Position numbers and translations under genes: made by a program | Assembly: GCA_016213825.1 (NCBI GenBank) | Contig: JACQZP010000002.1 | Coordinates: 1-64,000 of the forward strand | DNA: 64,000 nucleotides | DNA from: Acetobacterium woodii | GTDB lineage: Bacteria > Bacillota > Clostridia > Eubacteriales > Eubacteriaceae | Direction of reading: 5' to 3' | In this document: in pieces, positions 1 through 64,000 of the stretch | Numbering within the stretch: the first letter of the stretch is position 1 | How the letters are laid out: the number at the start of each line of letters is the position of its first letter | Notes under the pieces: model-generated | Databases searched by the model: none | What the model was told of the DNA's origin: nothing | Seen by the model: only the letters and a program-made list of their open reading frames with translations

Positions 1-20
1 ATATTAACTAGTTAATCTAG

Positions 21-137
21 TTCCGTAATGATGGCGGAAGGGCCACACCTGTTCCCATACCGAACACAGAAGTAAAGTCTTCCAGCGCCGAAAGTACTTG
101 GTGGGTAACTGCCTGGGAGGATAGGACATTGCGGGAC
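21..137 (+). rRNA. rrf: 5S ribosomal RNA
   Basis: The 5' end (TTCCGTAATG) pairs with the 3' end (CATTGCGGGA) to form helix I. The interior carries the conserved 5S loop text CCCATACCGAACACAGAAG and the later GGTGGGTAACTGCCTGGGAG-like arm. Length about 117 nt, normal for 5S. It is preceded by only 20 bases, so it is probably the last gene of an rRNA operon entering from the left. No tRNA gene follows it. Confidence 0.93.
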
Positions 138-292
138 TTTTAATTTTTTTGCCCAAATTTTGAAAAAATTTGGTATGCAGCGCAGCGCAAGCGAAGCAAA
201 GGTGCAAAAACTTACGCAGTTGACGAGGGTTTGATCCGATAAGGATTAAACAAACCCGAGGAAACTACGATCATTTAAAAAGAAGTCATGCA

Positions 293-344
293 AAAAAATA
301 GAGATTAAAGAACAAATAACTTTGTTCTTTAATCTCTATTTTTT
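293..344. terminator. Long bidirectional terminator after the rRNA operon
   Basis: A perfect 24-bp inverted repeat with a 4-nt loop (TAAC, 317-320). The outer ends of the arms are A-run/T-run, so either strand yields a U-tract. The stem core is AGAGATTAAAGAACAAA. Position and shape fit an intrinsic terminator of the rRNA operon that also blocks reverse transcription. Confidence 0.85.
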
Positions 345-567
345 ATTTTTAAGGAAGGAGCCATCTGGCGACTGACGCGACTGAGGCGCAGCGGAGCGGA
401 GACGAAGTGCCGCATGAGCGAGTGTAGCCGCGATGATTCAAGTTCACTTGAAAATCAATATTTATATATCTGTTTTTTATGGGGCGAAGCCTCTAACGCA
501 GGCGCAGCGAATCTGATAAAGCTCCATCAATTCAGTAAATATATTCACAGTCTACACGAGAACATCA

Positions 568-608
568 CACTGGTTTGTTATATTTAGTAGAATATAAACC
601 AGTGGAGG
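568..608 (+). promoter_or_regulatory. Hairpin abutting the lipoprotein ribosome site
   Basis: CACTGGTTT (568-576) pairs with AAACCAGTG (596-604), and inside it TATATT pairs with AATATA. The last stem base is the first G of the GGAGG ribosome site (604-608). Such a stem could limit ribosome access to the lipoprotein mRNA; this regulatory reading is inference. Confidence 0.45.
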
Positions 609-618
609 AATCTAAATT

Positions 619-1242
619 ATGAAGAACAAACGAATTCAATTAATTGTATTGGCAATGATCACCTTGAGTATTTTGGCTTTCAGTGGTTGCTCAAGCACGA
701 GCAAAACAAGTGGAACAGTAAGTGAGACAGCGACAGCTTCAACAAGTGGGACAACCGTCTATGGTAAAGTCAGCGGAGTCAGCGGATCAGAGATTACTAT
801 TGCGTTGGGGACAATGAATGAAGGTGGCGGCGGTCAGCTATCTGGCGAAAAACCTAGTGGTGAAGCGCCAACAGGTGACCAGACAAGCGGAACTCAGGCT
901 GTAGGAGAAACACCACCAGCTCGACCGACAGACGGAACGGCAGTAGCTGAAGGAACAACGCCGCCAGAAGGAACAACAGGTGGAGCCCCTGAAATGCTGA
1001 CACTGACCGGAGAAAGTCAGACGATCACACTCTCAGACTCAATTATGATCACTAAGCAGACCATGACGGAACCGGGAAACCAATCAGCCAGCACAACGAC
1101 GACCAGTGATGAATCGGCAAGTGGCTCTGATATTGTGGTGGGAAGTATTATCATGATAACCTATACGGGTAGCTCGGATGAAATTACGTCCATCCAAATT
1201 ATGGGAGGCAGCCAGCAAGCTGCTGCTCAGACAACAACTTAA
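619..1242 (+). CDS. Secreted lipoprotein, Ser/Thr/Gly-rich, unknown function
   Basis: 207 aa. The N-terminus is a lipoprotein signal: MKNKR, a hydrophobic stretch and lipobox LAFSGC with Cys24 as the acylated residue, so the mature protein should be anchored outside the membrane. Residues 25-75 are Ser/Thr-rich. Residues 75-115 are low complexity with GE/SGE/TG and PPEGTT-type repeats. The more regular parts (VYGKVSGVSGSEITIALG around 47-64, and a similar hydrophobic pattern around 170-195) look like short beta segments. No catalytic motif is visible. The ATG follows GGAGG with normal spacing. It is a single-gene unit closed by the hairpin that starts at its stop codon. The function is not recognisable; a surface sensor or carbohydrate-proximal lipoprotein is only a guess from the neighbouring glycogen genes. 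Confidence 0.8.
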   Translation: MKNKRIQLIVLAMITLSILAFSGCSSTSKTSGTVSETATASTSGTTVYGKVSGVSGSEITIALGTMNEGGGGQLSGEKPSGEAPTGDQTSGTQAVGETPPARPTDGTAVAEGTTPPEGTTGGAPEMLTLTGESQTITLSDSIMITKQTMTEPGNQSASTTTTSDESASGSDIVVGSIIMITYTGSSDEITSIQIMGGSQQAAAQTTT

Positions 1243-1282
1243 AAGAAAGTTCTAAAACCGCTCCGGTTTTAGAACTTTCTTT
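1242..1282. terminator. Terminator between lipoprotein and glgP
   Basis: A perfect 19-bp stem (AAAGAAAGTTCTAAAACCG paired with its complement at 1264-1282) with a 3-nt loop CTC, ending in T-rich sequence. It begins at the last base of the lipoprotein stop codon. It serves the lipoprotein and, on the other strand, may also end the convergent glgP transcript. Confidence 0.85.
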
Positions 1283-1377
1283 AGTTCAGGACATGGTTTT
1301 TCTTCAAAATCAAAGGTCACGCCGTAGCTTTTTTAATTGTTCAAGGAATAAGCTGAGGGATAAAACGCATGCATAAG

Positions 1378-3804
1378 TTACAATGTCTTCCAAATATCTT
1401 TCTGATACTCCAGAATTGCCCGGTCACTGGAAAAGAGACCCGAATAAGCGACGTTGTTAAGGGACATATTAAACCACCTGTTTTTGTCTTTAAACAAATC
1501 GTTAACCTGGTTCTGAGCTTTTCCGTAAGAATCAAAATCTTTTAAAATAAAATAGGTATCATTATATAAAAGAAGCGAGTCATAAATGCTTTGAAAATTG
1601 TATAAATGACCAAACGTACCATTGATGAGTTGATGCATAATCTTTTGGATGCGGTGATCACTTTCATAAATTTCTACTGCACTGTAACCACCATTTTTTT
1701 CATAATAAGCCACTTCATCAGAAGACAGCCCGAAGGTAATAATATTGTCTTTCCCCACCGCCTCATGAATTTCAATGTTTGCGCCATCCATAGTCCCAAG
1801 GGTAATGGCACCATTCATCATAAATTTCATATTGCCCGTGCCGGAAGCCTCTTTTCCAGCCGTCGAGATCTGTTCGGAAATATTAGCCGCCGGATAGATG
1901 ATCTCACCCAGGGATACATTGAAATTGGCAAGAAAAACGACTTTAATCTGATCGCGGATGTCTTTGTCATGATTAACAAGTGTAGCGATAGCATTGATCA
2001 GCTTGATAATTTCCTTAGCAAAATAATACCCAGGAGCCGCCTTTCCAGCGAAAACAAAGGTACGGGGGACGATTTCTTCATTTGGGTTAGCCTTTAAATG
2101 ATTATACAAATGGAGAATGTGCAGCGCATTCAAAAGCTGCCGTTTATATTCATGAATGCGTTTGACCTGAATGTCAAAAATTGATTCAGGATTTACAATG
2201 ATCTGATTATGTTCTTTAATATAATTGGCCAAATGAATCTTATTTTCCAACTTGATATGGTTAAACCGTTCGGTAAATGATGCATCATTTTTAAAAGACA
2301 TTAGATTTTCAAGTGCAAAAAGATTGTTGATCCAATCCGTGCCGATGGATTCAGTAATTAAATCCCGTAGGCCAGTATTACTGTTGATTAAGAAACGACG
2401 TGGTGTTACGCCATTAGTCACAGAATGAAACCGTTCGGGAAAAAGGTTATAATAGCCGTTGAAGGTTTCTTCTTTTAATATTTTACTATGCAGCTCAGCG
2501 ACACCGTTAACCGAGTGACTACAGACAATGGCGAGATTAGCCATATTGATTTGGCCATCCTGAATAATAGAAAGACAGTCAAGCTGTAATTCATTCAAAC
2601 CAGACTTATTTCGTAATTCTTCCAGGAACTGTCGATTAATTTCTTCAATAATCATATAGATTCGGGGCAGTAGAAATTTAAGCATATCGACGGGCCATTT
2701 TTCCAGAGCTTCCGGGAGAACGGTATGATTGGTGAAAGTAAGGGAATTGACAGTTAATTTCCAGGCGTCATCCCAACTCAAACCTTCCTCATCCATAAAA
2801 ATACGCATCATTTCGGGCCCGCAAAGGGCAGGATGGGTATCATTGATATGGATACATATTTTGTCGGCGAATTCATCCAGACAATTATTATTGTATCGTT
2901 TGAAGCGCGTAATAATTCGTTTTAGGCCGGCACAAACAAAGAAGTATTCCTGTTTTAGACGCAACTGCTTGCCGTCAAATTTGTTATCATTGGGGTACAA
3001 AATTTGGGTAATCGCTTCAGCTTCGGATTTATGACGGACTGCATCGATGAATTGCCCCTGATTGAAACTGGGCAGATCAAACTCTTCGATGGGTTCAGCA
3101 CTCCAAAGGCGCAAGGAGTTGACTGTTTTATTATGGTATCCTTTTAACGGAATATCATAAGGTACTGCTAAAATCGGTTCGTAATCCTCATACACAAAGG
3201 TAAGTACACCATTAATTTTTTCAGAATGAAGATTTCCGTAAAATTTAACAACCACCGCTTCATTGGGTTTTCTTATTTCAAAAGGATATCCGTGACGCAG
3301 CCAGTTGTCAGCAACTTCAACCTGTTCACCATTAATAATCTTTTGCTCAAAAAGACCGTGCTTATAATGGATGCCATTGCCATGAAAGGGCAAGCCAAGA
3401 GTCGCTGATGATTCTAAAAAACAGGCCATTAATCTTCCTAAACCACCATTTCCCAATCCCGGATCGGTTTCCTGATTAAGGATGGTTTCATAATTCAAGC
3501 CCAGTTCCGCCATCGCTAATTTAACGGTATCTTCCATATCCAGACTATTAACGTAGGATTTTAACAATCGGCCTATCAAAAATTCGATGGAGAACAAGTA
3601 AACGCGTTTGTGGGGAATCTCGTCATATTGTGAGCTTGTTTTGGCCCATTGGGAAGCGATTTTATCCATGACAATTTCTGCTAAAGCTTCATACTGATTA
3701 AGCAAAGATGACTCAGCAAGGTATTCACCGGAAACTTCTTCAATCTTTTTAATATATGCAGATTTAAAATCTTCGATTTCTTTAAGGTGTTCTGATGGTT
3801 TCAT
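1378..3804 (-). CDS. glgP: Glycogen/maltodextrin phosphorylase (first copy)
   Basis: 808 aa, the usual length for GT35 alpha-glucan phosphorylases. It releases glucose-1-phosphate from alpha-1,4-glucan ends using phosphate and pyridoxal phosphate. The PLP-lysine signature EASGTGNMKFMMNG is present with Lys at about residue 660. The allosteric/active-site segments NGGLGRLMACFLES and VKRIHEYKRQLLN are also conserved. The ATG at 3804 is chosen because AAAGGA lies 6 bases upstream; a longer reading frame starting at an upstream TTG would swallow that ribosome site. The gene stands apart from the glg operon, with the permease between, and has its own unit. It is paralogous to the second phosphorylase at 11562-13988, which has exactly the same length. 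Cytoplasmic. Confidence 0.95.
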   Translation of the reverse strand: MKPSEHLKEIEDFKSAYIKKIEEVSGEYLAESSLLNQYEALAEIVMDKIASQWAKTSSQYDEIPHKRVYLFSIEFLIGRLLKSYVNSLDMEDTVKLAMAELGLNYETILNQETDPGLGNGGLGRLMACFLESSATLGLPFHGNGIHYKHGLFEQKIINGEQVEVADNWLRHGYPFEIRKPNEAVVVKFYGNLHSEKINGVLTFVYEDYEPILAVPYDIPLKGYHNKTVNSLRLWSAEPIEEFDLPSFNQGQFIDAVRHKSEAEAITQILYPNDNKFDGKQLRLKQEYFFVCAGLKRIITRFKRYNNNCLDEFADKICIHINDTHPALCGPEMMRIFMDEEGLSWDDAWKLTVNSLTFTNHTVLPEALEKWPVDMLKFLLPRIYMIIEEINRQFLEELRNKSGLNELQLDCLSIIQDGQINMANLAIVCSHSVNGVAELHSKILKEETFNGYYNLFPERFHSVTNGVTPRRFLINSNTGLRDLITESIGTDWINNLFALENLMSFKNDASFTERFNHIKLENKIHLANYIKEHNQIIVNPESIFDIQVKRIHEYKRQLLNALHILHLYNHLKANPNEEIVPRTFVFAGKAAPGYYFAKEIIKLINAIATLVNHDKDIRDQIKVVFLANFNVSLGEIIYPAANISEQISTAGKEASGTGNMKFMMNGAITLGTMDGANIEIHEAVGKDNIITFGLSSDEVAYYEKNGGYSAVEIYESDHRIQKIMHQLINGTFGHLYNFQSIYDSLLLYNDTYFILKDFDSYGKAQNQVNDLFKDKNRWFNMSLNNVAYSGLFSSDRAILEYQKDIWKTL

Positions 3805-3949
3805 GGGCGTTCCTTTCAAAATCAATGTGTAAGTGTTCGGACAAAAATAAAGTATAAATTTCTATTATGATTCTTTTTACCCCTATTACAAAAAATAAAA
3901 CAGAAATGGCTACTAATGAAAAAAGAAAAATAATTCATTATGTTATTAT

Positions 3950-3997
3950 AAAAAACAAAAGCCAGCGATGCTGGCATAGACCTTAACATCACTGGCG
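3950..3997 (-). terminator. Terminator of the permease gene
   Basis: Read on the minus strand, GCCAGTGATG pairs with CATCGCTGGC (3987-3996 with 3961-3970), followed by TTTTGTTTTT. It lies about 80 bases past the permease stop and upstream of glgP, separating the two units. Confidence 0.75.
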
Positions 3998-4075
3998 TTT
4001 AAATTTGTTTGGGTACTTCAAGCAATCGGAAAACAGCGATTGTTTTGATTGCTGTCAATTACTTAGTTTTAGATG

Positions 4076-5449
4076 TTAGTCCATTTCGAGCTGGGGAACC
4101 GGTTTACGGAAGCCTTTGGTGACAAATAACAGATAGACAAAGCCAATCCCGATCCATAAAAAACCAACAGTGTGGGCGGCAGTCCCGAGGTTGATGAAAA
4201 TAGCTGTGGTAATGATCAAGCCGATAACGGGTGCTACAACATATTGGAGCAGTGCTTTGACTGGATTTTTACGTCGCTCATTTTTGTCTTGAATAAAAAA
4301 CTTCCAGACCACGGCAATGTTTAATAGAATGAAGCCAACCAGAGCACCGAAGCTTACCATTGTTGAGATTAAGTCCAGTGTGCAAAGCAGCGAAATTGGT
4401 GTAATGATCACGGCAACAACAGCAACTGCGACGTAGGGGGTTCTGAATTTCTTGCTGACATAAGACAATTGCTTTGGCAGAACGCCATCACGTCCCATCG
4501 CAAAGAGTACCCGGGAGACGGCTGAATGGGAAGTTTGGCAGGTTGCCATACCGAAGGATAAAATCAGCACAATCGAGGTAAAAACAGTCAACCAGCTGCC
4601 ACCAACAAAATCAACAACTTCAATAAAGGCTGAGTCCACACTGAGATTTTCATAGTTTGGATAGGCCATGCCGGCAAAGAATGTAATAATGATAAAGATA
4701 ACACCACTAAGCAGAATCGACCAGATAATGGCCTTGCCAACTGCTTTTTCAGGTTCAACGGTTTCCTCGGCAAGGGTGCTGATGGCATCGAAACCAAGAT
4801 AACTTAGAATAACAATACCAGTTGCTTGCAGAACCCCAGATAATTCAAAGTGGCCGGGATTGTAAAATGAAATGGTATTAAAAGCGATCTCGCCGCCAAT
4901 CCACATGTTGATGACACTTCCGACAAATAGGACAATTGTAATGATTTGAAGGGCAAACAGAATCCAACTGATTTTTGACATCAGATCAACGCCAAGAATA
5001 TTTGTGATGGTACTGAAAAGGATAAAGCCGATTGTCCAGGCCCATATTGGAACCGACGGGATCAGAGCACTTGCGAAAGCGCTGCCGATAATTACGACGG
5101 TTGCAGGCATCAGAAAATAATCCAATAAAATAGACCAGCCGGCGATAAATCCAAGCCCTGGTGATACCCCTTTCTGCACATAAAGATAGACAGATCCAGC
5201 CAAGGGATATTTACGTGACATGGAACGGTAACTGAACCCCGTAAAAAGCATGGCAATCATGCCAATCAGATAACATAGTGCAACCATTCCATTTGAAGGC
5301 CCCAGAAAGACGCCATACATCGCCGCCGGTGCTAATGGGATCATAAAAACTAAACCATAAATGACTAAATCCCTTGTTACCAACGTTCGTTTTAAAGTCG
5401 GTTGAGCGGCAGCTACTGTTTTTGCCCGGGTATTTACTACTGTATCCAT
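4076..5449 (-). CDS. APC-superfamily amino acid/polyamine permease
   Basis: 457 aa, polytopic with about 12 hydrophobic segments. The first segment region (LVIYGLVFMIPLAPAAMYGV) and the SYRSMSRKYPLAGSVYLY stretch after helix 2 are characteristic of APC (amino acid-polyamine-organocation) transporters. The resemblance is to the clostridial branch often labelled putrescine importer or amino acid permease. The N-terminal 24 residues are cytoplasmic and basic. The ATG follows AAGGAGG. Monocistronic, with its own leader hairpin (5501-5540) and terminator (3950-3997), so it is probably regulated separately from the flanking glycogen genes. Substrate cannot be assigned from sequence; putrescine or a neutral amino acid is possible. 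Confidence 0.85.
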   Translation of the reverse strand: MDTVVNTRAKTVAAAQPTLKRTLVTRDLVIYGLVFMIPLAPAAMYGVFLGPSNGMVALCYLIGMIAMLFTGFSYRSMSRKYPLAGSVYLYVQKGVSPGLGFIAGWSILLDYFLMPATVVIIGSAFASALIPSVPIWAWTIGFILFSTITNILGVDLMSKISWILFALQIITIVLFVGSVINMWIGGEIAFNTISFYNPGHFELSGVLQATGIVILSYLGFDAISTLAEETVEPEKAVGKAIIWSILLSGVIFIIITFFAGMAYPNYENLSVDSAFIEVVDFVGGSWLTVFTSIVLILSFGMATCQTSHSAVSRVLFAMGRDGVLPKQLSYVSKKFRTPYVAVAVVAVIITPISLLCTLDLISTMVSFGALVGFILLNIAVVWKFFIQDKNERRKNPVKALLQYVVAPVIGLIITTAIFINLGTAAHTVGFLWIGIGFVYLLFVTKGFRKPVPQLEMD

Positions 5450-5500
5450 AAAAAATTCCTCCTTATATTTGTTGATGCAAATAACTAAACAACTTTAGGT

Positions 5501-5540
5501 AAAAAAATAAACGGAGCCTGAACACTTGGTTCAGACTCCG
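5501..5540 (-). terminator. Leader terminator/attenuator upstream of the permease
   Basis: On the minus strand ACGGAGTCTGAAC pairs with GTTCAGGCTCCGT (5511-5540), followed by the U-tract given by the A-run at 5501-5510. It sits 50-90 bases before the permease ATG in the sense direction, so it looks like a transcription attenuator. The leader upstream (5541-5690) contains an AGGAGG-like site followed by very short ATG frames; no known riboswitch or T-box motif was recognised. It could instead be the terminator of an unidentified small RNA. Confidence 0.6.
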
Positions 5541-5760
5541 TTGTCTTGACACTGCTTATTAAAAGCATATTTAATTTTATGGGACTGATCCCTTCAGAAA
5601 CATTACTTAATGTAAAAAAAATTGTTCCGCAGTGATAAAGAATCGTTAATTCATTTCATTTTTATGGTGATATCCTCCTAACAAACTGGAATACCTGGAC
5701 ATTTGTTCCAATATATACTTACTATGGAAGCCAAATGCAGCTGGCTGTTTTTGAAAACAA

Positions 5761-5794
5761 AAAGACGCTCTGCATCTTTTTGCAGAGCGTCTTT
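5761..5794 (-). terminator. Hairpin with flanking A/T run
   Basis: AAAGACGCTCTGCA (5761-5774) pairs perfectly with TGCAGAGCGTCTTT (5781-5794), with a 6-nt loop. On the minus strand it is followed by TTTTGTTTTC. It lies between the glg operon end and the permease leader and may be a second terminator for read-through from the glg operon. The remaining gene-free sequence from 5795 to 5917 shows nothing further. Confidence 0.6.
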
Positions 5795-5917
5795 GCTCGA
5801 TAAGTTTTTTTAATATTATATCGATCGCTAAGTTAAAAGAATTGTATTTTTCGGAACTATTTAAAGAAATGGAAATGTTTTTTCGATTGTCATGATTGTT
5901 ATGGATACATTATCAAA

Positions 5918-5951
5918 TAAAAAAAAGAAGATTGCAGTATCGGCAATCTTC
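5918..5951 (-). terminator. Terminator of the glg operon
   Basis: On the minus strand GAAGATTGC pairs with GCAATCTTC (5943-5951 with 5927-5935), followed by a run of eight or more T residues. It starts about 40 bases after the stop of the last operon gene. Confidence 0.8.
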
Positions 5952-5989
5952 AAAGGAGCAGGTGATAGAGACTCTGGGAAACTGATTAG

Positions 5990-7873
5990 CTAAATCACCG
6001 TACAGGTATCGGGGGTGACCATAACAATCGCATAAGATAGGGGCTGAAGGACAATCGGGTTTAATGAGATAGCTTCTCCAGAGATCAACTCCAGCCCCTT
6101 ACATCCTTCAAAATGCGGGTGTTTGAAAAGATGGACAGCCCGGGAATTTCGGTTGAATAGGCAAAAACAAAGGGATTCTTCATTGCGTCGTTCGAAAACA
6201 AAAAGGTCGTCACTGGCTTCATAAGGTTTCCAGGAGCCATTTTGGAAAACGTCATGATCGGCCCGGATCTTGGTAATTTTACGGTACCATTCAAGCAGAT
6301 CAAGATCTTCGTTCCCCCAGGGGTAGGTGCGTCGGTTAAAGGGATCTTCAAAGCCCTGAACCCCGACTTCATCTCCATAGTATAAGCAGGGGACACCGGG
6401 GAAGGTAAACTGAATAAGACTAAGTAGTTTTAGTCGTTTGACCGCCAAAGCATATTGAGTATCATCAAGGCGATACGCTTTTTGGGTATGGTTGCCGAGA
6501 AATTTATAAGCTTCCCCGAGGACATTAAGAATCCGTCTTCGATCGTGACTGCCAATCAGATTCATATTCCCCATAAATTGATCACGTGGATAATGGTCGT
6601 AAAGCGACATCATAATGCGGGCGGCTAGGCCAGAGCTTTTATCACCGAGAACAAAATCAATAAACGTTTCACGGAATGGGTAATTCATAACCGCATCCAG
6701 CTCATAACCTGAAAAGTAGGTGCGCAACTGGTCGTAAGCGACTTTTCGGGATGCGTCTTCCCAAACTTCGCCAATCAGAATACTTTCTGGATTTTCCTCA
6801 ACCATGGCTTCTTTTAAGCCGGTAATAAAGGGGTCTGGCAGCTCATCAGCGACATCCAGCCGCCAGCCGGAAGCGCCAGCCTTCATCCAGTGACGGATGA
6901 CACTGTCTTTGTTTTTATAGATGAACGCCTGAAAATTGGGATGCATCTCATCGGTATTGGGCATCGCATCAACGCCCCACCAGCAGGCATAGCTTTTGGG
7001 ATACTCACAAAACATATACCAGGGATAGTAAGGCGAATCTTTTGACTGATAGGCACCAACTTCGGGATAATTCCCATAACGATTAAAATAAAGGCTGTCA
7101 TCCCCGGTATGACTGAAAACCCCATCAAGAATGATGGAAATACCCCTTTTTTGACACTCGGCGGCCAGTGTTTCAAAGCTTTCTTTGGTTCCTAAAACGG
7201 GGTCAATGGCCATGTAATCGCCGGTATCATAGCGGTGATTACTCTGGGATTTAAAAATCGGATTTAAATAGAGAATGGTGACATTCAAGCTTTTTAAATA
7301 ATCCAACTTTTCGGTAACTCCCCCTAAGGTGCCGCCAAAGAAATCCCAATATTTTATACTGCCATCTTTTTCCCGAAAATAGTGGGGAGTATCATTCCAG
7401 TTGGGATGGAGGATGGCATTTTTATGAAAATTGTTGAGATCAAAATCTGCTCCCCGGTTGAATCGATCTGGAAAGATCTGATACATAATGCCCTGGGTAT
7501 ACCATTTCGGGGTCTGTCGTTTGGGATCATAGACGGTAATTTGATAAGAAGGTGGTTTTGTTTGATAGACCTTCCCTTCTCCGCCCAAATGATCGCTTTG
7601 GGTTCCATAGGCATAAGCTCTCCCTTTGGATTCAAAACTAAAGTCGTACCAGAGGATACAGGGATCTCGGGGTAACTCGATCCTGATTTCCCAATAATTC
7701 GATTCTTTGGATTTAACCATTTGTTGAAAGATTTCGTGATCGTCATAATAAGTTCGGATTTTTAATTTTTCAATTTCGATGGCATAGACACGTAGTGTGA
7801 CCGTACTGCCAATTGGCAAGGCACCAAAGGGTTGACGAAATTCCAGTTCCCAAGAATGATGACGAAATTCCAT
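5990..7873 (-). CDS. GH13 alpha-glucan hydrolase (neopullulanase/maltodextrin glucosidase type)
   Basis: 627 aa. Residues 1-115 form an N-terminal beta domain of the kind found in cyclomaltodextrinase/neopullulanase. The catalytic barrel begins near WYTQGIMYQIFPDRF (residues 124-138). Active-site regions are all present: ILDGVFSHTG (249-257), GWRLDVADE with nucleophile Asp340, LIGEVWE with acid/base Glu369, and NLIGSHD with Asp444. There is no signal peptide, so it acts in the cytoplasm, trimming maltodextrin or glycogen branches. It is the last gene of the glg operon, 7 bases after glgA. The exact substrate (maltodextrin, pullulan, cyclodextrin) cannot be told. GGAG precedes the ATG. Confidence 0.88.
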   Translation of the reverse strand: MEFRHHSWELEFRQPFGALPIGSTVTLRVYAIEIEKLKIRTYYDDHEIFQQMVKSKESNYWEIRIELPRDPCILWYDFSFESKGRAYAYGTQSDHLGGEGKVYQTKPPSYQITVYDPKRQTPKWYTQGIMYQIFPDRFNRGADFDLNNFHKNAILHPNWNDTPHYFREKDGSIKYWDFFGGTLGGVTEKLDYLKSLNVTILYLNPIFKSQSNHRYDTGDYMAIDPVLGTKESFETLAAECQKRGISIILDGVFSHTGDDSLYFNRYGNYPEVGAYQSKDSPYYPWYMFCEYPKSYACWWGVDAMPNTDEMHPNFQAFIYKNKDSVIRHWMKAGASGWRLDVADELPDPFITGLKEAMVEENPESILIGEVWEDASRKVAYDQLRTYFSGYELDAVMNYPFRETFIDFVLGDKSSGLAARIMMSLYDHYPRDQFMGNMNLIGSHDRRRILNVLGEAYKFLGNHTQKAYRLDDTQYALAVKRLKLLSLIQFTFPGVPCLYYGDEVGVQGFEDPFNRRTYPWGNEDLDLLEWYRKITKIRADHDVFQNGSWKPYEASDDLFVFERRNEESLCFCLFNRNSRAVHLFKHPHFEGCKGLELISGEAISLNPIVLQPLSYAIVMVTPDTCTVI

Positions 7874-7880
7874 AATTTTA

Positions 7881-9296
7881 TCACTCCATTAGTTTATTAT
7901 AATACGAAAGATAAACGTCGGCCGATTGTTTCCAGTCAAAATGGGTGTTGAAGGCATTTTTTACTAATTTTTTAAAAGTCGCTGGTGAATGGTGGTATAG
8001 TGACACCGCATGCTGGATGGTGAAAAGCATGTCGTGGGCATTATAGGTTGCAAAGCTGAAGCCATTGCCTTTTTTGGCTTTAGCATCATAATAGCTGACG
8101 GTGTCTTTAAGTCCGCCGGTTTCCCGGACGATGGGGACAGCCCCATACCGCATAGCAATCATTTGCGAAAGTCCGCAAGGCTCAAATTTTGAAGGCATCA
8201 GGAAAAAATCGCTGGCCGCATAGATTTTTCGGGAAAGTGCTTCGTCAAAATCAATGATCGTGATCATTTTATCCGGGTAATTGTAGGCAATACTCCGAAA
8301 CAGATTCTCATAAACGGCATCTCCAGTACCTAGGATAATGAGTTGCAGATCCTGCTGTAAAATTTCATGAATGACATTGGCAACAAGATCAAGCCCTTTT
8401 TGCTCAACCAATCGGGTAATCATCGACACCATCGGAACATTATCTCGGACTGGCAGGCCAAAATACTCCTGCAAGGCTTTTTTATTTTCAACTTTTTTCT
8501 TTTCCGGGTTGTCATAGGGTACGAATAAAGCTGGATCGGTTTTGGGATTATAGATGGATTCATCGATGCCATTAAGGATTCCCACGACCTGATGACCGAG
8601 ATGGCGAATTACCCCATCCAGTCCTTCGCCGTAATAAGGATCCTTCAGTTCTTCGGCGTAGGTGGGACTGACGGTGGTGATTAGATCAGCGGCATAAAGA
8701 GCACCCTTCATCAGATTGATTTTGCCATAATACTCCAGATCGGAGGGTAAAAAACCGAGATGGAGATAGGGACTGATATCGTGAAAACCATAAACCCCCT
8801 GATAGCGCATATTGTGGATGGTAAAAACGACTTTGGTTGTGGGAAAGGCCATCCGATACTGATGTTTAAGCAGGTAGGGAATGGCCGCCGTTTGCCAATC
8901 ATTACAGTGAATGATATCGGGCTCAAAATCCAATAGCGGCAGGGAGTCCAGCACGGCTCGACAAAAAAAACTGAACCGTTCGCCATCATCATAATAGCCA
9001 TAAAGGGATGGTCGTTTAAAAAATGCTTCATTATCAATAAAATAATAAGTAACGCCTTCATATTCACAGGTCAAAAGCCCGCAATAATGGAGGGTGTCAG
9101 ACATCCACATCTGGAAATGTTTGAGGGGCCTTATTTTTTGGCGTAATTCTTCGGGAATGGTACTGTAAAAGGGGATGATGACTCGTGCATCGACGTCTTC
9201 CGGGAATGATTTTGGCAGGGCGCCAAGCACATCGCCCAGACCCCCACTTTTAGAAAAGGGGTACGCTTCTGAAGAGACAAATAGGACGTTTAACAT
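7881..9296 (-). CDS. glgA: Glycogen synthase (ADP-glucose), GT5
   Basis: 471 aa, typical for bacterial GlgA. It elongates alpha-1,4-glucan from ADP-glucose. The N-terminal motif KSGGLGDV (residues 16-23) is the ADP-glucose-binding KxGGL motif. Downstream, the C-terminal half has SKFEPCGLSQMIAMRYG and VRETGGLKDTV, the conserved sugar-nucleotide site of GT5 enzymes. The ATG lies immediately next to the stop codon of glgD, so translation is probably coupled. A weak AAGAAAGG site lies inside the end of glgD. Part of glgB-glgP-glgC-glgD-glgA-GH13. Confidence 0.95.
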   Translation of the reverse strand: MLNVLFVSSEAYPFSKSGGLGDVLGALPKSFPEDVDARVIIPFYSTIPEELRQKIRPLKHFQMWMSDTLHYCGLLTCEYEGVTYYFIDNEAFFKRPSLYGYYDDGERFSFFCRAVLDSLPLLDFEPDIIHCNDWQTAAIPYLLKHQYRMAFPTTKVVFTIHNMRYQGVYGFHDISPYLHLGFLPSDLEYYGKINLMKGALYAADLITTVSPTYAEELKDPYYGEGLDGVIRHLGHQVVGILNGIDESIYNPKTDPALFVPYDNPEKKKVENKKALQEYFGLPVRDNVPMVSMITRLVEQKGLDLVANVIHEILQQDLQLIILGTGDAVYENLFRSIAYNYPDKMITIIDFDEALSRKIYAASDFFLMPSKFEPCGLSQMIAMRYGAVPIVRETGGLKDTVSYYDAKAKKGNGFSFATYNAHDMLFTIQHAVSLYHHSPATFKKLVKNAFNTHFDWKQSADVYLSYYNKLME

Positions 9297-10409
9297 TTAA
9301 ATTACCGTGCCTTTCTTTAAAACAATGGGAGCATGTGGTTTGCCGACCAAGGTTGTGTGGTCACTGATCTTCGTGTCTTTGTCCATGACAACATAGTTTA
9401 AATTAACATTTCTCCCGATTTCACACCGTTGCATGATAATGCTGTTTTGGATATGCGAACCAAAGTTCATATGGGTATCTCTGAAAATGATACTGTGATT
9501 GATGGTGCCATCGATGGTGCAGCCACTACCGACAATCGAGTTGGACACCTGGGATGGATCATCATAAAGAGTCGGATGGTTGTCTTTTATTTTGGTATGA
9601 ATGGAATTTTTACCCAGAAAAAGTTCCTGCATAATCTCATATTCCAGCAAGTCCATACTGGTTTTCATATAGTTTTCCAGACAGTTTACCCGTTTAATAT
9701 ACCCGGTATGCTGGGCCCCAAACACCCGCAGGGTATCAATGTTCTGCTTGATCATATCCATTAAATCCCAATCGCCAGTACGCTCGCTGAGATCCAGTAA
9801 CTCGATCAGCAGTGTTTTTTTGATGAAAAACATTTCCGTGAAAAAATGCCCGGTAGAATGTTCTTTTTTATAATGAAGACCACTGACCCGGTTTTTAGTG
9901 AAGTCCAGGTAAAGATCATTATCTTTGAGATGATATAAGGGATCATCTTTTTTAAAAATCAGGGTGACATCACTGTCGTTTTTCAAATGAATATCATAGG
10001 CGTTCTTAAAGTCAAAGGTGGTAACCAGATTAGGGGTGGCAATCAGCACATGCTCCGCCGTGGTGCTTTCCAAAAATCCTCGATTATTTTGGAGATTTCG
10101 TAGATTGACCTTGATCAGGCGACCAATATGATAGTTGTTCGATCCGGATAAAATTGAAAGATCCTGAGTTTTTCGACTCAGCGACCATTCCTTGCCAGTT
10201 CCGAGATGATCAACAAGCGAACTGTATTTATGGGAACCAATGACGCCAATATGAGATAATCCTGAATTGACCATGTTGGAGAGGGTAAAGTCGATCAGAC
10301 GATAACGTCCGCCAAACGGTAGGGTGCTCAGGCTGCGATGTTGAAGAAAGTCTTTTAAGGAATCATCCTCTCCATCTACATTTAAAATAAGTCCAACGGC
10401 ATTTTTCAT
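9297..10409 (-). CDS. glgD: GlgD, regulatory subunit of glucose-1-phosphate adenylyltransferase
   Basis: 370 aa, nucleotidyltransferase fold followed by a left-handed beta-helix C-terminus (hexapeptide-like repeats from about residue 285 on: GCTIDGTINHSIIF, GRNVNLNYVV). It resembles GlgC but the N-terminal glycine-rich nucleotide loop of GlgC is replaced by LNVDGEDDSL. This is the known hallmark of the GlgD subunit, which in Firmicutes modulates GlgC rather than catalysing well on its own. Encoded directly after glgC with 15 bases between, and directly before glgA. A strong AAAGGAG site precedes the ATG. Confidence 0.92.
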   Translation of the reverse strand: MKNAVGLILNVDGEDDSLKDFLQHRSLSTLPFGGRYRLIDFTLSNMVNSGLSHIGVIGSHKYSSLVDHLGTGKEWSLSRKTQDLSILSGSNNYHIGRLIKVNLRNLQNNRGFLESTTAEHVLIATPNLVTTFDFKNAYDIHLKNDSDVTLIFKKDDPLYHLKDNDLYLDFTKNRVSGLHYKKEHSTGHFFTEMFFIKKTLLIELLDLSERTGDWDLMDMIKQNIDTLRVFGAQHTGYIKRVNCLENYMKTSMDLLEYEIMQELFLGKNSIHTKIKDNHPTLYDDPSQVSNSIVGSGCTIDGTINHSIIFRDTHMNFGSHIQNSIIMQRCEIGRNVNLNYVVMDKDTKISDHTTLVGKPHAPIVLKKGTVI

Positions 10410-10424
10410 TTTTGCTTACTCCTT

Positions 10425-11549
10425 TCAGCTGTTAATGACATGTATTTCCGGAGTTGTGTCAGTGGTGTCGGTAATATAACGGGCATCCCCTTTAATTCGT
10501 GCCCGAGCGCCAACGATACAGTTTTCTAAAATTGCGCCATCCTCAATGATGGCTCCCGTATGAACAATGACATTTTTCAAGCTTGTTTTCTTATGAATCA
10601 CAATATCATGGGAAAGAATCGAGTTCTCCACCTTGCCAAAAATAATGCAGCCATCACAGATCAGGCTGTTCCTGATTTTGGCCTGGGGGCCAATGAACTG
10701 GGGATGACGGCTGGTGTTGTTGGAAAAGACCCGGAAATTTCGATCGCTAAGATCAAAATCACAATTGACATCCAAAAGATCCATATTGGCGTCATAATAA
10801 CTTTGAACCGTACCCACATCACGCCAGTAGCCGGAGTAGGGGTAGGCATAGATCCGTTTTTCATTAGCATGAAGAGCGGGGATCACATTATGGCCAAAAT
10901 CGTGTTCAGATTCCCGATCACCGGCGTCTTCCAGTAAGGCTCGCTTCAATTCTTTCCAGGTAAAAATATAAATACCCATGGACGCCTTGTTGCTTTTGGG
11001 ATGTTCCGGTTTTTCCTGGAATTCCTTGATGCAATGCTCTTCATCGGTGTTGACAATGCCGAAGCGGTGGGCATCTTCCCAGGGGACATCCATCACAGCG
11101 ATGGTCAGATCAGCTTCTTTTTTCTTATGGAAGGCCAGCATTTTGGAATAATCCATCTTATAAATATGATCACCGGAAAGGATCAGCACATATTCGGGAT
11201 CAAATCGGTCAATAAAATCGAGATTCTGATAAATAGCATCCGCGGTGCCAGAGTACCAGCGGCCGCCTTTTTGGCCCATATAGGGCGGTAGGATATGGAC
11301 ACCACCTTGGACCTGATCCAGCGCCCAGGCTGAGCCATCACCAATATAGTTGTTCAGGATATAAGGCCGATATTGGGTCAGGACACCGACAATATCAATA
11401 TCGGAGTTCATGCAATTGCTTAAGGGAAAATCGATGATGCGATATTTTCCACCAAATAGAACAGCGGGTTTGGCATTATTAAAAGTCAGCGAGCCTAAAC
11501 GGCTCCCTTGTCCTCCAGCCAGGAGCATTGCGACACATTCAGTATTCAT
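10425..11549 (-). CDS. glgC: Glucose-1-phosphate adenylyltransferase, catalytic subunit
   Basis: 374 aa. It makes ADP-glucose from ATP and glucose-1-phosphate, the committed step of glycogen synthesis. The N-terminus has the catalytic loop [14 protein letters not shown] (about residues 10-23) and [21 protein letters not shown], followed by [12 protein letters not shown]. The C-terminal part is a beta-helix with hexapeptide repeats (from about residue 285). It forms the active complex with GlgD encoded next to it. AAGGAG precedes the ATG. It lies 12 bases downstream of glgP. Confidence 0.95.
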
Positions 11550-11561
11550 TATGATATCTCC

Positions 11562-13988
11562 TTAAATGATTTTCCAGATTTCCCGTTGATAGTCTCTGAT
11601 GGAACGATCACTGGAGAAAATACCGGAATTGGCGACGTTGCTGATGGACATTCTTGTCCAGGTAGTTTGGTTGCGATAAAGCTGGTCAACCCGATTCTGG
11701 GCATCGGCATAGGCATTAAAGTCTTTAAGTACAAAATAGCCATCGTTGTACAAAAGCAGGGAATCATAAATGGCCTGGAAACTGAGTCCGTGACCCAGCG
11801 TGCCATCAATAAGCTGGCGAAGAATCAGCTGAATCCGGGGATCTTGCTCGAAGATATCAACTGATCGATAGCCACCATAGGTTTGATACGTGTGTACCTC
11901 ATCGGCCGAGAGGCCAAAGGTGACAATATTACTGGGGCCAACGGCTTCCAGAATTTCGATATTGGCGCCATCCATGGTCCCCAGGGTGATGGCCCCATTC
12001 ATCATAAATTTCATATTACCGGTACCGGACGCTTCCTTGCCAGCGGTTGAAATCTGTTCTGAGATGTTGGCTGCCGGATAGATGATTTCAGCTAGAGATA
12101 CGTTAAAATTAGCCAGGAAAACGACCTTCAGTTTGTCTTGAAGGGTTGGATCATTGTTGACCAACTCGGCAATGGCAGTAATCAGCTTAATGACTTCTTT
12201 GGCATAATAATAACCGGGCGCGGCTTTACCGGCAAAGATAAAGGTGCGTGGCGCCATTTCCAGGTTGGGATTTTCTTTGAGACGGTTATACAGATAAAGG
12301 ACATGAAGGGCATTAAGCAATTGGCGTTTATATTCGTGGATCCGTTTGACCTGGATATCAAAAATAGAATTGGGATCCACCTTGATGTCATTATGACTGG
12401 CCATATAATTGGCCAGACGCACCTTATTTGAAAGCTTGACAGCATTGAATTTTTCATAAAAAACCGGATCATTAATGTAATCTGACAACTTTTGCACCTC
12501 AAACAGGCGATAGTTCCAATCGGTGCCGATGGATTCATTAATCAGGGCTTTGAGTTCCGGGTTGCTGTTCATCAGAAAACGACGGGGCGAAACCCCATTT
12601 GTCACCGAATAAAACCGCTGCGGGAAGACCTGATAAAAGCCGTTAAAGGTTTCTTCCCGAAGAATTTTGCTGTGAAGCGCAGCCACGCCGTTAATGGAAT
12701 GGCTGGACACAATGGCCAGGCTCGCCATATGGACATAATTGTCCTTAATAATCGATAAGCTGTGATTGCGATCTAGATCATTGGGATATTGGGTATCCAG
12801 ATCCAACAGAAAGCGACGGTTGATTTCTTCGATGATCATATAAATTCGCGGCAGCAAATCCTTCATCATCTCCACCGGCCATTTTTCAAGTGCCTCCGGC
12901 AAAACCGTATGATTGGTAAAGCTTAGTGCCGCCACGGTGATTTTCCAGGATTCATCCCAACCCAGACCTTCTTCATCCATTAGCACCCGCATTAGTTCCG
13001 GGCCGCATAATGCCGGATGGGTATCATTGATGTGAATACAAATCTTATCACTGAAACCGTCCATGGAATTATTATTAGAGCGTTTAAAATCAACAATGAT
13101 CCGCTTTAATCCGGCGCAGACAAAAAAGTATTCTTGTTTCAGGCGCAAAAGTTTGCCGTCAAAACCATTGTCGTTGGGATAGAGAATCTGGCTGATGGCC
13201 TCAGCTTCCGATTTGTGACGAACCGCATTTAAAAAATGGCCCTGATTAAAACTGGGGAGGTCAAAGGCTTCCAGCGGCTCAGCACTCCAAAGGCGTAAGG
13301 AATTGACCGTTTGATTACAATATCCTTTGATCGGAACATCGTAAGGAATCGCCATAATCGGTTCATAGTTTTCATGGACAAAGGTCAGGTTGCCATTGAT
13401 GTTTTCGGAATGGATTTGCCCATAGTATTTAACAATAACCGATTTATCGGGATTGCGGATCTCAAAAGGATACCCGTTTTTCAGCCAGTTATCCGCGACT
13501 TCAATTTGTTCACCGTTGATGATCCGCTGCTCGAAGAGGCCGTATTTATAACGGATGCCGTTGCCGTGAGCAGGCATGCCCATGGCCGAAGACGAATCTA
13601 AATAGCAGGCCATTAATCGGCCCAGACCGCCATTTCCCAAACCGGGATCAGACTCCTGTTCCAGGACGGCTTCATAATCCAGTCCCATTTCTTGGGCGCA
13701 TTCCTGAACCAGATCGTCAACCCCTAAATTATTGAGATAAGATTTCATCAGTCGTCCAATCAGAAACTCAATCGAAAAAAAGTAGACCTGTTTGGATTCG
13801 TTTTTATTGTAAAGGGTATTGGTTTTAGCCCATTGGGAAGTGATGCTTTCCATCACCATTTCAGCCAGAGCCTGATATTGATTAAGCACTGAAGCATCCG
13901 CCAGACAATTACCGGAAACCTCTTCTATTTTTTTTATAAAGTCGGCCTTGTAGGCTTCCTTTTTCTTGGTTCTTTCTGAAGCATTCAT
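11562..13988 (-). CDS. glgP: Glycogen/maltodextrin phosphorylase (second copy, in operon)
   Basis: 808 aa, GT35 phosphorylase with the PLP site EASGTGNMKFMMNG (Lys about 660) and the conserved VKRIHEYKRQLLN segment. The start at 13988 is supported by AAAGGA 6 bases upstream; an upstream in-frame TTG would overlap this site. It is collinear with the stand-alone copy at 1378-3804 (same length, same positions of all motifs), so the two derive from a duplication and have diverged. Being inside the synthesis operon, this copy probably handles turnover coupled to synthesis. Confidence 0.95.
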   Translation of the reverse strand: MNASERTKKKEAYKADFIKKIEEVSGNCLADASVLNQYQALAEMVMESITSQWAKTNTLYNKNESKQVYFFSIEFLIGRLMKSYLNNLGVDDLVQECAQEMGLDYEAVLEQESDPGLGNGGLGRLMACYLDSSSAMGMPAHGNGIRYKYGLFEQRIINGEQIEVADNWLKNGYPFEIRNPDKSVIVKYYGQIHSENINGNLTFVHENYEPIMAIPYDVPIKGYCNQTVNSLRLWSAEPLEAFDLPSFNQGHFLNAVRHKSEAEAISQILYPNDNGFDGKLLRLKQEYFFVCAGLKRIIVDFKRSNNNSMDGFSDKICIHINDTHPALCGPELMRVLMDEEGLGWDESWKITVAALSFTNHTVLPEALEKWPVEMMKDLLPRIYMIIEEINRRFLLDLDTQYPNDLDRNHSLSIIKDNYVHMASLAIVSSHSINGVAALHSKILREETFNGFYQVFPQRFYSVTNGVSPRRFLMNSNPELKALINESIGTDWNYRLFEVQKLSDYINDPVFYEKFNAVKLSNKVRLANYMASHNDIKVDPNSIFDIQVKRIHEYKRQLLNALHVLYLYNRLKENPNLEMAPRTFIFAGKAAPGYYYAKEVIKLITAIAELVNNDPTLQDKLKVVFLANFNVSLAEIIYPAANISEQISTAGKEASGTGNMKFMMNGAITLGTMDGANIEILEAVGPSNIVTFGLSADEVHTYQTYGGYRSVDIFEQDPRIQLILRQLIDGTLGHGLSFQAIYDSLLLYNDGYFVLKDFNAYADAQNRVDQLYRNQTTWTRMSISNVANSGIFSSDRSIRDYQREIWKII

Positions 13989-14019
13989 AATCGTTCCTTT
14001 CAAGAAAGATGGTTGCTTT

Positions 14020-15909
14020 CTATTTTTTTACTTTAGCTTTTGTTTTTTTAACCGGTTCGGTTTTGCTTTTTGCACTGGTTCGGGGAACAACCCCTTTTAG
14101 AATGATAACCGACGAGGGTGGAATATTCAGGGAAACCGAATAATCTTCTCCGTGAAGCGGGATAGTTTGAGCTTTCATGGTTTTTTTCGTCTTAAAACCG
14201 GTACCCCCGTAGACTGGTTCATCCGAGTTAAAGGCCAGACGGTAATTACCATCAGAGGGTACCCCAACTTGATAATCGGTATAGTTGATCGGGCAGAAGT
14301 TGATAATAGTAATCAGGGTATCTTTTTCATCGGAACTCATCCGTTTAAAAATAAGGATACTTTGTTCGCTATTGTTGGGTTCCAGCCATTTAAAACCTTC
14401 CCAGCTGTGATCGTGGGTCCAAAGAGCTTGTTCTTTTAAATAAAATTTATTCAGGTCTTTGATATAGGTGTTAATTTCACCATGTTTTTCGTAATCCAGG
14501 AGGAACCACTCCAGGGATTCATCCACCCGCCATTCCAGAAAAGGGGCAAATTCATTACCCATAAATGAAAGTTTTTTTCCGGGATGGGTCATTAAATAAC
14601 CAAACAAGATGCGGAACTGGTCAAATTTCATTTCGTAGTCTCCAAACATCTTATCGAGAATGGTCAGCTTGCTGTGAACCACTTCGTCATGGGATAGGGG
14701 GAGGATGAAGTTTTCATTAAAAGCATAAGCCATCGAAAAGGTTAACAGATTATGGAAGCGATTCCTAAAAAAAGGATCGGTTTTCATATAATTCAGGGTG
14801 TCGTGCATCCAGCCCATATCCCATTTCAGGTTAAAGCCCAGCCCGCCTTTATCCACCGGCCAGGTGACCATGGGATAGGAGGTGGAGTCTTCAGCAGACA
14901 TTATCGCAAAGGGGAAATCCCTGAAAATAATGGTATTTAATTCTCGGAGAAAAGATAAAGCTTCCAGACGATCAGTGCCACCCTGGGCATTGTGGAAGGG
15001 TTCACCCTCCATGCCGTGGTTTAACTCAATCATGCTGGCTACGCCATCGATACGTAAACCGTCCACATGGTAGCGGTCAAACCAGAAATAAGCATTGGAG
15101 ATCAGAAAATCCAGGACTTCGGGCTTGCCGTAATCAAAAGCCATGGTTCCCCATTGGTTATGTTCGGAAAACTCATACTGGTTGGTTCCGTCAAAATGCC
15201 TGAGACCCTGATCATCTTTGCAGAAGTGACCGGGAACCCAGTCCAAAATGACGCCGATGCCGGCTTGATGGCAGCGGTCAATGAAATACATCAGTCCCTG
15301 CGGGTCGCCATAACGGCTGGTAGCAGCAAAATAACCGGTAAGCTGATATCCCCAGGAACCGTCAAAAGGATGTTCCATAATGGGCATCAGTTCGATGTGA
15401 GTGTAGTGCATGTCGACCAGATAAGGCACCATTTGATCAGCCAGTTCATGATAGGTCAAATAATCGCCGTTTTCATTGCGCTTCCAGCTGCCGAGATGAA
15501 CCTCATAAATATTAACTGGCATTTGGAGCCAGTTGATGTCATTTCTTTTTTTGCACCAGGTTTCATCCTGCCAGGTATAGCCATCAAGCTCCCAGATAAT
15601 CGAAGCGGTTTTAGGTTTGACTTCACTGTAAAAACCATAAGGATCGGCTTTATAGGCGAGCATGCCATTGTTCTGGCGAACCGCATATTTATAGAGCATT
15701 CCGGGAGACAGTTCTGAAATGGTAAGTTCCCAAACACCCTGGGAACCAGAAACTGAGTTCATGGGATTGTCATCGATGTTCCAATTGTTAAAATCTCCCA
15801 CTACCGAAACACTCTGGGCATGGGGCGCCCATACCCGAAAGGTGACACCTTCTTCATTAAGATGGGCACCTAAATAATGGTAACTGAGATAACGCTTATT
15901 TTTGTTCAT
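14020..15909 (-). CDS. glgB: 1,4-alpha-glucan branching enzyme
   Basis: 629 aa from the ATG at 15909, which follows GAAAGGA; an upstream extension of 24 codons has no ribosome site. Residues 10-105 are the N-terminal CBM48 domain (GVTFRVWAPHAQSVSVVGDF). The GH13 barrel follows with NIYEVHLGSW, the nucleophile in DGLRIDGVASM (Asp288) and the acid/base in FAIMSAEDS (Glu340). The C-terminus has an unusual Lys/Thr-rich tail (about 14 residues of S/T/K/P/V) absent from most GlgB proteins. It introduces alpha-1,6 branches. First gene of the operon, 31 bases before glgP. Confidence 0.95.
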   Translation of the reverse strand: MNKNKRYLSYHYLGAHLNEEGVTFRVWAPHAQSVSVVGDFNNWNIDDNPMNSVSGSQGVWELTISELSPGMLYKYAVRQNNGMLAYKADPYGFYSEVKPKTASIIWELDGYTWQDETWCKKRNDINWLQMPVNIYEVHLGSWKRNENGDYLTYHELADQMVPYLVDMHYTHIELMPIMEHPFDGSWGYQLTGYFAATSRYGDPQGLMYFIDRCHQAGIGVILDWVPGHFCKDDQGLRHFDGTNQYEFSEHNQWGTMAFDYGKPEVLDFLISNAYFWFDRYHVDGLRIDGVASMIELNHGMEGEPFHNAQGGTDRLEALSFLRELNTIIFRDFPFAIMSAEDSTSYPMVTWPVDKGGLGFNLKWDMGWMHDTLNYMKTDPFFRNRFHNLLTFSMAYAFNENFILPLSHDEVVHSKLTILDKMFGDYEMKFDQFRILFGYLMTHPGKKLSFMGNEFAPFLEWRVDESLEWFLLDYEKHGEINTYIKDLNKFYLKEQALWTHDHSWEGFKWLEPNNSEQSILIFKRMSSDEKDTLITIINFCPINYTDYQVGVPSDGNYRLAFNSDEPVYGGTGFKTKKTMKAQTIPLHGEDYSVSLNIPPSSVIILKGVVPRTSAKSKTEPVKKTKAKVKK

Positions 15910-16056
15910 GATCTGACGTGTCCTTTCACTACTTATTGGTAAATTAAGGCTTCTGCACCGCTGATGGTAACATTTTATCACAATCCTTCAATTTTGATAG
16001 TGCATCTTTTTAAACAAAGTAAATTCTTTTTAACAATTACATGCAAAGTGTAACAC

Positions 16057-16911
16057 CTATAGTTTAAATGAGAATTCTTTGGTTTTATATAGAGACCAAT
16101 ATAAATTGATTTTTCCACCTAAATTTAGAATCACACAAATAAAGTATATCGCCACCATCAGTGCAAAGAGACCGCCGAGGCTGCCATATAGGGCAGTGTA
16201 TTTGCTGGAATGATTGATAAATAGGGTGAAAATGCGAAAGGCAATATTCAGTCCGATGGTTGCAAATAATGCACCCGGCAGGGCGTCCTTAAATTTCAAC
16301 CGATGGGCCGGTGCCATCACATAAATCATATTAAAAATAAAGGTTGAAACCAGCCAGGAAAAAACAACGGCAAAAAGGCTTAATACTGGATAATAGTATG
16401 TATATAGCCCGATTTGCTTCAAAATAACAGCCCCAAGATCCGCACTGAAAATATAAGCAGCTGCGATTACCAGAATGGCCAGAGCAAAAAGGATGGTGAA
16501 CAAAAATGAAAAGAGCCAGATTTGCAAAAGGTTTCGGGTTTCTTTGCGGCCATAGGTTTGGTTGATCCCAATCATAACCGCCCGGGCAGCCAACGTCGAA
16601 AAGAAGAAACTGATCAAAATCAGGCTGAAATTTGAGTTGGCAATTTGACTGGTCATGGTATCCAGTAAGGTCGTGACGTAGTCATAGGAAAGATCAGGCA
16701 AAAAAACCTTTAAAATTTCATATAAATAGGTTTCAAAAGGTTTGATAAAATTTCCAATAAAAGAAATCAGAAAAAGCAGCAATGGAAAAAATGCCAAGAG
16801 CAGATAAAAAGACATTTGGGTACAAATGCCGGAGAAATCAGTTTTTTCGAAATCTTCCATCAGAAAGAAGCCCAGCTTCACAATTCTCAGGTTTAAAATA
16901 CGCTCAATCAT
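16057..16911 (-). CDS. YihY/UPF0761-family membrane protein
   Basis: 284 aa from the ATG at 16911 that overlaps the stop of the upstream paralogue (ATGATTGA) and follows GAGGA; the longer frame starting at 16950 is unlikely. About six membrane helices, with the family signature QMSFYLLLAFFPLLLFLISF near the N-terminus. The family was once called ribonuclease BN, but that activity belongs to another protein; the real role is unknown, possibly transport. Translation is coupled to the preceding paralogue. Pairwise similarity with the neighbour suggests tandem duplication. Confidence 0.85.
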   Translation of the reverse strand: MIERILNLRIVKLGFFLMEDFEKTDFSGICTQMSFYLLLAFFPLLLFLISFIGNFIKPFETYLYEILKVFLPDLSYDYVTTLLDTMTSQIANSNFSLILISFFFSTLAARAVMIGINQTYGRKETRNLLQIWLFSFLFTILFALAILVIAAAYIFSADLGAVILKQIGLYTYYYPVLSLFAVVFSWLVSTFIFNMIYVMAPAHRLKFKDALPGALFATIGLNIAFRIFTLFINHSSKYTALYGSLGGLFALMVAIYFICVILNLGGKINLYWSLYKTKEFSFKL

Positions 16912-17761
16912 TGACCAGTTCCTCGCTTTCAGTGCTTTCAATGGATTCATTTCGGGATGAATAAAGATTAACTACCCCACCTAAAGCCAGTGTGAAGCTA
17001 ATCAGATAGACAACAAAGAACAGTGAAAAAGGCCCTTGTAAATTCAGGAAAAAGGTGCTGAAATTGATGGTAGCATTGGCGAAAATTCCATAAAGAACGA
17101 GAATCACTATCCAGCCGATGCTTACGAATAACCCCCCGGGAAGGGCTTGAAAAAAGCTCAGATGGTTTTTGGGAGCAAACATATATATCAGCGTAAAAAT
17201 GAGCGTCGGAATAATGACAATATAAATTAAACTAAAAAGCGTGATAAATATTGCAAATATTTTGGAGAGATTTAATGCACCAAAAATAAAGCCAAACAGT
17301 TTGATCCCAAAAAGATAGAAAAAGAGGGTAAAAAGAATCAGCAATAGAAATAAGAATAAATAGACAATGGATTGTACCCAGAGTGCGACTAAACCTCTGG
17401 TCTCGTCCTGTCCAAAAATCCGGTTCAGGGAAGTAATCAAAGAGTGCATGGCAGAAACGGATATATATAAAAGAAAAAAGCCAATCACTAGATTGGTGCT
17501 GGAGGAAACCGGGTAGGCAGTGGCGTTCTCCATTGCAAAATTTACGTAACTCATAATCGATTGGGGTAAAATCATGGCCAGAGCAGCAAAAAACTGCTTA
17601 TTAATACTAGTCGAAAACCAGTTAATAAATGTGTAGAGCAGCATCAAAAAAGGGATAAAAGCGGAAAGGGTCCGAAAGGACATTTGGGCAGAAAGATTGA
17701 CAATATTGTTTTTCTTTCCCTGGGTAATTAGAAAGCGGCTGAAGCATTTTATTCTCGTCAT
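16904..17761 (-). CDS. YihY/UPF0761-family membrane protein (paralogue)
   Basis: 285 aa from the ATG at 17761, with GGAGG 8 bases upstream; an upstream GTG would include that site. Six predicted membrane segments; the signature LSAQMSFRTLSAFIPFLMLL (about residues 24-43) corresponds to the same motif in the next gene. First gene of a two-gene unit with an 8-base overlap. The acidic C-terminus (ESIESTESEELVND) is cytoplasmic or periplasmic by topology not determined here. Function unknown. Confidence 0.85.
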   Translation of the reverse strand: MTRIKCFSRFLITQGKKNNIVNLSAQMSFRTLSAFIPFLMLLYTFINWFSTSINKQFFAALAMILPQSIMSYVNFAMENATAYPVSSSTNLVIGFFLLYISVSAMHSLITSLNRIFGQDETRGLVALWVQSIVYLFLFLLLILFTLFFYLFGIKLFGFIFGALNLSKIFAIFITLFSLIYIVIIPTLIFTLIYMFAPKNHLSFFQALPGGLFVSIGWIVILVLYGIFANATINFSTFFLNLQGPFSLFFVVYLISFTLALGGVVNLYSSRNESIESTESEELVND

Positions 17762-17810
17762 GTCATCATCCTCCAAATCCACTTGAAATCGTTTGGGTTT
17801 GTTGAGCCTT

Positions 17811-17819
17811 AGTATAGCA
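17811..17819 (-). promoter_or_regulatory. Extended -10 promoter for the yihY pair
   Basis: On the minus strand TGC-TATACT forms an extended -10 element about 50 bases before the first yihY start. No good -35 hexamer is visible, as is common for TGn promoters. Confidence 0.4.
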
Positions 17820-17991
17820 TAGTTTAGTTGAGAATTGAAGCGGAAGCGATAAAGTAAAAAAATGGAAAGTTGGGAAAAAAGATGATATAATAACTACAAA
17901 AGGATTTAATTTAATAAAATAATAAATCACACCAAGAAAATCAAGCACTGAAAATCAAGAAAATAAGTTATGGAAGGAATTTGTAAACTAA

Positions 17992-19914
17992 ATGGGAAAA
18001 ACATTAACAGAGAAGATTATTGCGGCACACCTTGTAGTAGGAGAAATGATCAAGGGGGAAGAAATCGGGATTCGGATCGATCAGACCCTGACCCAGGACT
18101 CCACCGGAACCATGGCCTATTTGCAGTTTGAAGCAATGGAGGTGCCTCGGGTTAAAACAAAAAAATCCTTGGCCTATATTGATCACAACATGCTCCAGGA
18201 AGGTCCGGAAAACATGGATGATCACCGCTATATTCAAAGTGTAGCCAAAAAACACGGCGTTTATTATTCAAAACCGGGCAACGGTATTTGCCACCAGGTT
18301 CAGATTGAGCGCTTTGGTGTCCCAGGGGATACCCTGTTAGGATCAGACAGCCATACCCCCACTGGCGGCGGCATCGGCATGCTGGCTATCGGTGCCGGCG
18401 GCTTGGATGTAGCTGTTGCGATGGCGGGAGACCCTTACTATATCACCATGCCTAAAGTGGTTCAGGTTGAATTAACCGGAAAACTGCGCACCGGTGTGTC
18501 CTCCAAGGATGTCATTCTGGAAGTGCTGCGTCAATGTACCGTAAAAGGCGGGGTCAACAAGGTTTTTGAATATACTGGCGCAGGAGTCAAAACCCTGACG
18601 GTTCCCGAACGGGCCACCATCACTAACATGGGCGCTGAGCTGGGGGCAACCACCTCGGTTTTCCCATCCGATGAAATGACCAAGTTATTTTTAGAAGCCC
18701 AGGGCCGCGGCGGGGATTACATCGAATTATCCGCCGATGCCGACGCCGTTTATGACGAAGTCGTCAAGGTTGATATGGATGTATTAGAACCATTAACAGC
18801 CTGTCCCCATAGTCCTGACAAGGTGGTGAAAATTTCGGATATCGAAGGCCTGGTCGTCAATCAGGTCGCCATCGGCAGCTGTACCAATTCATCCTGGTTG
18901 GATTTGATGAAGGTTGCCGCCATCGTCAAAGGAAAAACCGTGGCTGAAAATGTCTCCCTGGTTATTGCCCCGGGATCTAAACAAGTATTAACGATGCTGG
19001 CCGAAAACGGCGCTCTGGCCGATTTGCTGAACGCCGGAGCCCGAGTGCTGGAATGTGGTTGCGGCCCTTGTATCGGCATGGGTCAGGCGCCATCAACGGA
19101 TGCAGTTTCGCTGCGAACCTTCAACCGAAATTTCTTTGGCCGTTCTGGTACGCCATCGGCCGACGTGTATCTGTTAAGCCCCGAAGCAGCAGCTATTTCA
19201 GCCCTTGAAGGGGTTCTGACCAATCCTTTAGGAAAAATTGAACTGCCTGAAATTGCGATGCCAGAGTGCTTTTTGCTCAACGATACCATGGTGATGGCAC
19301 CAGCCCCAGAAGGCACCGCAGTGGAAGTCATCAAAGGACCAAACATCAAGCCTTTCCCGGCCACTAAACCACTGGAAAATACTGTCTCCGGCAAAGCGTT
19401 AATCGTGGTTGAAGATAACATTACCACCGACCATATTATGCCGTCCAACGCTAAACTATTGCCATACCGTTCCAATATCCCTTACCTGTCAAATTACTGC
19501 CTGGCTCCCTGCGATCCAGAATTCCCACAACGGGCACTGGATAATGGCGGCGGCTTTATTGTCGGCGGATCAAACTACGGTCAGGGCTCCAGCCGCGAGC
19601 ATGCGGCTTTGGCACCGGTTTACCTGGGCATTAAAGGGGTAGCGGTTAAATCCTTTGCCCGGATTCATAAAAATAACCTGATCAATAATGGGATTCTGCC
19701 ACTGGTATTTGAAAACGAAGCCGATTATGATACCATTGAACTGAATGACGAACTGATCATTGAAAATGCTCTGGATGCGGTTAAATCAGGCAAAGCCAAC
19801 CTGGTGAACAAAACCAAAGGCCTAACCTATGTGATGTTGCTGGAAGTTTCCGAACGTCAAAAAGAAATGCTGCTGGCCGGCGGGTTGATCAACCTGATTA
19901 AATTAAAAAAATAG
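17992..19914 (+). CDS. acnA: Aconitate hydratase
   Basis: 640 aa. It interconverts citrate and isocitrate through a [4Fe-4S] cluster. Iron-sulfur ligands are visible: GSCTNSSW with Cys at about 297 and the ECGCGPCIGMGQAPS segment supplying the other two cysteines. The swivel domain at the C-terminus contains GGSNYGQGSSREHAAL, the active-site loop. Length matches the short mitochondrial-like/clostridial aconitase type, not the about 890-aa AcnA. The ATG follows AAGGA. Single-gene unit with its own terminator. In an anaerobe it would serve the oxidative branch toward 2-oxoglutarate/glutamate. Confidence 0.93.
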   Translation: MGKTLTEKIIAAHLVVGEMIKGEEIGIRIDQTLTQDSTGTMAYLQFEAMEVPRVKTKKSLAYIDHNMLQEGPENMDDHRYIQSVAKKHGVYYSKPGNGICHQVQIERFGVPGDTLLGSDSHTPTGGGIGMLAIGAGGLDVAVAMAGDPYYITMPKVVQVELTGKLRTGVSSKDVILEVLRQCTVKGGVNKVFEYTGAGVKTLTVPERATITNMGAELGATTSVFPSDEMTKLFLEAQGRGGDYIELSADADAVYDEVVKVDMDVLEPLTACPHSPDKVVKISDIEGLVVNQVAIGSCTNSSWLDLMKVAAIVKGKTVAENVSLVIAPGSKQVLTMLAENGALADLLNAGARVLECGCGPCIGMGQAPSTDAVSLRTFNRNFFGRSGTPSADVYLLSPEAAAISALEGVLTNPLGKIELPEIAMPECFLLNDTMVMAPAPEGTAVEVIKGPNIKPFPATKPLENTVSGKALIVVEDNITTDHIMPSNAKLLPYRSNIPYLSNYCLAPCDPEFPQRALDNGGGFIVGGSNYGQGSSREHAALAPVYLGIKGVAVKSFARIHKNNLINNGILPLVFENEADYDTIELNDELIIENALDAVKSGKANLVNKTKGLTYVMLLEVSERQKEMLLAGGLINLIKLKK

Positions 19915-19942
19915 TCTGAAAAATAATCTAATAAATAAAAAT

Positions 19943-19990
19943 AAATCGCCAATTTTAGGGTAACTATCCACTAATTGGCGATTTTTTAAA
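19943..19990 (+). terminator. Terminator of aconitase
   Basis: AAATCGCCAATT (19943-19954) pairs with AATTGGCGATTT (19973-19984), followed by TTT and A/T-rich sequence. Confidence 0.8.
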
Positions 19991-20010
19991 TAGTTTTAAG
20001 TTATTCATAA

Positions 20011-20250
20011 CAAAATTTAGAAATCGAACAAAGGTTGCTTTGATGTCTGTTTTCACAAACAACCAGAAGAAATCGCGGTGCGAATTTCTTCGAAGTCGCG
20101 GGCAGTCGCCAACTACAAGCAAGCTTGTGATTGGCTCGTTGCCTTCGCGAATTTTGTAACGTGTAGACGAACAGTCGATAGACTGTCCGTCGTACAGTGT
20201 AAAAATTGTTTCGTGTAAACGGGCAGCGAAGCTCAAGGTAGTTAATTAAC
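20011..20250 (+). repeat. Palindromic intergenic repeat, copy A (with internal insertion)
   Basis: Shares with the copies at 44911-45064 and 35481-35647 (the latter inverted) the order TCGAACAA..GTTGCTTTG, CACAAACAA, GTAACGTGTAG, CGAACAGTCGATAGACTGT, CGTACAGTGTA, AATTGTTTCGTGTAAAC and AAGCTC. The two halves are imperfect inverted repeats around ACAGTC-GATA-GACTGT. In this copy 20063-20150 is extra sequence, absent from the other two, which itself folds (ACAAGC-AA-GCTTGT centre and GAAGAAAT/AATTTCTTC arms). The element fills the gap between aconitase and the AIM24 gene; no protein gene is supported there. Confidence 0.8.
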
Positions 20251-20275
20251 AATTACAAAAAATATGGAGGGGAAA

Positions 20276-20956
20276 ATGAAGTATGAAATTAAGGGAGGCA
20301 ATCTCCCGGTGGTAACGGTGACGCTGGATAATGGGGAATCAATGTTTACTGAATCGGGTGGGATGTCATGGATGTCGGAAAACATCCGGATGGAGACCAA
20401 TACTAAGGGTGGCGTATTAAAAGGGCTGCGACGTTCGCTGGCTGGCGATTCGCTGTTTATGACCACCTATACGGCTGAGCAGGGAAATAGTCAAATTTCT
20501 TTTTGCTCCAGCTATCCGGGGGAAATCAAAGCCCTGGCCTTACAAAAAGGACAGTCGATTATTTGTCAGAAACATAGTTTTTTAGCCGGCGAATCGACGC
20601 TGGATGTTGACATGTATTTTAAAAAGAATATCGGCGTCGGCTTTTTTGGTGGTGAAGGCTTTATTCTGCAAAGACTTTCAGGACCGGGAACGGCCTTTAT
20701 TGAAATGGATGGCGCAATGGTTGAATACGATCTGGCTCCAGGCGAAGTCATTAAAATCGATCAGGGCCATATCGGAATGTTTGAAGAATCAGTTAGTTTT
20801 GATATTCAGGCCGTAAAAGGCATGAAAAATATCTTTTTAAGTGGGGAAGGATTGTTTTTGGCAACCTTAAAAGGGCCGGGAAAGGTCTGGTTGCAAACCA
20901 TGCCGTTGAGCCGGCTGGTTCAGTTGGTAGCCTCAAGCTTGCCGCCACGAGGCTAG
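20276..20956 (+). CDS. AIM24/TIGR00266-family protein
   Basis: 226 aa from the ATG at 20276, which has GGAGGGG 4 bases upstream; an earlier ATG at 20264 is part of that ribosome site. All-beta protein with repeated hydrophobic strands, Gly-rich turns and the family-typical stretches GGMSWMSENIRMET, SYPGEIKALAL and GEGFILQRLSGPGTAFI. The C-terminus KVWLQTMPLSRLVQLVAS is also typical. Bacterial homologues are widespread and uncharacterised; the yeast name comes from a mitochondrial protein. Cytoplasmic, no catalytic motif. Single-gene unit. Confidence 0.85.
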   Translation: MKYEIKGGNLPVVTVTLDNGESMFTESGGMSWMSENIRMETNTKGGVLKGLRRSLAGDSLFMTTYTAEQGNSQISFCSSYPGEIKALALQKGQSIICQKHSFLAGESTLDVDMYFKKNIGVGFFGGEGFILQRLSGPGTAFIEMDGAMVEYDLAPGEVIKIDQGHIGMFEESVSFDIQAVKGMKNIFLSGEGLFLATLKGPGKVWLQTMPLSRLVQLVASSLPPRG

Positions 20957-20980
20957 AACTGATTAAAATTTAATCGATAT

Positions 20981-21025
20981 AATAAGCGTCTTGCCGTTCA
21001 GCATCGGCAAGACGCTTTATTTTTT
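20981..21025. terminator. Shared terminator between AIM24 gene and degV
   Basis: AATAAGCGTCTTGCCG (20981-20996) pairs with CGGCAAGACGCTTTATT (21005-21021), followed by TTTTT. Placed between two convergent genes and symmetric enough to serve both. Confidence 0.85.
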
Positions 21026-21045
21026 AAGAACTTAAAATACGGATA

Positions 21046-21933
21046 TCAAGGAATCACATTGACATAATTGTCAGGCAACTGATCAAAAAACATGATTCCC
21101 AGACAGTTGGTACCAATATGAACGGTCAGGGTGGAGCCGGCTTTTTCAGGCAGTAAAAAATTTTTAATCCCCAGTTCTTTTTCAAAATATTTTCTGGCCT
21201 TTTCCTGGAGTTCAGTGGCGGTGCTTTGGATCATTCCGAGGATCTGTTCTTTGTTGCCCATTTTTTCATCGATAATGGAAAATAGGGTCTTTAACGCTTT
21301 TTTCTGGCCGCGGATTTTTTCATAGACGAGGATTTCCCCATCTTTAAAGTATAGAATCGGGACAATTTTGAGCATATCCCCAATCATGGCAGCATTGCGG
21401 CTGATCCGGCCGCCCTGAGCCAGCCATTTGATATCGCCCACCAGAAAAAAGATCTGGGCATGATGAGCCAGAAAGGTCATGGTTTCCACAATTTCCTCAT
21501 AGGGACGGTTGAGCTTGTTCAGTTTCAGACCCTGATAAAGAATCAGTGCTGATCCAGTGGTGGCCGAAAGCGAATCGACAATCGCAACCTTGCGCTCTGG
21601 ATATTTTTCCAGCAGATCTTTAGCCAGCAGCCTGGCGGTCTGGTAGGTGCCAGAGAGCTTTGAGGAAAGCACCAGATAAATCACATCATCACCGTTCTTT
21701 AGGTGTTTTTCGATGGTATTGGTTATATCCAGGGGTTGAATTTGAGCCGTTTTGGGAAAAAGCTTACTGTTGTTATTGACAAAATCCACCACCATTTCGG
21801 GGGTGATATTAATGCCGTCAAAATAGGTTTTATCGTCAAGGGTTACGGGAAAGGGTAATATATCAAAATCATAGCGATTTAAGATGTCGCTGTTGGTATC
21901 ACACATGGAATCCACAATAAATTTTATTGCCAT
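21046..21933 (-). CDS. DegV-family fatty-acid-binding protein
   Basis: 295 aa, standard DegV length. The N-terminus IKFIVDSMCDTN is the family start motif. LVLSSKLSGTYQTARLLAKD (about residues 82-102) and the VDSLSATTGSALIL segment form the fatty-acid head-group site. Members act as fatty-acid carrier subunits (FakB) together with the FakA kinase; no fakA is in this window. AAGGAG precedes the ATG. Convergent with the AIM24 gene, divergent from tex. Confidence 0.9.
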   Translation of the reverse strand: MAIKFIVDSMCDTNSDILNRYDFDILPFPVTLDDKTYFDGINITPEMVVDFVNNNSKLFPKTAQIQPLDITNTIEKHLKNGDDVIYLVLSSKLSGTYQTARLLAKDLLEKYPERKVAIVDSLSATTGSALILYQGLKLNKLNRPYEEIVETMTFLAHHAQIFFLVGDIKWLAQGGRISRNAAMIGDMLKIVPILYFKDGEILVYEKIRGQKKALKTLFSIIDEKMGNKEQILGMIQSTATELQEKARKYFEKELGIKNFLLPEKAGSTLTVHIGTNCLGIMFFDQLPDNYVNVIP

Positions 21934-22134
21934 TAAGGTGCATCTCCTTTTGTTTAGTGCCTTTTCGTTTTAGTACGAGATATTTTATCATGAACCTCTT
22001 GTTATTACAATCATCCGCCGCTGGCTTAAAGCAAAATTAAACGGATTCATCAGGAAGATTTGTGATTATATTAAAAAAATGTTAAACTATTCTTTGGAAT
22101 TTAAATATAGAAAAGTTCAATTCGAAAGTAAGAA

Positions 22135-24288
22135 ATGGAGAATTTTGTGGAACAGATGATTAACCAGCTAGCAAAAGAATTTTCAATACGCCCCCAACAG
22201 GTGGAAGATACCATCAACTTAATCGATGGCGGAAATACCATTCCTTTTATTGCCCGTTACCGAAAAGAGGTAACCGGGAATTTAAGTGATGCCCTGTTAC
22301 GGGATCTGGATGTGCGTTTAACATATTTAAGAAAATTAGAAAAACGAAAAGAAGAGGTCACTGGCAGCATTGAGGAACAGGGCAAACTGACCCCAGAGCT
22401 CAAAGACGCCATTTTAAAAAGCCAAACCCTTCAGGAAGTGGAAGATCTCTATCTACCCTATAAACAAAAAAAGAAAACCCGGGCCTCGGTAGCCAGAGAA
22501 AAAGGACTGGAACCACTGGCGCTGCAGATTTTAGAGCAAAAACTGACCGAAGCTGAACTGGCTGAAGAAGCCCTTAATTATATTGACGCCGAAAATGAAA
22601 TTTCCACCGCCGAAGAAGCCTTCCAATATGCCATGGATATTATTGCCGAAATTATTTCAGATAATGGCACCTATCGGGGCGTGATCCGCAAGAGCACCTA
22701 CGATAAAGGACAGATCAAATCCACCGTTGTCAAAGGCAAAGAAGAGGAAAGTCCGGAACTGGAAATGTACTTTGACCATACCGAAGCGATTAAAACCATC
22801 AAGGATCACCGAATTTTAGCCCTTAACCGGGGCGAAAAGAAAAAAGCGCTGTCGGTTAAACTATTGGCACCTACCGAAGAAATTGAAGCCTATTTAAAAA
22901 AGGAACTGGTGAAAGCTCAGCCCTCAAGTTATCTATTAAAATCCATTGCAGACAGCTATACCCGGCTGATTGCGCCAGCCATTGAACGGGAAATCCGCAC
23001 CGCCTTAAAAGAGCGGGCCGAAGAAGGGGCCATCAAGATGTTTGCCCTCAACCTGAAAAAATTGCTGCTGCAGCCGCCATTTAAAGAAAAAGTCACCATG
23101 GGCTTTGACCCGGCCTTTAGAACCGGTTGCAAGATTGCCATTCTGGACAAGGTGGGCAAAGTACTGGACTACACCACCATCTATCCGACCTTTGGGAAAG
23201 GCCAGGCCGAAAAAGCAGAAAAAGAATTCCTGGAACTGATTGAACGCCATCAGGTCGATATCATCGCCATCGGCAACGGTACCGCCTCCCGGGAATCGGA
23301 ACAGTTTGTCGCTGAAACCATTAAAAAAACAACGGTGCCGGTGCAATACATCGTGGTGAATGAAGCCGGGGCTTCAGTTTATTCGGCCTCGGAACTGGGA
23401 ACCGAAGAATACCCGGACATCAACGTATCCATTCGGGGGGCGATCTCGATTGGCGGACGGCTGCAGGATCCGCTTTCCGAATTGGTAAAAATCGATCCCA
23501 AGCACATTGGGGTTGGTCAGTATCAGCATGACGTCAATCAGAAAGAACTGGAACGGGTACTGGAAGCCACTGTCGAGGATGCGGTTAATAATGTTGGAGT
23601 TAACGTCAACCGGGCATCCGTAGCGTTGCTAAAATATGTGGCCGGAGTCAATAAAACCATTGCTAATAATATTATGGATTATCGCAACAGTGTAGGCCCG
23701 ATTAAGAGCCGAAAAGAACTGATGAAGGTCAAAGGTCTGGGTGCTAAAGCCTATGAGCAATGTGCCGGATTTTTGCGGATTGATGATGGGGATAATATCC
23801 TCGATAATACCGGGGTTCACCCGGAGGCCTACAAAAGTGTGGAAAAGCTTCTGAAGCTGAAAGGGATTAAGAAAGAAAAACTGGGAACCCGGGAACAGCA
23901 GGATCTGTTTAACGACATGAACTATTCAGAAATGGCGGCCCAACTGGAAATTGGGATACCAACGCTATATGACATTATTAAAGAACTTAAAAAACCAGGC
24001 CTTGATCCCCGGGAGAATGCCCCCAAACCCCATTTACGATCCGATGTTTTATCGATGAGCGATCTGGAAGTGGACATGGAACTGATTGGCACCGTCCGAA
24101 ACGTCATCGATTTTGGCGCCTTTGTGGATATCGGCGTCCATCAGGATGGGTTGGTGCATATCTCCCAAATAACCGACCGTTACATTAAGCACCCTTCCGA
24201 AGCGGTTTCCCTGGGGGATGTCGTAACCGTTAAGGTGCTATCAGTGGATCAAAAGCGAAAACGGATCAGTTTAACCATGATTATTTAA
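22135..24288 (+). CDS. tex: Tex-family RNA-binding transcription accessory protein
   Basis: 717 aa if started at ATG 22135; a GTG at 22147 has a better ribosome site (GGAG, 6 bases upstream) and would give 713 aa. Domain order is as in Tex: helical N-terminus with IPFIARYRKEVTGNLSD (about 34-50), a YqgF/RNase H-like domain (TMGFDPAFRTGCKIA, about 321-335), helix-hairpin-helix region (about 490-560), and a C-terminal S1 RNA-binding domain starting near ELIGTVRNVIDFGAFVDIG (about 643). Tex binds nucleic acids and influences transcription; the molecular task is not settled. Single-gene unit. Confidence 0.92.
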   Translation: MENFVEQMINQLAKEFSIRPQQVEDTINLIDGGNTIPFIARYRKEVTGNLSDALLRDLDVRLTYLRKLEKRKEEVTGSIEEQGKLTPELKDAILKSQTLQEVEDLYLPYKQKKKTRASVAREKGLEPLALQILEQKLTEAELAEEALNYIDAENEISTAEEAFQYAMDIIAEIISDNGTYRGVIRKSTYDKGQIKSTVVKGKEEESPELEMYFDHTEAIKTIKDHRILALNRGEKKKALSVKLLAPTEEIEAYLKKELVKAQPSSYLLKSIADSYTRLIAPAIEREIRTALKERAEEGAIKMFALNLKKLLLQPPFKEKVTMGFDPAFRTGCKIAILDKVGKVLDYTTIYPTFGKGQAEKAEKEFLELIERHQVDIIAIGNGTASRESEQFVAETIKKTTVPVQYIVVNEAGASVYSASELGTEEYPDINVSIRGAISIGGRLQDPLSELVKIDPKHIGVGQYQHDVNQKELERVLEATVEDAVNNVGVNVNRASVALLKYVAGVNKTIANNIMDYRNSVGPIKSRKELMKVKGLGAKAYEQCAGFLRIDDGDNILDNTGVHPEAYKSVEKLLKLKGIKKEKLGTREQQDLFNDMNYSEMAAQLEIGIPTLYDIIKELKKPGLDPRENAPKPHLRSDVLSMSDLEVDMELIGTVRNVIDFGAFVDIGVHQDGLVHISQITDRYIKHPSEAVSLGDVVTVKVLSVDQKRKRISLTMII

Positions 24289-24295
24289 ATAAATA

Positions 24296-24344
24296 TTGAC
24301 AGAGGGATAAGTTTTTTATAAAATAAAAGGCTTATTCCTTTTTT
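24296..24344 (+). promoter_or_regulatory. carD promoter overlapping the tex terminator hairpin
   Basis: TTGACA (24296-24301), a 17-base spacer and TAAAAT (24319-24324) form a near-consensus sigma-A promoter directly after tex. The same bases fold as GGGATAAG (24304-24311) with CTTATTCC (24331-24338), followed by TTTTTT, a terminator for tex. Promoter and terminator therefore occupy the same DNA. Confidence 0.6.
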
Positions 24345-24387
24345 ATATGTTATAATAGAAGAAGTATCGATGATAGGAGTGGTTGAA

Positions 24388-24873
24388 ATGTATAAAATTG
24401 GGGATAAAATTGTTTATCCGATGCACGGAGCAGGTATCATTGAAGCAATTGAAGAACGAGAAATATTTGAAGAAACAAAACCTTACTACATCATGCAGAT
24501 CGTATCCGAAGGTTTGCAGATTTTAATTCCCGTTGATAAAGTTGATGATATTGGGGTAAGAACCATTGTAACCCAGCCAGTAATTGATGAGATGATTGAA
24601 TCGCTGAAATTACCAATGGATGAAATGGAAAAAAACTGGAACCGACGGTATCGGGAACATCTGGAGCGGCTAAAGACCGGGGATATTTTTGAAGTAGCAA
24701 AGGTTGTCAAAAACCTAATCCTATTGGATCGATTAAAAGGTCTCTCAACTGGAGAAAAGAAAATGCTGAATAATGCCAGAAACTTCATCGTAAGCGAAAT
24801 GGTTTTAATTCAAGACAAAGATAAAGACGAAATTTTAGAATTGATTAATAGTTCGGTACATAGTGAGGCGTGA
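24388..24873 (+). CDS. CarD/CdnL-family transcriptional regulator
   Basis: 161 aa from the ATG at 24388 (TAGGAG 9 bases upstream); a start 6 codons earlier lacks a site. The N-terminal 60 residues form the RNA-polymerase-interacting Tudor-like domain shared by CarD and TRCF: YKIGDKIVYPMHGAGIIEAI, then YYIMQI and ILIPVDKVDDIGVR. The rest is helical with the family end pattern LSTGEKKMLNNARNFIVSEM. CarD proteins bind the RNAP beta subunit and affect promoter opening. Located between tex and a PIN/TRAM protein gene, as in many clostridia. The stop codon lies inside its terminator hairpin. Confidence 0.9.
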   Translation: MYKIGDKIVYPMHGAGIIEAIEEREIFEETKPYYIMQIVSEGLQILIPVDKVDDIGVRTIVTQPVIDEMIESLKLPMDEMEKNWNRRYREHLERLKTGDIFEVAKVVKNLILLDRLKGLSTGEKKMLNNARNFIVSEMVLIQDKDKDEILELINSSVHSEA

Positions 24874-24890
24874 ATTTCACGCCTTTTGTT
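24867..24890 (+). terminator. Terminator overlapping the carD stop codon
   Basis: GGCGTG (24867-24872) pairs with CACGCC (24878-24883), followed by TTTTGTTG. The TGA stop is in the hairpin (24871-24873). Confidence 0.7.
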
Positions 24891-24962
24891 GTATTTAATA
24901 GTGTAATCTTAAGAATTGGGTGCTATAATTCAAAGGAAATACTATGAAAGGAGGTGAAGATA

Positions 24963-26075
24963 GTGATACAAAAGATACTTAGAGTGTCATTTGCAGTAAT
25001 TGGAACCCTGGTTGGCGTGGCTTTGGCGAATGTATTGCTGACCAATACCTGGATTTTGAGAACAATGCAAATAAATCTCAGCCCAGAATTTCAATTTATT
25101 CTTTATGCAGCTCTCGTTGTTTTATTTGGACTTATTTTTTTCATTCTATTCCCTCTTATGCTCAAAGGCGTTAAAAAGTTATCAAAAGTTGTTGAGACAA
25201 GTATGGAAAATGTCCGGCTGATCGACATTGGGTTAGGCATCGGCGGTTTGGTGATTGGTTTGGTGATTGCAATGCTCATCAGCTTTGCATTTTCCCAGAT
25301 TCCGATTCCCTGGATCGGAGGTATTCTGACCATCAGCATCTATATTGTGCTGGGATACATCGGTTTTTCGCTACCGATCAAAAAACGGGAGGAACTTCTT
25401 CAGGCGTTTCAGAGCGCCAAGCGGGAGAAAGATGCCAACGTGCCAGTTGGCCAAAAGCGACCCGCAAAAAAGAAGGGTGCTGCCATCCCAAAGCTGTTAG
25501 ATACAAGTGTTATCATTGACGGACGGATCTTTGATATCTGTAAAACAGGTTTCATTGAAGGCCCGTTGGTAATCCCGGTTTTTGTACTGAATGAACTCCA
25601 GCTGATATCCGATTCATCTGATGAATTAAAACGGAATCGGGGACGTCGGGGTTTGGATATTTTAAACAAAATTCAAACCGATCTGGAAATTGAAGTCCAA
25701 ATTACGGAAGAAGATTTTGAAGATACCCATGAAGTGGATTCAAAATTAGTGAAGCTGGGAAAATCCACAAAGGGAAAGATTCTGACCAACGATTATAATC
25801 TCAACAAGGTTGCCACCGTTCAAGGGGTGGATGTGCTGAATATTAATGAGTTGGCCAATGCCGTGAAACCTATCGTGCTACCCGGGGAAGAGATGAAGGT
25901 TCTCCTGGTAAAAGGCGGAAAAGAAAATGGTCAGGCCGTTGCCTATCTGGATGACGGAACCATGATCGTCGTTGAAAATGGCAAGAAATACATCGGAACC
26001 ACAGCTGCCGTTTTAGTAACCAGTATTTTGCAAACCGCTGCCGGTCGCATGATCTTTGCAAAACCAAAAAAATAG
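24963..26075 (+). CDS. PIN/TRAM-domain membrane protein (YacL type)
   Basis: 370 aa from GTG 24963, which has AGGAGG 8 bases upstream. Four hydrophobic segments in residues 1-145 anchor it in the membrane. A PIN nuclease-like domain follows ([15 protein letters not shown], about 176-190; acidic residues in [16 protein letters not shown] and [12 protein letters not shown]). A C-terminal TRAM domain comes last (about 285-365, [20 protein letters not shown]). The architecture equals Bacillus YacL, a suspected RNase-like protein of unknown target. Its genomic place after carD is conserved in Firmicutes, often next to ispD/ispF; here ispF is 7 kb away. Closed by the terminator at 26102-26142. Confidence 0.88.
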
Positions 26076-26101
26076 AATAACCAGCAATCATAAATTTAAT
26101 T

Positions 26102-26142
26102 AAAGAAAAACACCAACACGGTTAGTTGGTGTTTTTCTTTAG
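26102..26142 (+). terminator. Terminator of the PIN/TRAM gene
   Basis: AAAGAAAAACACCAAC pairs with GTTGGTGTTTTTCTTT around a 7-nt loop; long U-rich right arm. Confidence 0.85.
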
Positions 26143-26269
26143 TTATTTTGACAATGTTATTGTAATTGACAGGGGCTTTACGTATAATAAAACAAGTATT
26201 GTTATAAATCGGCTTGGGTAGCAAAGTGGTACTGATAAAAAATAATCAGTGGGAAAAATGGGGAATATA

Positions 26270-27670
26270 ATGGAATTACCAGTAGCATTTAAAGAGAAAA
26301 TGAAAAATCTTATGGGTGAAGCCTATGAGAGCCTGCTGGACTCCTATGACCAGCCGGAAAGTAAAGGAATAAGGACGAATGCCCTTAAGCTGTCGCCGAC
26401 CGAGTTGATCGATAAATTACCGTTTAAAACCCAGAGTGTGAGCTGGTGTGATGAAGGGTTTTATATTGATCATGAGATACGGCCCGGGAAAAATCCCCAC
26501 TATTATGCAGGTCTTTATTATGTTCAGGAGCCCACGGCGATGGCGGCGGTTGAAGTGCTGAACCCAAAACCCGGAGACTGGGTGTTGGATCTTTGCGCGG
26601 CGCCGGGCGGAAAATCTACTCAAATTGGGGCAAAGCTTCAGGGTCAAGGCGTTCTGGTAGCCAATGAACTGGTTAATACAAGGGCCGGGATTCTATCCAC
26701 TAATGTGGAACGGATGGGCATTACCAACGCCATTGTCACTAATGAATTTCCCGAGCGTCTGGTTGATTCTTTTTATGAGCGCTTTGATAAAATCCTGGTG
26801 GATGCCCCCTGTTCCGGCGAAGGGATGTTCCGCAAAGATCCCGGCGCCTTGGCCGACTGGAGTCTGGAACGGGTTGACCGGTGTATGGGTAAGCAGGAAA
26901 AAATACTGGAAAGCGCCCATCGGCTGTTAAAACCGGGAGGCGTGTTGGTTTATTCAACCTGTACCTTTTCACCGGAAGAAAATGAACAGATGATCGAAGC
27001 TTTTATTCAGAAATATGCTTATACCCTGGAAACTATTGAGTTACCGGGGATTACTGATCATGGACGGGTGGAATGGACCCGAAATCATGAGGAAGCCATT
27101 GCTAAAACCTTGCGGATTATGCCGATGACGGTTAAAGGTGAAGGACATTTTATTGCCAGGCTGATAAAATCAGCAGCCTACACCGAAGCCCTTGATATCA
27201 AACAAGGTTATGCCAAATCCCGCTTAAAAAAGGCTACCCGTACTGAGTTGCAAGACTATACGGATTTTGCCAAAAATAATCTGGAGCTGGAATTTTATAA
27301 AAAAATTGAAGACCGACTTTATCTTTTAGGCGAACACCTTTATGCCATCCCGGAAGGCGTGGAGCTGGAACGAATTGCCAATCTCAAGCTATTAAGAACC
27401 GGGCTGCATCTGGGTACCTTTAAAAAGAATCGCTTTGAACCCAGCTATGCGCTGGCAATGGCCTTAAAATTAACTGAAGCAAAAAATATCTGTGATTTGA
27501 AGGATGAAGCGCTGGCCTATCAGTATTTAAAAGGAGAGGCGTTGAATCTGTCCGTAAAAAAAGGATGGGTTCTGGTCGCTTATGAAGGCTATGCCCTGGG
27601 ATTTGGAAAAGCCAGTGAAGGATTAATCAAAAACCATTATCCCAAAGGGTTGCGAATCCGGAAAAAATAG
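26270..27670 (+). CDS. rsmF: RsmF/NSUN-type rRNA cytosine-C5 methyltransferase
   Basis: 466 aa from ATG 26270 (in-frame alternatives at 26249 GTG and 26258 ATG cannot be excluded). The SAM-binding motif VLDLCAAPGGKSTQIG is at about 104-119. The two catalytic cysteines of RNA m5C enzymes are in DAPCSGEGMFRKDP and YSTCTFSPEENE. The C-terminal 150 residues form the RsmF-type RNA-binding extension. Likely modifies a cytosine of 16S rRNA using SAM. First gene of a plus-strand run (hexapeptide protein, DUF523, ddl); 11 bases separate it from the next gene. Confidence 0.88.
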   Translation: MELPVAFKEKMKNLMGEAYESLLDSYDQPESKGIRTNALKLSPTELIDKLPFKTQSVSWCDEGFYIDHEIRPGKNPHYYAGLYYVQEPTAMAAVEVLNPKPGDWVLDLCAAPGGKSTQIGAKLQGQGVLVANELVNTRAGILSTNVERMGITNAIVTNEFPERLVDSFYERFDKILVDAPCSGEGMFRKDPGALADWSLERVDRCMGKQEKILESAHRLLKPGGVLVYSTCTFSPEENEQMIEAFIQKYAYTLETIELPGITDHGRVEWTRNHEEAIAKTLRIMPMTVKGEGHFIARLIKSAAYTEALDIKQGYAKSRLKKATRTELQDYTDFAKNNLELEFYKKIEDRLYLLGEHLYAIPEGVELERIANLKLLRTGLHLGTFKKNRFEPSYALAMALKLTEAKNICDLKDEALAYQYLKGEALNLSVKKGWVLVAYEGYALGFGKASEGLIKNHYPKGLRIRKK

Positions 27671-27681
27671 GAGAACAGATC

Positions 27682-28086
27682 ATGAGTAACCAGGCAAACG
27701 AAACACAAATTCACCCAAGTGCGGTGATTTCAGAAACGGTCATTATTGGAGAGAGAACAGTAATTGGTGCCGGGGTGATCATTGGAGAAGGCGTCATTAT
27801 TGGTGAAAATTGTCAGATTGGCACCGGGGTTATAATCGAGAAAAAAAGCAGGATTGGAAACAATTGTGTGATGGAACCCGGAATCATTATCGGAAAAAAA
27901 GTAACCGTCGGGGAAAATGCAAAAATCGGGATCGGCGCCCGGATTACTAATGAGGTAACCATTGGACCCGATTCGGTGATAAAAATTGGTGAGATTGTTT
28001 TAAAAGATATGGTTTATAAAATGGTTTTTAAGCGGGGCGCCTGGATTTATCGGGAAGACAGTTTGAACCATAAAAACGAAAACTGA
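27682..28086 (+). CDS. Hexapeptide-repeat (left-handed beta-helix) protein
   Basis: 134 aa made almost wholly of isoleucine-rich hexapeptide repeats (VIIGERTVIGAGVIIGEG and so on), the left-handed beta-helix of acyltransferases such as gamma-carbonic anhydrase, LpxA or serine acetyltransferase. No histidine-bearing catalytic loop is obvious, so it may be a small acyltransferase or a structural member. TAGGAG precedes the ATG. Translationally close to rsmF and DUF523; no partner suggests a substrate. Confidence 0.7.
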   Translation: MSNQANETQIHPSAVISETVIIGERTVIGAGVIIGEGVIIGENCQIGTGVIIEKKSRIGNNCVMEPGIIIGKKVTVGENAKIGIGARITNEVTIGPDSVIKIGEIVLKDMVYKMVFKRGAWIYREDSLNHKNEN

Positions 28087-28096
28087 GGGGAAGAAT

Positions 28097-28588
28097 ATGA
28101 ATCAGAAAGATTTTACTTGTTTAAATGAAGCCTTGGAAAAGAAAAAAAAGATTTTAGTATCAAGCTGTTTATTGGGGATGAAGATTAACTATGAGGGCAA
28201 GGCCCACCCGATTGATGAACTGCGCCAGCTTTTTCTTCAGGGACAGGCTATTCCAATTTGTCCAGAGGTCTTGGCAACCATGCCGATTCCCAGAGACCGG
28301 GCGGAAATAGTTACCGTCAATGGCGAACGAAAAGTACATAATGAAAGAGACGAAGATCTGACAGAAATTTATGCTCTTGGGGCGCAGAGAACCCTGGACA
28401 CGGCCCGGACATCCGGTGCCAAGATAGCAATTTTCAAAAGTAAAAGCCCATCCTGTGGATGCGGAAAAATATATGATGGCAGCTTCAGCGGCAATTTGAT
28501 TGACGGGGATGGCATCGCCGCAGCACTATTAAAAGAAAATGGTGTTCGGGTAATAACTGAAGAAGATTTCCTGGCTTGTTTAAAATAA
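28097..28588 (+). CDS. DUF523-family protein
   Basis: 163 aa, matching DUF523 (YbbK-type). Signatures: KILVSSCLLGMKINYEGKAH (about 18-37), ICPEVLATMPIPRDRAEI and the cysteine cluster SPSCGCGKIYDGSFSG. Four conserved cysteines suggest metal or sulfur chemistry, but no function is established for the family. GAGGGG precedes the ATG. Sits 10 bases after the hexapeptide gene and 39 before ddl. Confidence 0.85.
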   Translation: MNQKDFTCLNEALEKKKKILVSSCLLGMKINYEGKAHPIDELRQLFLQGQAIPICPEVLATMPIPRDRAEIVTVNGERKVHNERDEDLTEIYALGAQRTLDTARTSGAKIAIFKSKSPSCGCGKIYDGSFSGNLIDGDGIAAALLKENGVRVITEEDFLACLK

Positions 28589-28627
28589 ACAAATCGAGAT
28601 CTCGTTAAAGAAAAGTGAGGATTAAAC

Positions 28628-29677
28628 ATGGATAACAAACTCAATATCGGAGTGGTTTTTGGAGGGCAATCTGGAGAACATGAAGTATCCCGAGTTTCGG
28701 CATATAATGTATTAGGTGTCATTGATCGGGAAAAATATAATATTGTAACCATCGGTATTTCAAAAAAAGGCAAATGGTTTTTATATTCTGGGGACTCGGA
28801 AAAGATTAAAGATGGTTCCTGGGAACAGGATCAGGCCAATCTGACCCCAGATTTTTCAATTTTCGCCCATCCGGAAATTACTAAGATTGATGTTTTTTTC
28901 CCGGTTCTTCATGGACCGATGGGAGAAGATGGAACCATTCAAGGTGTTTTTGAAATGCTCAACAAACCCTACGTGGGTTGCGGTGTTTTAAGCTCAGCAG
29001 TGGGAATGGATAAGGTATTTTCCAAGGTCATGTTTGAAAGCGTCGGAATCCCCACCGGAAGATATATATATTTCAGAGAAAACGACTGGAAAAAAGATGC
29101 CGATGGCAAGATTGCAGAGATTGAAGCAGCTTTGGGCTACCCGATTTTTGTTAAACCGGCCAATATGGGATCAAGCGTGGGAATTAACAAAGCCCATGAC
29201 AAAAAGGAATTGATCGCCGCCATTAATGAAGCATTTATCTATGACAATAAATTAATTCTGGAAGCTTTTGTCAAAGGCCGGGAGATAGAATGTGCCGTAC
29301 TGGAGCAAGATGGCGTGATTCGGGCATCGATTCCCGGCGAGGTTATTCCGTCAAAAGAATTTTATGATTATGAAGCCAAATATTCAGCCACGGAAGACTC
29401 CCAGGTTGTCATTCCGGCGAATTTGTCTAAAGAAGTCACCGAAAAAGTAAGAAATTATGCCATCAAGGCCTTTGAGGCCATTGAAGGGTCGGGGTTATCC
29501 CGGGTCGATTTCTTTGTCACTGAGAATGATGATATCTTGATCAATGAAGTCAATACCCTGCCAGGATTTACAAACATAAGTATGTACCCAAAAATGTGGG
29601 AAGCCACCGGAATTGGGTATATAGAACTTGTAGATCTGATTATTGCGTCCGCTAAGCGTAAACGGATCACTATTTAA
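28628..29677 (+). CDS. ddl: D-alanine--D-alanine ligase
   Basis: 349 aa, ATP-grasp ligase that makes D-Ala-D-Ala for peptidoglycan. The N-terminus VVFGGQSGEHEVSRVSAYNV is the Ddl signature; the ATP-binding segment FVKPANMGSSVGINKA and the C-terminal INEVNTLPGFTNISMYPKMW complete it. Length normal for the VanA/Ddl group. AAGTGAGG precedes the ATG. Supply of D-alanine comes from alr at 34290 in this same window, though in another unit. Confidence 0.95.
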   Translation: MDNKLNIGVVFGGQSGEHEVSRVSAYNVLGVIDREKYNIVTIGISKKGKWFLYSGDSEKIKDGSWEQDQANLTPDFSIFAHPEITKIDVFFPVLHGPMGEDGTIQGVFEMLNKPYVGCGVLSSAVGMDKVFSKVMFESVGIPTGRYIYFRENDWKKDADGKIAEIEAALGYPIFVKPANMGSSVGINKAHDKKELIAAINEAFIYDNKLILEAFVKGREIECAVLEQDGVIRASIPGEVIPSKEFYDYEAKYSATEDSQVVIPANLSKEVTEKVRNYAIKAFEAIEGSGLSRVDFFVTENDDILINEVNTLPGFTNISMYPKMWEATGIGYIELVDLIIASAKRKRITI

Positions 29678-29734
29678 GGGTTCTGTTTTCGTAAGAGGCC
29701 GAATCCTAATAAAAACTTAAGAGGATAATTTTTC

Positions 29735-29763
29735 TTGATTAAAAAACCCATCAATGGTTTAAT
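29735..29763 (+). promoter_or_regulatory. Candidate promoter of the DUF1934 gene
   Basis: TTGATT, 17-base spacer, TTTAAT; about 33 bases before the DUF1934 start. Moderate match only. Confidence 0.35.
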
Positions 29764-29795
29764 AGGAGAGAAATTATACCTCCAGGAGGAGACCT

Positions 29796-30227
29796 ATGAC
29801 TGAAGAAAGAAAAAAAGTATGGTTATCCATTTCGGGAACCGTTAAAAATGAAGAAGATAAGGATGCACTCGAGTTCCTTACTGAAGGAGCCTTATATAAA
29901 GAAGCTGGTCGGTCCTGTGTGACCTATGAGGAATCGGAAGTTTCCGGTATGGAAGGAACAATCACCACGGTTTGTGTTGATGCGCAAAAAGTGTCGGTGA
30001 TCCGGTTAGGAACGACCAACTCCATTATGGAGTTTGAACGTGGCAAAAGAAACCTGACCTGGTATTCCACCCCGTACGGGGATGTAACAATGGGGATTTT
30101 AACCAAGGATGTATTTGTGAACTATAATGAGGATAAAGAGCCGACGAAGGTATCGATTGACTATAACATTGAAATTGAAGGCGTCACTAATTCTCAGAAT
30201 ATCCTGAACATAAAAATTACCCAATAA
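29796..30227 (+). CDS. DUF1934 (YwiB-like) beta-barrel protein
   Basis: 143 aa. The pattern VWLSISGTVKNEEDKDALEF, GTTNSIMEFERGKRNLTWYS and the terminal NIEIEGVTNSQNILNIKI matches DUF1934, small lipocalin-like beta-barrel proteins found next to argS in Bacillus and clostridia. That is also the arrangement here. No ligand is known. AGGAGG precedes the ATG by an ideal distance. Followed by a terminator, so not co-transcribed with argS beyond read-through. Confidence 0.88.
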   Translation: MTEERKKVWLSISGTVKNEEDKDALEFLTEGALYKEAGRSCVTYEESEVSGMEGTITTVCVDAQKVSVIRLGTTNSIMEFERGKRNLTWYSTPYGDVTMGILTKDVFVNYNEDKEPTKVSIDYNIEIEGVTNSQNILNIKITQ

Positions 30228-30251
30228 ACCAACGGCGGGAATGCCAATAAC

Positions 30252-30277
30252 AGGAGAAGTGCCAGGCGCACTTCTCC
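30252..30277 (+). terminator. Terminator after the DUF1934 gene
   Basis: AGGAGAAGTGC pairs with GCACTTCTCCT around a short CAGGC loop, followed by TT and A/T-rich sequence. U-tract is short. Confidence 0.65.
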
Positions 30278-30295
30278 TTTAAATTTCAACGATAA

Positions 30296-30341
30296 GCAAT
30301 TGTGAAAGTACTGTGAGCTTTGTGTCCAGTTTCGCAATTGC
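30296..30341 (-). repeat. Reduced copy (D) of the palindromic intergenic repeat
   Basis: GCAATTGTGAAA (30296-30307) pairs with TTTCGCAATTGC (30330-30341). The text between (ACTGTGAGCTTTGTGTCCAG) is nearly the same as 35495-35515 of copy B, but the long central hairpin is missing. It looks like an internally deleted derivative. Confidence 0.65.
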
Positions 30342-30374
30342 CTAAATAAATAGAATAGTGAGAGGAAATTAAGG

Positions 30375-32051
30375 ATGTACATACGTGAAAAGATCACCGA
30401 ACAAATAAAACAAATCATTGGAGACTCCCTTAATCAAGTGGTGGAATCGGGAACCCTAGCCATAGAAACCATACCCGATCTTTTTCTGGAAATTCCCAGA
30501 GAAAAAGGACATGGGGAATATTCCACCAATATTGCCATGCAGCTTCCCAAGCAGACTAAAAAAGCGCCGCGTTTTATTGCTGAAACATTAGTCGCTAATA
30601 TGGACACAGCAGATACCTACATCGAGTCCATCGAAATAGCCGGACCGGGTTTTATTAATTTCAAGCTGAAACCCTATTGGCAATATGCGGTCTTGGCTGA
30701 AGTGGCAACCATGAAAGCCGACTATGGTCGGAGTCAGAAAAATGCCGGAAAGAAATTCAATCTGGAATTTATCTCCGCGAATCCCACCGGTCCCATGCAC
30801 ATGGGAAATGCCAGAGGTGGTGCCATTGGCGATATTTTAGCAGCAGTTGCCGACTGGACCGGCTATGCGGTTACTCGGGAGTTTTATATTAACGATGCCG
30901 GGAACCAGATTGTTAAATTCGGGGATTCTTTAGATGCCCGCTACCGCCAATTAATGGGTGAAGACATACCCTTCCCCGAGGACGGGTATCAAGGCGAAGA
31001 CATCACCGAACATATGAAAGTTTTCATTGCGACAAATGGGGATGTTCATCGATTGATGACACCAGAAGAACGAAAACCGATCCTCATTGATTATGCGCTT
31101 AACAAAAACCTGACCCAAATGCGAAGTGACCTGGAAGCCTATGGCATCCGTTACGATGTCTGGTTTTCGGAACAAAGCCTATATGACAGCGGCGCTATTC
31201 AGAAGACCATTGAACTTTTAGGTAAAGGTGGTTTCACCTATGAACAGGAAGGCGCTTTGTGGTTTAAGGCCACCGAATTCGGTTCCGATAAGGATGATGT
31301 GTTAATCCGTGCCAACGGCCTGCCTACCTATTTTATGGCCGATATCGCTTACCATATGGACAAGTTTATTAACCGCGGTTTTGATCGTTGCATCAATGTT
31401 TGGGGTGCCGATCATCACGGCCATGTGGCGCGACTTAAAGGCGCTTTAACGGCGGTGGGAATTGATGCCAAAAAGTTTGATGTGGTCATCATGCAATTGG
31501 TCAGACTGCTAAGAAATGGTGAAGTGGCCCGGATGTCAAAACGTCAGGGAAAAGCCATCGCCTTAACAGATCTTATTGACGAGGTTGGCGTTGATGCTAC
31601 CCGATTCTTTTTTAATCTCCGTTCACCGGACAGCCATTTCGACTTTGATCTGGATCTGGCGATTGAGCAATCCAACGATAATCCCGTGTTTTATGTTCAG
31701 TATGCCCATGCGCGAATCTGCAGCATTATTCGCCAGATGGCCGAAGAATTGGATCAGACGATTTCGCTTGATTACAGTCGTTTGACTGAAAAAGAAGAAT
31801 TGAACCTGATGGAAATCCTGTCTAATTTCCCCGATGAAATTCTGACTGCCGAAGATAAACTGGATCCCAGTCGAATTACCCGATATGCCATCGATCTGGC
31901 CGCAGCATTCCATAGTTTCTATAATGCCTGCCACGTTCGTGTTGAGGATAAAGCGCTAATGAAAGCCAGAGTTGCATTAATTGAGTCAACCCAACAAGTG
32001 ATTCAAAATGCGTTGAGCATTTTAGGAGTATCTGCTCCAGAAAGAATGTAA
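30375..32051 (+). CDS. argS: Arginyl-tRNA synthetase
   Basis: 558 aa, class I synthetase charging tRNA-Arg. The HIGH-type motif appears as ANPTGPMHMGNARGGAIGD (about 134-152) and the KMSKS-type loop as RMSKRQGKAIAL (about 385-396). The Arg-specific N-terminal Add1 domain spans about 1-100, and the DALR anticodon-binding domain fills the C-terminus (from about 440). GAGAGGAAATTAAGG precedes the ATG. Only 2 bases separate its stop from tcdA. Confidence 0.95.
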   Translation: MYIREKITEQIKQIIGDSLNQVVESGTLAIETIPDLFLEIPREKGHGEYSTNIAMQLPKQTKKAPRFIAETLVANMDTADTYIESIEIAGPGFINFKLKPYWQYAVLAEVATMKADYGRSQKNAGKKFNLEFISANPTGPMHMGNARGGAIGDILAAVADWTGYAVTREFYINDAGNQIVKFGDSLDARYRQLMGEDIPFPEDGYQGEDITEHMKVFIATNGDVHRLMTPEERKPILIDYALNKNLTQMRSDLEAYGIRYDVWFSEQSLYDSGAIQKTIELLGKGGFTYEQEGALWFKATEFGSDKDDVLIRANGLPTYFMADIAYHMDKFINRGFDRCINVWGADHHGHVARLKGALTAVGIDAKKFDVVIMQLVRLLRNGEVARMSKRQGKAIALTDLIDEVGVDATRFFFNLRSPDSHFDFDLDLAIEQSNDNPVFYVQYAHARICSIIRQMAEELDQTISLDYSRLTEKEELNLMEILSNFPDEILTAEDKLDPSRITRYAIDLAAAFHSFYNACHVRVEDKALMKARVALIESTQQVIQNALSILGVSAPERM

Positions 32052-32053
32052 AG

Positions 32054-32761
32054 ATGAAAGTAGAATCAGGAATTTTTGACCGAACTGAAAAATTAATTGG
32101 AACATCTGGTTTGGAAATTCTAAAAAATTCGCGCGTCATTTTGTTCGGTGTTGGCGGGGTGGGCTCTTTTGTAGCCGAAGCCCTGATTCGTAGCGGCGTG
32201 GGTTTTTTGACCATTGTCGATAAGGATATTATTGAACCCAGCAATCTCAACCGCCAGATTATGGCCAATGTAAAAACAATCGGCAAGAAAAAAGTCGAGG
32301 TCATGGCCCGACGACTGATCGCCATTAACCCGCTTTGTATTGTCCATCCCATGCATAAATGCTATACTCCGGAAAATACCCAGGACTTTCATCTTCAGGA
32401 TTATGACTATGTCATCGATGCGGTAGATATGGTAACAGCAAAAATCGATCTGGTGGTCAAAAGCCAGAGTAACAAGGTTCCCATTATCAGCTGCATGGGA
32501 ACTGGAAATAAAATGGACGCCAGCCGTTTTCACATCACTGACATCTACGAAACCTCGGTTTGTCCACTGGCCAAAGTGATGCGAAAAGAACTGCGGGAAC
32601 GGGGCGTTAAATCGCTTAAGGTTCTCTACTCATCAGAAGAACCAATGATCAGAGAAAATCCCCCTGGTAGTATTGCCTTTGTGCCCTCGGTGGCGGGACT
32701 TCTTATTGCTGGTGAAGTGGTGCGGGATTTATTAAAAACTACTTGTTCAGCCGAAAATTAA
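32054..32761 (+). CDS. tcdA: tRNA threonylcarbamoyladenosine dehydratase, E1-like
   Basis: 235 aa, ThiF/E1-like adenylating enzyme. The Rossmann motif VILFGVGGVGSFVAEALIRS (about 30-49), VDKDIIEPSNLNRQ (about 57-70) and the cysteine region ETSVCPLAKVMRKELRERG are those of TcdA/CsdL. That enzyme cyclises t6A37 to ct6A in tRNAs with ATP. The bacterial protein is about 230-270 aa. Operon partner of argS; both act on tRNA. Followed by a strong terminator. Confidence 0.9.
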   Translation: MKVESGIFDRTEKLIGTSGLEILKNSRVILFGVGGVGSFVAEALIRSGVGFLTIVDKDIIEPSNLNRQIMANVKTIGKKKVEVMARRLIAINPLCIVHPMHKCYTPENTQDFHLQDYDYVIDAVDMVTAKIDLVVKSQSNKVPIISCMGTGNKMDASRFHITDIYETSVCPLAKVMRKELRERGVKSLKVLYSSEEPMIRENPPGSIAFVPSVAGLLIAGEVVRDLLKTTCSAEN

Positions 32762-32773
32762 ATGATAAGAATG

Positions 32774-32832
32774 ATGCCACCAAGTAAATAACTTAGACTG
32801 CTTTAAAGTTATCTATTTGGTAGCATTTTTTT
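32774..32832 (+). terminator. Terminator after tcdA
   Basis: ATGCCACCAAGTAAATAACTT pairs, with small mismatches, with AAAGTTATCTATTTGGTAGCAT, followed by T8. The rest of the 350-base gap up to ispF (32833-33112) is AT-rich. It shows a possible TATAAT at about 32850 but no open frame with a ribosome site. Confidence 0.8.
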
Positions 32833-33112
32833 GATTTATTTATGTTATAATTTTAAAGTAAACAAATCCTCAACATGATTTTAAAATCATTAGGGTTAGA
32901 TAAGGCAGTAAAAAAGAGAAACAGGTTTTACATTGAATTTCTCAAGATAAATAGTCTACTATTTTAACATTTGTAAAAATAAAAAAGGCAATAAATTTAT
33001 CGTTTGCAATTCTTTAAATGATGAATTTATATCAAGCGAAATTAAAAAAAATCTGTACAAATGGCTGAAATTGTGGTTAAATTTATTTGAAAAGTAGGCT
33101 GAAAGGAGCAAA

Positions 33113-33598
33113 ATGATACGAGTAGGGATTGGTTATGATGTCCATCGTCTGGTTGAAAGTCGAGCACTCATTTTAGGCGGTGTAAAAATAGAACACCCTT
33201 TAGGTCTATTGGGCCACTCCGACGCAGATGTGTTGGTGCATGCGATTATGGATGCGCTTTTAGGCGCCTTGGCGCTGGGAGATATTGGTCAACATTTTCC
33301 GGATACAGATGCGGCCTATAAAGATTGTGACAGTTTAATGCTGCTAAAAAAAGTAGGACAGCTGATCGCACAAAAAGGGTATCGAATCAGTAATATTGAT
33401 TCAACCATTATCGCTCAGGTACCAAAACTGAAGCCGTATATGGAAACCATGATCGAAAATATTAGCAGAACGCTGGATTTATCCGGTGGCCGTGTCAGTG
33501 TCAAAGCCACGACCGAAGAAGGTCTGGGTTTTACCGGAAGTGAATTGGGAATCGCTGCTAATGCAGTGGTGAGTCTTGTGAAAGGAGAAATAATATAA
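33113..33598 (+). CDS. ispF: 2-C-methyl-D-erythritol 2,4-cyclodiphosphate synthase
   Basis: 161 aa, normal for IspF. It forms the cyclic diphosphate in the non-mevalonate isoprenoid pathway. Zinc-ligand motifs GYDVHRL (Asp8/His10 region) and [19 protein letters not shown] are intact, as is the C-terminal [26 protein letters not shown] precedes the ATG. Its stop shares one base with the ATG of mtnN, so the two are translationally coupled. ispD is not in the window. Confidence 0.95.
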
Positions 33599-34287
33599 TG
33601 ATCGGAATTATTGCAGCCATGGACAGTGAGGTTCGTGACATTAAGTCTGCGATGGAGGATGGAATCAAGATCCACCACGGGGGAATGACCTTTTTCAAAG
33701 GAAAACTCAATGGAAAAGAAGTAGTTGCCGTGAAAAGTGGCATTGGGAAAGTCAATGCGGCTATGTGTACCCAGGTTTTGATTGATGTTTTTAAGGTAAC
33801 CACGATCATTCATGTTGGTGTAGCCGGTGCCGTTCATCCGGAGCTGGAAATTGGTGATATTGTCATTTCCGAGGACAGTTGCCAATATGATATGGACGCC
33901 CGAGCCTTTGGGCATCCGCGCGGCGAAATCCCAAATATGGATATTACTTTTTTTAAAGCTGACCCGACCCTGATTGCCCTGGCGGTCGCAGCCGCTGAAG
34001 AGCTTAAGGCATCCTATCGTGTCGGTCGCATCATGACAGCTGATTTAGGGGTAGATTCCAATAAACTTAAAGAAGAACTCCGGGAGGAATTCGGCGGACT
34101 CTGTGTGGAAATGGAAGGTGCTGCAGTTGGACAGGTTGCTATGCTGAATCAGGTTCCTTACCTGGTTATTCGTTCCATGTCCGACAAGGCCGATGCCAAC
34201 CTGACCGATGATTATAAGGCCAATCTGGAAGCATCAATAAAAAATGGAGTGGCCATGGTACTGAACATGGTTAAAGGAGTCGCATAA
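33598..34287 (+). CDS. mtnN: 5'-methylthioadenosine/S-adenosylhomocysteine nucleosidase
   Basis: 229 aa. It hydrolyses MTA and SAH, clearing SAM by-products. N-terminus IGIIAAMDSEVRDIKSAM with the acidic active-site Glu of the family, then SGIGKVNAA, VGVAGAVHPELEIGD and the ribose-binding CVEMEGAAVGQVA segment; SMSDKAD near the C-terminus holds the catalytic Asp. Middle gene of ispF-mtnN-alr with a one-base overlap upstream and 2 bases downstream. Confidence 0.95.
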   Translation: MIGIIAAMDSEVRDIKSAMEDGIKIHHGGMTFFKGKLNGKEVVAVKSGIGKVNAAMCTQVLIDVFKVTTIIHVGVAGAVHPELEIGDIVISEDSCQYDMDARAFGHPRGEIPNMDITFFKADPTLIALAVAAAEELKASYRVGRIMTADLGVDSNKLKEELREEFGGLCVEMEGAAVGQVAMLNQVPYLVIRSMSDKADANLTDDYKANLEASIKNGVAMVLNMVKGVA

Positions 34288-34289
34288 GC

Positions 34290-35477
34290 ATGAAGGAATT
34301 GGCACTCCGCCCCACCTGGGTGGAAATTGACCTGGATGCATTGACCAGCAACTACGAAGAAATACGCCGAATTGTCGGGCCGGATATAAAGATTCTGGGG
34401 GTTGTTAAAGCTGATGCTTACGGACATGGCAGTCTGGAATGTGCCCGGACTTTGTGTGATGCCGGGGTAGATATGTTGGCAGTAGCTTTTATTGATGAAG
34501 CCATTGCCCTCCGCCAAGGCGGCATCACCGAACCGATTTTATTACTGGGGTTTACTGCCAAACAGCACATCCCGGATCTGGTGCGATGGGATGTCATTCC
34601 CGGCGTTTATCAGCTGGATTTTGCCAGGGAATTATCGGATTATTGTGTGGAAGCAGGTATCCGACACCCGATTCATATCAAAATCGATACCGGCATGGGC
34701 AGAATCGGCATTGGTTGGCGTGACGCGGCTAAGGAAATTGAAGTTATGAGTCAGTTGGAAGGCATTGAACTCCAAGGCTTATATAGTCATTTTTCAACGG
34801 CAGATGCCACCGATAAAAGCTATACCAAAGAGCAGATCCAACGTTATCAGCAAGTCGTTGCGGAACTGGAAGAAAAAGATATCCCGATTCCCATTAAGCA
34901 TATGGCTAACAGTGCCGGAATATTTGATGTGGAAGGGGTTCATTTTGATATGGTGCGCCCGGGGATTATCCTTTACGGGCTTTATCCGTCAGCGGAAGTG
35001 GATCGGTCAAAAATTGATTTAAAACCGGTAATGACCCTGAAATCAACGATTGTTCATCTGAAAACTATTCAACCAGGAGAGTCGGTGAGCTATGGTAATA
35101 ATTTTGTAGCCACCGAGGATCGACTCATTGGCACATTACCCATTGGTTATGCCGACGGGTATACCCGGATGCTAAACGGTATCGCGAAGGTCTGGATTGC
35201 GGGTCAACTGGTACCAGTGGTTGGCAATATCTGCATGGACCAGTGCATGATCGACCTGACTGACGTCGATGAAGTTTCCCTTTATGACGAGGTGGAACTC
35301 TTCGGAAATAATATCTCAGCGGACATCCTGGCAGAGGCATTGGGAACCATCAACTATGAAATAACCTGTATGGTAAATAAACGGGTACCTCGGGTTTATC
35401 TTAAAGACGGCGTTGCTCAGACGATCCGCCGGGACATTTTAGATCGGCAAATAAACACAAATTGTGATAATTATTAA
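34290..35477 (+). CDS. alr: Alanine racemase
   Basis: 395 aa, fold-type III PLP enzyme making D-alanine for the cell wall. PLP-lysine motif GVVKADAYGHGSLECA is at about 31-46. The substrate-side segment IKIDTGMGRIG and the catalytic tyrosine region ESVSYGNNFVATEDRLIGTL are present. Slightly longer than the usual 370-390 aa through a C-terminal tail. AAAGGAG lies inside the end of mtnN. Last gene of the unit; followed by repeat copy B rather than by a clear terminator. Confidence 0.95.
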   Translation: MKELALRPTWVEIDLDALTSNYEEIRRIVGPDIKILGVVKADAYGHGSLECARTLCDAGVDMLAVAFIDEAIALRQGGITEPILLLGFTAKQHIPDLVRWDVIPGVYQLDFARELSDYCVEAGIRHPIHIKIDTGMGRIGIGWRDAAKEIEVMSQLEGIELQGLYSHFSTADATDKSYTKEQIQRYQQVVAELEEKDIPIPIKHMANSAGIFDVEGVHFDMVRPGIILYGLYPSAEVDRSKIDLKPVMTLKSTIVHLKTIQPGESVSYGNNFVATEDRLIGTLPIGYADGYTRMLNGIAKVWIAGQLVPVVGNICMDQCMIDLTDVDEVSLYDEVELFGNNISADILAEALGTINYEITCMVNKRVPRVYLKDGVAQTIRRDILDRQINTNCDNY

Positions 35478-35480
35478 ATA

Positions 35481-35647
35481 GGTAATTGCGAAAGTGCCGT
35501 GAGCTTTGGGGGCAGTTTCGCACGAAACAATTTCTACACTGTACGGCGGACAGTTCGATGAACTGTTCGCCTACACGTTACGAAATTGTTTGTGGAAACT
35601 ACACCCAAAGCAACCGTTGTTCGATGTTTTTAATTTCGCAATTAACT
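35481..35647 (-). repeat. Palindromic intergenic repeat, copy B
   Basis: Inverted relative to copies A and C. The ends form terminal inverted repeats (GGTAATTGCGAAA at 35481-35493 against TTTCGCAATTAA at 35634-35645). The centre is ACAGTTC-GAT-GAACTGT, which differs from the ACAGTC-GATA-GACTGT of A and C on both arms, keeping the pairing. Lies between alr and the transketolase genes. A read of protein frames here gives only chance frames. Confidence 0.8.
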
Positions 35648-35673
35648 AAATTATTAAATTCAAGGAGAATTAA

Positions 35674-36483
35674 ATGGCATTTTTAGAAGAAACCGTTAGG
35701 GGCATTCGTAAAGATATTGTAAAAATGATTGGTAAAGCAGCATCAGGTCATCCCGGGGGTTCATTATCTTCGGCAGAAATTTTAACGCTGCTGTATTTTG
35801 AACAAATGAACGTTGACGAAAAGAACCCCAAAAAAGACGATCGGGATCGTTTTGTTTTGTCAAAGGGTCATGCTGCGCCGGTACTTTATGCAACTCTGGC
35901 AGCAAAAGGCTTTTTCCCCAGAGAAGAGCTGCAGGATTTAAGACAGCTCGGCTCCATGCTTCAGGGACATCCGGATATGAACAAGGTACCTGGGGTTGAT
36001 ATGTCAACTGGTTCATTGGGGCAGGGAATTTCGGTAGCAGCTGGAATGGCACTGGCCGGAAAAATCGATAATAAAGCCCATAAGGTTTTCGTTTTACTGG
36101 GCGACGGCGAACTGCAGGAAGGCTTGGTGTGGGAAGCCGCCATGGCCGCCAGCCACTATCAGCTGAATAATCTGATTGCCTTTGTGGATAACAATAATCT
36201 TCAGATTGATGGTGCCATTTGTGAAGTTATGTCACCATTCCCGATTGACGCCAAGTTTAAAGCCTTTGGCTGGAACGTGATCACCGTGGAAGACGGTCAT
36301 AGTTTTGATGAACTGCGAACCGCTGTGGAAGCTGCAAAAAAATCAGAAGACAAGCCAACCGTTATTATTTGCCAAACGGTTAAAGGCAAATGTGTCTCAT
36401 TTATGGAAAACAATGCCGGATGGCATGGAAAAGGCCCAAATGCTGAAGAAGTCAAACAAGCATTGGCAGAATTGGAGGCATAA
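35674..36483 (+). CDS. Transketolase, N-terminal subunit
   Basis: 269 aa, the TPP-binding half of a split transketolase as found in many anaerobes. [18 protein letters not shown] (about 24-41) and the diphosphate-binding [20 protein letters not shown] with downstream NNNLQIDG are the TPP motif. Together with the next gene it moves two-carbon units between sugar phosphates (pentose phosphate pathway), which an acetogen needs to make pentoses. AAGGAG precedes the ATG; 2 bases separate it from the second subunit. Confidence 0.93.
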
Positions 36484-36485
36484 TC

Positions 36486-37424
36486 ATGGCAGAAAAAAAA
36501 TCAACACGACAAGCATATGGTGAATATCTGGTTAAATTGGGCGAAACGAACGAAAACCTGGTGGTTTTAGATGCCGATCTCTCTGGTGCAACCAAAACAA
36601 ATATTTTTAAAAAAGCTTATCCCGATCGACATTTTAATGTTGGTATTGCCGAAGCAAACCTGATGGGCATGTCGGCCGGGCTGGCAACCGCAGGTAAGGT
36701 ACCTTTTGCCAGTACCTTTGCTATTTTTGGCGCAGGCCGGGCTTATGAAATCATCCGTAATAGTATTTGCTATCCGAAATTAAATGTGAAAATTGCCTTA
36801 ACCCATTCCGGTATCTCGGTTGGTGAAGATGGTGGTTCTCACCAGTCCATTGAAGATATCGCCCTGATGCGGGTGATCCCTAACATGACGGTGCTATCAC
36901 CGGCAGATGCCGTTGAAACAGAAAAAATGATGGATGCGGCGCTGGCAATTAACGGACCCGTTTACATTCGTTTAGGACGAAGTGATGTGCCAGTACTATT
37001 TGACGAAACCTATGTATTTGAAGTGGGAAAAGCCGGGTTGTTAAAAAGCGGTGAAGATGTGACCATCATTGCCACTGGCATGATGGTGGGACCAGCGATG
37101 GAAGCGGCGGAACGTTTAAAAGTGGATGGAATTTCGGCTCAAGTTCTTAACATGGGCTCTATTAAACCCATTGATGTAGATGCCATTTCCGATGCTGCCA
37201 TTAAAACCGGTGCCATTGTTACGGCGGAAGAACACAGCATTATCGGTGGTTTGGGCAGTGCCGTGGCCGAAGTATTGGGTGATGTCGCCCCTGTACCACT
37301 GGAACGGGTTGGGGTCAAAGATCTGTTTGGACAATCCGGCAAGGTTGCACCTCTGATGGAAAAATACGGCTTAACCGCCAACGATATTGTTGAAGCAGCC
37401 CAAAAAGCCATCGGTCGAAAATAG
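36486..37424 (+). CDS. Transketolase, C-terminal subunit
   Basis: 312 aa, pyrimidine-binding and C-terminal domains of transketolase. VVLDADLSGATKTNIF near the N-terminus, GIAEANLMGMSAGLATAGKVPF with the catalytic Glu that activates TPP, and the HSGISVGEDGGSHQSIEDIA segment are typical. The C-terminal domain begins near residue 185. Forms the complete enzyme with the product of the preceding gene. Followed by a terminator, so the pair is a bicistronic unit. Confidence 0.93.
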   Translation: MAEKKSTRQAYGEYLVKLGETNENLVVLDADLSGATKTNIFKKAYPDRHFNVGIAEANLMGMSAGLATAGKVPFASTFAIFGAGRAYEIIRNSICYPKLNVKIALTHSGISVGEDGGSHQSIEDIALMRVIPNMTVLSPADAVETEKMMDAALAINGPVYIRLGRSDVPVLFDETYVFEVGKAGLLKSGEDVTIIATGMMVGPAMEAAERLKVDGISAQVLNMGSIKPIDVDAISDAAIKTGAIVTAEEHSIIGGLGSAVAEVLGDVAPVPLERVGVKDLFGQSGKVAPLMEKYGLTANDIVEAAQKAIGRK

Positions 37425-37462
37425 CTTAAGCGCAATTGTAAATGAATTAAATTGATTTCTAA

Positions 37463-37492
37463 AAACAGAGTCTTCAGGACTCTGTTTTTTTT
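37463..37492 (+). terminator. Terminator of the transketolase unit
   Basis: AAACAGAGTC pairs with GACTCTGTTT around a TTCAG loop, followed by TTTT. Confidence 0.85.
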
Positions 37493-37606
37493 GAACTGTT
37501 TATTGAGCGCACTAACATTTTTATCATGGTAATTATTTCAAATTGATGTATAATATATTTCAAAGGGGTTAAATTAACTAAAATAAAATGATAAAGGAGA
37601 AATCAT

Positions 37607-38206
37607 ATGCCATTAGGTTTTAAAGAAGCAATGGAAGGACGCCGCTCGATATACGGAATATGTGATGAAAGTCCAATTTCGGCTGAAGAAATACTTGAAA
37701 TTATCGATAATTCAACTAAACATGTGCCTTCAGCATTTAACAGTCAAAGTCAACGTGTCGCTGTTTTATTTGGAGAACGACATCTGGAGTTTTGGAATAT
37801 TGTGATGGAAACCCTTAGAAAAATTGTTTTAGCTGATGATTTCCGCGCAACCGAAAAGAAGATCAATGGTTTTGCGGCAGGCTGCGGTACCCTGCTATTT
37901 TATGACGATAACTCGATCACCAAGGGTCTCATGGAACGGTTTACGCCATACAAAGAGAGTTTCCCGGTTTGGGCCGAACAATCCAACGGGATGCTCCAAT
38001 TTGCAATTTGGACCCAACTGGAAGCAGAAGGCCTGGGGGCGACCATTCAACATTACAACCCAATTATTGATAAGGAAGTTAAGGATGCCTTTAATATTCC
38101 GTCGGACTGGCGTTTAATTGCGCAGATGCCTTTTGGCGGCCCGACGGTGGAACCGATTCAAAAAGAATTTGTGCCCATCGAAAAACGGGTAATTGTAATC
38201 GAATAG
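37607..38206 (+). CDS. Nitroreductase-family flavoprotein
   Basis: 199 aa, nitroreductase fold (FMN-dependent). RRSIYGICDESPISAEEILEI at about 12-31 contains the FMN-contacting Arg-Arg-Ser of the family. PSAFNSQSQRVAVLFG, then GMLQFAIWTQLEAEGLGATIQHYNP, are the further FMN/dimer regions. It resembles the group of small oxidoreductases annotated as nitroreductase family in Firmicutes; the physiological substrate is unknown. AAGGAG precedes the ATG. Single-gene unit with its own terminator. Confidence 0.88.
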   Translation: MPLGFKEAMEGRRSIYGICDESPISAEEILEIIDNSTKHVPSAFNSQSQRVAVLFGERHLEFWNIVMETLRKIVLADDFRATEKKINGFAAGCGTLLFYDDNSITKGLMERFTPYKESFPVWAEQSNGMLQFAIWTQLEAEGLGATIQHYNPIIDKEVKDAFNIPSDWRLIAQMPFGGPTVEPIQKEFVPIEKRVIVIE

Positions 38207-38224
38207 TAAAATGGTTGAAATAAA

Positions 38225-38262
38225 AAAACCACGGAGATATTATGCTTCGTGGTTTTTGTTTT
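38225..38262 (+). terminator. Terminator of the nitroreductase gene
   Basis: AAAAACCACGGAG pairs with CTTCGTGGTTTTT, followed by GTTTT. Symmetric enough to act on both strands, facing the convergent gene that ends at 38348. Confidence 0.8.
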
Positions 38263-38347
38263 AAGGTACGCAATATGAATCGGGACTAACGGTAATGATC
38301 CAATTAAAAGAGACAAAAGCGTGTCTTTAATTAATGGTGAAACGTTG

Positions 38348-39910
38348 CTACTCAAGCAGCAGCAAGCCATAATACTTGATAAATTCATCTTTGGAGGCTA
38401 AGGTTTTAAGGGTTTCGCCATTATTGCGAACGGTCGAAAATACGTCAATGCCGGAGCCCTCCATGGAAGGCCGACGATTCTTGGTATTAAGACAAGGCTT
38501 TTCCAGATCGCAGGAAGGGCAGATATGACAAGGGCCAGCCCAGAAGGCAAAAGCTTTATGAAAACCGCTGGTAAAGGCCAACCGTTCGGCTTCCAGGATC
38601 TTCCGTTGAAATTCACCGGTTCCCGGGGTTCCTTTAATCAGAAACGCTTTGGAGTAAGTGGCGAGCAGGTGGATGGTTTCTTCAAAGGGGATATCATTGG
38701 CTTGACAATGTTTGAGATTGGCCGATGAGCAGCCAAAAGCACATTTATTTTTGGCAAATTCGGTCACGACCACTGAATCAGGGGCGATTTCCATGACATC
38801 ATCAAAGCCAACGTTCAGGATCGGATGCTTTAAGCGTTGAATAGGGGTCAGGGATAGGGATTCAATAAATGATGGCGATTTTCCGGCAAAAATAACAGCG
38901 GTATCAGTTTCCAGTGGAATCAGAGCAGTGGTTGAGAGATCCGCTGTTTCTAACTGCTGGATGACTTCTTTTGCGGAACAGACCTGCCCCCCAAAATGGA
39001 TCATCCGATTGACGCCGGATAGTCTGGCCATCAGGGTTGCATGCTCGTCAAAGGCATCGTGGATCATCAGGATTCCATTGGCACTCAGAATCGGCAAACA
39101 GAATGATAATTGATCGTGAAGAAGCTGCTGATCATCAGTGACAAAGAGTCCGGTCAGGATAATTAGGGTATAATCATTAGCGGAATTGTCGGCGGCTGTT
39201 TGTAGATCTGTTTTTGTTGCCGTGCGAATCTGCGGGACATCCTTCACAGACGTCAAAGACGGTGAGAAGGCACTTTCATCCGTTAAGAGGGTTACGGTAA
39301 TAAGAGGGAAAATTTCGGCAAAACAGCGTCCCGTTGTTTCGGAACCAGGACCGATGATCAGGATTTTTCCCGATAAGTCATTAAAAAACCCGACACATTC
39401 AAGGGCTTTCATGCGGGTGAGTTCATTAACCGCCTTGTTTTTTAGGGCTGTCATTTCCAGAGCGGTGGCTGTATCTGACGGATCGTCTCGATCAATGGAT
39501 TTTTTTTGTAATAGTGCAGACTTCAAATGATGCCAATGAAGCGCCTGGGTTTTTCGGAAGCGAACGGCATCCCCCAGATAATCCGGGCTGGATGAAAGCA
39601 GATAGCGTTTAGTCAGGCTGGCATTAGTGAAGATCCCTTCAAAGCAGAAAAGTAGCCCCAGACTTTCCAGTAGGGCCAGATAGGGCGTGAGTACAGCAGC
39701 TTCGGTCCCAAGCTTTTGGGAAAGGATGACGGCCGAAGCACCGTCATTTCCATAGGGTTCCAGGATTTCGAAAAGGTCTAATTCCAACGCTGTAAATAAA
39801 GCATCGGATACCCATGTAGCTGATGACATATTTTCCAGATACTGACCGCCATGGGTATGGGGATCGTAGCTGTTTAATGAGAAATAATTGTTGTTTTCAG
39901 AATTTTTCAT
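38348..39910 (-). CDS. Methyltransferase-like protein fused to a DUF2284 metal-binding domain
   Basis: 520 aa, two parts. Residues about 25-345 look like a class I O-methyltransferase of the plant/bacterial type. It has a winged-helix dimerisation domain ([20 protein letters not shown], about 31-50), then a Rossmann segment [26 protein letters not shown] and a closing strand. The SAM glycine loop is weak (GPGSETTG). Residues about 365-520 match DUF2284, with cysteines in KCAFGCSS, CxxC-type [17 protein letters not shown] and [14 protein letters not shown]. Such cysteine sets suggest an iron-sulfur or other metal site. Function is not known. It is divergent from the cobalamin-riboswitch ECF operon, so a corrinoid or methyl-transfer role is possible but unproven. 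The ribosome site is weak (TAGGAAA). Confidence 0.75.
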
Positions 39911-40064
39911 AGTTTTATTTCCTATTCTTTATATTTGAAAAAATGGTCAAAGCGTAATCTATTGCTTATTATAAATGCCTTAATTAATTATAGAGTCTAA
40001 AATTGATTATTGAAAGGAAAATTTATTTCTGATAATTGATTAACCGGCATTTGGGATATTATAG

Positions 40065-40093
40065 TTGACAAATGTAAGTAAATTCGTTATGAT
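40065..40093 (+). promoter_or_regulatory. Promoter of the cobalamin riboswitch/ECF operon
   Basis: TTGACA (40065-40070), exactly 17 bases, TATGAT (40088-40093). Predicted start near 40100, just before the riboswitch aptamer. Confidence 0.75.
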
Positions 40094-40114
40094 AAAGTCA
40101 ATAAAATAGCTACA

Positions 40115-40262
40115 AGATTTATGGTGCCTTGTTAAGAGGAGAATAGGGAATCAGGTGCGAATCCTGGACGAACCCATCACTGTGAATGGTTTTGTTTTTG
40201 CAAATGCCACTGGAAACGGGAAGGCGCAAAAACAGATAAACCAGAGTCAGGAGACCTGCCAT
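40115..40262 (+). promoter_or_regulatory. Cobalamin (adenosylcobalamin) riboswitch
   Basis: Aptamer landmarks occur in order: GGTGCC, GGGAATCAGGTGCGAATCC, ACCCATCACTGTGAATGG, TGCCACTGG..AACGGGAAGG and the B12 box AGTCAGGAGACCTGCC (ending 40260). Followed by an intrinsic terminator at 40287-40340, so control is by transcription termination when cobalamin is abundant. It governs the ECF genes downstream. Confidence 0.93.
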
Positions 40263-40286
40263 TAAATTATAATAGTATGAAACGAC

Positions 40287-40340
40287 GGTAAAGTTTCGGC
40301 TATCCTTAGGATTACCCTATCGATAGTCGGAACTTTTTTT
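40287..40340 (+). terminator. Expression-platform terminator of the cobalamin riboswitch
   Basis: AAAGTTTCGGCTATC pairs with GATAGTCGGAACTTT, followed by a T run (40335-40340). Confidence 0.85.
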
Positions 40341-40347
40341 ACGTGTA

Positions 40348-40489
40348 GGCATAAAGCCGTGCGAAGAATTTGGGAAATGAAATTTTGTTAGGCTCGCTTA
40401 TAAAGAATTTCATTTTTCAAATTCTTCATAGGGCGTAGCTCGCGACGGAGGTCGCAGCGCAGCGGAGACCGGAGTGCACGGCTTTATAC
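40348..40489. repeat. Nested 140-bp palindrome in the ECF leader
   Basis: Outer arms ATAAAGCCGTGC (40351-40362) and GCACGGCTTTAT (40476-40487) pair perfectly, 12 of 12. Inner arms 40363-40384 and 40406-40427 pair at 20 of 22 positions. The sequence between inner and outer right arms is GC-rich (CGCAGCGCAGCGGAG) and resembles words at 370-435. It lies in the transcribed leader between the riboswitch terminator and the first ECF gene, and could form a large RNA structure or a cruciform. The remaining 40490-40577 shows a further small inverted repeat (AGCCGAA..CGGCT) but no gene. Confidence 0.7.
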
Positions 40490-40577
40490 CAAACGGCAGT
40501 AATTTCGTGCGGAGCCGAAGCACTCGGCTATGTGTCGATAAAAGTTTATTCCAAAATAATAATTACGAGGCCACCCA

Positions 40578-42077
40578 ATGAAACCCATTATCCAACTGGA
40601 TATCAAAGCGCTCACTTTTCCAGACGAGCAGGAACCAGCGCTTAAAAACATCAAACTGAATATCATTGAGGGTGAATTCATTGCTATTACCGGCGGGGCA
40701 GCTTCGGGTAAATCACTGTTGCTTCATGCCATTACCTCGGCGGCACCCAAGTTTTATCCCTGCACGTTATCTGGGACGGTGAAGGTCGCCGATCAGGATG
40801 TATCTAGCATTCCCCTATGCCAAATGGCCGACTATCTGGGCTATATGATGCAGGAACCGCAAAACCAGATGGTTAACCGATGTGTTGGGGATGAGTTAGC
40901 TTTTGGGGTGTCCAATCTCAATTTGAGTCAGGACGAAATTGAGAGCCGAGTGAATGAAATTATGGACTTTTTGGGTATCAGAGAGTTCTCCGGCCGATAT
41001 ACTGATGCTTTATCTGGAGGACAAGCCCAGAAGGTGGTGCTAGGGAGTATTCTGGCGATGAAAACCCCCATCCTGCTCCTAGATCAGCCCACGGCCGAAC
41101 TTGATCCCAAAACCAGCACGGAACTTTATCGATACTTGGGCCAGCTGAATCGGGAGAAAAAAGTGACTACCCTGGTGGTTATGGACAAGTCCGGTGAGGT
41201 CTTAAAAGACGCCGACCGGGTGCTGGTGATGGAAGCGGGTACAGTGAAAGATTTCCTGCCGGTTGCCGAATATCACCAAAAATACGGTTGCCGAAAAAAC
41301 AACCGGCATTTAGAACCGCTCCAAGTGAATGAAAATACCGATATCATTAGGTTAAATGGCGCTTCTCATACCTATAAAGGTGGGATAACCGGCTGCCATC
41401 CCTTGAATTTTAATCTCAAAAAAGGCGATTTTACGGCGGTCATTGGGCAGAACGGTTCGGGTAAATCCACCATGCTTAAGCTTATCGAAGGATTGGTCAA
41501 GCCAAGTTCGGGCTCGGTGGAACTATTTGGAACACCAGTGACCAAGAAAAACGTAGGCGAACTGCGGCGGCAAATCGGGTTTCTGTTTCAGAACCCCGAT
41601 GATCAGATCTTTTGCAGCTCTGTCAAAGATGAAATCAGCTATGTTTTAAATAATAAAAACCTGAGTGAACATGAGCAAGATCAAAAGATTCAGGAAACCC
41701 TGGCTCTCATCGGTCTGGAAGGTCTGGACGAGATGCATCCCCAGCGATTGAGCCGGGGACAGCGCCAATTATTGGCGCTGGGTTCGGTAGTCATTAACGA
41801 TCCGGAGCTGATCATTGCCGATGAGCCGACCTCCGGCTTAAATGGTCCCCAAAGTCAAGTGGTCATGGAAAAACTGGCCCGGCTCAGCAGTCAGGGTGTC
41901 AGCATTTTGCTGGTGACCCACGATTTAGCTGAAGCCAGAGACTTTGCCAATCGGATTGTGGTGATGCACAATCATCAACTGGCCCTGGAATTTGCGGCAG
42001 AAAATATGGATGATTATCTGGACGACTTAGTTCGGCTGGAACTTATGGAAGGAGGAGATGATAAATGTTTAACCTGA
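40578..42077 (+). CDS. ECF transporter energizing ATPase, two fused ABC domains
   Basis: 499 aa with two complete ABC modules, the YkoD/fused EcfA arrangement. Domain 1: Walker A GGAASGKSLLL (about 39-49), signature ALSGGQAQKVVLGS, Walker B ILLLDQPTAELDP. Domain 2: Walker A GQNGSGKSTMLK (about 290-301), signature LSRGQRQLLALGS, Walker B LIIADEPTSGLNG. Powers vitamin or metal uptake together with the T and S components encoded next. ACGAGG precedes the ATG. Under the cobalamin riboswitch, so the cargo is probably cobalamin, a corrinoid precursor or cobalt-related; that is inference. Overlaps the T gene by 13 bases. Confidence 0.92.
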   Translation: MKPIIQLDIKALTFPDEQEPALKNIKLNIIEGEFIAITGGAASGKSLLLHAITSAAPKFYPCTLSGTVKVADQDVSSIPLCQMADYLGYMMQEPQNQMVNRCVGDELAFGVSNLNLSQDEIESRVNEIMDFLGIREFSGRYTDALSGGQAQKVVLGSILAMKTPILLLDQPTAELDPKTSTELYRYLGQLNREKKVTTLVVMDKSGEVLKDADRVLVMEAGTVKDFLPVAEYHQKYGCRKNNRHLEPLQVNENTDIIRLNGASHTYKGGITGCHPLNFNLKKGDFTAVIGQNGSGKSTMLKLIEGLVKPSSGSVELFGTPVTKKNVGELRRQIGFLFQNPDDQIFCSSVKDEISYVLNNKNLSEHEQDQKIQETLALIGLEGLDEMHPQRLSRGQRQLLALGSVVINDPELIIADEPTSGLNGPQSQVVMEKLARLSSQGVSILLVTHDLAEARDFANRIVVMHNHQLALEFAAENMDDYLDDLVRLELMEGGDDKCLT

Positions 42078-42796
42078 ACAAACTGGACCCACGGCTCAAG
42101 CTGACCTGGTGCCTGTTTCTGGTGTTGACGGCGTTGGTATCAAGAAGTATCCTGCTCAATGGTATTTTACTGGGGGTAATCCTCATCAGTGAACTGCTCT
42201 CGGAGAAAACCTTGAAAAACTTTAAAATGCTGACAGTGGTGTTGCTGATTATTGGCTCTCAGGTATTAATTATCAATCTACTCTTTGGAAGAGAAGGCGA
42301 GCTGCTTTATTCCTGGGGAATCCTGCAGATTTACAGCGGATTTATTGCAACCTCTATCCTGGCTTTTTTAAGAATCGGGATCATCTCGTTTTCGGCCTAT
42401 CAGTTTGGCATCCATACCGATACCATGGATATGGCTCAGATGCTCATTCACTGGCGGATTCCCTATCGCTATGCCATGCTGGTGCCAATGGTCGCCCGGT
42501 TTTTACCGGTGATGATTGGAGAATACCAGTCCATTTGCAATAGCCAGTCTGCTCGAGGGGTTCCTAATGATACCGTTGCTGAGAAAATTCGGAACCTGCC
42601 GGCCTCGATTTTACCGTTGATGTACCGGGCCATGCGGATCTCCAACGATGCAGCGCTATCGGTGGAGCTAAGAGGCTACGGCCGCCACGCATCCCGAAAT
42701 TTCCAGAAAAAAATTAATCTTCATCCCCTGGAAGGCATGACCATCGTCTGCCTGATTATCGGGTTTGGTGGGGTCTTAATAAAAACCATTTTGTAA
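42065..42796 (+). CDS. ECF transporter transmembrane T component
   Basis: 243 aa, about five to six membrane helices. The cytoplasmic coupling helices with the ECF-T Ala-Arg-Gly motifs are seen as SQSARGVPN (about 160-168) and VELRGYGRH (about 212-220). LDPRLKLTWCLFLVLTALVS is the typical N-terminus. GGAGGAGATGATAA precedes the ATG inside the ATPase gene, so translation is coupled. Connects the ATPase to the substrate-binding S component. Confidence 0.9.
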   Translation: MFNLNKLDPRLKLTWCLFLVLTALVSRSILLNGILLGVILISELLSEKTLKNFKMLTVVLLIIGSQVLIINLLFGREGELLYSWGILQIYSGFIATSILAFLRIGIISFSAYQFGIHTDTMDMAQMLIHWRIPYRYAMLVPMVARFLPVMIGEYQSICNSQSARGVPNDTVAEKIRNLPASILPLMYRAMRISNDAALSVELRGYGRHASRNFQKKINLHPLEGMTIVCLIIGFGGVLIKTIL

Positions 42797-42849
42797 TAGT
42801 TGAAAAACTGTGTAAATAAAAAATAATTTAAACAAAAAAGGAGCATAAA

Positions 42850-43407
42850 ATGCAAAACGAACAAGCAATTGGAAAAAAAAGTATTTTTAAAACCGACACC
42901 AAATCTTTAATTGGTGCCGTCGTCATGGGGATCGTCTTTGTTATCGCCTGCCAGATTACCGGCCAGATCGATAACATGCTGCCCTGGGGAAAAATGGGAA
43001 TGTTACTGATTAATGGAACGGTTTGGGCATTCTTTACCGGGATTCTGACACTGCTTTACAAACAGCCAGGCGGACTGATTGCCGCCGAAGTTGAAGCTTT
43101 GATCTCAATCATGTATACGCCCCTTTGGCCAACCTTTATCTTTGCCAACGGCATTGCGTCCATCTGGGTATCCTTCGTGGCTGTAAAATGTGACATGACC
43201 AAATGGTCGCATCACATTCTGGCTCAGGGTGGCGTTTGTGTTTTAGGTAACCTCATTGTTGCTGTGGGTCTGGTTTTCATTCTTGGTCTGCCAGTAAGTG
43301 TTGCGGCTGTTTCTACCCTGATAACCATTGGTGTAACCTGGCCATTGGCAACGCTGGCTCAAAAGAAAGTTTATGATGCATTATTAAAGTCAGGTATGGT
43401 AAAATAA
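42850..43407 (+). CDS. ECF transporter substrate-binding S component
   Basis: 185 aa with six hydrophobic segments. A cytoplasmic N-terminal tail carries MQNEQAIGKKSIFKTDTKS. The middle part (LLYKQPGGLIAAEVEALISI and TPLWPTFIFANGIASIWVSF) resembles YkoE/MptD-like S components. The family is used for vitamins or their precursors. The riboswitch suggests a cobalamin-related ligand such as a lower-ligand base or corrinoid, but the YkoE resemblance could also mean a thiamine precursor, so I leave the substrate open. AAAGGAG precedes the ATG. Third gene of the operon. Confidence 0.75.
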   Translation: MQNEQAIGKKSIFKTDTKSLIGAVVMGIVFVIACQITGQIDNMLPWGKMGMLLINGTVWAFFTGILTLLYKQPGGLIAAEVEALISIMYTPLWPTFIFANGIASIWVSFVAVKCDMTKWSHHILAQGGVCVLGNLIVAVGLVFILGLPVSVAAVSTLITIGVTWPLATLAQKKVYDALLKSGMVK

Positions 43408-43446
43408 TACGATAAAAGTCTAAAACAAAATAAAGAAAAATCAAGT

Positions 43447-43482
43447 GCTTTGGTATCTGTTTGGTAAAACAGGTGCCAAAGC
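43447..43482 (+). terminator. Hairpin between the ECF genes and ubiD
   Basis: GCTTTGGTATCTGTTT pairs with AAACAGGTGCCAAAGC over 16 positions (two G-U pairs) around a GGTA loop. The downstream T tract is weak (AATTTGTAGTTTT). It is either the ECF terminator or a leader structure of the decarboxylase operon. Confidence 0.55.
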
Positions 43483-43535
43483 AATTTGTAGTTTTACCAG
43501 TAGTTTATTCAATCACAATTAAGGAGAAATCGAAG

Positions 43536-44897
43536 ATGAGTCAGGATTTACGTGTGTTTTTAGAACAGTTGGATAAAGATGGGGAAATCTGCCATGTAAC
43601 AGAACCCGTCAAACGGGAATATGAAATCAGTACCTTGATGATGGAGCTGGAAAAACAGCGGAAATATCCGGTAATGTGGTTTGATCAGGTGGAAGGCGGC
43701 GATATTCCGGTGGTAACCAATATTCTGGGAACCAAAGACCGGTTTGCCAAAGCCATGGGCGTTAAAACCGAAGACCTGTCCTTTGAGTTTGCTGAACGGA
43801 TTAAAAATCGCTTTGATGACGTCAAGGTGGTCGAAAATCCCCCTTGCAATGCGCATCTGATTACTGGCGATGACGTTGATTTAACCAAGTTTCCGATTAT
43901 CACCCACTTTCCCATTGATGCCGGTCCTTACATTACTTCCGGTCTGACCGTGGCCAAAGATCCTGAAACCGGCTGTGAAACCCTGGGCTTTCATCGGCTG
44001 CAGCTGAAGGGAAAAAACAAGCTGGGGATTTCCTTCCACTCCCGTCAGCGGATGTGGGAATTTTTCAGAAAGAGTGAGGAACGGGGCGAAAACATGAAAG
44101 CCGCCATCTGTATTGGCGTTCATCCCAATATTGCCTTGGGTTCGCAAGCCTCAGTTCCCTATCATCTGGGAAAATACGGCGCCATCGGTGGATTGTTCGG
44201 GGAACCGTTGGAAGTATCCCCTTGTGCCACCATGGACCTTAATGTGCCCACCTATGCTGAAATTGTGCTGGAAGGCGAAGTGCTCTGCAATGTTCGGGAA
44301 CCAGAAGGGCCCTTTGCCGAATATACCAATTACGCCTGCTTCCGCAGTACCGAAAATGTCTTCCAGGTTAATGCCATCCGTTACCGGGAAAAACCGATTT
44401 TCCACGATTTGACCCCGGCCATGAGCAGCGAACACATCACCATCGTGTCGATCCAGCGGGAAGGCGATATTACTAAGTTTTTAAAACAGAATCTGCCCAA
44501 CATCAAGGCCGTCCATTCACCATTATCCTCCTGCGGAATTTTCCACTGCTATGTGTCGATGAAGAAAACCGCCGAAGGCCAGGCTCAACAGGTCATTTTA
44601 ACCGCTTTAGGGATGGACCATCACATCAAAATGGTCATTGTCGTGGATGAGGATGTGGATGTTTTCAACGAACAGGAAGTGCTGTGGGCCATGGCCACCC
44701 GGCTGCAAGCCGACAAGGGCGTCATGATCTTCCCTCATATGATGGGCGAAACCCTGGATCCCTCCACCGGCGACGATGGTCTTACCGCTAAAATGGGTAT
44801 CGATGCCACCAAACCCCTCAGCGGTTACTCACCAAAAATCGACATCGATGAAAATGTTATTAAAGATATCAAGCGATTGTTCAAGTACGTAAAATAG
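43536..44897 (+). CDS. ubiD: UbiD-family prenyl-FMN-dependent decarboxylase
   Basis: 453 aa from the ATG at 43536 (AAGGAG 9 bases upstream); an in-frame extension to 43461 would run through the hairpin. UbiD fold markers: ITSGLTVAKDPETGCETLGF, HRLQLKGKNKLGISFH, GLFGEPLEVSPCATMDLNVP, the acidic AEIVLEGEVL and EPEGPFAEYTNY segments that provide the catalytic Glu-Asp/Arg network, and SSEHITIVSIQREGD. These enzymes reversibly (de)carboxylate aromatic or unsaturated acids using the prenylated FMN made by UbiX, encoded 4 kb downstream. Length is short for UbiD (normally 450-500). Substrate unknown; the phenolic-acid or aromatic type is the common one. Confidence 0.9.
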   Translation: MSQDLRVFLEQLDKDGEICHVTEPVKREYEISTLMMELEKQRKYPVMWFDQVEGGDIPVVTNILGTKDRFAKAMGVKTEDLSFEFAERIKNRFDDVKVVENPPCNAHLITGDDVDLTKFPIITHFPIDAGPYITSGLTVAKDPETGCETLGFHRLQLKGKNKLGISFHSRQRMWEFFRKSEERGENMKAAICIGVHPNIALGSQASVPYHLGKYGAIGGLFGEPLEVSPCATMDLNVPTYAEIVLEGEVLCNVREPEGPFAEYTNYACFRSTENVFQVNAIRYREKPIFHDLTPAMSSEHITIVSIQREGDITKFLKQNLPNIKAVHSPLSSCGIFHCYVSMKKTAEGQAQQVILTALGMDHHIKMVIVVDEDVDVFNEQEVLWAMATRLQADKGVMIFPHMMGETLDPSTGDDGLTAKMGIDATKPLSGYSPKIDIDENVIKDIKRLFKYVK

Positions 44898-44910
44898 GTG
44901 ATCTGAAAAT

Positions 44911-45064
44911 TTTAATAATCGAACAATGATTGCTTTGATAGTCAGTTTCACAAACAATTTCGTAACGTGTAGGCGAACAGTCGATAGACTGTACGCCGTA
45001 CAGTGTAGAAATTGTTTCGTGTAAACTGGCTAGCGGAGCTCACGGCAGGATTAGAAACGATTAA
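44911..45064 (+). repeat. Palindromic intergenic repeat, copy C
   Basis: The tidiest copy: AACAATTTCGTAACGTGTAG and the complementary half read around ACAGTC-GATA-GACTGT (centre near 44986), with AATTGTTTCGTGTAAAC after it. Bounded by short inverted ends AATCG/CGATT. It separates ubiD from the hyuA-hyuB-ubiX-lpdD genes, in the same orientation as copy A. Confidence 0.8.
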
Positions 45065-45087
45065 GTATATTAAAAGAAGGATAAGAA

Positions 45088-47178
45088 ATGATAAAAATTG
45101 CGATTGACACCGGCGGCACCTTTACCGATTATACATCAGTGGGCTGTTTTGGGGATCAGGCGGAACAGCGGATTGCCCTGAAAAACCCCACCAACCATGA
45201 CCATCCAGCTCAGGGAATTCTGGCAGGACTCAAAGAACTGGCAGTGGTCTGGGGAACCGATCTGGAAAAATTATTGGCTCAGACCGAAAAAATATCGCTG
45301 GGAACTACTCTGGCCCTCAATGCCCTGCTGGAGAAAAAAGGGGTTAAAACAGCTCTGTTCACCACTGAGGGATTTAGGGATGCCCTGGAAATTCGTCGGG
45401 CGCAGCTGGCCAATCAGTGGGATCTGGCCATTGAAAACCCGATGGTTCTGGTGCCCCGGCGGCTGCGTTTAGGCATTGAACAGCGGATGGACTACCAGGG
45501 AGCTGTGATTAAGCCCCTTAATGAAGCAGCTGTTCGGGCAGCCTGTCAGAAATGTCGGGAAGCTGACGTAAAAGCCATTGCGGTTTGTTATCTGTTTTCA
45601 TTTCTTAATCCGGACCATGAAAAACGGACGGCTGAAATTATCCAAGAAGAACTGCCGGATGTGTTTGTGTCGCTATCCTCGGAAGTCTCGCCCCGAATCC
45701 GGGAGTACGAGCGGACCACCACCACGGTGATCAATGCCTACTGCACCCCGGTGCTGGCTGATTATCTGAAGAATGTCAAACAAGAACTGGCTGTCTTTGG
45801 CTGGGACAAGCCGGTGCACATTATGAAAAACAGCGGCGGTCTCAGCGATTCACAAGCCTTGGAGAACTTTGGGGTTAAGACCTTGTTATCTGGTCCTGCC
45901 GGCGGTGCTGTGGGCAATTTATCCTTGGGCAAATACCTGGGCCGAACCCATACGGTCCTGGCAGACATGGGCGGAACCAGCTTTGACCTCCATGTGGTCA
46001 GCGGCGGCGTCAATCAATTGGTGCCTCAAACCGAACTGGACGGCTATCCCCTGAGCATTCCGATGATCGATATCCGCTCCATCGGCGCCGGCGGCGGCAG
46101 TATTGCCCATGTGGAAGCTGGCGGACGGGTGCTGATTGGCCCGGACTCCGCCGGTTCGATTCCTGGCCCGGCCTGCTACAATCAGGGCGGCGAGCAACCG
46201 ACGGTAACCGATGCGCTGCTGGTGCTGGGACTGATCAACGGCGAAAATTTTCTCGGCGGCAAGTTGCCGCTATCCATGGATCAGGCGGTTAAAGCCATTA
46301 AAGAAAAGGTGGCGGATCCCTTAAATCTTTCGGTGCAGGATGTCGCCCGGATCATTTACAGCATCACGGCGGAAATGATGGCCGATGCGATGCGGCTGGT
46401 GACCACCCAAAAAGGGAACGATCCGCGGATTTATAGCCTGATCAGTGCCGGCGGTGCCTTTGGTCTGTTTGCTGCCCGGATTATGGAATCCCTGCAAATG
46501 CCGGAAGCCCTGATTCCGGTGCAGGGGCCGGTCTTTTGTTCCTGGGGAATGCTGGGCGCGTCCTGCCGTTATGACATTAACCAGAGTATTCTGATGGAAA
46601 AAAGACAATGGGATGCCGATCGCCTAAATACCATGGTTACGGCCATGAAGACCGAAGGGTCGGCGCAGTTGGAACGGCTGGGGGTAGCCAAAAACCGCCA
46701 GCGCTTTGATCTGATGCTGGAAATGCGCTATGTCAGTCAGCACCACGAGATCTCGGTCCCATGGACCTTAGGCGAATTTACTCCCGAAAGTGTCAAGGAC
46801 GTGGAGCAAGCCTTCTATAAAACTCATGAAGCCATTTATGAATATGCCGAAGACAAAGATTGGGAAATCATCGATCTGCATTTGGCCTGCTCTGAACTCG
46901 ACCAGGAGAATATTTTGTTCCCGACTTCAAAGGCGACAAGCGATGACACAACAAAAAGCATGGCAACCAAAACCGTTGCCGGCGAAGTCTTTAACAGCCA
47001 GGGCGAGATTAGGGTTCCCGTTTATCGGGATGGCGATTTAACAGAAGCGATTTCCGGTCCGGCGCTGATTGATTTTGCCTATACGACGTTAATTGTTCCC
47101 AACGGTTTTTATTGTATTCAGGAGGACGAAGGCATCTTCGCGCTCAGAAAGGAGGCGACCCATGAATCAGCGAACTGA
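45088..47178 (+). CDS. HyuA-type hydantoinase/oxoprolinase/acetophenone-carboxylase subunit A
   Basis: 696 aa. The N-terminal IAIDTGGTFTDYT is the ATP-phosphate binding loop of the ASKHA-fold HyuA/oxoprolinase family. ALNALLEKKGVKTALFTTEGFRD, HIMKNSGGLS, LLSGPAGGAVG, ADMGGTSFDLHVVSGG and GAGGGSIAHVEAGG follow in the usual order. Together with a HyuB subunit it performs ATP-dependent ring opening (hydantoin, oxoproline) or ATP-dependent ketone carboxylation (acetone or acetophenone carboxylase). Which one cannot be told. AAGGAT precedes the ATG weakly. Its end overlaps hyuB by 17 bases, so the subunits are made together. Confidence 0.9.
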   Translation: MIKIAIDTGGTFTDYTSVGCFGDQAEQRIALKNPTNHDHPAQGILAGLKELAVVWGTDLEKLLAQTEKISLGTTLALNALLEKKGVKTALFTTEGFRDALEIRRAQLANQWDLAIENPMVLVPRRLRLGIEQRMDYQGAVIKPLNEAAVRAACQKCREADVKAIAVCYLFSFLNPDHEKRTAEIIQEELPDVFVSLSSEVSPRIREYERTTTTVINAYCTPVLADYLKNVKQELAVFGWDKPVHIMKNSGGLSDSQALENFGVKTLLSGPAGGAVGNLSLGKYLGRTHTVLADMGGTSFDLHVVSGGVNQLVPQTELDGYPLSIPMIDIRSIGAGGGSIAHVEAGGRVLIGPDSAGSIPGPACYNQGGEQPTVTDALLVLGLINGENFLGGKLPLSMDQAVKAIKEKVADPLNLSVQDVARIIYSITAEMMADAMRLVTTQKGNDPRIYSLISAGGAFGLFAARIMESLQMPEALIPVQGPVFCSWGMLGASCRYDINQSILMEKRQWDADRLNTMVTAMKTEGSAQLERLGVAKNRQRFDLMLEMRYVSQHHEISVPWTLGEFTPESVKDVEQAFYKTHEAIYEYAEDKDWEIIDLHLACSELDQENILFPTSKATSDDTTKSMATKTVAGEVFNSQGEIRVPVYRDGDLTEAISGPALIDFAYTTLIVPNGFYCIQEDEGIFALRKEATHESAN

Positions 47179-48892
47179 TGATATCATTAACCGCACGGTA
47201 ATTATGAACCGGCTGGACAGCATCACCAGTGAAATGGGCATTGCCTTGGAGCGATCGGCCCATTCCCCGATTTTTGCCGAAGCCTGTGATTTTGCCTGCT
47301 GTATCTGCGATGAAGACGGCGAGCTTGTCTCTCAACTCAGCGGTATCCCGATCCTGGCTACGGCGGGATCTTTCAGTGTCAAAGCGATACTCCGAAAATA
47401 CGGAGGAGTCATTGAAGATGGTGATGTTTTTATTATCAATGACCCCTATGATGGTGGCAACCATCTGCCGGATATCGGCATCATCACTCCGGTGTTTTAT
47501 CAGGACGAGTTGTTGTTCTTCTGTGTCAGCCGAGCTCATCACGGCGACATCGGCGGTTCCACTGCCGGCAGCTACAACCCCAAGGCGACGGAGATCTTTC
47601 AGGAAGGGCTGCGGATTCCGCCCACCCGGCTGATGAAAAACAACGAAATGCTTACCGATGTGCTGGAACTGATCCGCCTGAATACCCGAAATCCGGAGAT
47701 GCTGACCAGTGACTTTCTGGCCCAGATTGGTTCCAACCGACTGGCCGCCCGACGGATCAAAGAGATGTTAAGCACCTATTCGGCGGCCACCGTCAAGAAA
47801 GCGGTGACTGAGTCGTTGATTCAGACCGAAACCTTGACCCGCCAGCGGATTGCCGCCATTCCTGACGGCACCTACAGCGCCGTGGATTATATTGATGATG
47901 ACGGTTTTCAAACCGAACCGGTCAAAATCGCCGTAGCGGTGACCATCACCGGCGACCGGATGCTGGTTGATTTTTCCGGCACCGATGCCCAGGTCAAAGG
48001 TTTTATCAACACCTCGGTGGTGACGGCCACCTGTGCTTCCGGCATTGCTGCCCTGTGGTTCCTGGGTAAAGACATTCCCCGAAACAGCGGTGCCTTCCGG
48101 TGCATTGAAGTTAACCTACCGATGGGATCGCTGGTTAATCCCAATCTCCCGGCACCAATGACCCTGTGCACCCTGACCCCGGCCAGCGAAATCATCGGCG
48201 TGATTTTTAAAGCCCTGGATCAGGCTCAGTCGGGCAAGGTATCCGCCGGCTACCACCGCTATCTGGGACCATCCTTTTATGGCGTAGATCCCCGGAATGA
48301 CCGCTACTATGTCGGTTTTTCCTTTTGTTCGCTGGGCAGCGGCGGCGCCATGGCCGGCCACGACGGCAAACCCTATATGGCGACCTTATCCAACTTCGGT
48401 GGGGTCAAGGCGCCTAATATCGAATCCAACGAGGTCCAATATCCCCATATTACCCTGCATCATGAAATGGATAATGACACCGCCGGAGCCGGCGAATATC
48501 GGGGTGGCTGCGGCATGAAATATGCTTTTGAGATCACCGCTGAAAAGGGTGATGTGGTCAATTTTGGTGATGGCATCAAATTTGCTCCCTATGGACTCCG
48601 GGGCGGTCATCAGGGCAGCCTGAACCGCAGCGTCTTTGTTCATGATGGCGAGGAAATCATCATGGAAAGCAAGGAAGCCCCCCGGCATGCGGTGAAAGGT
48701 GATCGGATTTACCTGAACACCAGCAGCGGCGGCGGCTGGGGCGAACCCATGAAACGGCTCCCTCAAAAAGTCTATGACGATGTACTGGATGAGATTATTT
48801 CCAAAGAAACCGCCGAAGCAGTTTATGGCGTCATCATCAATGAAACCGGCATCGATTTTGAAAAAACAGAAAAACGGAGAAACAATTCATGA
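47162..48892 (+). CDS. HyuB-type hydantoinase/acetophenone-carboxylase subunit B
   Basis: 576 aa from the ATG at 47162, with AAAGGAGG upstream. HyuB features: RLDSITSEMGIALERSAHSP near the N-terminus, FIINDPYDGGNHLPDI, VSRAHHGDIGGSTAGSYNP, and metal-binding-looking VDFSGTDAQVKGFINTSV. The late segment AGEYRGGCGMKYAFE follows. Length is within the 550-600 range of this subunit. Pairs with the preceding HyuA. Its stop overlaps the ATG of ubiX by four bases (ATGA). Presence of UbiD, UbiX and LpdD around it points to carboxylation/decarboxylation chemistry rather than hydantoin use; this is inference. Confidence 0.9.
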   Translation: MNQRTDDIINRTVIMNRLDSITSEMGIALERSAHSPIFAEACDFACCICDEDGELVSQLSGIPILATAGSFSVKAILRKYGGVIEDGDVFIINDPYDGGNHLPDIGIITPVFYQDELLFFCVSRAHHGDIGGSTAGSYNPKATEIFQEGLRIPPTRLMKNNEMLTDVLELIRLNTRNPEMLTSDFLAQIGSNRLAARRIKEMLSTYSAATVKKAVTESLIQTETLTRQRIAAIPDGTYSAVDYIDDDGFQTEPVKIAVAVTITGDRMLVDFSGTDAQVKGFINTSVVTATCASGIAALWFLGKDIPRNSGAFRCIEVNLPMGSLVNPNLPAPMTLCTLTPASEIIGVIFKALDQAQSGKVSAGYHRYLGPSFYGVDPRNDRYYVGFSFCSLGSGGAMAGHDGKPYMATLSNFGGVKAPNIESNEVQYPHITLHHEMDNDTAGAGEYRGGCGMKYAFEITAEKGDVVNFGDGIKFAPYGLRGGHQGSLNRSVFVHDGEEIIMESKEAPRHAVKGDRIYLNTSSGGGWGEPMKRLPQKVYDDVLDEIISKETAEAVYGVIINETGIDFEKTEKRRNNS

Positions 48893-49458
48893 AAATTGCA
48901 GTGGGAATTACCGGCGCCTCCGGTGTCGTTTACGGCATTCGGTTGCTGGAAGCCTTAAAAGAGACTGAACACCATGTCTCGCTGATCATCAGTGAATGGG
49001 GCAACAAAACCATTGGCCTGGAAACCAGTTATACTGAAGATTATGTGCTGTCCCTGACCGATCAGGTTTATGACTGCCGGGATATGGCTGCCGCTGTGTC
49101 CAGCGGCTCCTACGGCATTGAAGCCACCGTGATTGCCCCCTGCAGCATGAAAACCCTGGCTGGCATCGCCAATGGTTTCAGCAATAACCTGATTGTCCGG
49201 ATTGGCGATGTGGCACTAAAAGAACGCAAACCGCTGATTCTGATGGTTCGGGAGACGCCGCTGACGCTGATTCATCTCCGGAATATGACCGCGGTTACCG
49301 AGGCTGGCGGGATTATTCTGCCACCGATGCCGGGCTTTTACCACAAGCCCCAATCGATTGATGAAATAATCAACCAGAGTGTCGGCAAGGTCTTTGATAT
49401 GCTCAAGATCCCTCACAATCTGTTTACCCGCTGGGGCCATGAGGTTGGCCATGAGTGA
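48889..49458 (+). CDS. ubiX: Flavin prenyltransferase UbiX
   Basis: 189 aa. It prenylates reduced FMN with dimethylallyl phosphate to make the prFMN cofactor of UbiD. VGITGASGVVYGIRLLEAL (about 5-23) is the FMN-binding start. SGSYGIEATVIAPCSMKTLAGIANG and REKPLILMVRETPLTLIHLR-like segments (KERKPLILMVRETPL, with the conserved Arg/Glu/Pro set) are all present. The four-base overlap with hyuB means coupled translation. The gene completes a self-contained cofactor system with ubiD. Confidence 0.95.
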   Translation: MKIAVGITGASGVVYGIRLLEALKETEHHVSLIISEWGNKTIGLETSYTEDYVLSLTDQVYDCRDMAAAVSSGSYGIEATVIAPCSMKTLAGIANGFSNNLIVRIGDVALKERKPLILMVRETPLTLIHLRNMTAVTEAGGIILPPMPGFYHKPQSIDEIINQSVGKVFDMLKIPHNLFTRWGHEVGHE

Positions 49459-49813
49459 GTGCATCAAACTGATTCAAGGCACCGGGAAAACAGCGCTGAA
49501 TTATGAAATCACGTCTGTCGGCAATGACTGGTTGATTCTGCTCACCGGCGGCGACGCCCACATCGGCTGCACCGCCATTGGCGATGACGGCCGACTGAGC
49601 AGCTATACCCCCCAGTCTCATAAAGACGATGCCCTGGCGATACCGCTGGCAAAAAAAGTTTCGCAAACCTTTCACTGCATCTGTACCGTGGTAGCCGGAT
49701 TCCATCTGGACGAGATTACCCGGGAAGAAATAGTTGAGGTTATTGCTAATGCGGATATAGGGATGGTTCAAGTTTTAAAAACCATTAAACAAAAGATGAA
49801 TCAGAAAGAATGA
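49451..49813 (+). CDS. LpdD-like prenyl-FMN-associated small protein
   Basis: 120 aa from the ATG at 49451 (GAGG 6 bases upstream), overlapping ubiX by 8 bases. The segments LIQGTGKTALNYEITSVGND, GGDAHIGCTAIGD and CICTVVAGFHLDEITREEI resemble the small D subunit/chaperone (LpdD-like) encoded beside UbiX and UbiD in gallate/phenolic-acid decarboxylase loci. It is thought to help deliver or protect the prenylated flavin. Recognition is from memory of the family pattern, so moderate confidence. Followed directly by a terminator. Confidence 0.75.
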   Translation: MSECIKLIQGTGKTALNYEITSVGNDWLILLTGGDAHIGCTAIGDDGRLSSYTPQSHKDDALAIPLAKKVSQTFHCICTVVAGFHLDEITREEIVEVIANADIGMVQVLKTIKQKMNQKE

Positions 49814-49814
49814 T

Positions 49815-49843
49815 AAAAAACAGGGTCTCGAACCCTGTTTTTT
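49815..49843 (+). terminator. Terminator of the hyuAB-ubiX-lpdD unit
   Basis: AAAAAACAGGGT pairs with ACCCTGTTTTTT around CTCGA, two bases after the stop codon. Confidence 0.85.
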
Positions 49844-49848
49844 ATTTG

Positions 49849-49977
49849 GCGGTGCGCCCGGCGCAGATCGAAAAGGGCGACGTGAATTCCACTATTTCGG
49901 TGTTGTGGAAAATTGCCAAAGGTTATAAGACCTCCTTTTCTTCAGTACTTAATATGCAATCCGAAGAAATGATGGTT
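49849..49977 (+). pseudogene. Remnant of an XRE-type HTH (cupin) regulator
   Basis: An open segment reading AQIEKGDVNSTISVLWKIAKG then YKTSFSSVL is a clear match in pattern to the second half of the XRE helix-turn-helix domain. That pattern (xQIExGxxNPTIxxLWKIAxGLxxxFSxLL) is typical of HTH-cupin regulators. There is no start codon, no first helix and no cupin domain; the match stops near 49977, just before the end of the TetR gene on the other strand. It is therefore a gene fragment left by a deletion or replacement. Confidence 0.65.
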
Positions 49978-49996
49978 CACCCCCGGCGGGCGCAAT

Positions 49997-50578
49997 TCAT
50001 GCCCGATCAGTATCAAGAAAAGACTGTATACCAGCACGAAGAAAGCCATCGATGGTCTGCTGAATTTTTTTCCAGTCAGTACAATGGTTTTTAAACATCA
50101 TTTGATTGATGGTCAGACAACCATTGATCTGAAAATAAAAAATGGCTTCTGCCTGTTCATAGGTTAGAATACTGCTTTGCATGAGTCGGGTCACAAAATC
50201 TTCCTTGGCCAAATCCGACAGTTTACCAATGAGCCGTGATGCCGCGATTTCATCAAAAAAAAGTGGGCGATATTCCTGGTTGGATTGCATTTTTTCGCAA
50301 AAGGGATAGGTACAGTTTATTTTTTCCGGACACAAGACCTGATCAAGAACCTCAGAGGTATTGGCCAATGCATCGCATAATACGTCATCTAGTACATCAT
50401 CCAAATCGTAATAATGGAGGTAAAAAGTTCCCCGATTAATTTCACAGATTTGGCAGATCGCAGTAACGCTGATCTTGCCAAATTTTTTTTTGCTCAGTTC
50501 ATCTAAAAAAGCCTCCTTAATTACTTTTCGTGTGTATTGGGTTCGTCGGTCGTTCTTTTTTACTTCTTGATTTCGCAT
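49997..50578 (-). CDS. TetR-family transcriptional regulator
   Basis: 193 aa from the ATG at 50578, which follows AGGAGG; the longer frame upstream would include that ribosome site. The N-terminal HTH reads RTQYTRKVIKEAFLDELSKK, KISVTAICQICEINRGTFYLHYYDLDDVL, the classic TetR helix 2-3-4 pattern. The C-terminal ligand domain is diverged (TetR_C clostridial type). Divergent from the cooC operon and convergent with the decarboxylase operon. A palindrome, ACAGATT-CAGC-AATCTGT, lies 18 bases upstream of its own start, suggesting self-repression. Confidence 0.88.
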   Translation of the reverse strand: MRNQEVKKNDRRTQYTRKVIKEAFLDELSKKKFGKISVTAICQICEINRGTFYLHYYDLDDVLDDVLCDALANTSEVLDQVLCPEKINCTYPFCEKMQSNQEYRPLFFDEIAASRLIGKLSDLAKEDFVTRLMQSSILTYEQAEAIFYFQINGCLTINQMMFKNHCTDWKKIQQTIDGFLRAGIQSFLDTDRA

Positions 50579-50595
50579 CTTTCCTCCTGAAATTG

Positions 50596-50613
50596 ACAGA
50601 TTCAGCAATCTGT
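50596..50613. promoter_or_regulatory. Candidate TetR operator
   Basis: Perfect inverted repeat ACAGATT-CAGC-AATCTGT in the tetR-cooC divergent region, next to the tetR ribosome site. Size and symmetry fit a TetR dimer site; binding is inferred. Confidence 0.55.
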
Positions 50614-50645
50614 TGATAAACAAAACAAATCGAAAAAACTGATGA

Positions 50646-50674
50646 TTGAACAATTACTCTCCCGTTATTATAAT
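50646..50674 (+). promoter_or_regulatory. Promoter of the cooC operon
   Basis: TTGAAC, 17 bases, TATAAT. Flanked by spaced inverted words TGAACAA (50647-50653) and TTGTTCA (50700-50706), and CCCGTT (50661-50666) and AACGGG (50694-50699), which could be a regulator site covering the start region. Confidence 0.7.
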
Positions 50675-50742
50675 GAATTCAGTAAGAATAATCAACGGGT
50701 TGTTCATAAAAATACAATGTGTTGAGTTGAGGAGGAGAGAAA

Positions 50743-51513
50743 ATGGGACATATTATTGCATTAGCCGGAAAAGGTGGGGTTGGCAAAACGACTCTGTGTG
50801 GTTTACTGATTCAGTATTTGTGTGATGCCGGAAAGGTACCGGTGTTAGCAGTGGATGCTGATGCCAATTCAAATTTGAATGAGGTACTTGGTGTCAAGGC
50901 GGGTCCAACGATGGGTGAACTTCGAGAAATCATCGAGCGGGCTGGCGTCGATTCAAGCTATGAGATTCCTGAAGGAATAACTAAGGCCACTTATATGGAA
51001 ATGCGGATGAACGACGCAATTACTGAAGAAAAAGATTATGATCTGATGGTGATGGGACGTTCACAGGGGCAAGGATGTTATTGTTTTGTCAATGGGATTG
51101 TCCAAACGCAGATACAGCGACTTCAGACGAATTACCCTGTTATTGTTGTGGATAATGAAGCCGGGATGGAACATATCAGCCGGGGATTATTGCCCAAAAT
51201 AGATACGGTGATTCTGGTGAGTGACTGTTCCCGACGGGGCGTACAGGCAGCCGGAAGAATTTCCAGGCTGATTAGCGAATTAAAGGTTCAACCAACGAGA
51301 ATTGGTCTGATTGTCAATCGGGCACCAGCAGGAAAGCTTGATCCCGGGACGCTGGAAGAGGTTCAAATTCAGGAATTACCACTTTTAGGTGTTGTTCCAC
51401 AAGACCAGCAAGTTTATCAGTATGACTGTGATGGCAAACCTATTGTTAAATTACCAGATGATTCACCAGTTCGTGCTGCACTGAAGCAAATTGCCGATAA
51501 TCTGCAATTATAA
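50743..51513 (+). CDS. CooC-type nickel-insertion P-loop ATPase (first copy)
   Basis: 256 aa, MinD/SIMIBI-class ATPase of the CooC/AcsF group. Deviant Walker A ALAGKGGVGKTTLCG (residues 6-20), switch VDADANSNLNEVLG, and the CxC dimer metal site MGRSQGQGCYCFVNG (about 105-119). VVDNEAGMEHISRG is the downstream acidic box. These proteins load Ni into CO dehydrogenase or acetyl-CoA synthase. GAGGAG precedes the ATG. First gene of an operon with a zinc-ribbon protein, an acidic protein and a second CooC. Confidence 0.9.
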   Translation: MGHIIALAGKGGVGKTTLCGLLIQYLCDAGKVPVLAVDADANSNLNEVLGVKAGPTMGELREIIERAGVDSSYEIPEGITKATYMEMRMNDAITEEKDYDLMVMGRSQGQGCYCFVNGIVQTQIQRLQTNYPVIVVDNEAGMEHISRGLLPKIDTVILVSDCSRRGVQAAGRISRLISELKVQPTRIGLIVNRAPAGKLDPGTLEEVQIQELPLLGVVPQDQQVYQYDCDGKPIVKLPDDSPVRAALKQIADNLQL

Positions 51514-51525
51514 AGGAGTTGAAAA

Positions 51526-51726
51526 ATGAGTATCTTAGCAGGATGTCATGAAGCCCGCAATAATTTTGTTTTAACAGAAATTGCTTGTCCCGAATGCGGT
51601 GATTATATTGAATTATTTGTCCGGGATGGAAAATCGATCGGAATAGAAAAATGTGCCAGCTGTGATTATGTGATTGGCGAAGGTTTAAGTCTATCAGAAA
51701 TTGTCAGAGAACAACATGGCGCTTGA
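51526..51726 (+). CDS. Small zinc-ribbon protein
   Basis: 66 aa. Two CxxC pairs, CPECGDYIEL (about 20-29) and CASCDYVIGEG (about 43-53), form a rubredoxin- or zinc-ribbon-like knuckle. An additional Cys lies at position 7 (AGCHEA). Small size and position between two CooC ATPases suggest a metal-handling or scaffold role, but no named family was recognised. AAAGGAG precedes the ATG. Its end overlaps the next gene by 11 bases. Confidence 0.75.
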   Translation: MSILAGCHEARNNFVLTEIACPECGDYIELFVRDGKSIGIEKCASCDYVIGEGLSLSEIVREQHGA

Positions 51727-51955
51727 TCAAATAAAACAGTTTATTGAATCAAAAGGGTGGCTGTATCGCTACACAGATGTCGCAGAACTGGGGAGTATTG
51801 ATTTTGAATACCTGGGTGTCAGCTACCATGTCTGGGAATTTATGGATGATCAGTGTGGGGTTGAAAGCAATGTGAAAAGTATTGGTAAACTTGAAGAATT
51901 TCTTGGTGATTACCAGAATGATCTGATTGCGATTATGGAAAAATGGGGAGAATAG
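51716..51955 (+). CDS. Small acidic protein of unknown function
   Basis: 79 aa from ATG 51716, overlapping the zinc-ribbon gene (ATG inside ACATGGCGCTTGA). Soluble and acidic: IKQFIESKGWLYRYTDVAEL, GSIDFEYLGVSYHVWEFMDD and ESNVKSIGKLEEFLGDYQND. No cysteine pair and no membrane segment. Unknown to me; the tight overlap and the operon place it in the same process as the CooC proteins. One base separates its stop from the next ATG. Confidence 0.7.
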   Translation: MALDQIKQFIESKGWLYRYTDVAELGSIDFEYLGVSYHVWEFMDDQCGVESNVKSIGKLEEFLGDYQNDLIAIMEKWGE

Positions 51956-51956
51956 C

Positions 51957-52724
51957 ATGAAAATAGCTGTAACCGGTAAAGGTGGAGTGGGAAAAACGAC
52001 GATTGCCGCAACGTTGGCACGTTTGTATGCAAAAGAGGGAAAACGGGTGATTGCGGCCGATGCTGATCCCGATGCAAATTTGGCCTTGGCATTAGGATTT
52101 ACCGAAGACGAAGCGGATGCCATTGTTCCGATCAGCGCAATGAAAAAAATGATTGCTGAACGGACTGGAGTAACTGAGCAGAACACTTTTTTTAAAATCA
52201 ATCCCCGGGTCGATGATATTCCGGAAATCTACAGCCGTGAGCACGAGGGTGTTAAATTGCTGGTTTTGGGAACAGTTGAAACAGCCGGTGGAGGATGCAT
52301 TTGCCCGGAGAATGTCATTTTGAAACAACTGATCAGCAACCTGATCTTATTCAGGGACGAGGTAGCTATTTTGGATATGGAAGCAGGTCTCGAGCATTTA
52401 GGCAGAGGAACAACCCAGGGAATGGATCAGTTTATTGTGGTAATTGAGCCGGGTGCCAGAAGTATTCAGACGTATCGTAATGTCAAGCGACTGGCTAAAG
52501 ATTTAGGGGTGCCGCGGGTCGGCGTGATTGCCAATAAAATTCGGGATGAGAAGGATGAAGCGTTTGTTCGTTCAAAAATCGCCGAGGAAGAGCTGTTGGG
52601 CCTGATTCATTTCAATGCGGAAGTCATTGATGCAGACCGTAATGGCATCTCCCCTTTTGATTGCAGTCAGGGTCTGATTGATGAGATTATCAGCATCAAA
52701 GAGCGGATTGAACACTTACAGTGA
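51957..52724 (+). CDS. cooC: CooC-type nickel-insertion P-loop ATPase (second copy)
   Basis: 255 aa. Walker A TGKGGVGKTTIAATLARL (residues 6-23), ADADPDANLALALG, and the CxC metal site TVETAGGGCICPENV (about 104-118), then LDMEAGLEHLGRGT. Closer to classical CooC of CO dehydrogenase maturation (GGGCICPE site) than the first copy, whose site is GQGCYCF. GGGGAG precedes the ATG. Differing metal-site wording suggests different client enzymes, for example CODH and ACS; inference only. No CODH gene is in this window. Confidence 0.92.
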   Translation: MKIAVTGKGGVGKTTIAATLARLYAKEGKRVIAADADPDANLALALGFTEDEADAIVPISAMKKMIAERTGVTEQNTFFKINPRVDDIPEIYSREHEGVKLLVLGTVETAGGGCICPENVILKQLISNLILFRDEVAILDMEAGLEHLGRGTTQGMDQFIVVIEPGARSIQTYRNVKRLAKDLGVPRVGVIANKIRDEKDEAFVRSKIAEEELLGLIHFNAEVIDADRNGISPFDCSQGLIDEIISIKERIEHLQ

Positions 52725-52758
52725 AAATTGTACGATGCGGAAAAGGAGTTTGTGGAAG

Positions 52759-52857
52759 ATGTATGGTCATGAAGAAGACTACACTACAGGTATAACCATT
52801 GCAACACTGATCATAAGCGTTATTACTATTTCGCTTGTAGTATTTTTTTCATTTTAA
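52759..52857 (+). CDS. 32-aa single-pass membrane microprotein
   Basis: A short frame of 32 codons beginning MYGHEEDYTTG and continuing as one hydrophobic segment (ITIATLIISVITISLVVFFS). AAGGAG lies 10 bases upstream of the ATG, 35 bases after cooC, and the operon terminator lies 50 bases after its stop. The charged N-terminus is followed by a 20-residue transmembrane helix that ends with Phe. It is too small for automated calling. Role unknown; operon context suggests membrane recruitment of the maturation proteins. Confidence 0.6.
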   Translation: MYGHEEDYTTGITIATLIISVITISLVVFFSF

Positions 52858-52908
52858 GGCTATGCTAAATTAATTTGTGATAAGGTTGATTACCCTTATT
52901 CATGTCAT

Positions 52909-52965
52909 ATGCACCTTTCTTGTCTGATTTTTATTATATCAGACGTTAGGTGCATTTTTCTGTCA
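52909..52965 (+). terminator. Terminator of the cooC operon
   Basis: TGCACCT...TGTCTGA pairs with TCAGACG...AGGTGCA around an A/T-rich loop, followed by TTTTT. The rest of 52966-53223 is AT-rich and gene-free, with the palindrome at 53074-53087. Confidence 0.8.
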
Positions 52966-53073
52966 AAAGCAAAATGATTTATAAATAGGTAAGAAAATTT
53001 ACAGCACTCGATGTTCAGGATAACTTTTTTGAAGTGTAAAAATTTGCAATGGGATTGATATTTTAAGGGATTT

Positions 53074-53087
53074 TGTCATTTATGACA
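53074..53087. promoter_or_regulatory. Palindrome upstream of the moxR gene
   Basis: TGTCA-TTTA-TGACA, a perfect 14-bp inverted repeat 137 bases before the AAA+ gene, followed downstream by an extended -10-like TGGTATATT at about 53151. Candidate operator; the regulator is unknown. Confidence 0.4.
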
Positions 53088-53223
53088 GAAGTCTTAAAAA
53101 GTGATAAATTTTTGTCGTTTTGCATTTTTTCTAACCATTCAGCTAGGTTTTATGGTATATTCAATTCATTCTAAATAACACTGAAGAATCGATGCAAGGC
53201 ATTGACAGAAAGGAAAAAAAGAA

Positions 53224-54147
53224 ATGAGATTAACTCAGGAATTACTAAAACAAGGGATCAGCGAGAAACTTCTTGATGATATAAAATATTTCAAGCATTT
53301 TTATAAACTGGAGGATAGCCTTCAGGATCGTGTTCCCAGTACCGAAACTGTTTTTTATGGCAAGGATATCTGGTCGATGTGTATTACCGCGATTTTAGAG
53401 GGCGAGAACATTCTGCTTTCCGGTCCAAAGGCCACCGGTAAAAATGTCCTGGCCGATAATATTTGTGAGCTGTTTAATCGGCCTCAGTGGAACACCTCTT
53501 TCCATGTTAATACTGACAGCGCCAGCCTGATTGGCACCGACACCTTTATTGATAATGAAGTGCGATTGCGCCGGGGTTCCGTTTACGAATGCGCCATCAA
53601 CGGCGGGTTCGGGGTTTTTGATGAAATCAATATGGCTAAAAATGATGCTCTGGTAGTCCTGCACTCAGCGCTTGATTACCGGAAGGTCATTGACGTACCG
53701 GGCTATGAAAAAATCAAGCTTCATGAAGCCACCCGCTTTATCGGCACCATGAACTATGAATATGCCGGCACCAAAGAGCTTAATGAAGCCCTGGTATCCC
53801 GTTTTATGACCATTGATATTCCTCAGATTGAAGAAGAAACGCTGATGATTATTTTAAAAGAATACTTCCCGGATGCTAACGAAGAAATCCTGCCCCAGTT
53901 TGCCGGGATCTTCTTAGACCTTCAGGAGAAATCCAAAAACTCCGAAATCTCTACCAAGTCGGTGGATTTGCGGGGGATTATCGGCAGCTTGAAAACCATT
54001 CGCCGGGGACTCAAACCGATGCTGGCGGTGGATATGGGCGTTGTCGGCAAAACCTTTGATCAGTTTGAAAAAGAAATTGTTTTGGATGTCATCAGAACCC
54101 GGATCAGAGAAGGTTGGGAAGCAGCTGATGTTTTTACCAACAACTAA
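53224..54147 (+). CDS. MoxR/NorQ/CbbQ-type AAA+ ATPase
   Basis: 307 aa. Walker A LSGPKATGKNVLADN (about 62-76), Walker B GFGVFDEINMAKNDAL (about 127-142) and GTMNYEYAGTKELNEALVSRF with the sensor-1 Asn and arginine-finger region. No N- or C-terminal accessory domain. MoxR-type ATPases work with a VWA protein as a chaperone pair that activates metalloenzymes (Rubisco, NO reductase, CO dehydrogenase CoxD). The next gene is such a VWA partner. GAAAGGAAAAAAAGAA precedes the ATG. Its nearness to CooC genes suggests metalloenzyme maturation. Confidence 0.9.
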   Translation: MRLTQELLKQGISEKLLDDIKYFKHFYKLEDSLQDRVPSTETVFYGKDIWSMCITAILEGENILLSGPKATGKNVLADNICELFNRPQWNTSFHVNTDSASLIGTDTFIDNEVRLRRGSVYECAINGGFGVFDEINMAKNDALVVLHSALDYRKVIDVPGYEKIKLHEATRFIGTMNYEYAGTKELNEALVSRFMTIDIPQIEEETLMIILKEYFPDANEEILPQFAGIFLDLQEKSKNSEISTKSVDLRGIIGSLKTIRRGLKPMLAVDMGVVGKTFDQFEKEIVLDVIRTRIREGWEAADVFTNN

Positions 54148-54180
54148 AACCCTGAAATCCGGAGAAGGGAGGCAAACATT

Positions 54181-55947
54181 GTGAAAGATGCCAAATGGAT
54201 TTATGAAGACTATGAATTTGACAATCGCATCTCTAATCTGATGTGGACAGTTTCCGGCGACTATGATGAAAATATGGACAGCGGCGAAAAAAGCTTTATC
54301 TCGGAAAACGTCGCACTCTATCACGCCGTAACCGCTGGAGGACGACGCAAGTACATTAATTGGCCCTCCGTCAAGAAATATGTCATCAGCCGCCATCGAG
54401 CCGGTTTTAATAAGGATATTTTATTAAGTCTGATTGCCATGGGCAGCGATGTGGTGGTGGAAGAAAAAATCATTGCCGAGCGCCCGGGGATCTATGATAT
54501 CCGCAAAAAAGCCTATGATGATATCCTCAGCAATTATTACAAGCTCCATACCGATAACGTCCTGGAAAAGGTGCGTCACGCCATGATTCTGGAAAAAATC
54601 GGCAAGACCCCGATGGTAGACACCGAAACCCGGAACATCACCCGGGATTTAGTCGATCTGCAAAAGCGGGAAGACACCATTGATATGTTAAAAGGCATTG
54701 AGGATATTTATGTAAAATATTTCCCCATGTTTGTGCAAGAAGAGGGCAGTCAGGACTACGAGTCCGGTAACAACAAAAATCATATCCGGGGCGATTTTTC
54801 TGACTTTATGCTGGAAGAAATGTTTGAAGATCCGGAAGATCAGGATATCGAAGCCTCCATTGAAGAAATTGCCGAAGCATTGATGGGGGAATCTCAGGGA
54901 GATTTGTCCAATGTGAATAATGCTGCGGACAACCGGATTTTGCGGGTTCAGGAGGAAGACATTGAAAAAATCTACGAGAAAGTTGCCTATTATTATGGCA
55001 ACTCATTTTTAGATATCAACCAGGTCAAAAAACTACAAAACCGGGTCTGTCAGGGCGAACATGGCAGCTGTCGAATCCATATGACCGATGGGGTTATCCG
55101 CAGTGAATCTGACAATGAATTCCAGCAGAAATATGTTCAGCGACACCAGATCAAAAACACCGATGTATTCAGGGCAAACTATAAGGTTTTTAAGCGAAAT
55201 ATCAACAAACTGAAGGAAAGCATGTCCCGAACCCTGGTTCAGGAAGAAATTGTCGATGCGATTCCATCCGATGCCGGCCAACTGATCCCCAGCAAGCTCT
55301 GGCGGATTGGTCGCAGCAGCAACAACAAGGTGTTCGTGAAAAATATCGATAACAATAAGGGCAGCTTTGTGGTGGACATCCTTATCGATTCCAGCGGCTC
55401 CCAACGGCGAAATCAGTCGAAGGTGGCTATTCAAGCCTATATTCTGGCTCATGCGCTGACTTTGGTGGGCATTCCCAACCGGGTGCTGGGCTTTTCCAGT
55501 TTTCTTGATTACACAGTGATCAAGCGTTTTCGGGATTATGAGTCACCGCTTTCTGCCAATGACAATATTTTTGAATATTATTGCTCCGGGAACAACCGGG
55601 ATGGTTTGGCGATTAAAGCCACCTGTGAAGATTTACTCAAACGCCGGGAAGACAATAAGATTCTGATTGTGTTAAGTGATGGCCGTCCCAACGACATCAA
55701 AGTGGGCAAAGGCCAAGCCAACGATTTAACCGAAGCCTATCGGGGTCGGGTTGCCATTGCCGATACCGCCAGAGAAGTGCGTTCGGCCAGGCAGCAGGGG
55801 ATTATGATTCTCGGGGTTTTTACCGGCAAAGAACAGGATCTGATGGCTGAAAAGCTGATCTACGGCAAGGACTTTGCCTATATTAAGGACATCAATCGCT
55901 TTGCTGATATGGTTATTAAGTATTTAAAACAAATTATTATGAACTAA
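54181..55947 (+). CDS. VWA-domain partner protein of the MoxR ATPase (NorD/CobT-like)
   Basis: 588 aa starting at GTG 54181 with GGGAGG upstream. The C-terminal 200 residues are a von Willebrand A domain with an intact MIDAS: DSSGS in VVDILIDSSGSQRRN (about 396-410), the Thr region TLVGIPNRVLGFSS and the Asp in IVLSDGRPND. The first 380 residues are helical and acidic with a low-complexity glutamate/aspartate patch (about 215-245). Together with the preceding AAA+ gene it should form a NorQ-NorD-like activation complex. The client enzyme is unknown. Followed by a very strong terminator. Confidence 0.88.
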   Translation: MKDAKWIYEDYEFDNRISNLMWTVSGDYDENMDSGEKSFISENVALYHAVTAGGRRKYINWPSVKKYVISRHRAGFNKDILLSLIAMGSDVVVEEKIIAERPGIYDIRKKAYDDILSNYYKLHTDNVLEKVRHAMILEKIGKTPMVDTETRNITRDLVDLQKREDTIDMLKGIEDIYVKYFPMFVQEEGSQDYESGNNKNHIRGDFSDFMLEEMFEDPEDQDIEASIEEIAEALMGESQGDLSNVNNAADNRILRVQEEDIEKIYEKVAYYYGNSFLDINQVKKLQNRVCQGEHGSCRIHMTDGVIRSESDNEFQQKYVQRHQIKNTDVFRANYKVFKRNINKLKESMSRTLVQEEIVDAIPSDAGQLIPSKLWRIGRSSNNKVFVKNIDNNKGSFVVDILIDSSGSQRRNQSKVAIQAYILAHALTLVGIPNRVLGFSSFLDYTVIKRFRDYESPLSANDNIFEYYCSGNNRDGLAIKATCEDLLKRREDNKILIVLSDGRPNDIKVGKGQANDLTEAYRGRVAIADTAREVRSARQQGIMILGVFTGKEQDLMAEKLIYGKDFAYIKDINRFADMVIKYLKQIIMN

Positions 55948-55950
55948 TAA

Positions 55951-55992
55951 AGAGGCCCCAGATTCAGAATGAATCAGGGGCCTCTGAGTTTT
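55951..55992. terminator. Terminator between the VWA gene and the surface protein gene
   Basis: AGAGGCCCCAGATTC pairs with GAATCAGGGGCCTCT around AGAAT, followed by GAGTTTTTT. Strong GC stem; convergent position suggests it serves both genes. Confidence 0.9.
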
Positions 55993-56034
55993 TTGGAGAT
56001 GGATTAATGCACGACAGGGCAGATAGGAACAGCT

Positions 56035-59000
56035 TTAGTAAGCGTAAACTGTCAAGGTAGTGCCATTATAGACCAGCAGCGAGCTTTTAAAGCTGCTGGG
56101 GATAAACGGACCCGCGTAAGCGCCGATTGTCTCTGGGGTGTAAGTAGAAAAAACTTGTTTAATCACATCGTTGTTTTCGTCTTGATAGATCAGATAGTCG
56201 TTATTGCTGTCAGTATAATAAGTTGGGTTGCTTGGTTGGATGTTTGTTAAGCTATTGTTACTAGTCCATCCGCCGTAACTCCAGGAATAAATCGGGTAGG
56301 ACGTGTTACCGTAACCGTCAGTGTCAGGGGTGGTGGCAATTGCTAATGGATAGCTATTACTGTCGATGCCGATCAGCTGTTTGTCGCCTAAAGTCACCTT
56401 CGCACCGGTTGTCCAGGTACTTAAGTCGGTTGAGCTGTAGATCTGTCCAGTGCTGTCATAGCCAAAAAAGGTCGTAGTCCCCGCTTGCTTGGCGTAAAAG
56501 AGTTTAAAATTATCAGCGGGTGCAGTCAGGGTGCTGGCGACACTCCAGTTTGTGCTGGCGTACGGGGTGGATATGACCGCATGGACATCAAGAATTTGGC
56601 CGGGTGTTATATCATCAGCCAGAACATAATTGCCGGCCGCTGCGCCGGTGGCATCGTTGCCGGTTAGGGTACCGGTGATTTTGATGGGGTGTGAGCCGGT
56701 GGCACTGGTTGTGTCCTTTAAATCAGCAGTATAATAGTCAGCGCGGTAGCTTCCGAGAGACACATCTTCCAGCGTAACAGTGCCAGCATGAGGAACGACA
56801 CCATCTCCGCTTGCTTTAGTTGGATCAATTGAGGCACCCTTGATTGTGACGGTGCTGTTGCCATCGGCTTTTTTCATGGTTTCCAGCTTAACATTGCTAT
56901 AGCCTAGGGTTCTTGGGGTAATCGTTGCCGATTTTGAGGTGTCCGCAACCGGGGCTAGGTAGTTTGTCCCCTCGGGCAGGGAATAGGTGATGGTGATCGG
57001 TTTATCCTCGCCGGCGTTTTTATCGTTATAGCTGGCGGTGGCTTTGACAGTTACCGTCTCGCTATTGATTAAGCCGCTGACAGCATCAGCGCTGAGGACA
57101 TAATCCGATAATTTGGTCGTATTATCAGCCAGATAAACAGCCGTCGTGGCGTCATATTTTCGCGTTGCCGCGATGGTGGGGAGTTTGGTATTATCGACTG
57201 CCAGCTGAATTGGCTTAATCTTCCCGCTGCTGGTTAGGTCAGTGATACAGTAATTGCCTTTGTCATCGCCGGAAAGCGAAAAGCTGGTGGTGATATTATG
57301 ATCACCGGCATTGACACCATCATAGTAGCTTGTTGCCGTCGCGATGACCTTATCCGTGCCGACAATCCCCGTCAGGCCATTGTTGCCCGTGATGGTGGTG
57401 AGAGTCGAGCTGGCGCTGGTACTACCATCATAGGTTTTATCGGTTTGCAGCCCCAGAGCAGCAGCGGAAACCGTCAGTTTCTTTGCGGTAATGCTGCCGT
57501 TGCTAGATGTAGCCGCAAAAGTTGGGTTGCCACCGGCAAAAACATAATTGCTGGCTGAAGCACCCTCCAGGCTGATGGTGTACTTGATGTAAAGCTCCGT
57601 TCCAGCTTCATTGGGTTTACTGGTTTCAGTTTGACAAGCGCTGTCGGTATAGTATTTTGCGTCTATTTTGTACAAAAGTGATGTGCCCGCTTCAGACTTA
57701 AACAAAACAATATTATCGCTGCAGCTTAAATCTGAAGCGGGTTTTGCCGTGCTGGTGCCGTCATATTCCTTTGTCTTATTAGTCAAGGTCCCCACCGTTA
57801 TTGTCAGCGGGGTGATATCAGCACTTTTACTCTGATCATCCGGCGGAACCAGATAATTACTGGCGGCATCTCCGGAAAGCACGTAGTGAATGGTTGTTTT
57901 TTTGCCGATGCCGACGTCTTTGCCGGCATCATAAGTGGCGGTAGCCTTTACAGTCACCTTGCCGGTATCAGCAGTAGCAATATTGCCGGGTGTTACCGGT
58001 TTATTATAGATTTTATCCGTATTATTTCCTGCCGTAAAGACATCCGCCGTACCGTCGTAAGCTTTGGCCAACGGTTGGGGAACGTCAGACACGGGTATCG
58101 TCAGCTGACAGGGGCTGATACTGGCCCCATTAATTGTTTCAGTGGATGTGACCTGATAGCGACTATTGGCATTGGTACCACTAATTGCATAGTTAACCGT
58201 AATGATCTTGCTGCTGCTGGCGTTTTGATCATCATAGGCAGCGGTGGCGGAGACAATAATATTGGTGTCACCCACTACACCGGTCGCCACATTAATCGGC
58301 ATATTGGATACATTGTCTCCATTGATGTTTTTTACCGCGGTTGTGCCGTCATAGCTTTTGGTTTTATTGATATTCAGGCTGGCGTTGGAGACACTCAAGG
58401 TTCTTTTGGTAATAGTTCCGGTGCCCAACTGATCCGCTGGTGCGGTATAGTTGCTGGCATCCGTTCCAGACAAGCTGTAAGTACACGCCACCGTTTTACC
58501 TGACCCCACTTCGATCGCATCCGTTTTACCGGCATTGTTCTGGTAGGTGGTTGTTCGGGTGATCGTGAGGTTATCTGAGGAAACCTGTCCAAGATCTTCG
58601 TTAATCACGGTGTCCAGCGTCGCCGTTCCGTCAAACTCCTTTGAGACACTGGGTGTCGCCGGGAGGCTCAGTGTTTTTTTTACAATCTCGCCCTTGACCG
58701 TTGTGGCTGTCGGGGGATTGTATTTGTCGGCATTGGTGCCGGACAGGGTGTAGGTGATGGTGATGATCTTATCACTGCCAACGTTTTTATTGTTGTAGGT
58801 GGCAGTGGCATTGACTACAACCGTATCACCAGCGACAACCCCGGCGATTGCCGCGGGATCAAGCACCTGATTGGTGACATCGGTAGCAGCATTGCCATCG
58901 TAGGCTTTTGACAGGGTGACGCTTGGTGCCGTGGTCACACTCAGATTGATCTTACTCGGGGGCGTATAGCCACCACCGCTACCGCCGCCGGGTTGTGGTT

Positions 59001-60417
59001 GGGGTGTTGGTTTTGGGATTACTGGTGGCACGACCACCCCAGGTTCAACGGTATAGTCCTGGGGCGCTTTTTCAAAGCTGACATTGTCCGAGGCAATTTC
59101 AGCTTTGCTGACGGTTCCAGTGCCAGTCACCTTAGTTGGGGACGACAGCGCCAGATTTGTCACCGTGGTGGTGGGGCCAAGATCAATGGCCGCATTTTGG
59201 GCAGCCTTAGCGACATCAAAGCTCTTTATGCTGGTTTGTCCCTGGGTTTTAATCACGACATCTGGAGCATTTACGGTAACCGACTCAAAACTGCCTTCCA
59301 AGATCAGCGTTTCACCGGCGGCGTTTTCACTGAGAACAACGGGAACACCATCAAGCCCGGAAGCGACAATCCGTACGCCACCATCAGGGGTCTGCTCAAC
59401 CATAATTTTTGAATAAGCACCGCCATTGATATGGATACTGTTCTTACCGCCGCCCCGAACCCGCAGTTCGCCAGTGACGTTGACGTTGTTCAGGGTAACC
59501 TCCCCATCACCAACGGCTTCATCAATAATCAAATTGCCATCAATGGTCAGGTTCTGAAGCGTTACCCCGGTTGAGGTGATGATCACATCCTGATTGATCG
59601 TTTCCGAGCCGCTGTTAGGGCCATAGGTGCCGGGTTTGTGATAGTCCGTGATGGTACTCAAGTTTTCAAGTTGTTGCATCGCTGCGTTAATGGTTTTAAC
59701 AGCGGCGGCCACTTCTTCTGCCGTGTTTTTGTCAGTAACGACGTGATTCTTTAGAACGGTCTGAAGATTGAGCCAGGAGGCTTTGCTATAGTCGGATTCG
59801 TTTAAGCTATTAATCTTTTTTATCAGTGTGGTGTAGGCATTTAAACCGGGGTCAGTTGCGGCGTCTTTGATAATTTCCAGTTTTAAAGCTTCCAGCCGCA
59901 GGGAGCTGCCCACGGTACCAAGCTGTTCGCCATCGACAAACCATTGTTCTGAATCAGCTGGCAGATCGCCGATGTTCTGAACATGACCCTGATAGCGAAT
60001 ATGGTAGCCGGAGGCCTTGGTACCGGAAGCATCAAGCAGGACGATTTTAATCGCTTCGATCCTCAGGCTGTCACCCCGGGTTCCAGCATAGTCGCCGTTT
60101 TTAGCCCAGCTGGAGGGATCGTTCTCATCATAGAGCCAACCGATATTCTGAACATGGACATTGTAGCGGAGCTCAACGTCTGCGGGCAGGCTATCAGCGG
60201 CTTTTAACTCAAAGCCTTCAATCCGTTTGCTCTGACCAACGGTACCAATCCGATTGGGGCTTTCCACCCAGGAACCGTCCGCCGGATAATCGCCCAGATC
60301 CTGAATATGGCCTCGGGAAAGAACCGGTAAAATAGTAGTATCTGCAGATGCCGCCAAAACCGAATGAACGGGAAATAGTGCACAACAGATAAGTAAGACC
60401 GTTAAGATTTTTTTCAT
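56035..60417 (-). CDS. Large secreted surface protein with ChW and YDG repeats
   Basis: 1460 aa. Signal peptide MKKILTVLLICCALFPVHS followed by VLAA-S cleavage (about residue 23). Three ChW-type repeats (about 33-200: GHIQDLGDYPADGSWV, HVQNIGWLYDE, HVQNIGDLPADSEQW, each closed by GT-G-S-R-EA). A short helical segment follows (about 200-260), then an asparagine/valine-rich beta-helix-like part (about 270-460) and a Pro/Gly linker PTPQPQPGGGSGGG. Next come about eight YDG repeats of 85-100 residues (KAYDGNAAT, KEFDGTATL, KSYDGTTAV, KAYDGTADV, KEYDGTSTA, KTYDGSTSA, RKYDATTAV and a degenerate one). The C-terminus (about 1290-1460) is Tyr/Ser/Thr-rich without a sorting motif. Likely an adhesin or cell-surface stalk. 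AAGGAG precedes the ATG. Confidence 0.88.
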   Translation of the reverse strand: MKKILTVLLICCALFPVHSVLAASADTTILPVLSRGHIQDLGDYPADGSWVESPNRIGTVGQSKRIEGFELKAADSLPADVELRYNVHVQNIGWLYDENDPSSWAKNGDYAGTRGDSLRIEAIKIVLLDASGTKASGYHIRYQGHVQNIGDLPADSEQWFVDGEQLGTVGSSLRLEALKLEIIKDAATDPGLNAYTTLIKKINSLNESDYSKASWLNLQTVLKNHVVTDKNTAEEVAAAVKTINAAMQQLENLSTITDYHKPGTYGPNSGSETINQDVIITSTGVTLQNLTIDGNLIIDEAVGDGEVTLNNVNVTGELRVRGGGKNSIHINGGAYSKIMVEQTPDGGVRIVASGLDGVPVVLSENAAGETLILEGSFESVTVNAPDVVIKTQGQTSIKSFDVAKAAQNAAIDLGPTTTVTNLALSSPTKVTGTGTVSKAEIASDNVSFEKAPQDYTVEPGVVVPPVIPKPTPQPQPGGGSGGGYTPPSKINLSVTTAPSVTLSKAYDGNAATDVTNQVLDPAAIAGVVAGDTVVVNATATYNNKNVGSDKIITITYTLSGTNADKYNPPTATTVKGEIVKKTLSLPATPSVSKEFDGTATLDTVINEDLGQVSSDNLTITRTTTYQNNAGKTDAIEVGSGKTVACTYSLSGTDASNYTAPADQLGTGTITKRTLSVSNASLNINKTKSYDGTTAVKNINGDNVSNMPINVATGVVGDTNIIVSATAAYDDQNASSSKIITVNYAISGTNANSRYQVTSTETINGASISPCQLTIPVSDVPQPLAKAYDGTADVFTAGNNTDKIYNKPVTPGNIATADTGKVTVKATATYDAGKDVGIGKKTTIHYVLSGDAASNYLVPPDDQSKSADITPLTITVGTLTNKTKEYDGTSTAKPASDLSCSDNIVLFKSEAGTSLLYKIDAKYYTDSACQTETSKPNEAGTELYIKYTISLEGASASNYVFAGGNPTFAATSSNGSITAKKLTVSAAALGLQTDKTYDGSTSASSTLTTITGNNGLTGIVGTDKVIATATSYYDGVNAGDHNITTSFSLSGDDKGNYCITDLTSSGKIKPIQLAVDNTKLPTIAATRKYDATTAVYLADNTTKLSDYVLSADAVSGLINSETVTVKATASYNDKNAGEDKPITITYSLPEGTNYLAPVADTSKSATITPRTLGYSNVKLETMKKADGNSTVTIKGASIDPTKASGDGVVPHAGTVTLEDVSLGSYRADYYTADLKDTTSATGSHPIKITGTLTGNDATGAAAGNYVLADDITPGQILDVHAVISTPYASTNWSVASTLTAPADNFKLFYAKQAGTTTFFGYDSTGQIYSSTDLSTWTTGAKVTLGDKQLIGIDSNSYPLAIATTPDTDGYGNTSYPIYSWSYGGWTSNNSLTNIQPSNPTYYTDSNNDYLIYQDENNDVIKQVFSTYTPETIGAYAGPFIPSSFKSSLLVYNGTTLTVYAY

Positions 60418-60499
60418 TGTTAACTCCTTATATGTTTAAATGATGGAATGAGTTCGTTAAATAATAACCGCCACATAGTAAAAAAATGAGGATAAATAT

Positions 60500-60573
60500 T
60501 AAACATGGTAATTGTACCAGAGTGTCAGTGTTGATAAAAGTGCGATTCACGAACGAAAAGCACGATTCACGAA
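60500..60573 (-). promoter_or_regulatory. Promoter and direct-repeat operator of the surface protein gene
   Basis: On the minus strand the word TTCGTGAATCG occurs twice with a period of 20 bases (60563-60573 and 60543-60553), just upstream of TTTATC/TTATCA and a 15-16-base spacer to TACAAT (about 60514-60519). Two direct repeats placed just before the -35 suggest an activator binding on one face of the helix, in the manner of LytTR-type regulators. Binding is inferred. Confidence 0.5.
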
Positions 60574-60640
60574 TTGCCAATCGCTTCTTGAGAACCCGGC
60601 AGTTGCTATAGTTACAGTTGCTGCAGGAGGGCAAAAAGAA

Positions 60641-60677
60641 AAATGCTCCAGGTTCACAAAACCTGGAGCATTTTTTC
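60641..60677. terminator. Terminator of the small membrane protein gene
   Basis: AAAAATGCTCCAGGTT pairs with AACCTGGAGCATTTTT around CACAA. Bidirectional; on the minus strand it ends the transcript of the gene at 60742. Confidence 0.8.
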
Positions 60678-60741
60678 ATATAGCTGAGTGTTGAATTTAA
60701 TAGTAGAAGAACTTAAACTGCCCTTTTTAAAGAAGGCTATT

Positions 60742-61050
60742 TTAATGATCTTCAGGCGGGGTGTTATCGTCATTTTTTCCTTCCGGGATAACATCATATT
60801 TCACATCATTTAAGAGCCCATTGGGTTCATCAATTTCTTTGACCGGTTCAGTAGAATTATCCTCTAAATAAGTCTCATTAAATATTTTTCTTTTGCCCAG
60901 ACCGACAAAGATCAATAAACAGGCAATGACAGCAAAAATAACGATTGCCAGCGTATTGCGACTTGATATTGCAAAAACCCCGGCAACGCCACCCCAGATA
61001 AACCAAGAGGTGCCATTCGATAAGTTTTTCTTCTTTTCTCCGTTTTCCAT
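60742..61050 (-). CDS. Small membrane protein, two hydrophobic segments
   Basis: 102 aa from the ATG at 61050 (AAAGGGG upstream). Segment 1 is WFIWGGVAGVFAISS and segment 2 is TLAIVIFAVIACLLIFVGLG. A hydrophilic acidic tail of about 45 residues (EDNSTEPVKEIDEPNGLL.. to ..NDDNTPPEDH) follows, probably cytoplasmic. No family recognised. Own promoter at 61134-61162 and terminator at 60641-60677, so a single-gene unit. Confidence 0.75.
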   Translation of the reverse strand: MENGEKKKNLSNGTSWFIWGGVAGVFAISSRNTLAIVIFAVIACLLIFVGLGKRKIFNETYLEDNSTEPVKEIDEPNGLLNDVKYDVIPEGKNDDNTPPEDH

Positions 61051-61133
61051 CAACAAAGTCCCCTTTCACGCTAAAAGCCAGATTCCCAAGAAGTCGTAAA
61101 ACGCTTGTAGTGTCAACCTTTAGCACTATGCAG

Positions 61134-61162
61134 ATTATAATATATCTGAAAGTTAAATACAA
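61134..61162 (-). promoter_or_regulatory. Promoter of the small membrane protein gene
   Basis: On the minus strand TTGTAT, 17 bases, TATAAT (complement at 61157-61162 and 61134-61139). Confidence 0.7.
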
Positions 61163-61266
61163 TATTCCATCTTACAAAAAATAAATCAGGAAGGTAGTTC
61201 AAGCCTAATGATTTTCCAAATGGGCCTTGTGAATTGTTTGAAGAGGTTGCTTTTGAGCTTATAGGG

Positions 61267-61295
61267 TTGACAAGCGAGCCCGATTCGTTTATGAT
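61267..61295 (+). promoter_or_regulatory. Promoter of the leuA T-box leader
   Basis: TTGACA (61267-61272), 17 bases, TATGAT (61290-61295); start predicted near 61302, right before the T-box stem I. Confidence 0.75.
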
Positions 61296-61301
61296 ATACA
61301 A

Positions 61302-61720
61302 AATATAAAAAAGACATTGATGAGGAATAGTAGTTATTGGATGATTTTCAGAGATCTGCTGGGTGGTGCGAAGCAGAAATCAGAAGGTGATGAACTGACC
61401 TTGGAGTTGCTTGCTGAAATGACGCTTGTGAAAGAATCAGGTGAAAAAGTAGGTCAAGACGGAAGCCCACCGTTAAAGGGGATGGATATCGGTTTTATTA
61501 AACCCGTATTGAAGGCTAAGGTATAAAAAGAGTGGTATAGCAGATTTTCGTCTGTCTCGTTTGAGACAGGCGTTTTTTTATACAATTTTTTTATATAATC
61601 AGTTTTTCATGGGCAGGATAAAGGGTATCGAGAAAGTGCATACAGTTGCCTGTATGAATAAGAGTGGTACCGCGGAAAGCTCCCTTTTCGTCTCTGATTG
61701 AGATGTCAGGGAGCTTTTTT
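61302..61720 (+). promoter_or_regulatory. T-box leader (leucine) with two antiterminator/terminator modules
   Basis: Stem I hallmarks: AGTAGT near 61330, AGAGATCTGCTGGGTGGTGC with GAAGCAG, and the specifier loop GAA-CTG-ACC (CTG at 61395-61397, leucine). Module 1: T-box word TGGTATAGCAG (61533-61543), unlike the canonical TGGTACCGCG, then terminator CGTCTGTCTC/GAGACAGGCG with T7 (61549-61579). Module 2: canonical TGGTACCGCGG (61665-61675), then AAAGCTCCC/GGGAGCTTT with a T run (61676-61720). Only one stem I is seen. Uncharged tRNA-Leu should induce leuA. Confidence 0.88.
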
Positions 61721-61748
61721 ACGCAAAATTCATAAAAGGAGAAAGAGT

Positions 61749-63284
61749 ATGTCACGAAAAATTTATGTGTTCGACACAACATTAAGGGATGGGGAACAGG
61801 TTCCGGGAGCAAAATTGAATTTGGCCGAGAAGCTGGAGGTGGCAGAGCAGATTGCGAAAATGAAGGTGGATATGATGGAGGTGGGGTTCCCTTCATCATC
61901 CCAGGGGGATTTTGAGGCCGTTCGGGCCATCAGTCGTAAAATTGGGAAAGAGGTCTGGATTGCCGCCCTGGGGCGGGCGGTCCAATCGGATATTGACTGT
62001 ATTTATGAGAGTATTCGGGAGGCCGAGAATCCGCTGATTCATATTGTTTTGGGATCATCGGATGTTCATGTTGCCAAAAAATTCAGAAAAACACCGGGTC
62101 AGGTCATTGAAATGGGCGTGGGGGCAGTTAAATATGCCAGCAGTCTATTACCCCAGGTCCAGTATTCCCTGGAAGATGCCAGTCGCTCGGAATTTGAATA
62201 TCTCTGGCAAACCATTGAAGCGGTGGTGAAGGCTGGTGCTACCATTATCAATGTGCCGGATACAGTAGGCTTCGCCATTCCTGAAGAATTTGGGAAACTG
62301 ATCTATCGGATCAATGATCGGCTGAAAAACCTGGCTCCCCAGGTATTACTCAGTGTCCATTGCCATAATGATACTGGTCTGGCCACGGCCAATACTCTGG
62401 CAGCGGTTAAAAACGGGGCGGATAAGGTGGAGTGTACCATCAATGGGATTGGCGAACGGGCCGGAAATACTTCGCTGGAGGAAGTGATCATGGGGATTCA
62501 GCTTCATGAAGCCTATTATGGTGGACATACTACAGTAGATACCCGGCAGATTTATGAAACCTCCCGGATGGTCAGTGCCACGATGGGACTGGATATCCAG
62601 GTGAACAAGGCAATCACCGGGGAAAATGCCTTTGCTCATTCATCGGGCATTCATCAGGACGGGTTACTCAAATCAAAGGATGTCTACGAAATTATGGACC
62701 CGGAAACCATTGGTGCTCCGGCAATGGAAATTGTCCTCACCGCCAGATCAGGCCGCCATGCTTTTATGCACGTAACCAAGCATCTGGGTTTTGATATCCC
62801 CGAGGAAGCGGTAGCGGATATCTATCAGCAGTTTTTGATCATGGCAGATGCCAAAAAAGAAATCTATGATAATGATGTGTTGACCCTGTTAAAAAACAGC
62901 CCGATTCCAAGTAGGGGAACCCACCCGGAATTATGGCAGCTGATCGATTATGAAATGACGGTAGTCAACAGTTTGCCTTGGGCGATGGTAAAGCTGGCAC
63001 AAGGGAATAAAGAAGTGGTTCAGAGCCAGCATGGTTCTGGTGTTATCGATGCCCTTTATGGGGCCATTATGGAAGCCATCGGTGCACCCATTGAACTCAT
63101 CGATTACCGGATCAACAGTTTAAGTCGGGGAAAAGGGAGTCTGGGCAAGGTCACCGCCCAAATTCGCTGTGACAATCAATTGTTTTCGGGGAAAGCCATC
63201 GAACAGGATGTGATACGAGCCAGTGCCTTATCACTTATTAATGCTGTTAATAAAATGGTACTGGAACAAGCCCGGAATTATTAA
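61749..63284 (+). CDS. leuA: 2-isopropylmalate synthase
   Basis: 511 aa from the ATG at 61749 (AAAAGGAGA upstream). First step of leucine synthesis: acetyl-CoA plus 2-oxoisovalerate. [20 protein letters not shown] at the N-terminus holds the first metal ligand Asp and catalytic Arg. [20 protein letters not shown] has the His-X-His metal pair, and [16 protein letters not shown] is typical. The C-terminal 130 residues are the LeuA dimer/regulatory domain. The leucine T-box in front supports LeuA rather than homocitrate synthase. Normal length. No further leu genes lie before 64000. Confidence 0.93.
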
Positions 63285-63339
63285 CATTTGAGTTTCTTTT
63301 TTGCCCTTGTGGATTGGTACACTAAAAAAAGGCTAAAGC

Positions 63340-63795
63340 TTATTCCAGGGAAAATTCAATTCCCCGATGTTCCACCGAAGTGGAAAAAACAATCAGTGTC
63401 TTGGTTCGGCCAAAGCGTTGCAGCTCGCCGATAAAGGCATCCAATTCGTAGGTACTGGGGAAAAGAACTTCCAGCAGCATCGAATAATCACCGGTGACAC
63501 AATTGCATTCAATCACATTATGGCAGGTTTGAATGTAGGGGTAAAATTCTTTTTTGCAGGCGGGTTCAACTTCAAGATTGACGAAGGCTTTGATATGGTA
63601 TCCCATTTTTATGGGATCAATAACGGCCTGATAACCTTGAATAATGTGGCTTTTTTCAAGCTGTTCAATCCGGGAAGAAACCGCTGGGGAGGAAAGGTAG
63701 ACTTGAGCGGCCAGTTCCTTGATTGAGATCCGTCCATTTTTCTGCAGCAAATTTAATATCTGCAGATCGATAGAATCCAATACATTGTTTTTCAT
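63340..63795 (-). CDS. Lrp/AsnC-family regulator
   Basis: 151 aa. N-terminal HTH IDLQILNLLQKNGRISIKEL, AAQVYLSSPAVSSRIEQLEK, then the RAM (regulation of amino acid metabolism) effector domain with GYQAVIDPIKMGYHIKAFV and ECNCVTGDYSMLLEV. AGGAG precedes the ATG. Convergent with leuA. A palindrome CTAAAAT-A-ATTTTAG overlaps its own promoter region at 63859-63873, suggesting autoregulation. The effector is not known; leucine or another amino acid is plausible. Confidence 0.9.
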   Translation of the reverse strand: MKNNVLDSIDLQILNLLQKNGRISIKELAAQVYLSSPAVSSRIEQLEKSHIIQGYQAVIDPIKMGYHIKAFVNLEVEPACKKEFYPYIQTCHNVIECNCVTGDYSMLLEVLFPSTYELDAFIGELQRFGRTKTLIVFSTSVEHRGIEFSLE

Positions 63796-63858
63796 TAGAT
63801 ACTCCTGGGTTTGATTTGTTTTGCAACAGGATTAGTTTTAGGTAAATGAATTGAAATA

Positions 63859-63873
63859 CTAAAATAATTTTAG
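63859..63873. promoter_or_regulatory. Palindrome in the lrp promoter region
   Basis: Perfect 15-bp inverted repeat CTAAAATAATTTTAG, 64 bases upstream of the lrp start and covering its -10-like TAAAAT. AT-rich sites of this kind are bound by Lrp/AsnC regulators. Confidence 0.5.
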
Positions 63874-63964
63874 CATAATTAAATTAAGTAAGAAAGATAA
63901 AAAACTTATATAATTAGGCTGTTTAGCTTAAAATAATTAGGTATCATGGTTTTATACTTACTCA

Positions 63965-63994
63965 TTGACAGTGATTGACCTTTAAGTTTATGAT
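63965..63994 (+). promoter_or_regulatory. Promoter leading out of the window
   Basis: TTGACA, 18 bases, TATGAT, reading right. No gene begins before 64000, so it would serve a gene beyond the edge. Confidence 0.45.
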
Positions 63995-64000
63995 TATCTC

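Follow-up and report, generated by a model that had tools for sequence, protein, structure and literature searches.

We analyzed a 64,000-nucleotide stretch of an Acetobacterium woodii assembly (the window). A preliminary description of the window had reported five co-oriented genes, the last four overlapping: ubiD, hyuA, hyuB, ubiX, and an lpdD-like gene. All five were found where it had placed them, on the plus strand and in that order. However, it had overlooked a cobalamin (B12) riboswitch and the genes of an energy-coupling factor (ECF) importer that lie immediately upstream. The features of the locus are as follows.

38348..39910, minus strand: divergent neighbor, methyltransferase (BzaC-like N-terminal part plus DUF2284), similar to a bza-operon methyltransferase
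40105..40277, plus strand: cobalamin (B12) riboswitch aptamer, RF00174 (99.2 bits; gathering score, 31.5)
40293..40340, plus strand: hairpin and T run directly 3' of the aptamer, read by eye; candidate riboswitch terminator
40578..42077, plus strand: ecfA, two-domain ECF ATPase (TIGR04520 above cut-off; two ABC domains)
42065..42796, plus strand: ecfT, CbiQ-family transmembrane component (PF02361, 87 bits; cut-off, 25)
42850..43407, plus strand: ecfS, new S component outside every Pfam and NCBIfam family
43446..43483, plus strand: hairpin between ecfS and ubiD (z of -3.66 for the stretch; terminator-like in a pattern scan)
43536..44897, plus strand: ubiD, prenyl-FMN-type (de)carboxylase (PF20695, PF01977, and PF20696 all above cut-off)
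44907..45047, no strand assigned: dispersed repeat of about 140 bp between ubiD and hyuA, with further copies in the window and the genome
45088..47178, plus strand: hyuA, ATPase subunit of a hydantoinase/oxoprolinase-type enzyme (PF05378, PF01968, and PF19278 above cut-off)
47162..48892, plus strand: hyuB, partner subunit of the HyuA enzyme, with its ATG at 47162 (PF02538, 516 bits)
48889..49458, plus strand: ubiX, flavin prenyltransferase (TIGR00421 and NF004685 above cut-off)
49451..49813, plus strand: lpdD-like gene for a small protein (PAC_bac; PF21758, 90 bits; cut-off, 27)

The hyuA/hyuB, hyuB/ubiX, and ubiX/lpdD-like overlaps are 17, 4, and 8 bases. The RF00174 covariance model matched over its full length (positions 1 to 189), with a score above the gathering score. 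The hairpin that follows the aptamer is probably the riboswitch terminator; the terminator pattern scan allows only loops of 3 to 8, and this hairpin is not among its matches. The hairpin between ecfS and ubiD, whose pattern recurs in 8 of 15 Acetobacterium genomes, is a candidate partial terminator, attenuator, or processing site, and in those eight genomes it could uncouple the enzyme genes from the riboswitch. The same genome has seven further B12 riboswitches, at the bza operon, cobalt uptake genes, and B12 synthesis genes, for example. One of the others precedes what we judged by eye to be a ribonucleotide reductase-like gene.

The divergent methyltransferase and its counterpart in the bza operon of this genome share 37% identity across 354 positions; the former is a possible accessory of the cluster. 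Several relatives (L030 to L032 among them) showed no match to this gene next to the cluster, so we rejected it as a fixed part. An uppS-like gene adjoins the cluster at L149, L151, L156, and L170, which resembles conserved local synteny (only the L149 copy was scanned).

Linkage of the riboswitch, importer, and enzyme genes

In all 14 other Acetobacterium genomes with this UbiD, its gene is adjoined by hyuA, hyuB, ubiX, and lpdD in unchanged order (ubiX in G002 and hyuB in G018 are read in two frames). Twelve other Acetobacterium assemblies extend far enough upstream, and 11 have the riboswitch 5' of ecfA and the cluster; the exception, G002, has a truncated remnant (13.1 bits). Linkage of the orthologues also persists in other classes of this phylum. 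The riboswitch is also upstream of the cluster in G059 and 5' of a rearranged hyuA-hyuB-ecfS-ubiD-ecfA-ecfT order in a distant genome of the same order. In L157, ubiX has its own B12 riboswitch.

We found the S component in 16 of 398 genomes sampled from the phylum (17 if a remote homologue is counted), a scattered distribution. All 12 UbiD orthologues (at least 55% identity) and all 10 HyuB orthologues (at least 57% identity) fall within the 16. Hypergeometric values for co-occurrence with the S component are 7e-20 for UbiD and 3e-16 for HyuB, with kinship ignored and the identity cuts set post hoc at a gap, which runs from 55% to 45% for UbiD and from 57% to 44% for HyuB. As a control, we inspected 12 of the next 14 UbiD loci. 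None had HyuAB or EcfS nearby (for two, hardly any upstream DNA is available); one had a B12 riboswitch, located 3' of ubiD. The preliminary description had proposed such a neighborhood search; in relatives, in co-occurrence, and against control loci, the pairing of UbiD with HyuAB proved to be nonrandom, as for one linked pathway. In a plasmid collection of 421 records, every UbiD was below 60% identity.

Some loci depart from this arrangement. L148 and L157 have no HyuAB beside ecfS and ubiD and no HyuB orthologue elsewhere in the genome. L152 and L155 have ECF genes under a riboswitch without UbiD or HyuAB (L155 stops at a contig end, yet UbiD and HyuB of this type are absent from its genome). 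L153 has the S component alone, without a riboswitch, and L154 and L156 have a ferredoxin gene and an aldehyde-oxidoreductase-like gene beside ecfS. We could not fit these variants to one reaction scheme. Even so, by these comparisons the riboswitch, the ECF importer and its dedicated S component, HyuAB, and UbiD together with UbiX and LpdD are supported as a set linked in evolution.

The remote S homologue (26% identity; L158) lies in an ECF cluster without a B12 riboswitch, by genes that look hydantoin racemase-like and cyclic amidase-like by eye. It is in keeping with another reading, in which the system salvages or detoxifies a lactam or hydantoin and its control by B12 is incidental. However, a riboswitch is upstream at 14 of the 16 loci with an S component in the phylum sample (own genome excluded, remote homologue included) and is kept across rearranged gene orders. 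This is too consistent for accident, and we consider incidental control decidedly unlikely.

Predicted activities of the enzymes and the importer

UbiX makes the prenyl-FMN cofactor of UbiD, and the substrates of UbiD enzymes are aromatic or conjugated acids. The cluster's UbiD is predicted from its sequence to be a prenyl-FMN-dependent decarboxylase. R154, E257, and E262 are invariant in 12 orthologues, and by analogy with Fdc1 we take them to be the catalytic Arg-Glu-Glu. The ubiX gene of the cluster is the only copy in the genome that scores above the cut-off. Of the genomes tested, all 13 with this UbiD had a UbiX above the cut-off, whereas none of 3 Acetobacterium genomes lacking the cluster did.

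The preliminary description had read HyuAB as an ATP-dependent pair similar to acetone and acetophenone carboxylases that would carboxylate or open a substrate, with UbiD acting at another step. On the carboxylase reading, HyuAB would carboxylate an aromatic or ketone in carbon catabolism. HyuAB does belong to the same superfamily as these carboxylases. However, against the PDB, HyuA scored 406.5 bits with 5-oxoprolinase and 365.5 with N-methylhydantoinase but 297.5 with acetophenone carboxylase and 234.5 with acetone carboxylase; its best matches were 6YRA (a 5-oxoprolinase) and 7HK5. Among family models, caprolactamase scored 549 bits and ApcC 317, both under the cut-off. No further carboxylase subunit is encoded in the window's cluster, and none was seen in the relatives' open reading frame lists (partly by eye). 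Because the HyuA scores favor lactam and hydantoin hydrolases and the additional subunits are missing, we set the carboxylase assignment aside. By similarity, HyuAB appears to be a hydantoinase/oxoprolinase-type pair, closer to hydrolases than to carboxylases. Repression by B12 and an ECF importer are also ill suited to bulk catabolism, and the carboxylase reading as a whole is very improbable.

ECF importers serve micronutrients. The cluster's A, T, and S genes lie in one operon, as in group I ECF importers, and ecfS adjoins ecfA and ecfT in most relatives. Pfam and NCBIfam scans assigned ecfS to no family. Its predicted model has six helices with low confidence (mean pLDDT of 56.5; alignment of close relatives only), so its best Foldseek match, to the thiamine S component YkoE (5EDL; probability, 1.00; TM, 0.58; E, 0.086), is a weak one. 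The YkoE family, PF09819, was not listed for ecfS at E values up to 10 (above about 0.1, most matches are removed by the HMMER filters), and it had no match in genome G000. An hhalign comparison of the S component with 10 PF09819 homologues gave 37%. Trp59 is invariant in all 19 rows of the S alignment. The fold may be YkoE-like.

B12 riboswitches are described as controlling transporters of B12 and its precursors, and riboswitch analysis as having led to ECF importers (PMC3766115). The importer might then take up corrinoids or cobinamide as CbrT does, and the co-regulation of UbiD and HyuAB would have some other cause (corrinoid remodeling or repair, for instance). The ECF genes that stand under a riboswitch without UbiD or HyuAB at L152 and L155 would suit this explanation. 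Against it, the S-component profile matched no PDB chain at E ≤ 10. We take CbrT structures to be present in the PDB and hence counted the search as finding no similarity of ecfS to CbrT. Furthermore, the closest fold is that of YkoE (from the weak model), and corrinoids offer none of the aromatic or conjugated acids that UbiD needs. We regard corrinoid import as unlikely.

A possible role in cobamide lower-ligand supply

With a B12 riboswitch and an ECF importer, the likely role of the enzymes shifts from carbon catabolism to a micronutrient pathway linked to B12. The cluster is very probably a B12-controlled import-and-processing unit. We infer its substrate, product, and purpose as follows. 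When cobamide is low, the riboswitch would permit transcription, and the S component would take up a scarce external heteroaromatic compound. HyuAB would spend ATP to hydrolyze a cyclic amide or ureide of this compound. UbiX would prenylate FMN, and UbiD would decarboxylate the aromatic product. The decarboxylated product would become a cobamide lower ligand or its precursor. Our best explanation overall is a cobalamin-repressed uptake-and-processing unit, most likely serving lower-ligand supply, which we advance tentatively and with somewhat less than even confidence. That its purpose is to obtain a lower-ligand base or precursor, beside or instead of bza synthesis, is conceivable but doubtful. 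A specific form of this idea is oxygen-independent salvage, in which HyuAB opens the amide ring of an imported fused heteroaromatic (a breakdown product of the flavin, pteridine, or purine type, for example) and decarboxylation by UbiD gives a benzimidazole- or purine-like base. We think this form quite unlikely.

The distribution of bza genes bears on the lower-ligand proposal. Tandem bza-type genes are present in 8 of the 17 S-component genomes of the phylum, the source genome included, so a second lower-ligand source would often be redundant. In the genus, 18 of 19 genomes have at least two ThiC-family genes, and the single-gene exception (G006) lacks the cluster. We dropped anticorrelation with bza as a test of lower-ligand supply, as none was seen in the genus or the phylum. 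The cluster contains no BzaA/BzaB/BzaF or BzaD gene, such genes being at another locus of the genome, and no CobT or other nucleotide-loop gene.

Alternatively, the processed compound might spare B12 by replacing a product normally made by a B12-dependent enzyme. One account (PMC3766115) counts B12-independent isozymes among the known classes of B12-riboswitch targets, and the riboswitch before the ribonucleotide reductase-like gene would be of this kind. However, the S family has a patchy distribution, in 17 of 398 genomes. In addition, we know of no B12-dependent product that a lactam hydrolase and a UbiD decarboxylase would give. A B12-sparing role is improbable.

A literature search found no published description of this UbiD/HyuAB/ECF/B12-riboswitch system. 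B12-type cofactors are limiting for both acetogens and dechlorinating bacteria, and the source of the lower ligand in anaerobes without known genes is largely an open question in the field. The unit points to an undescribed side branch of B12 supply in acetogenic and related anaerobic bacteria. If the salvage reading is true, BluB and Bza would be joined by a third kind of benzimidazole-type supply. The riboswitch gives the pathway a physiological address (B12 shortage) and the S component gives a substrate-binding assay. Therefore, the pathway is directly testable.

Comparison with known systems

The cluster shares parts with several known systems. The bza operon of the same genome (L091) is likewise under B12-riboswitch control, and its methyltransferase is kin to the cluster's divergent neighbor. 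However, the cluster has no ThiC-like or radical SAM genes and would rely on import rather than de novo synthesis. CbrT-type operons also have a B12 riboswitch 5' of an ECF importer, whereas the S component of the cluster has no detectable sequence match in the PDB and the cluster includes genes for decarboxylation and ATP-dependent hydrolysis. The thiamine/HMP transporter YkoEDC, as outlined in its description (PMC5037267), similarly has a dedicated double ATPase and T and S genes. A Trp of YkoE stacks on the pyrimidine (PMC5037267), and its correspondence to the invariant Trp59 is conjecture. Unlike YkoEDC, the cluster has an S component outside PF09819, a B12 riboswitch, and coupled enzymes.

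The enzymes have separate relatives. Nonoxidative hydroxyarylic acid decarboxylases of the Vdc/Lpd type have the same UbiX-UbiD-LpdD-type trio, but the cluster's proteins are below the NCBIfam cut-offs (VdcC, 309 of 650 bits; VdcB, 236 of 290 bits), and the cluster adds HyuAB, the ECF importer, and control by B12. 5-Oxoprolinase, N-methylhydantoinase, and caprolactamase are the best sequence matches of HyuAB and share its two-subunit Hydantoinase_A/Hydantoinase_B architecture. In contrast to these enzymes, the HyuAB pair of the cluster is far under the caprolactamase equivalog cut-offs of NCBIfam (549 of 1000 and 349 of 1000 bits) and is tied to UbiD and B12.

The cluster and its upstream region

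The preliminary description had placed ubiD, hyuA, hyuB, ubiX, and a small lpdD-like gene at window positions 43536-49813, with the last four overlapping. All five are there on the + strand, and the overlaps are 17 (hyuA/hyuB), 4 (hyuB/ubiX), and 8 (ubiX/lpdD-like) bases. The ubiD-hyuA gap is 190 bases in the window, where it is occupied by a dispersed repeat, and 13 bases in a close relative (locus L033). The genome, whose close relatives are Acetobacterium species, has one UbiD match and one UbiX above the family cut-off, both in this cluster.

The upstream parts had not been included in that description. The genes immediately 5' of ubiD are those of an ECF importer: ecfA, whose product has two ATPase domains, ecfT, and ecfS. 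The product of ecfS (S) matched no Pfam or NCBIfam family. A cobalamin riboswitch (99.2 bits) precedes ecfA. A hairpin and a T run, read by eye, come after its aptamer, in the usual layout of a transcription-terminating riboswitch. A promoter-like site (40065-40093, 11 of 12 bases) is just 5' of the riboswitch, with 23 such sites in the scanned region versus 13.7 expected by chance. Other features were also noted.

Other features in and around the cluster (window coordinates)
20012-20241, 35495-35636, and 44907-45047 (the last in the ubiD-hyuA gap): intergenic repeat of about 140 bp, with further copies elsewhere in this genome at loci L090, L093, and L094
38348-39910 (-): gene for a BzaC-like methyltransferase with a fused DUF2284, pointing away from the riboswitch; a similar gene adjoins the cluster at L144-L146 and contains DUF2284 at L144
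40345-40490: inverted-repeat-like stretch (by eye) between the riboswitch terminator and ecfA, partly kept at the same position in L035, L037, L039, L042, and L044
43446-43483: hairpin of 17 pairs in the ecfS-ubiD gap; the pattern is shared by 8 of 15 Acetobacterium genomes, and L029 has a diverged stem that still pairs
50743-51513 and 51957-52724: two CooC-looking ATPases just 3' of the cluster; 24 relative loci gave two weak matches (28%), both to the second

Conservation and co-occurrence

UbiD (at least 81% identity) and the S component are present in the same 15 of 19 Acetobacterium genomes. A gene-neighbourhood check of the UbiD, HyuAB, and UbiX grouping bore out the earlier claim, because the order ubiD-hyuA-hyuB-ubiX-lpdD is kept in all 14 carriers other than the window's own genome. 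Two genes are split between two frames (ubiX in G002 and hyuB in G018), by mutation or assembly error. DNA upstream of ecfA was available for 12 of these 14 carriers, and 11 have the B12 riboswitch. The exception, the metagenome assembly G002, has only a truncated remnant (13.1 bits; L039 12154-12300, - strand). UbiX was above the cut-off in 13/13 tested genomes carrying the cluster-type UbiD and in 0/3 tested Acetobacterium genomes without the cluster (all such genomes but G006). A further genome of the order, G059, has hyuA-hyuB-ecfS-ubiD-ecfA-ecfT behind a B12 riboswitch (L028), with ubiX elsewhere. That the same parts recur in a reshuffled order behind the same kind of riboswitch argues more strongly than any other single observation for importer, UbiD, and HyuAB belonging together.

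We extended the analysis to a phylum sample of 398 genomes. The S profile matched in 17, including the window's own, and leaving out G550, which has a remote homologue (26%), gave 16 S genomes. UbiD was found at 55% identity or more in 12 genomes (next best match, 45%) and HyuB at 57% or more in 10 (next best, 44%), with these cuts placed at the gaps after the gaps were seen. All 12 UbiD carriers and all 10 HyuB carriers fall within the 16 S genomes (hypergeometric, 7e-20 and 3e-16, values that cannot be read as true probabilities given the relatedness of the species).

Outside the window's genome there are 16 S loci (L143-L158, G550 included), and 14 have an upstream B12 riboswitch on the same strand, with a transposase-like gene between riboswitch and cluster at L144. 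The other two are L153 (S alone) and L158 (the remote homologue). The L158 homologue is itself in an ECF cluster, with neighbours resembling hydantoin racemase and cyclic amidase. UbiD is clustered with S at 10 of the 16 loci and HyuAB at 8. UbiD occurs without HyuAB at L148 and L157, and L157 also has a ubiX with its own B12 riboswitch; by eye, the gene after this ubiX resembles lpdD. Only ECF genes are present at L152 and L155, and the L155 contig ends 2 kb further on. Genes resembling a set for reductive dehalogenation adjoin L144-L146, which makes Dehalobacter the probable genus of these genomes. In G449, ecfA-ecfT-ubiD-hyuA-hyuB form one group (L170), while the sole S match of that genome is on a different contig (L154). 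At L154 and L156, genes other than UbiD and HyuAB adjoin S.

S loci with oxidoreductase-like neighbours
L154 9996-12759 (scanned): B12 riboswitch, S, ferredoxin-like gene, and aldehyde-oxidoreductase-like gene (273 bits against NF007354, cut-off 868)
L156 9965-12776 (by eye): B12 riboswitch, S, ferredoxin-like gene, and aldehyde-oxidoreductase-like gene

As a control, we looked at the surroundings of 12 of the 14 next-best UbiD loci (37-46% identity), reaching at most about 5.5 kb to either side. Contig ends cut three regions, and two of the three, L212 and L213, have almost nothing upstream, leaving 10 informative upstream. HyuA, HyuB, and EcfS had no match at any of the 12 loci, UbiX was at three, and a B12 riboswitch was at one, downstream of that ubiD.

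Protein families

UbiD has all three domains, and R154, E257, and E262, which we take to be the catalytic residues by Fdc1, are unchanged in 12/12 aligned orthologues. Its nearest solved relatives are 6H6X/6H6V, presumably the furan-dicarboxylate decarboxylase HmfF. In a PDB search with HyuA only, HyuA was nearest to 5-oxoprolinase and N-methylhydantoinase. Caprolactamase models also match both subunits, with scores below the cut-offs. H102, D105, and H127 of HyuB are unchanged in 9/9, a pattern that we take to resemble the superfamily metal site. It does not decide between hydrolase and carboxylase, because carboxylases share it.

The S component was predicted as six helices with low confidence (pLDDT 56.5). 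Foldseek on this model ranked YkoE first (5EDL; probability 1.00, TM 0.58, E 0.086), with no match at E 0.001. Further down its ranking, the ECF S components 5X3X, 4DVE, and 4TKR are mixed with membrane proteins that are unrelated. When profiles were compared, 10 homologues of PF09819 gave 37%, a likeness that is suggestive only. According to PMC5037267, a tryptophan of YkoE stacks on the thiamine pyrimidine. Trp59 is unchanged in 19/19 S-family sequences. Its correspondence to the YkoE tryptophan is putative, so that S binds a pyrimidine-like ring is only a guess.

Place in the B12 regulon and possible purpose

The genome has eight B12 riboswitches, so the cluster is one among several targets. 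The bza operon, in which BzaB, CobT, and BzaD score above NCBIfam cut-offs, is under another of these riboswitches. The remaining six targets were named by eye from the first residues of each ORF.

Other B12 riboswitch targets
Cobalt importer
Second cobalt importer, then tetrapyrrole genes
B12-type ABC importer with cobalamin synthesis genes
Amidotransferase-like gene
Ribonucleotide-reductase-like gene
L090 12252-12447 (-): Opp-type ABC importer; also precedes a small histidine-rich regulator-like gene and a peptidase-like gene (by eye). These genes perhaps serve cobalt-chelate uptake

Under B12 shortage, the unit would import something the cell needs and then process it with an amide hydrolase that spends ATP and a decarboxylase of aromatic compounds. 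Its purpose is most likely, if tentatively, lower-ligand supply, because among the needs of B12 synthesis the aromatic base alone fits an aromatic decarboxylase. The bza-operon methyltransferase shares 37% identity with the N-terminal portion of the gene that diverges from the cluster riboswitch. This similarity may be a further link to lower-ligand chemistry, a weak one because the divergent gene is not kept everywhere. Many cluster carriers also hold bza genes, which counts against lower-ligand supply, as do loci that lack HyuAB or carry an oxidoreductase instead, since these variants fit no single scheme. Corrinoid import and B12 sparing are the rival purposes.

The preliminary description knew no pathway of this composition, and none was found in the literature searched. 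UbiD and cobamide were not found together there (a subscription paper might mention them), and the two papers mentioning both UbiD and riboswitch concern other subjects, judged by titles. Cobalamin riboswitch, UbiD, and hydantoinase were not found combined; PMC4809877, titled for Ruegeria small RNAs, has riboswitch and hydantoinase once each. The text of a Dehalobacter restrictus B12 starvation study (PMC4285132) describes five riboswitch operons, none with cluster genes; that text contains none of the terms UbiD, hydantoin, oxoprolinase, and decarboxylase, and the strain may not carry the cluster. UbiD, hydantoin, and decarboxylase are likewise absent from the main text of a riboswitch regulon survey (PMC3766115). 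In PMC9768040, a hydantoinase/oxoprolinase-family protein occurs in acetogen betaine methyltransferase clusters, a different setting from this one.

The unit under the B12 riboswitch is real and conserved, and it is apparently undescribed so far. All its parts except the S component come from known families, and in layout it varies the B12-riboswitch ECF uptake operon in a new way.
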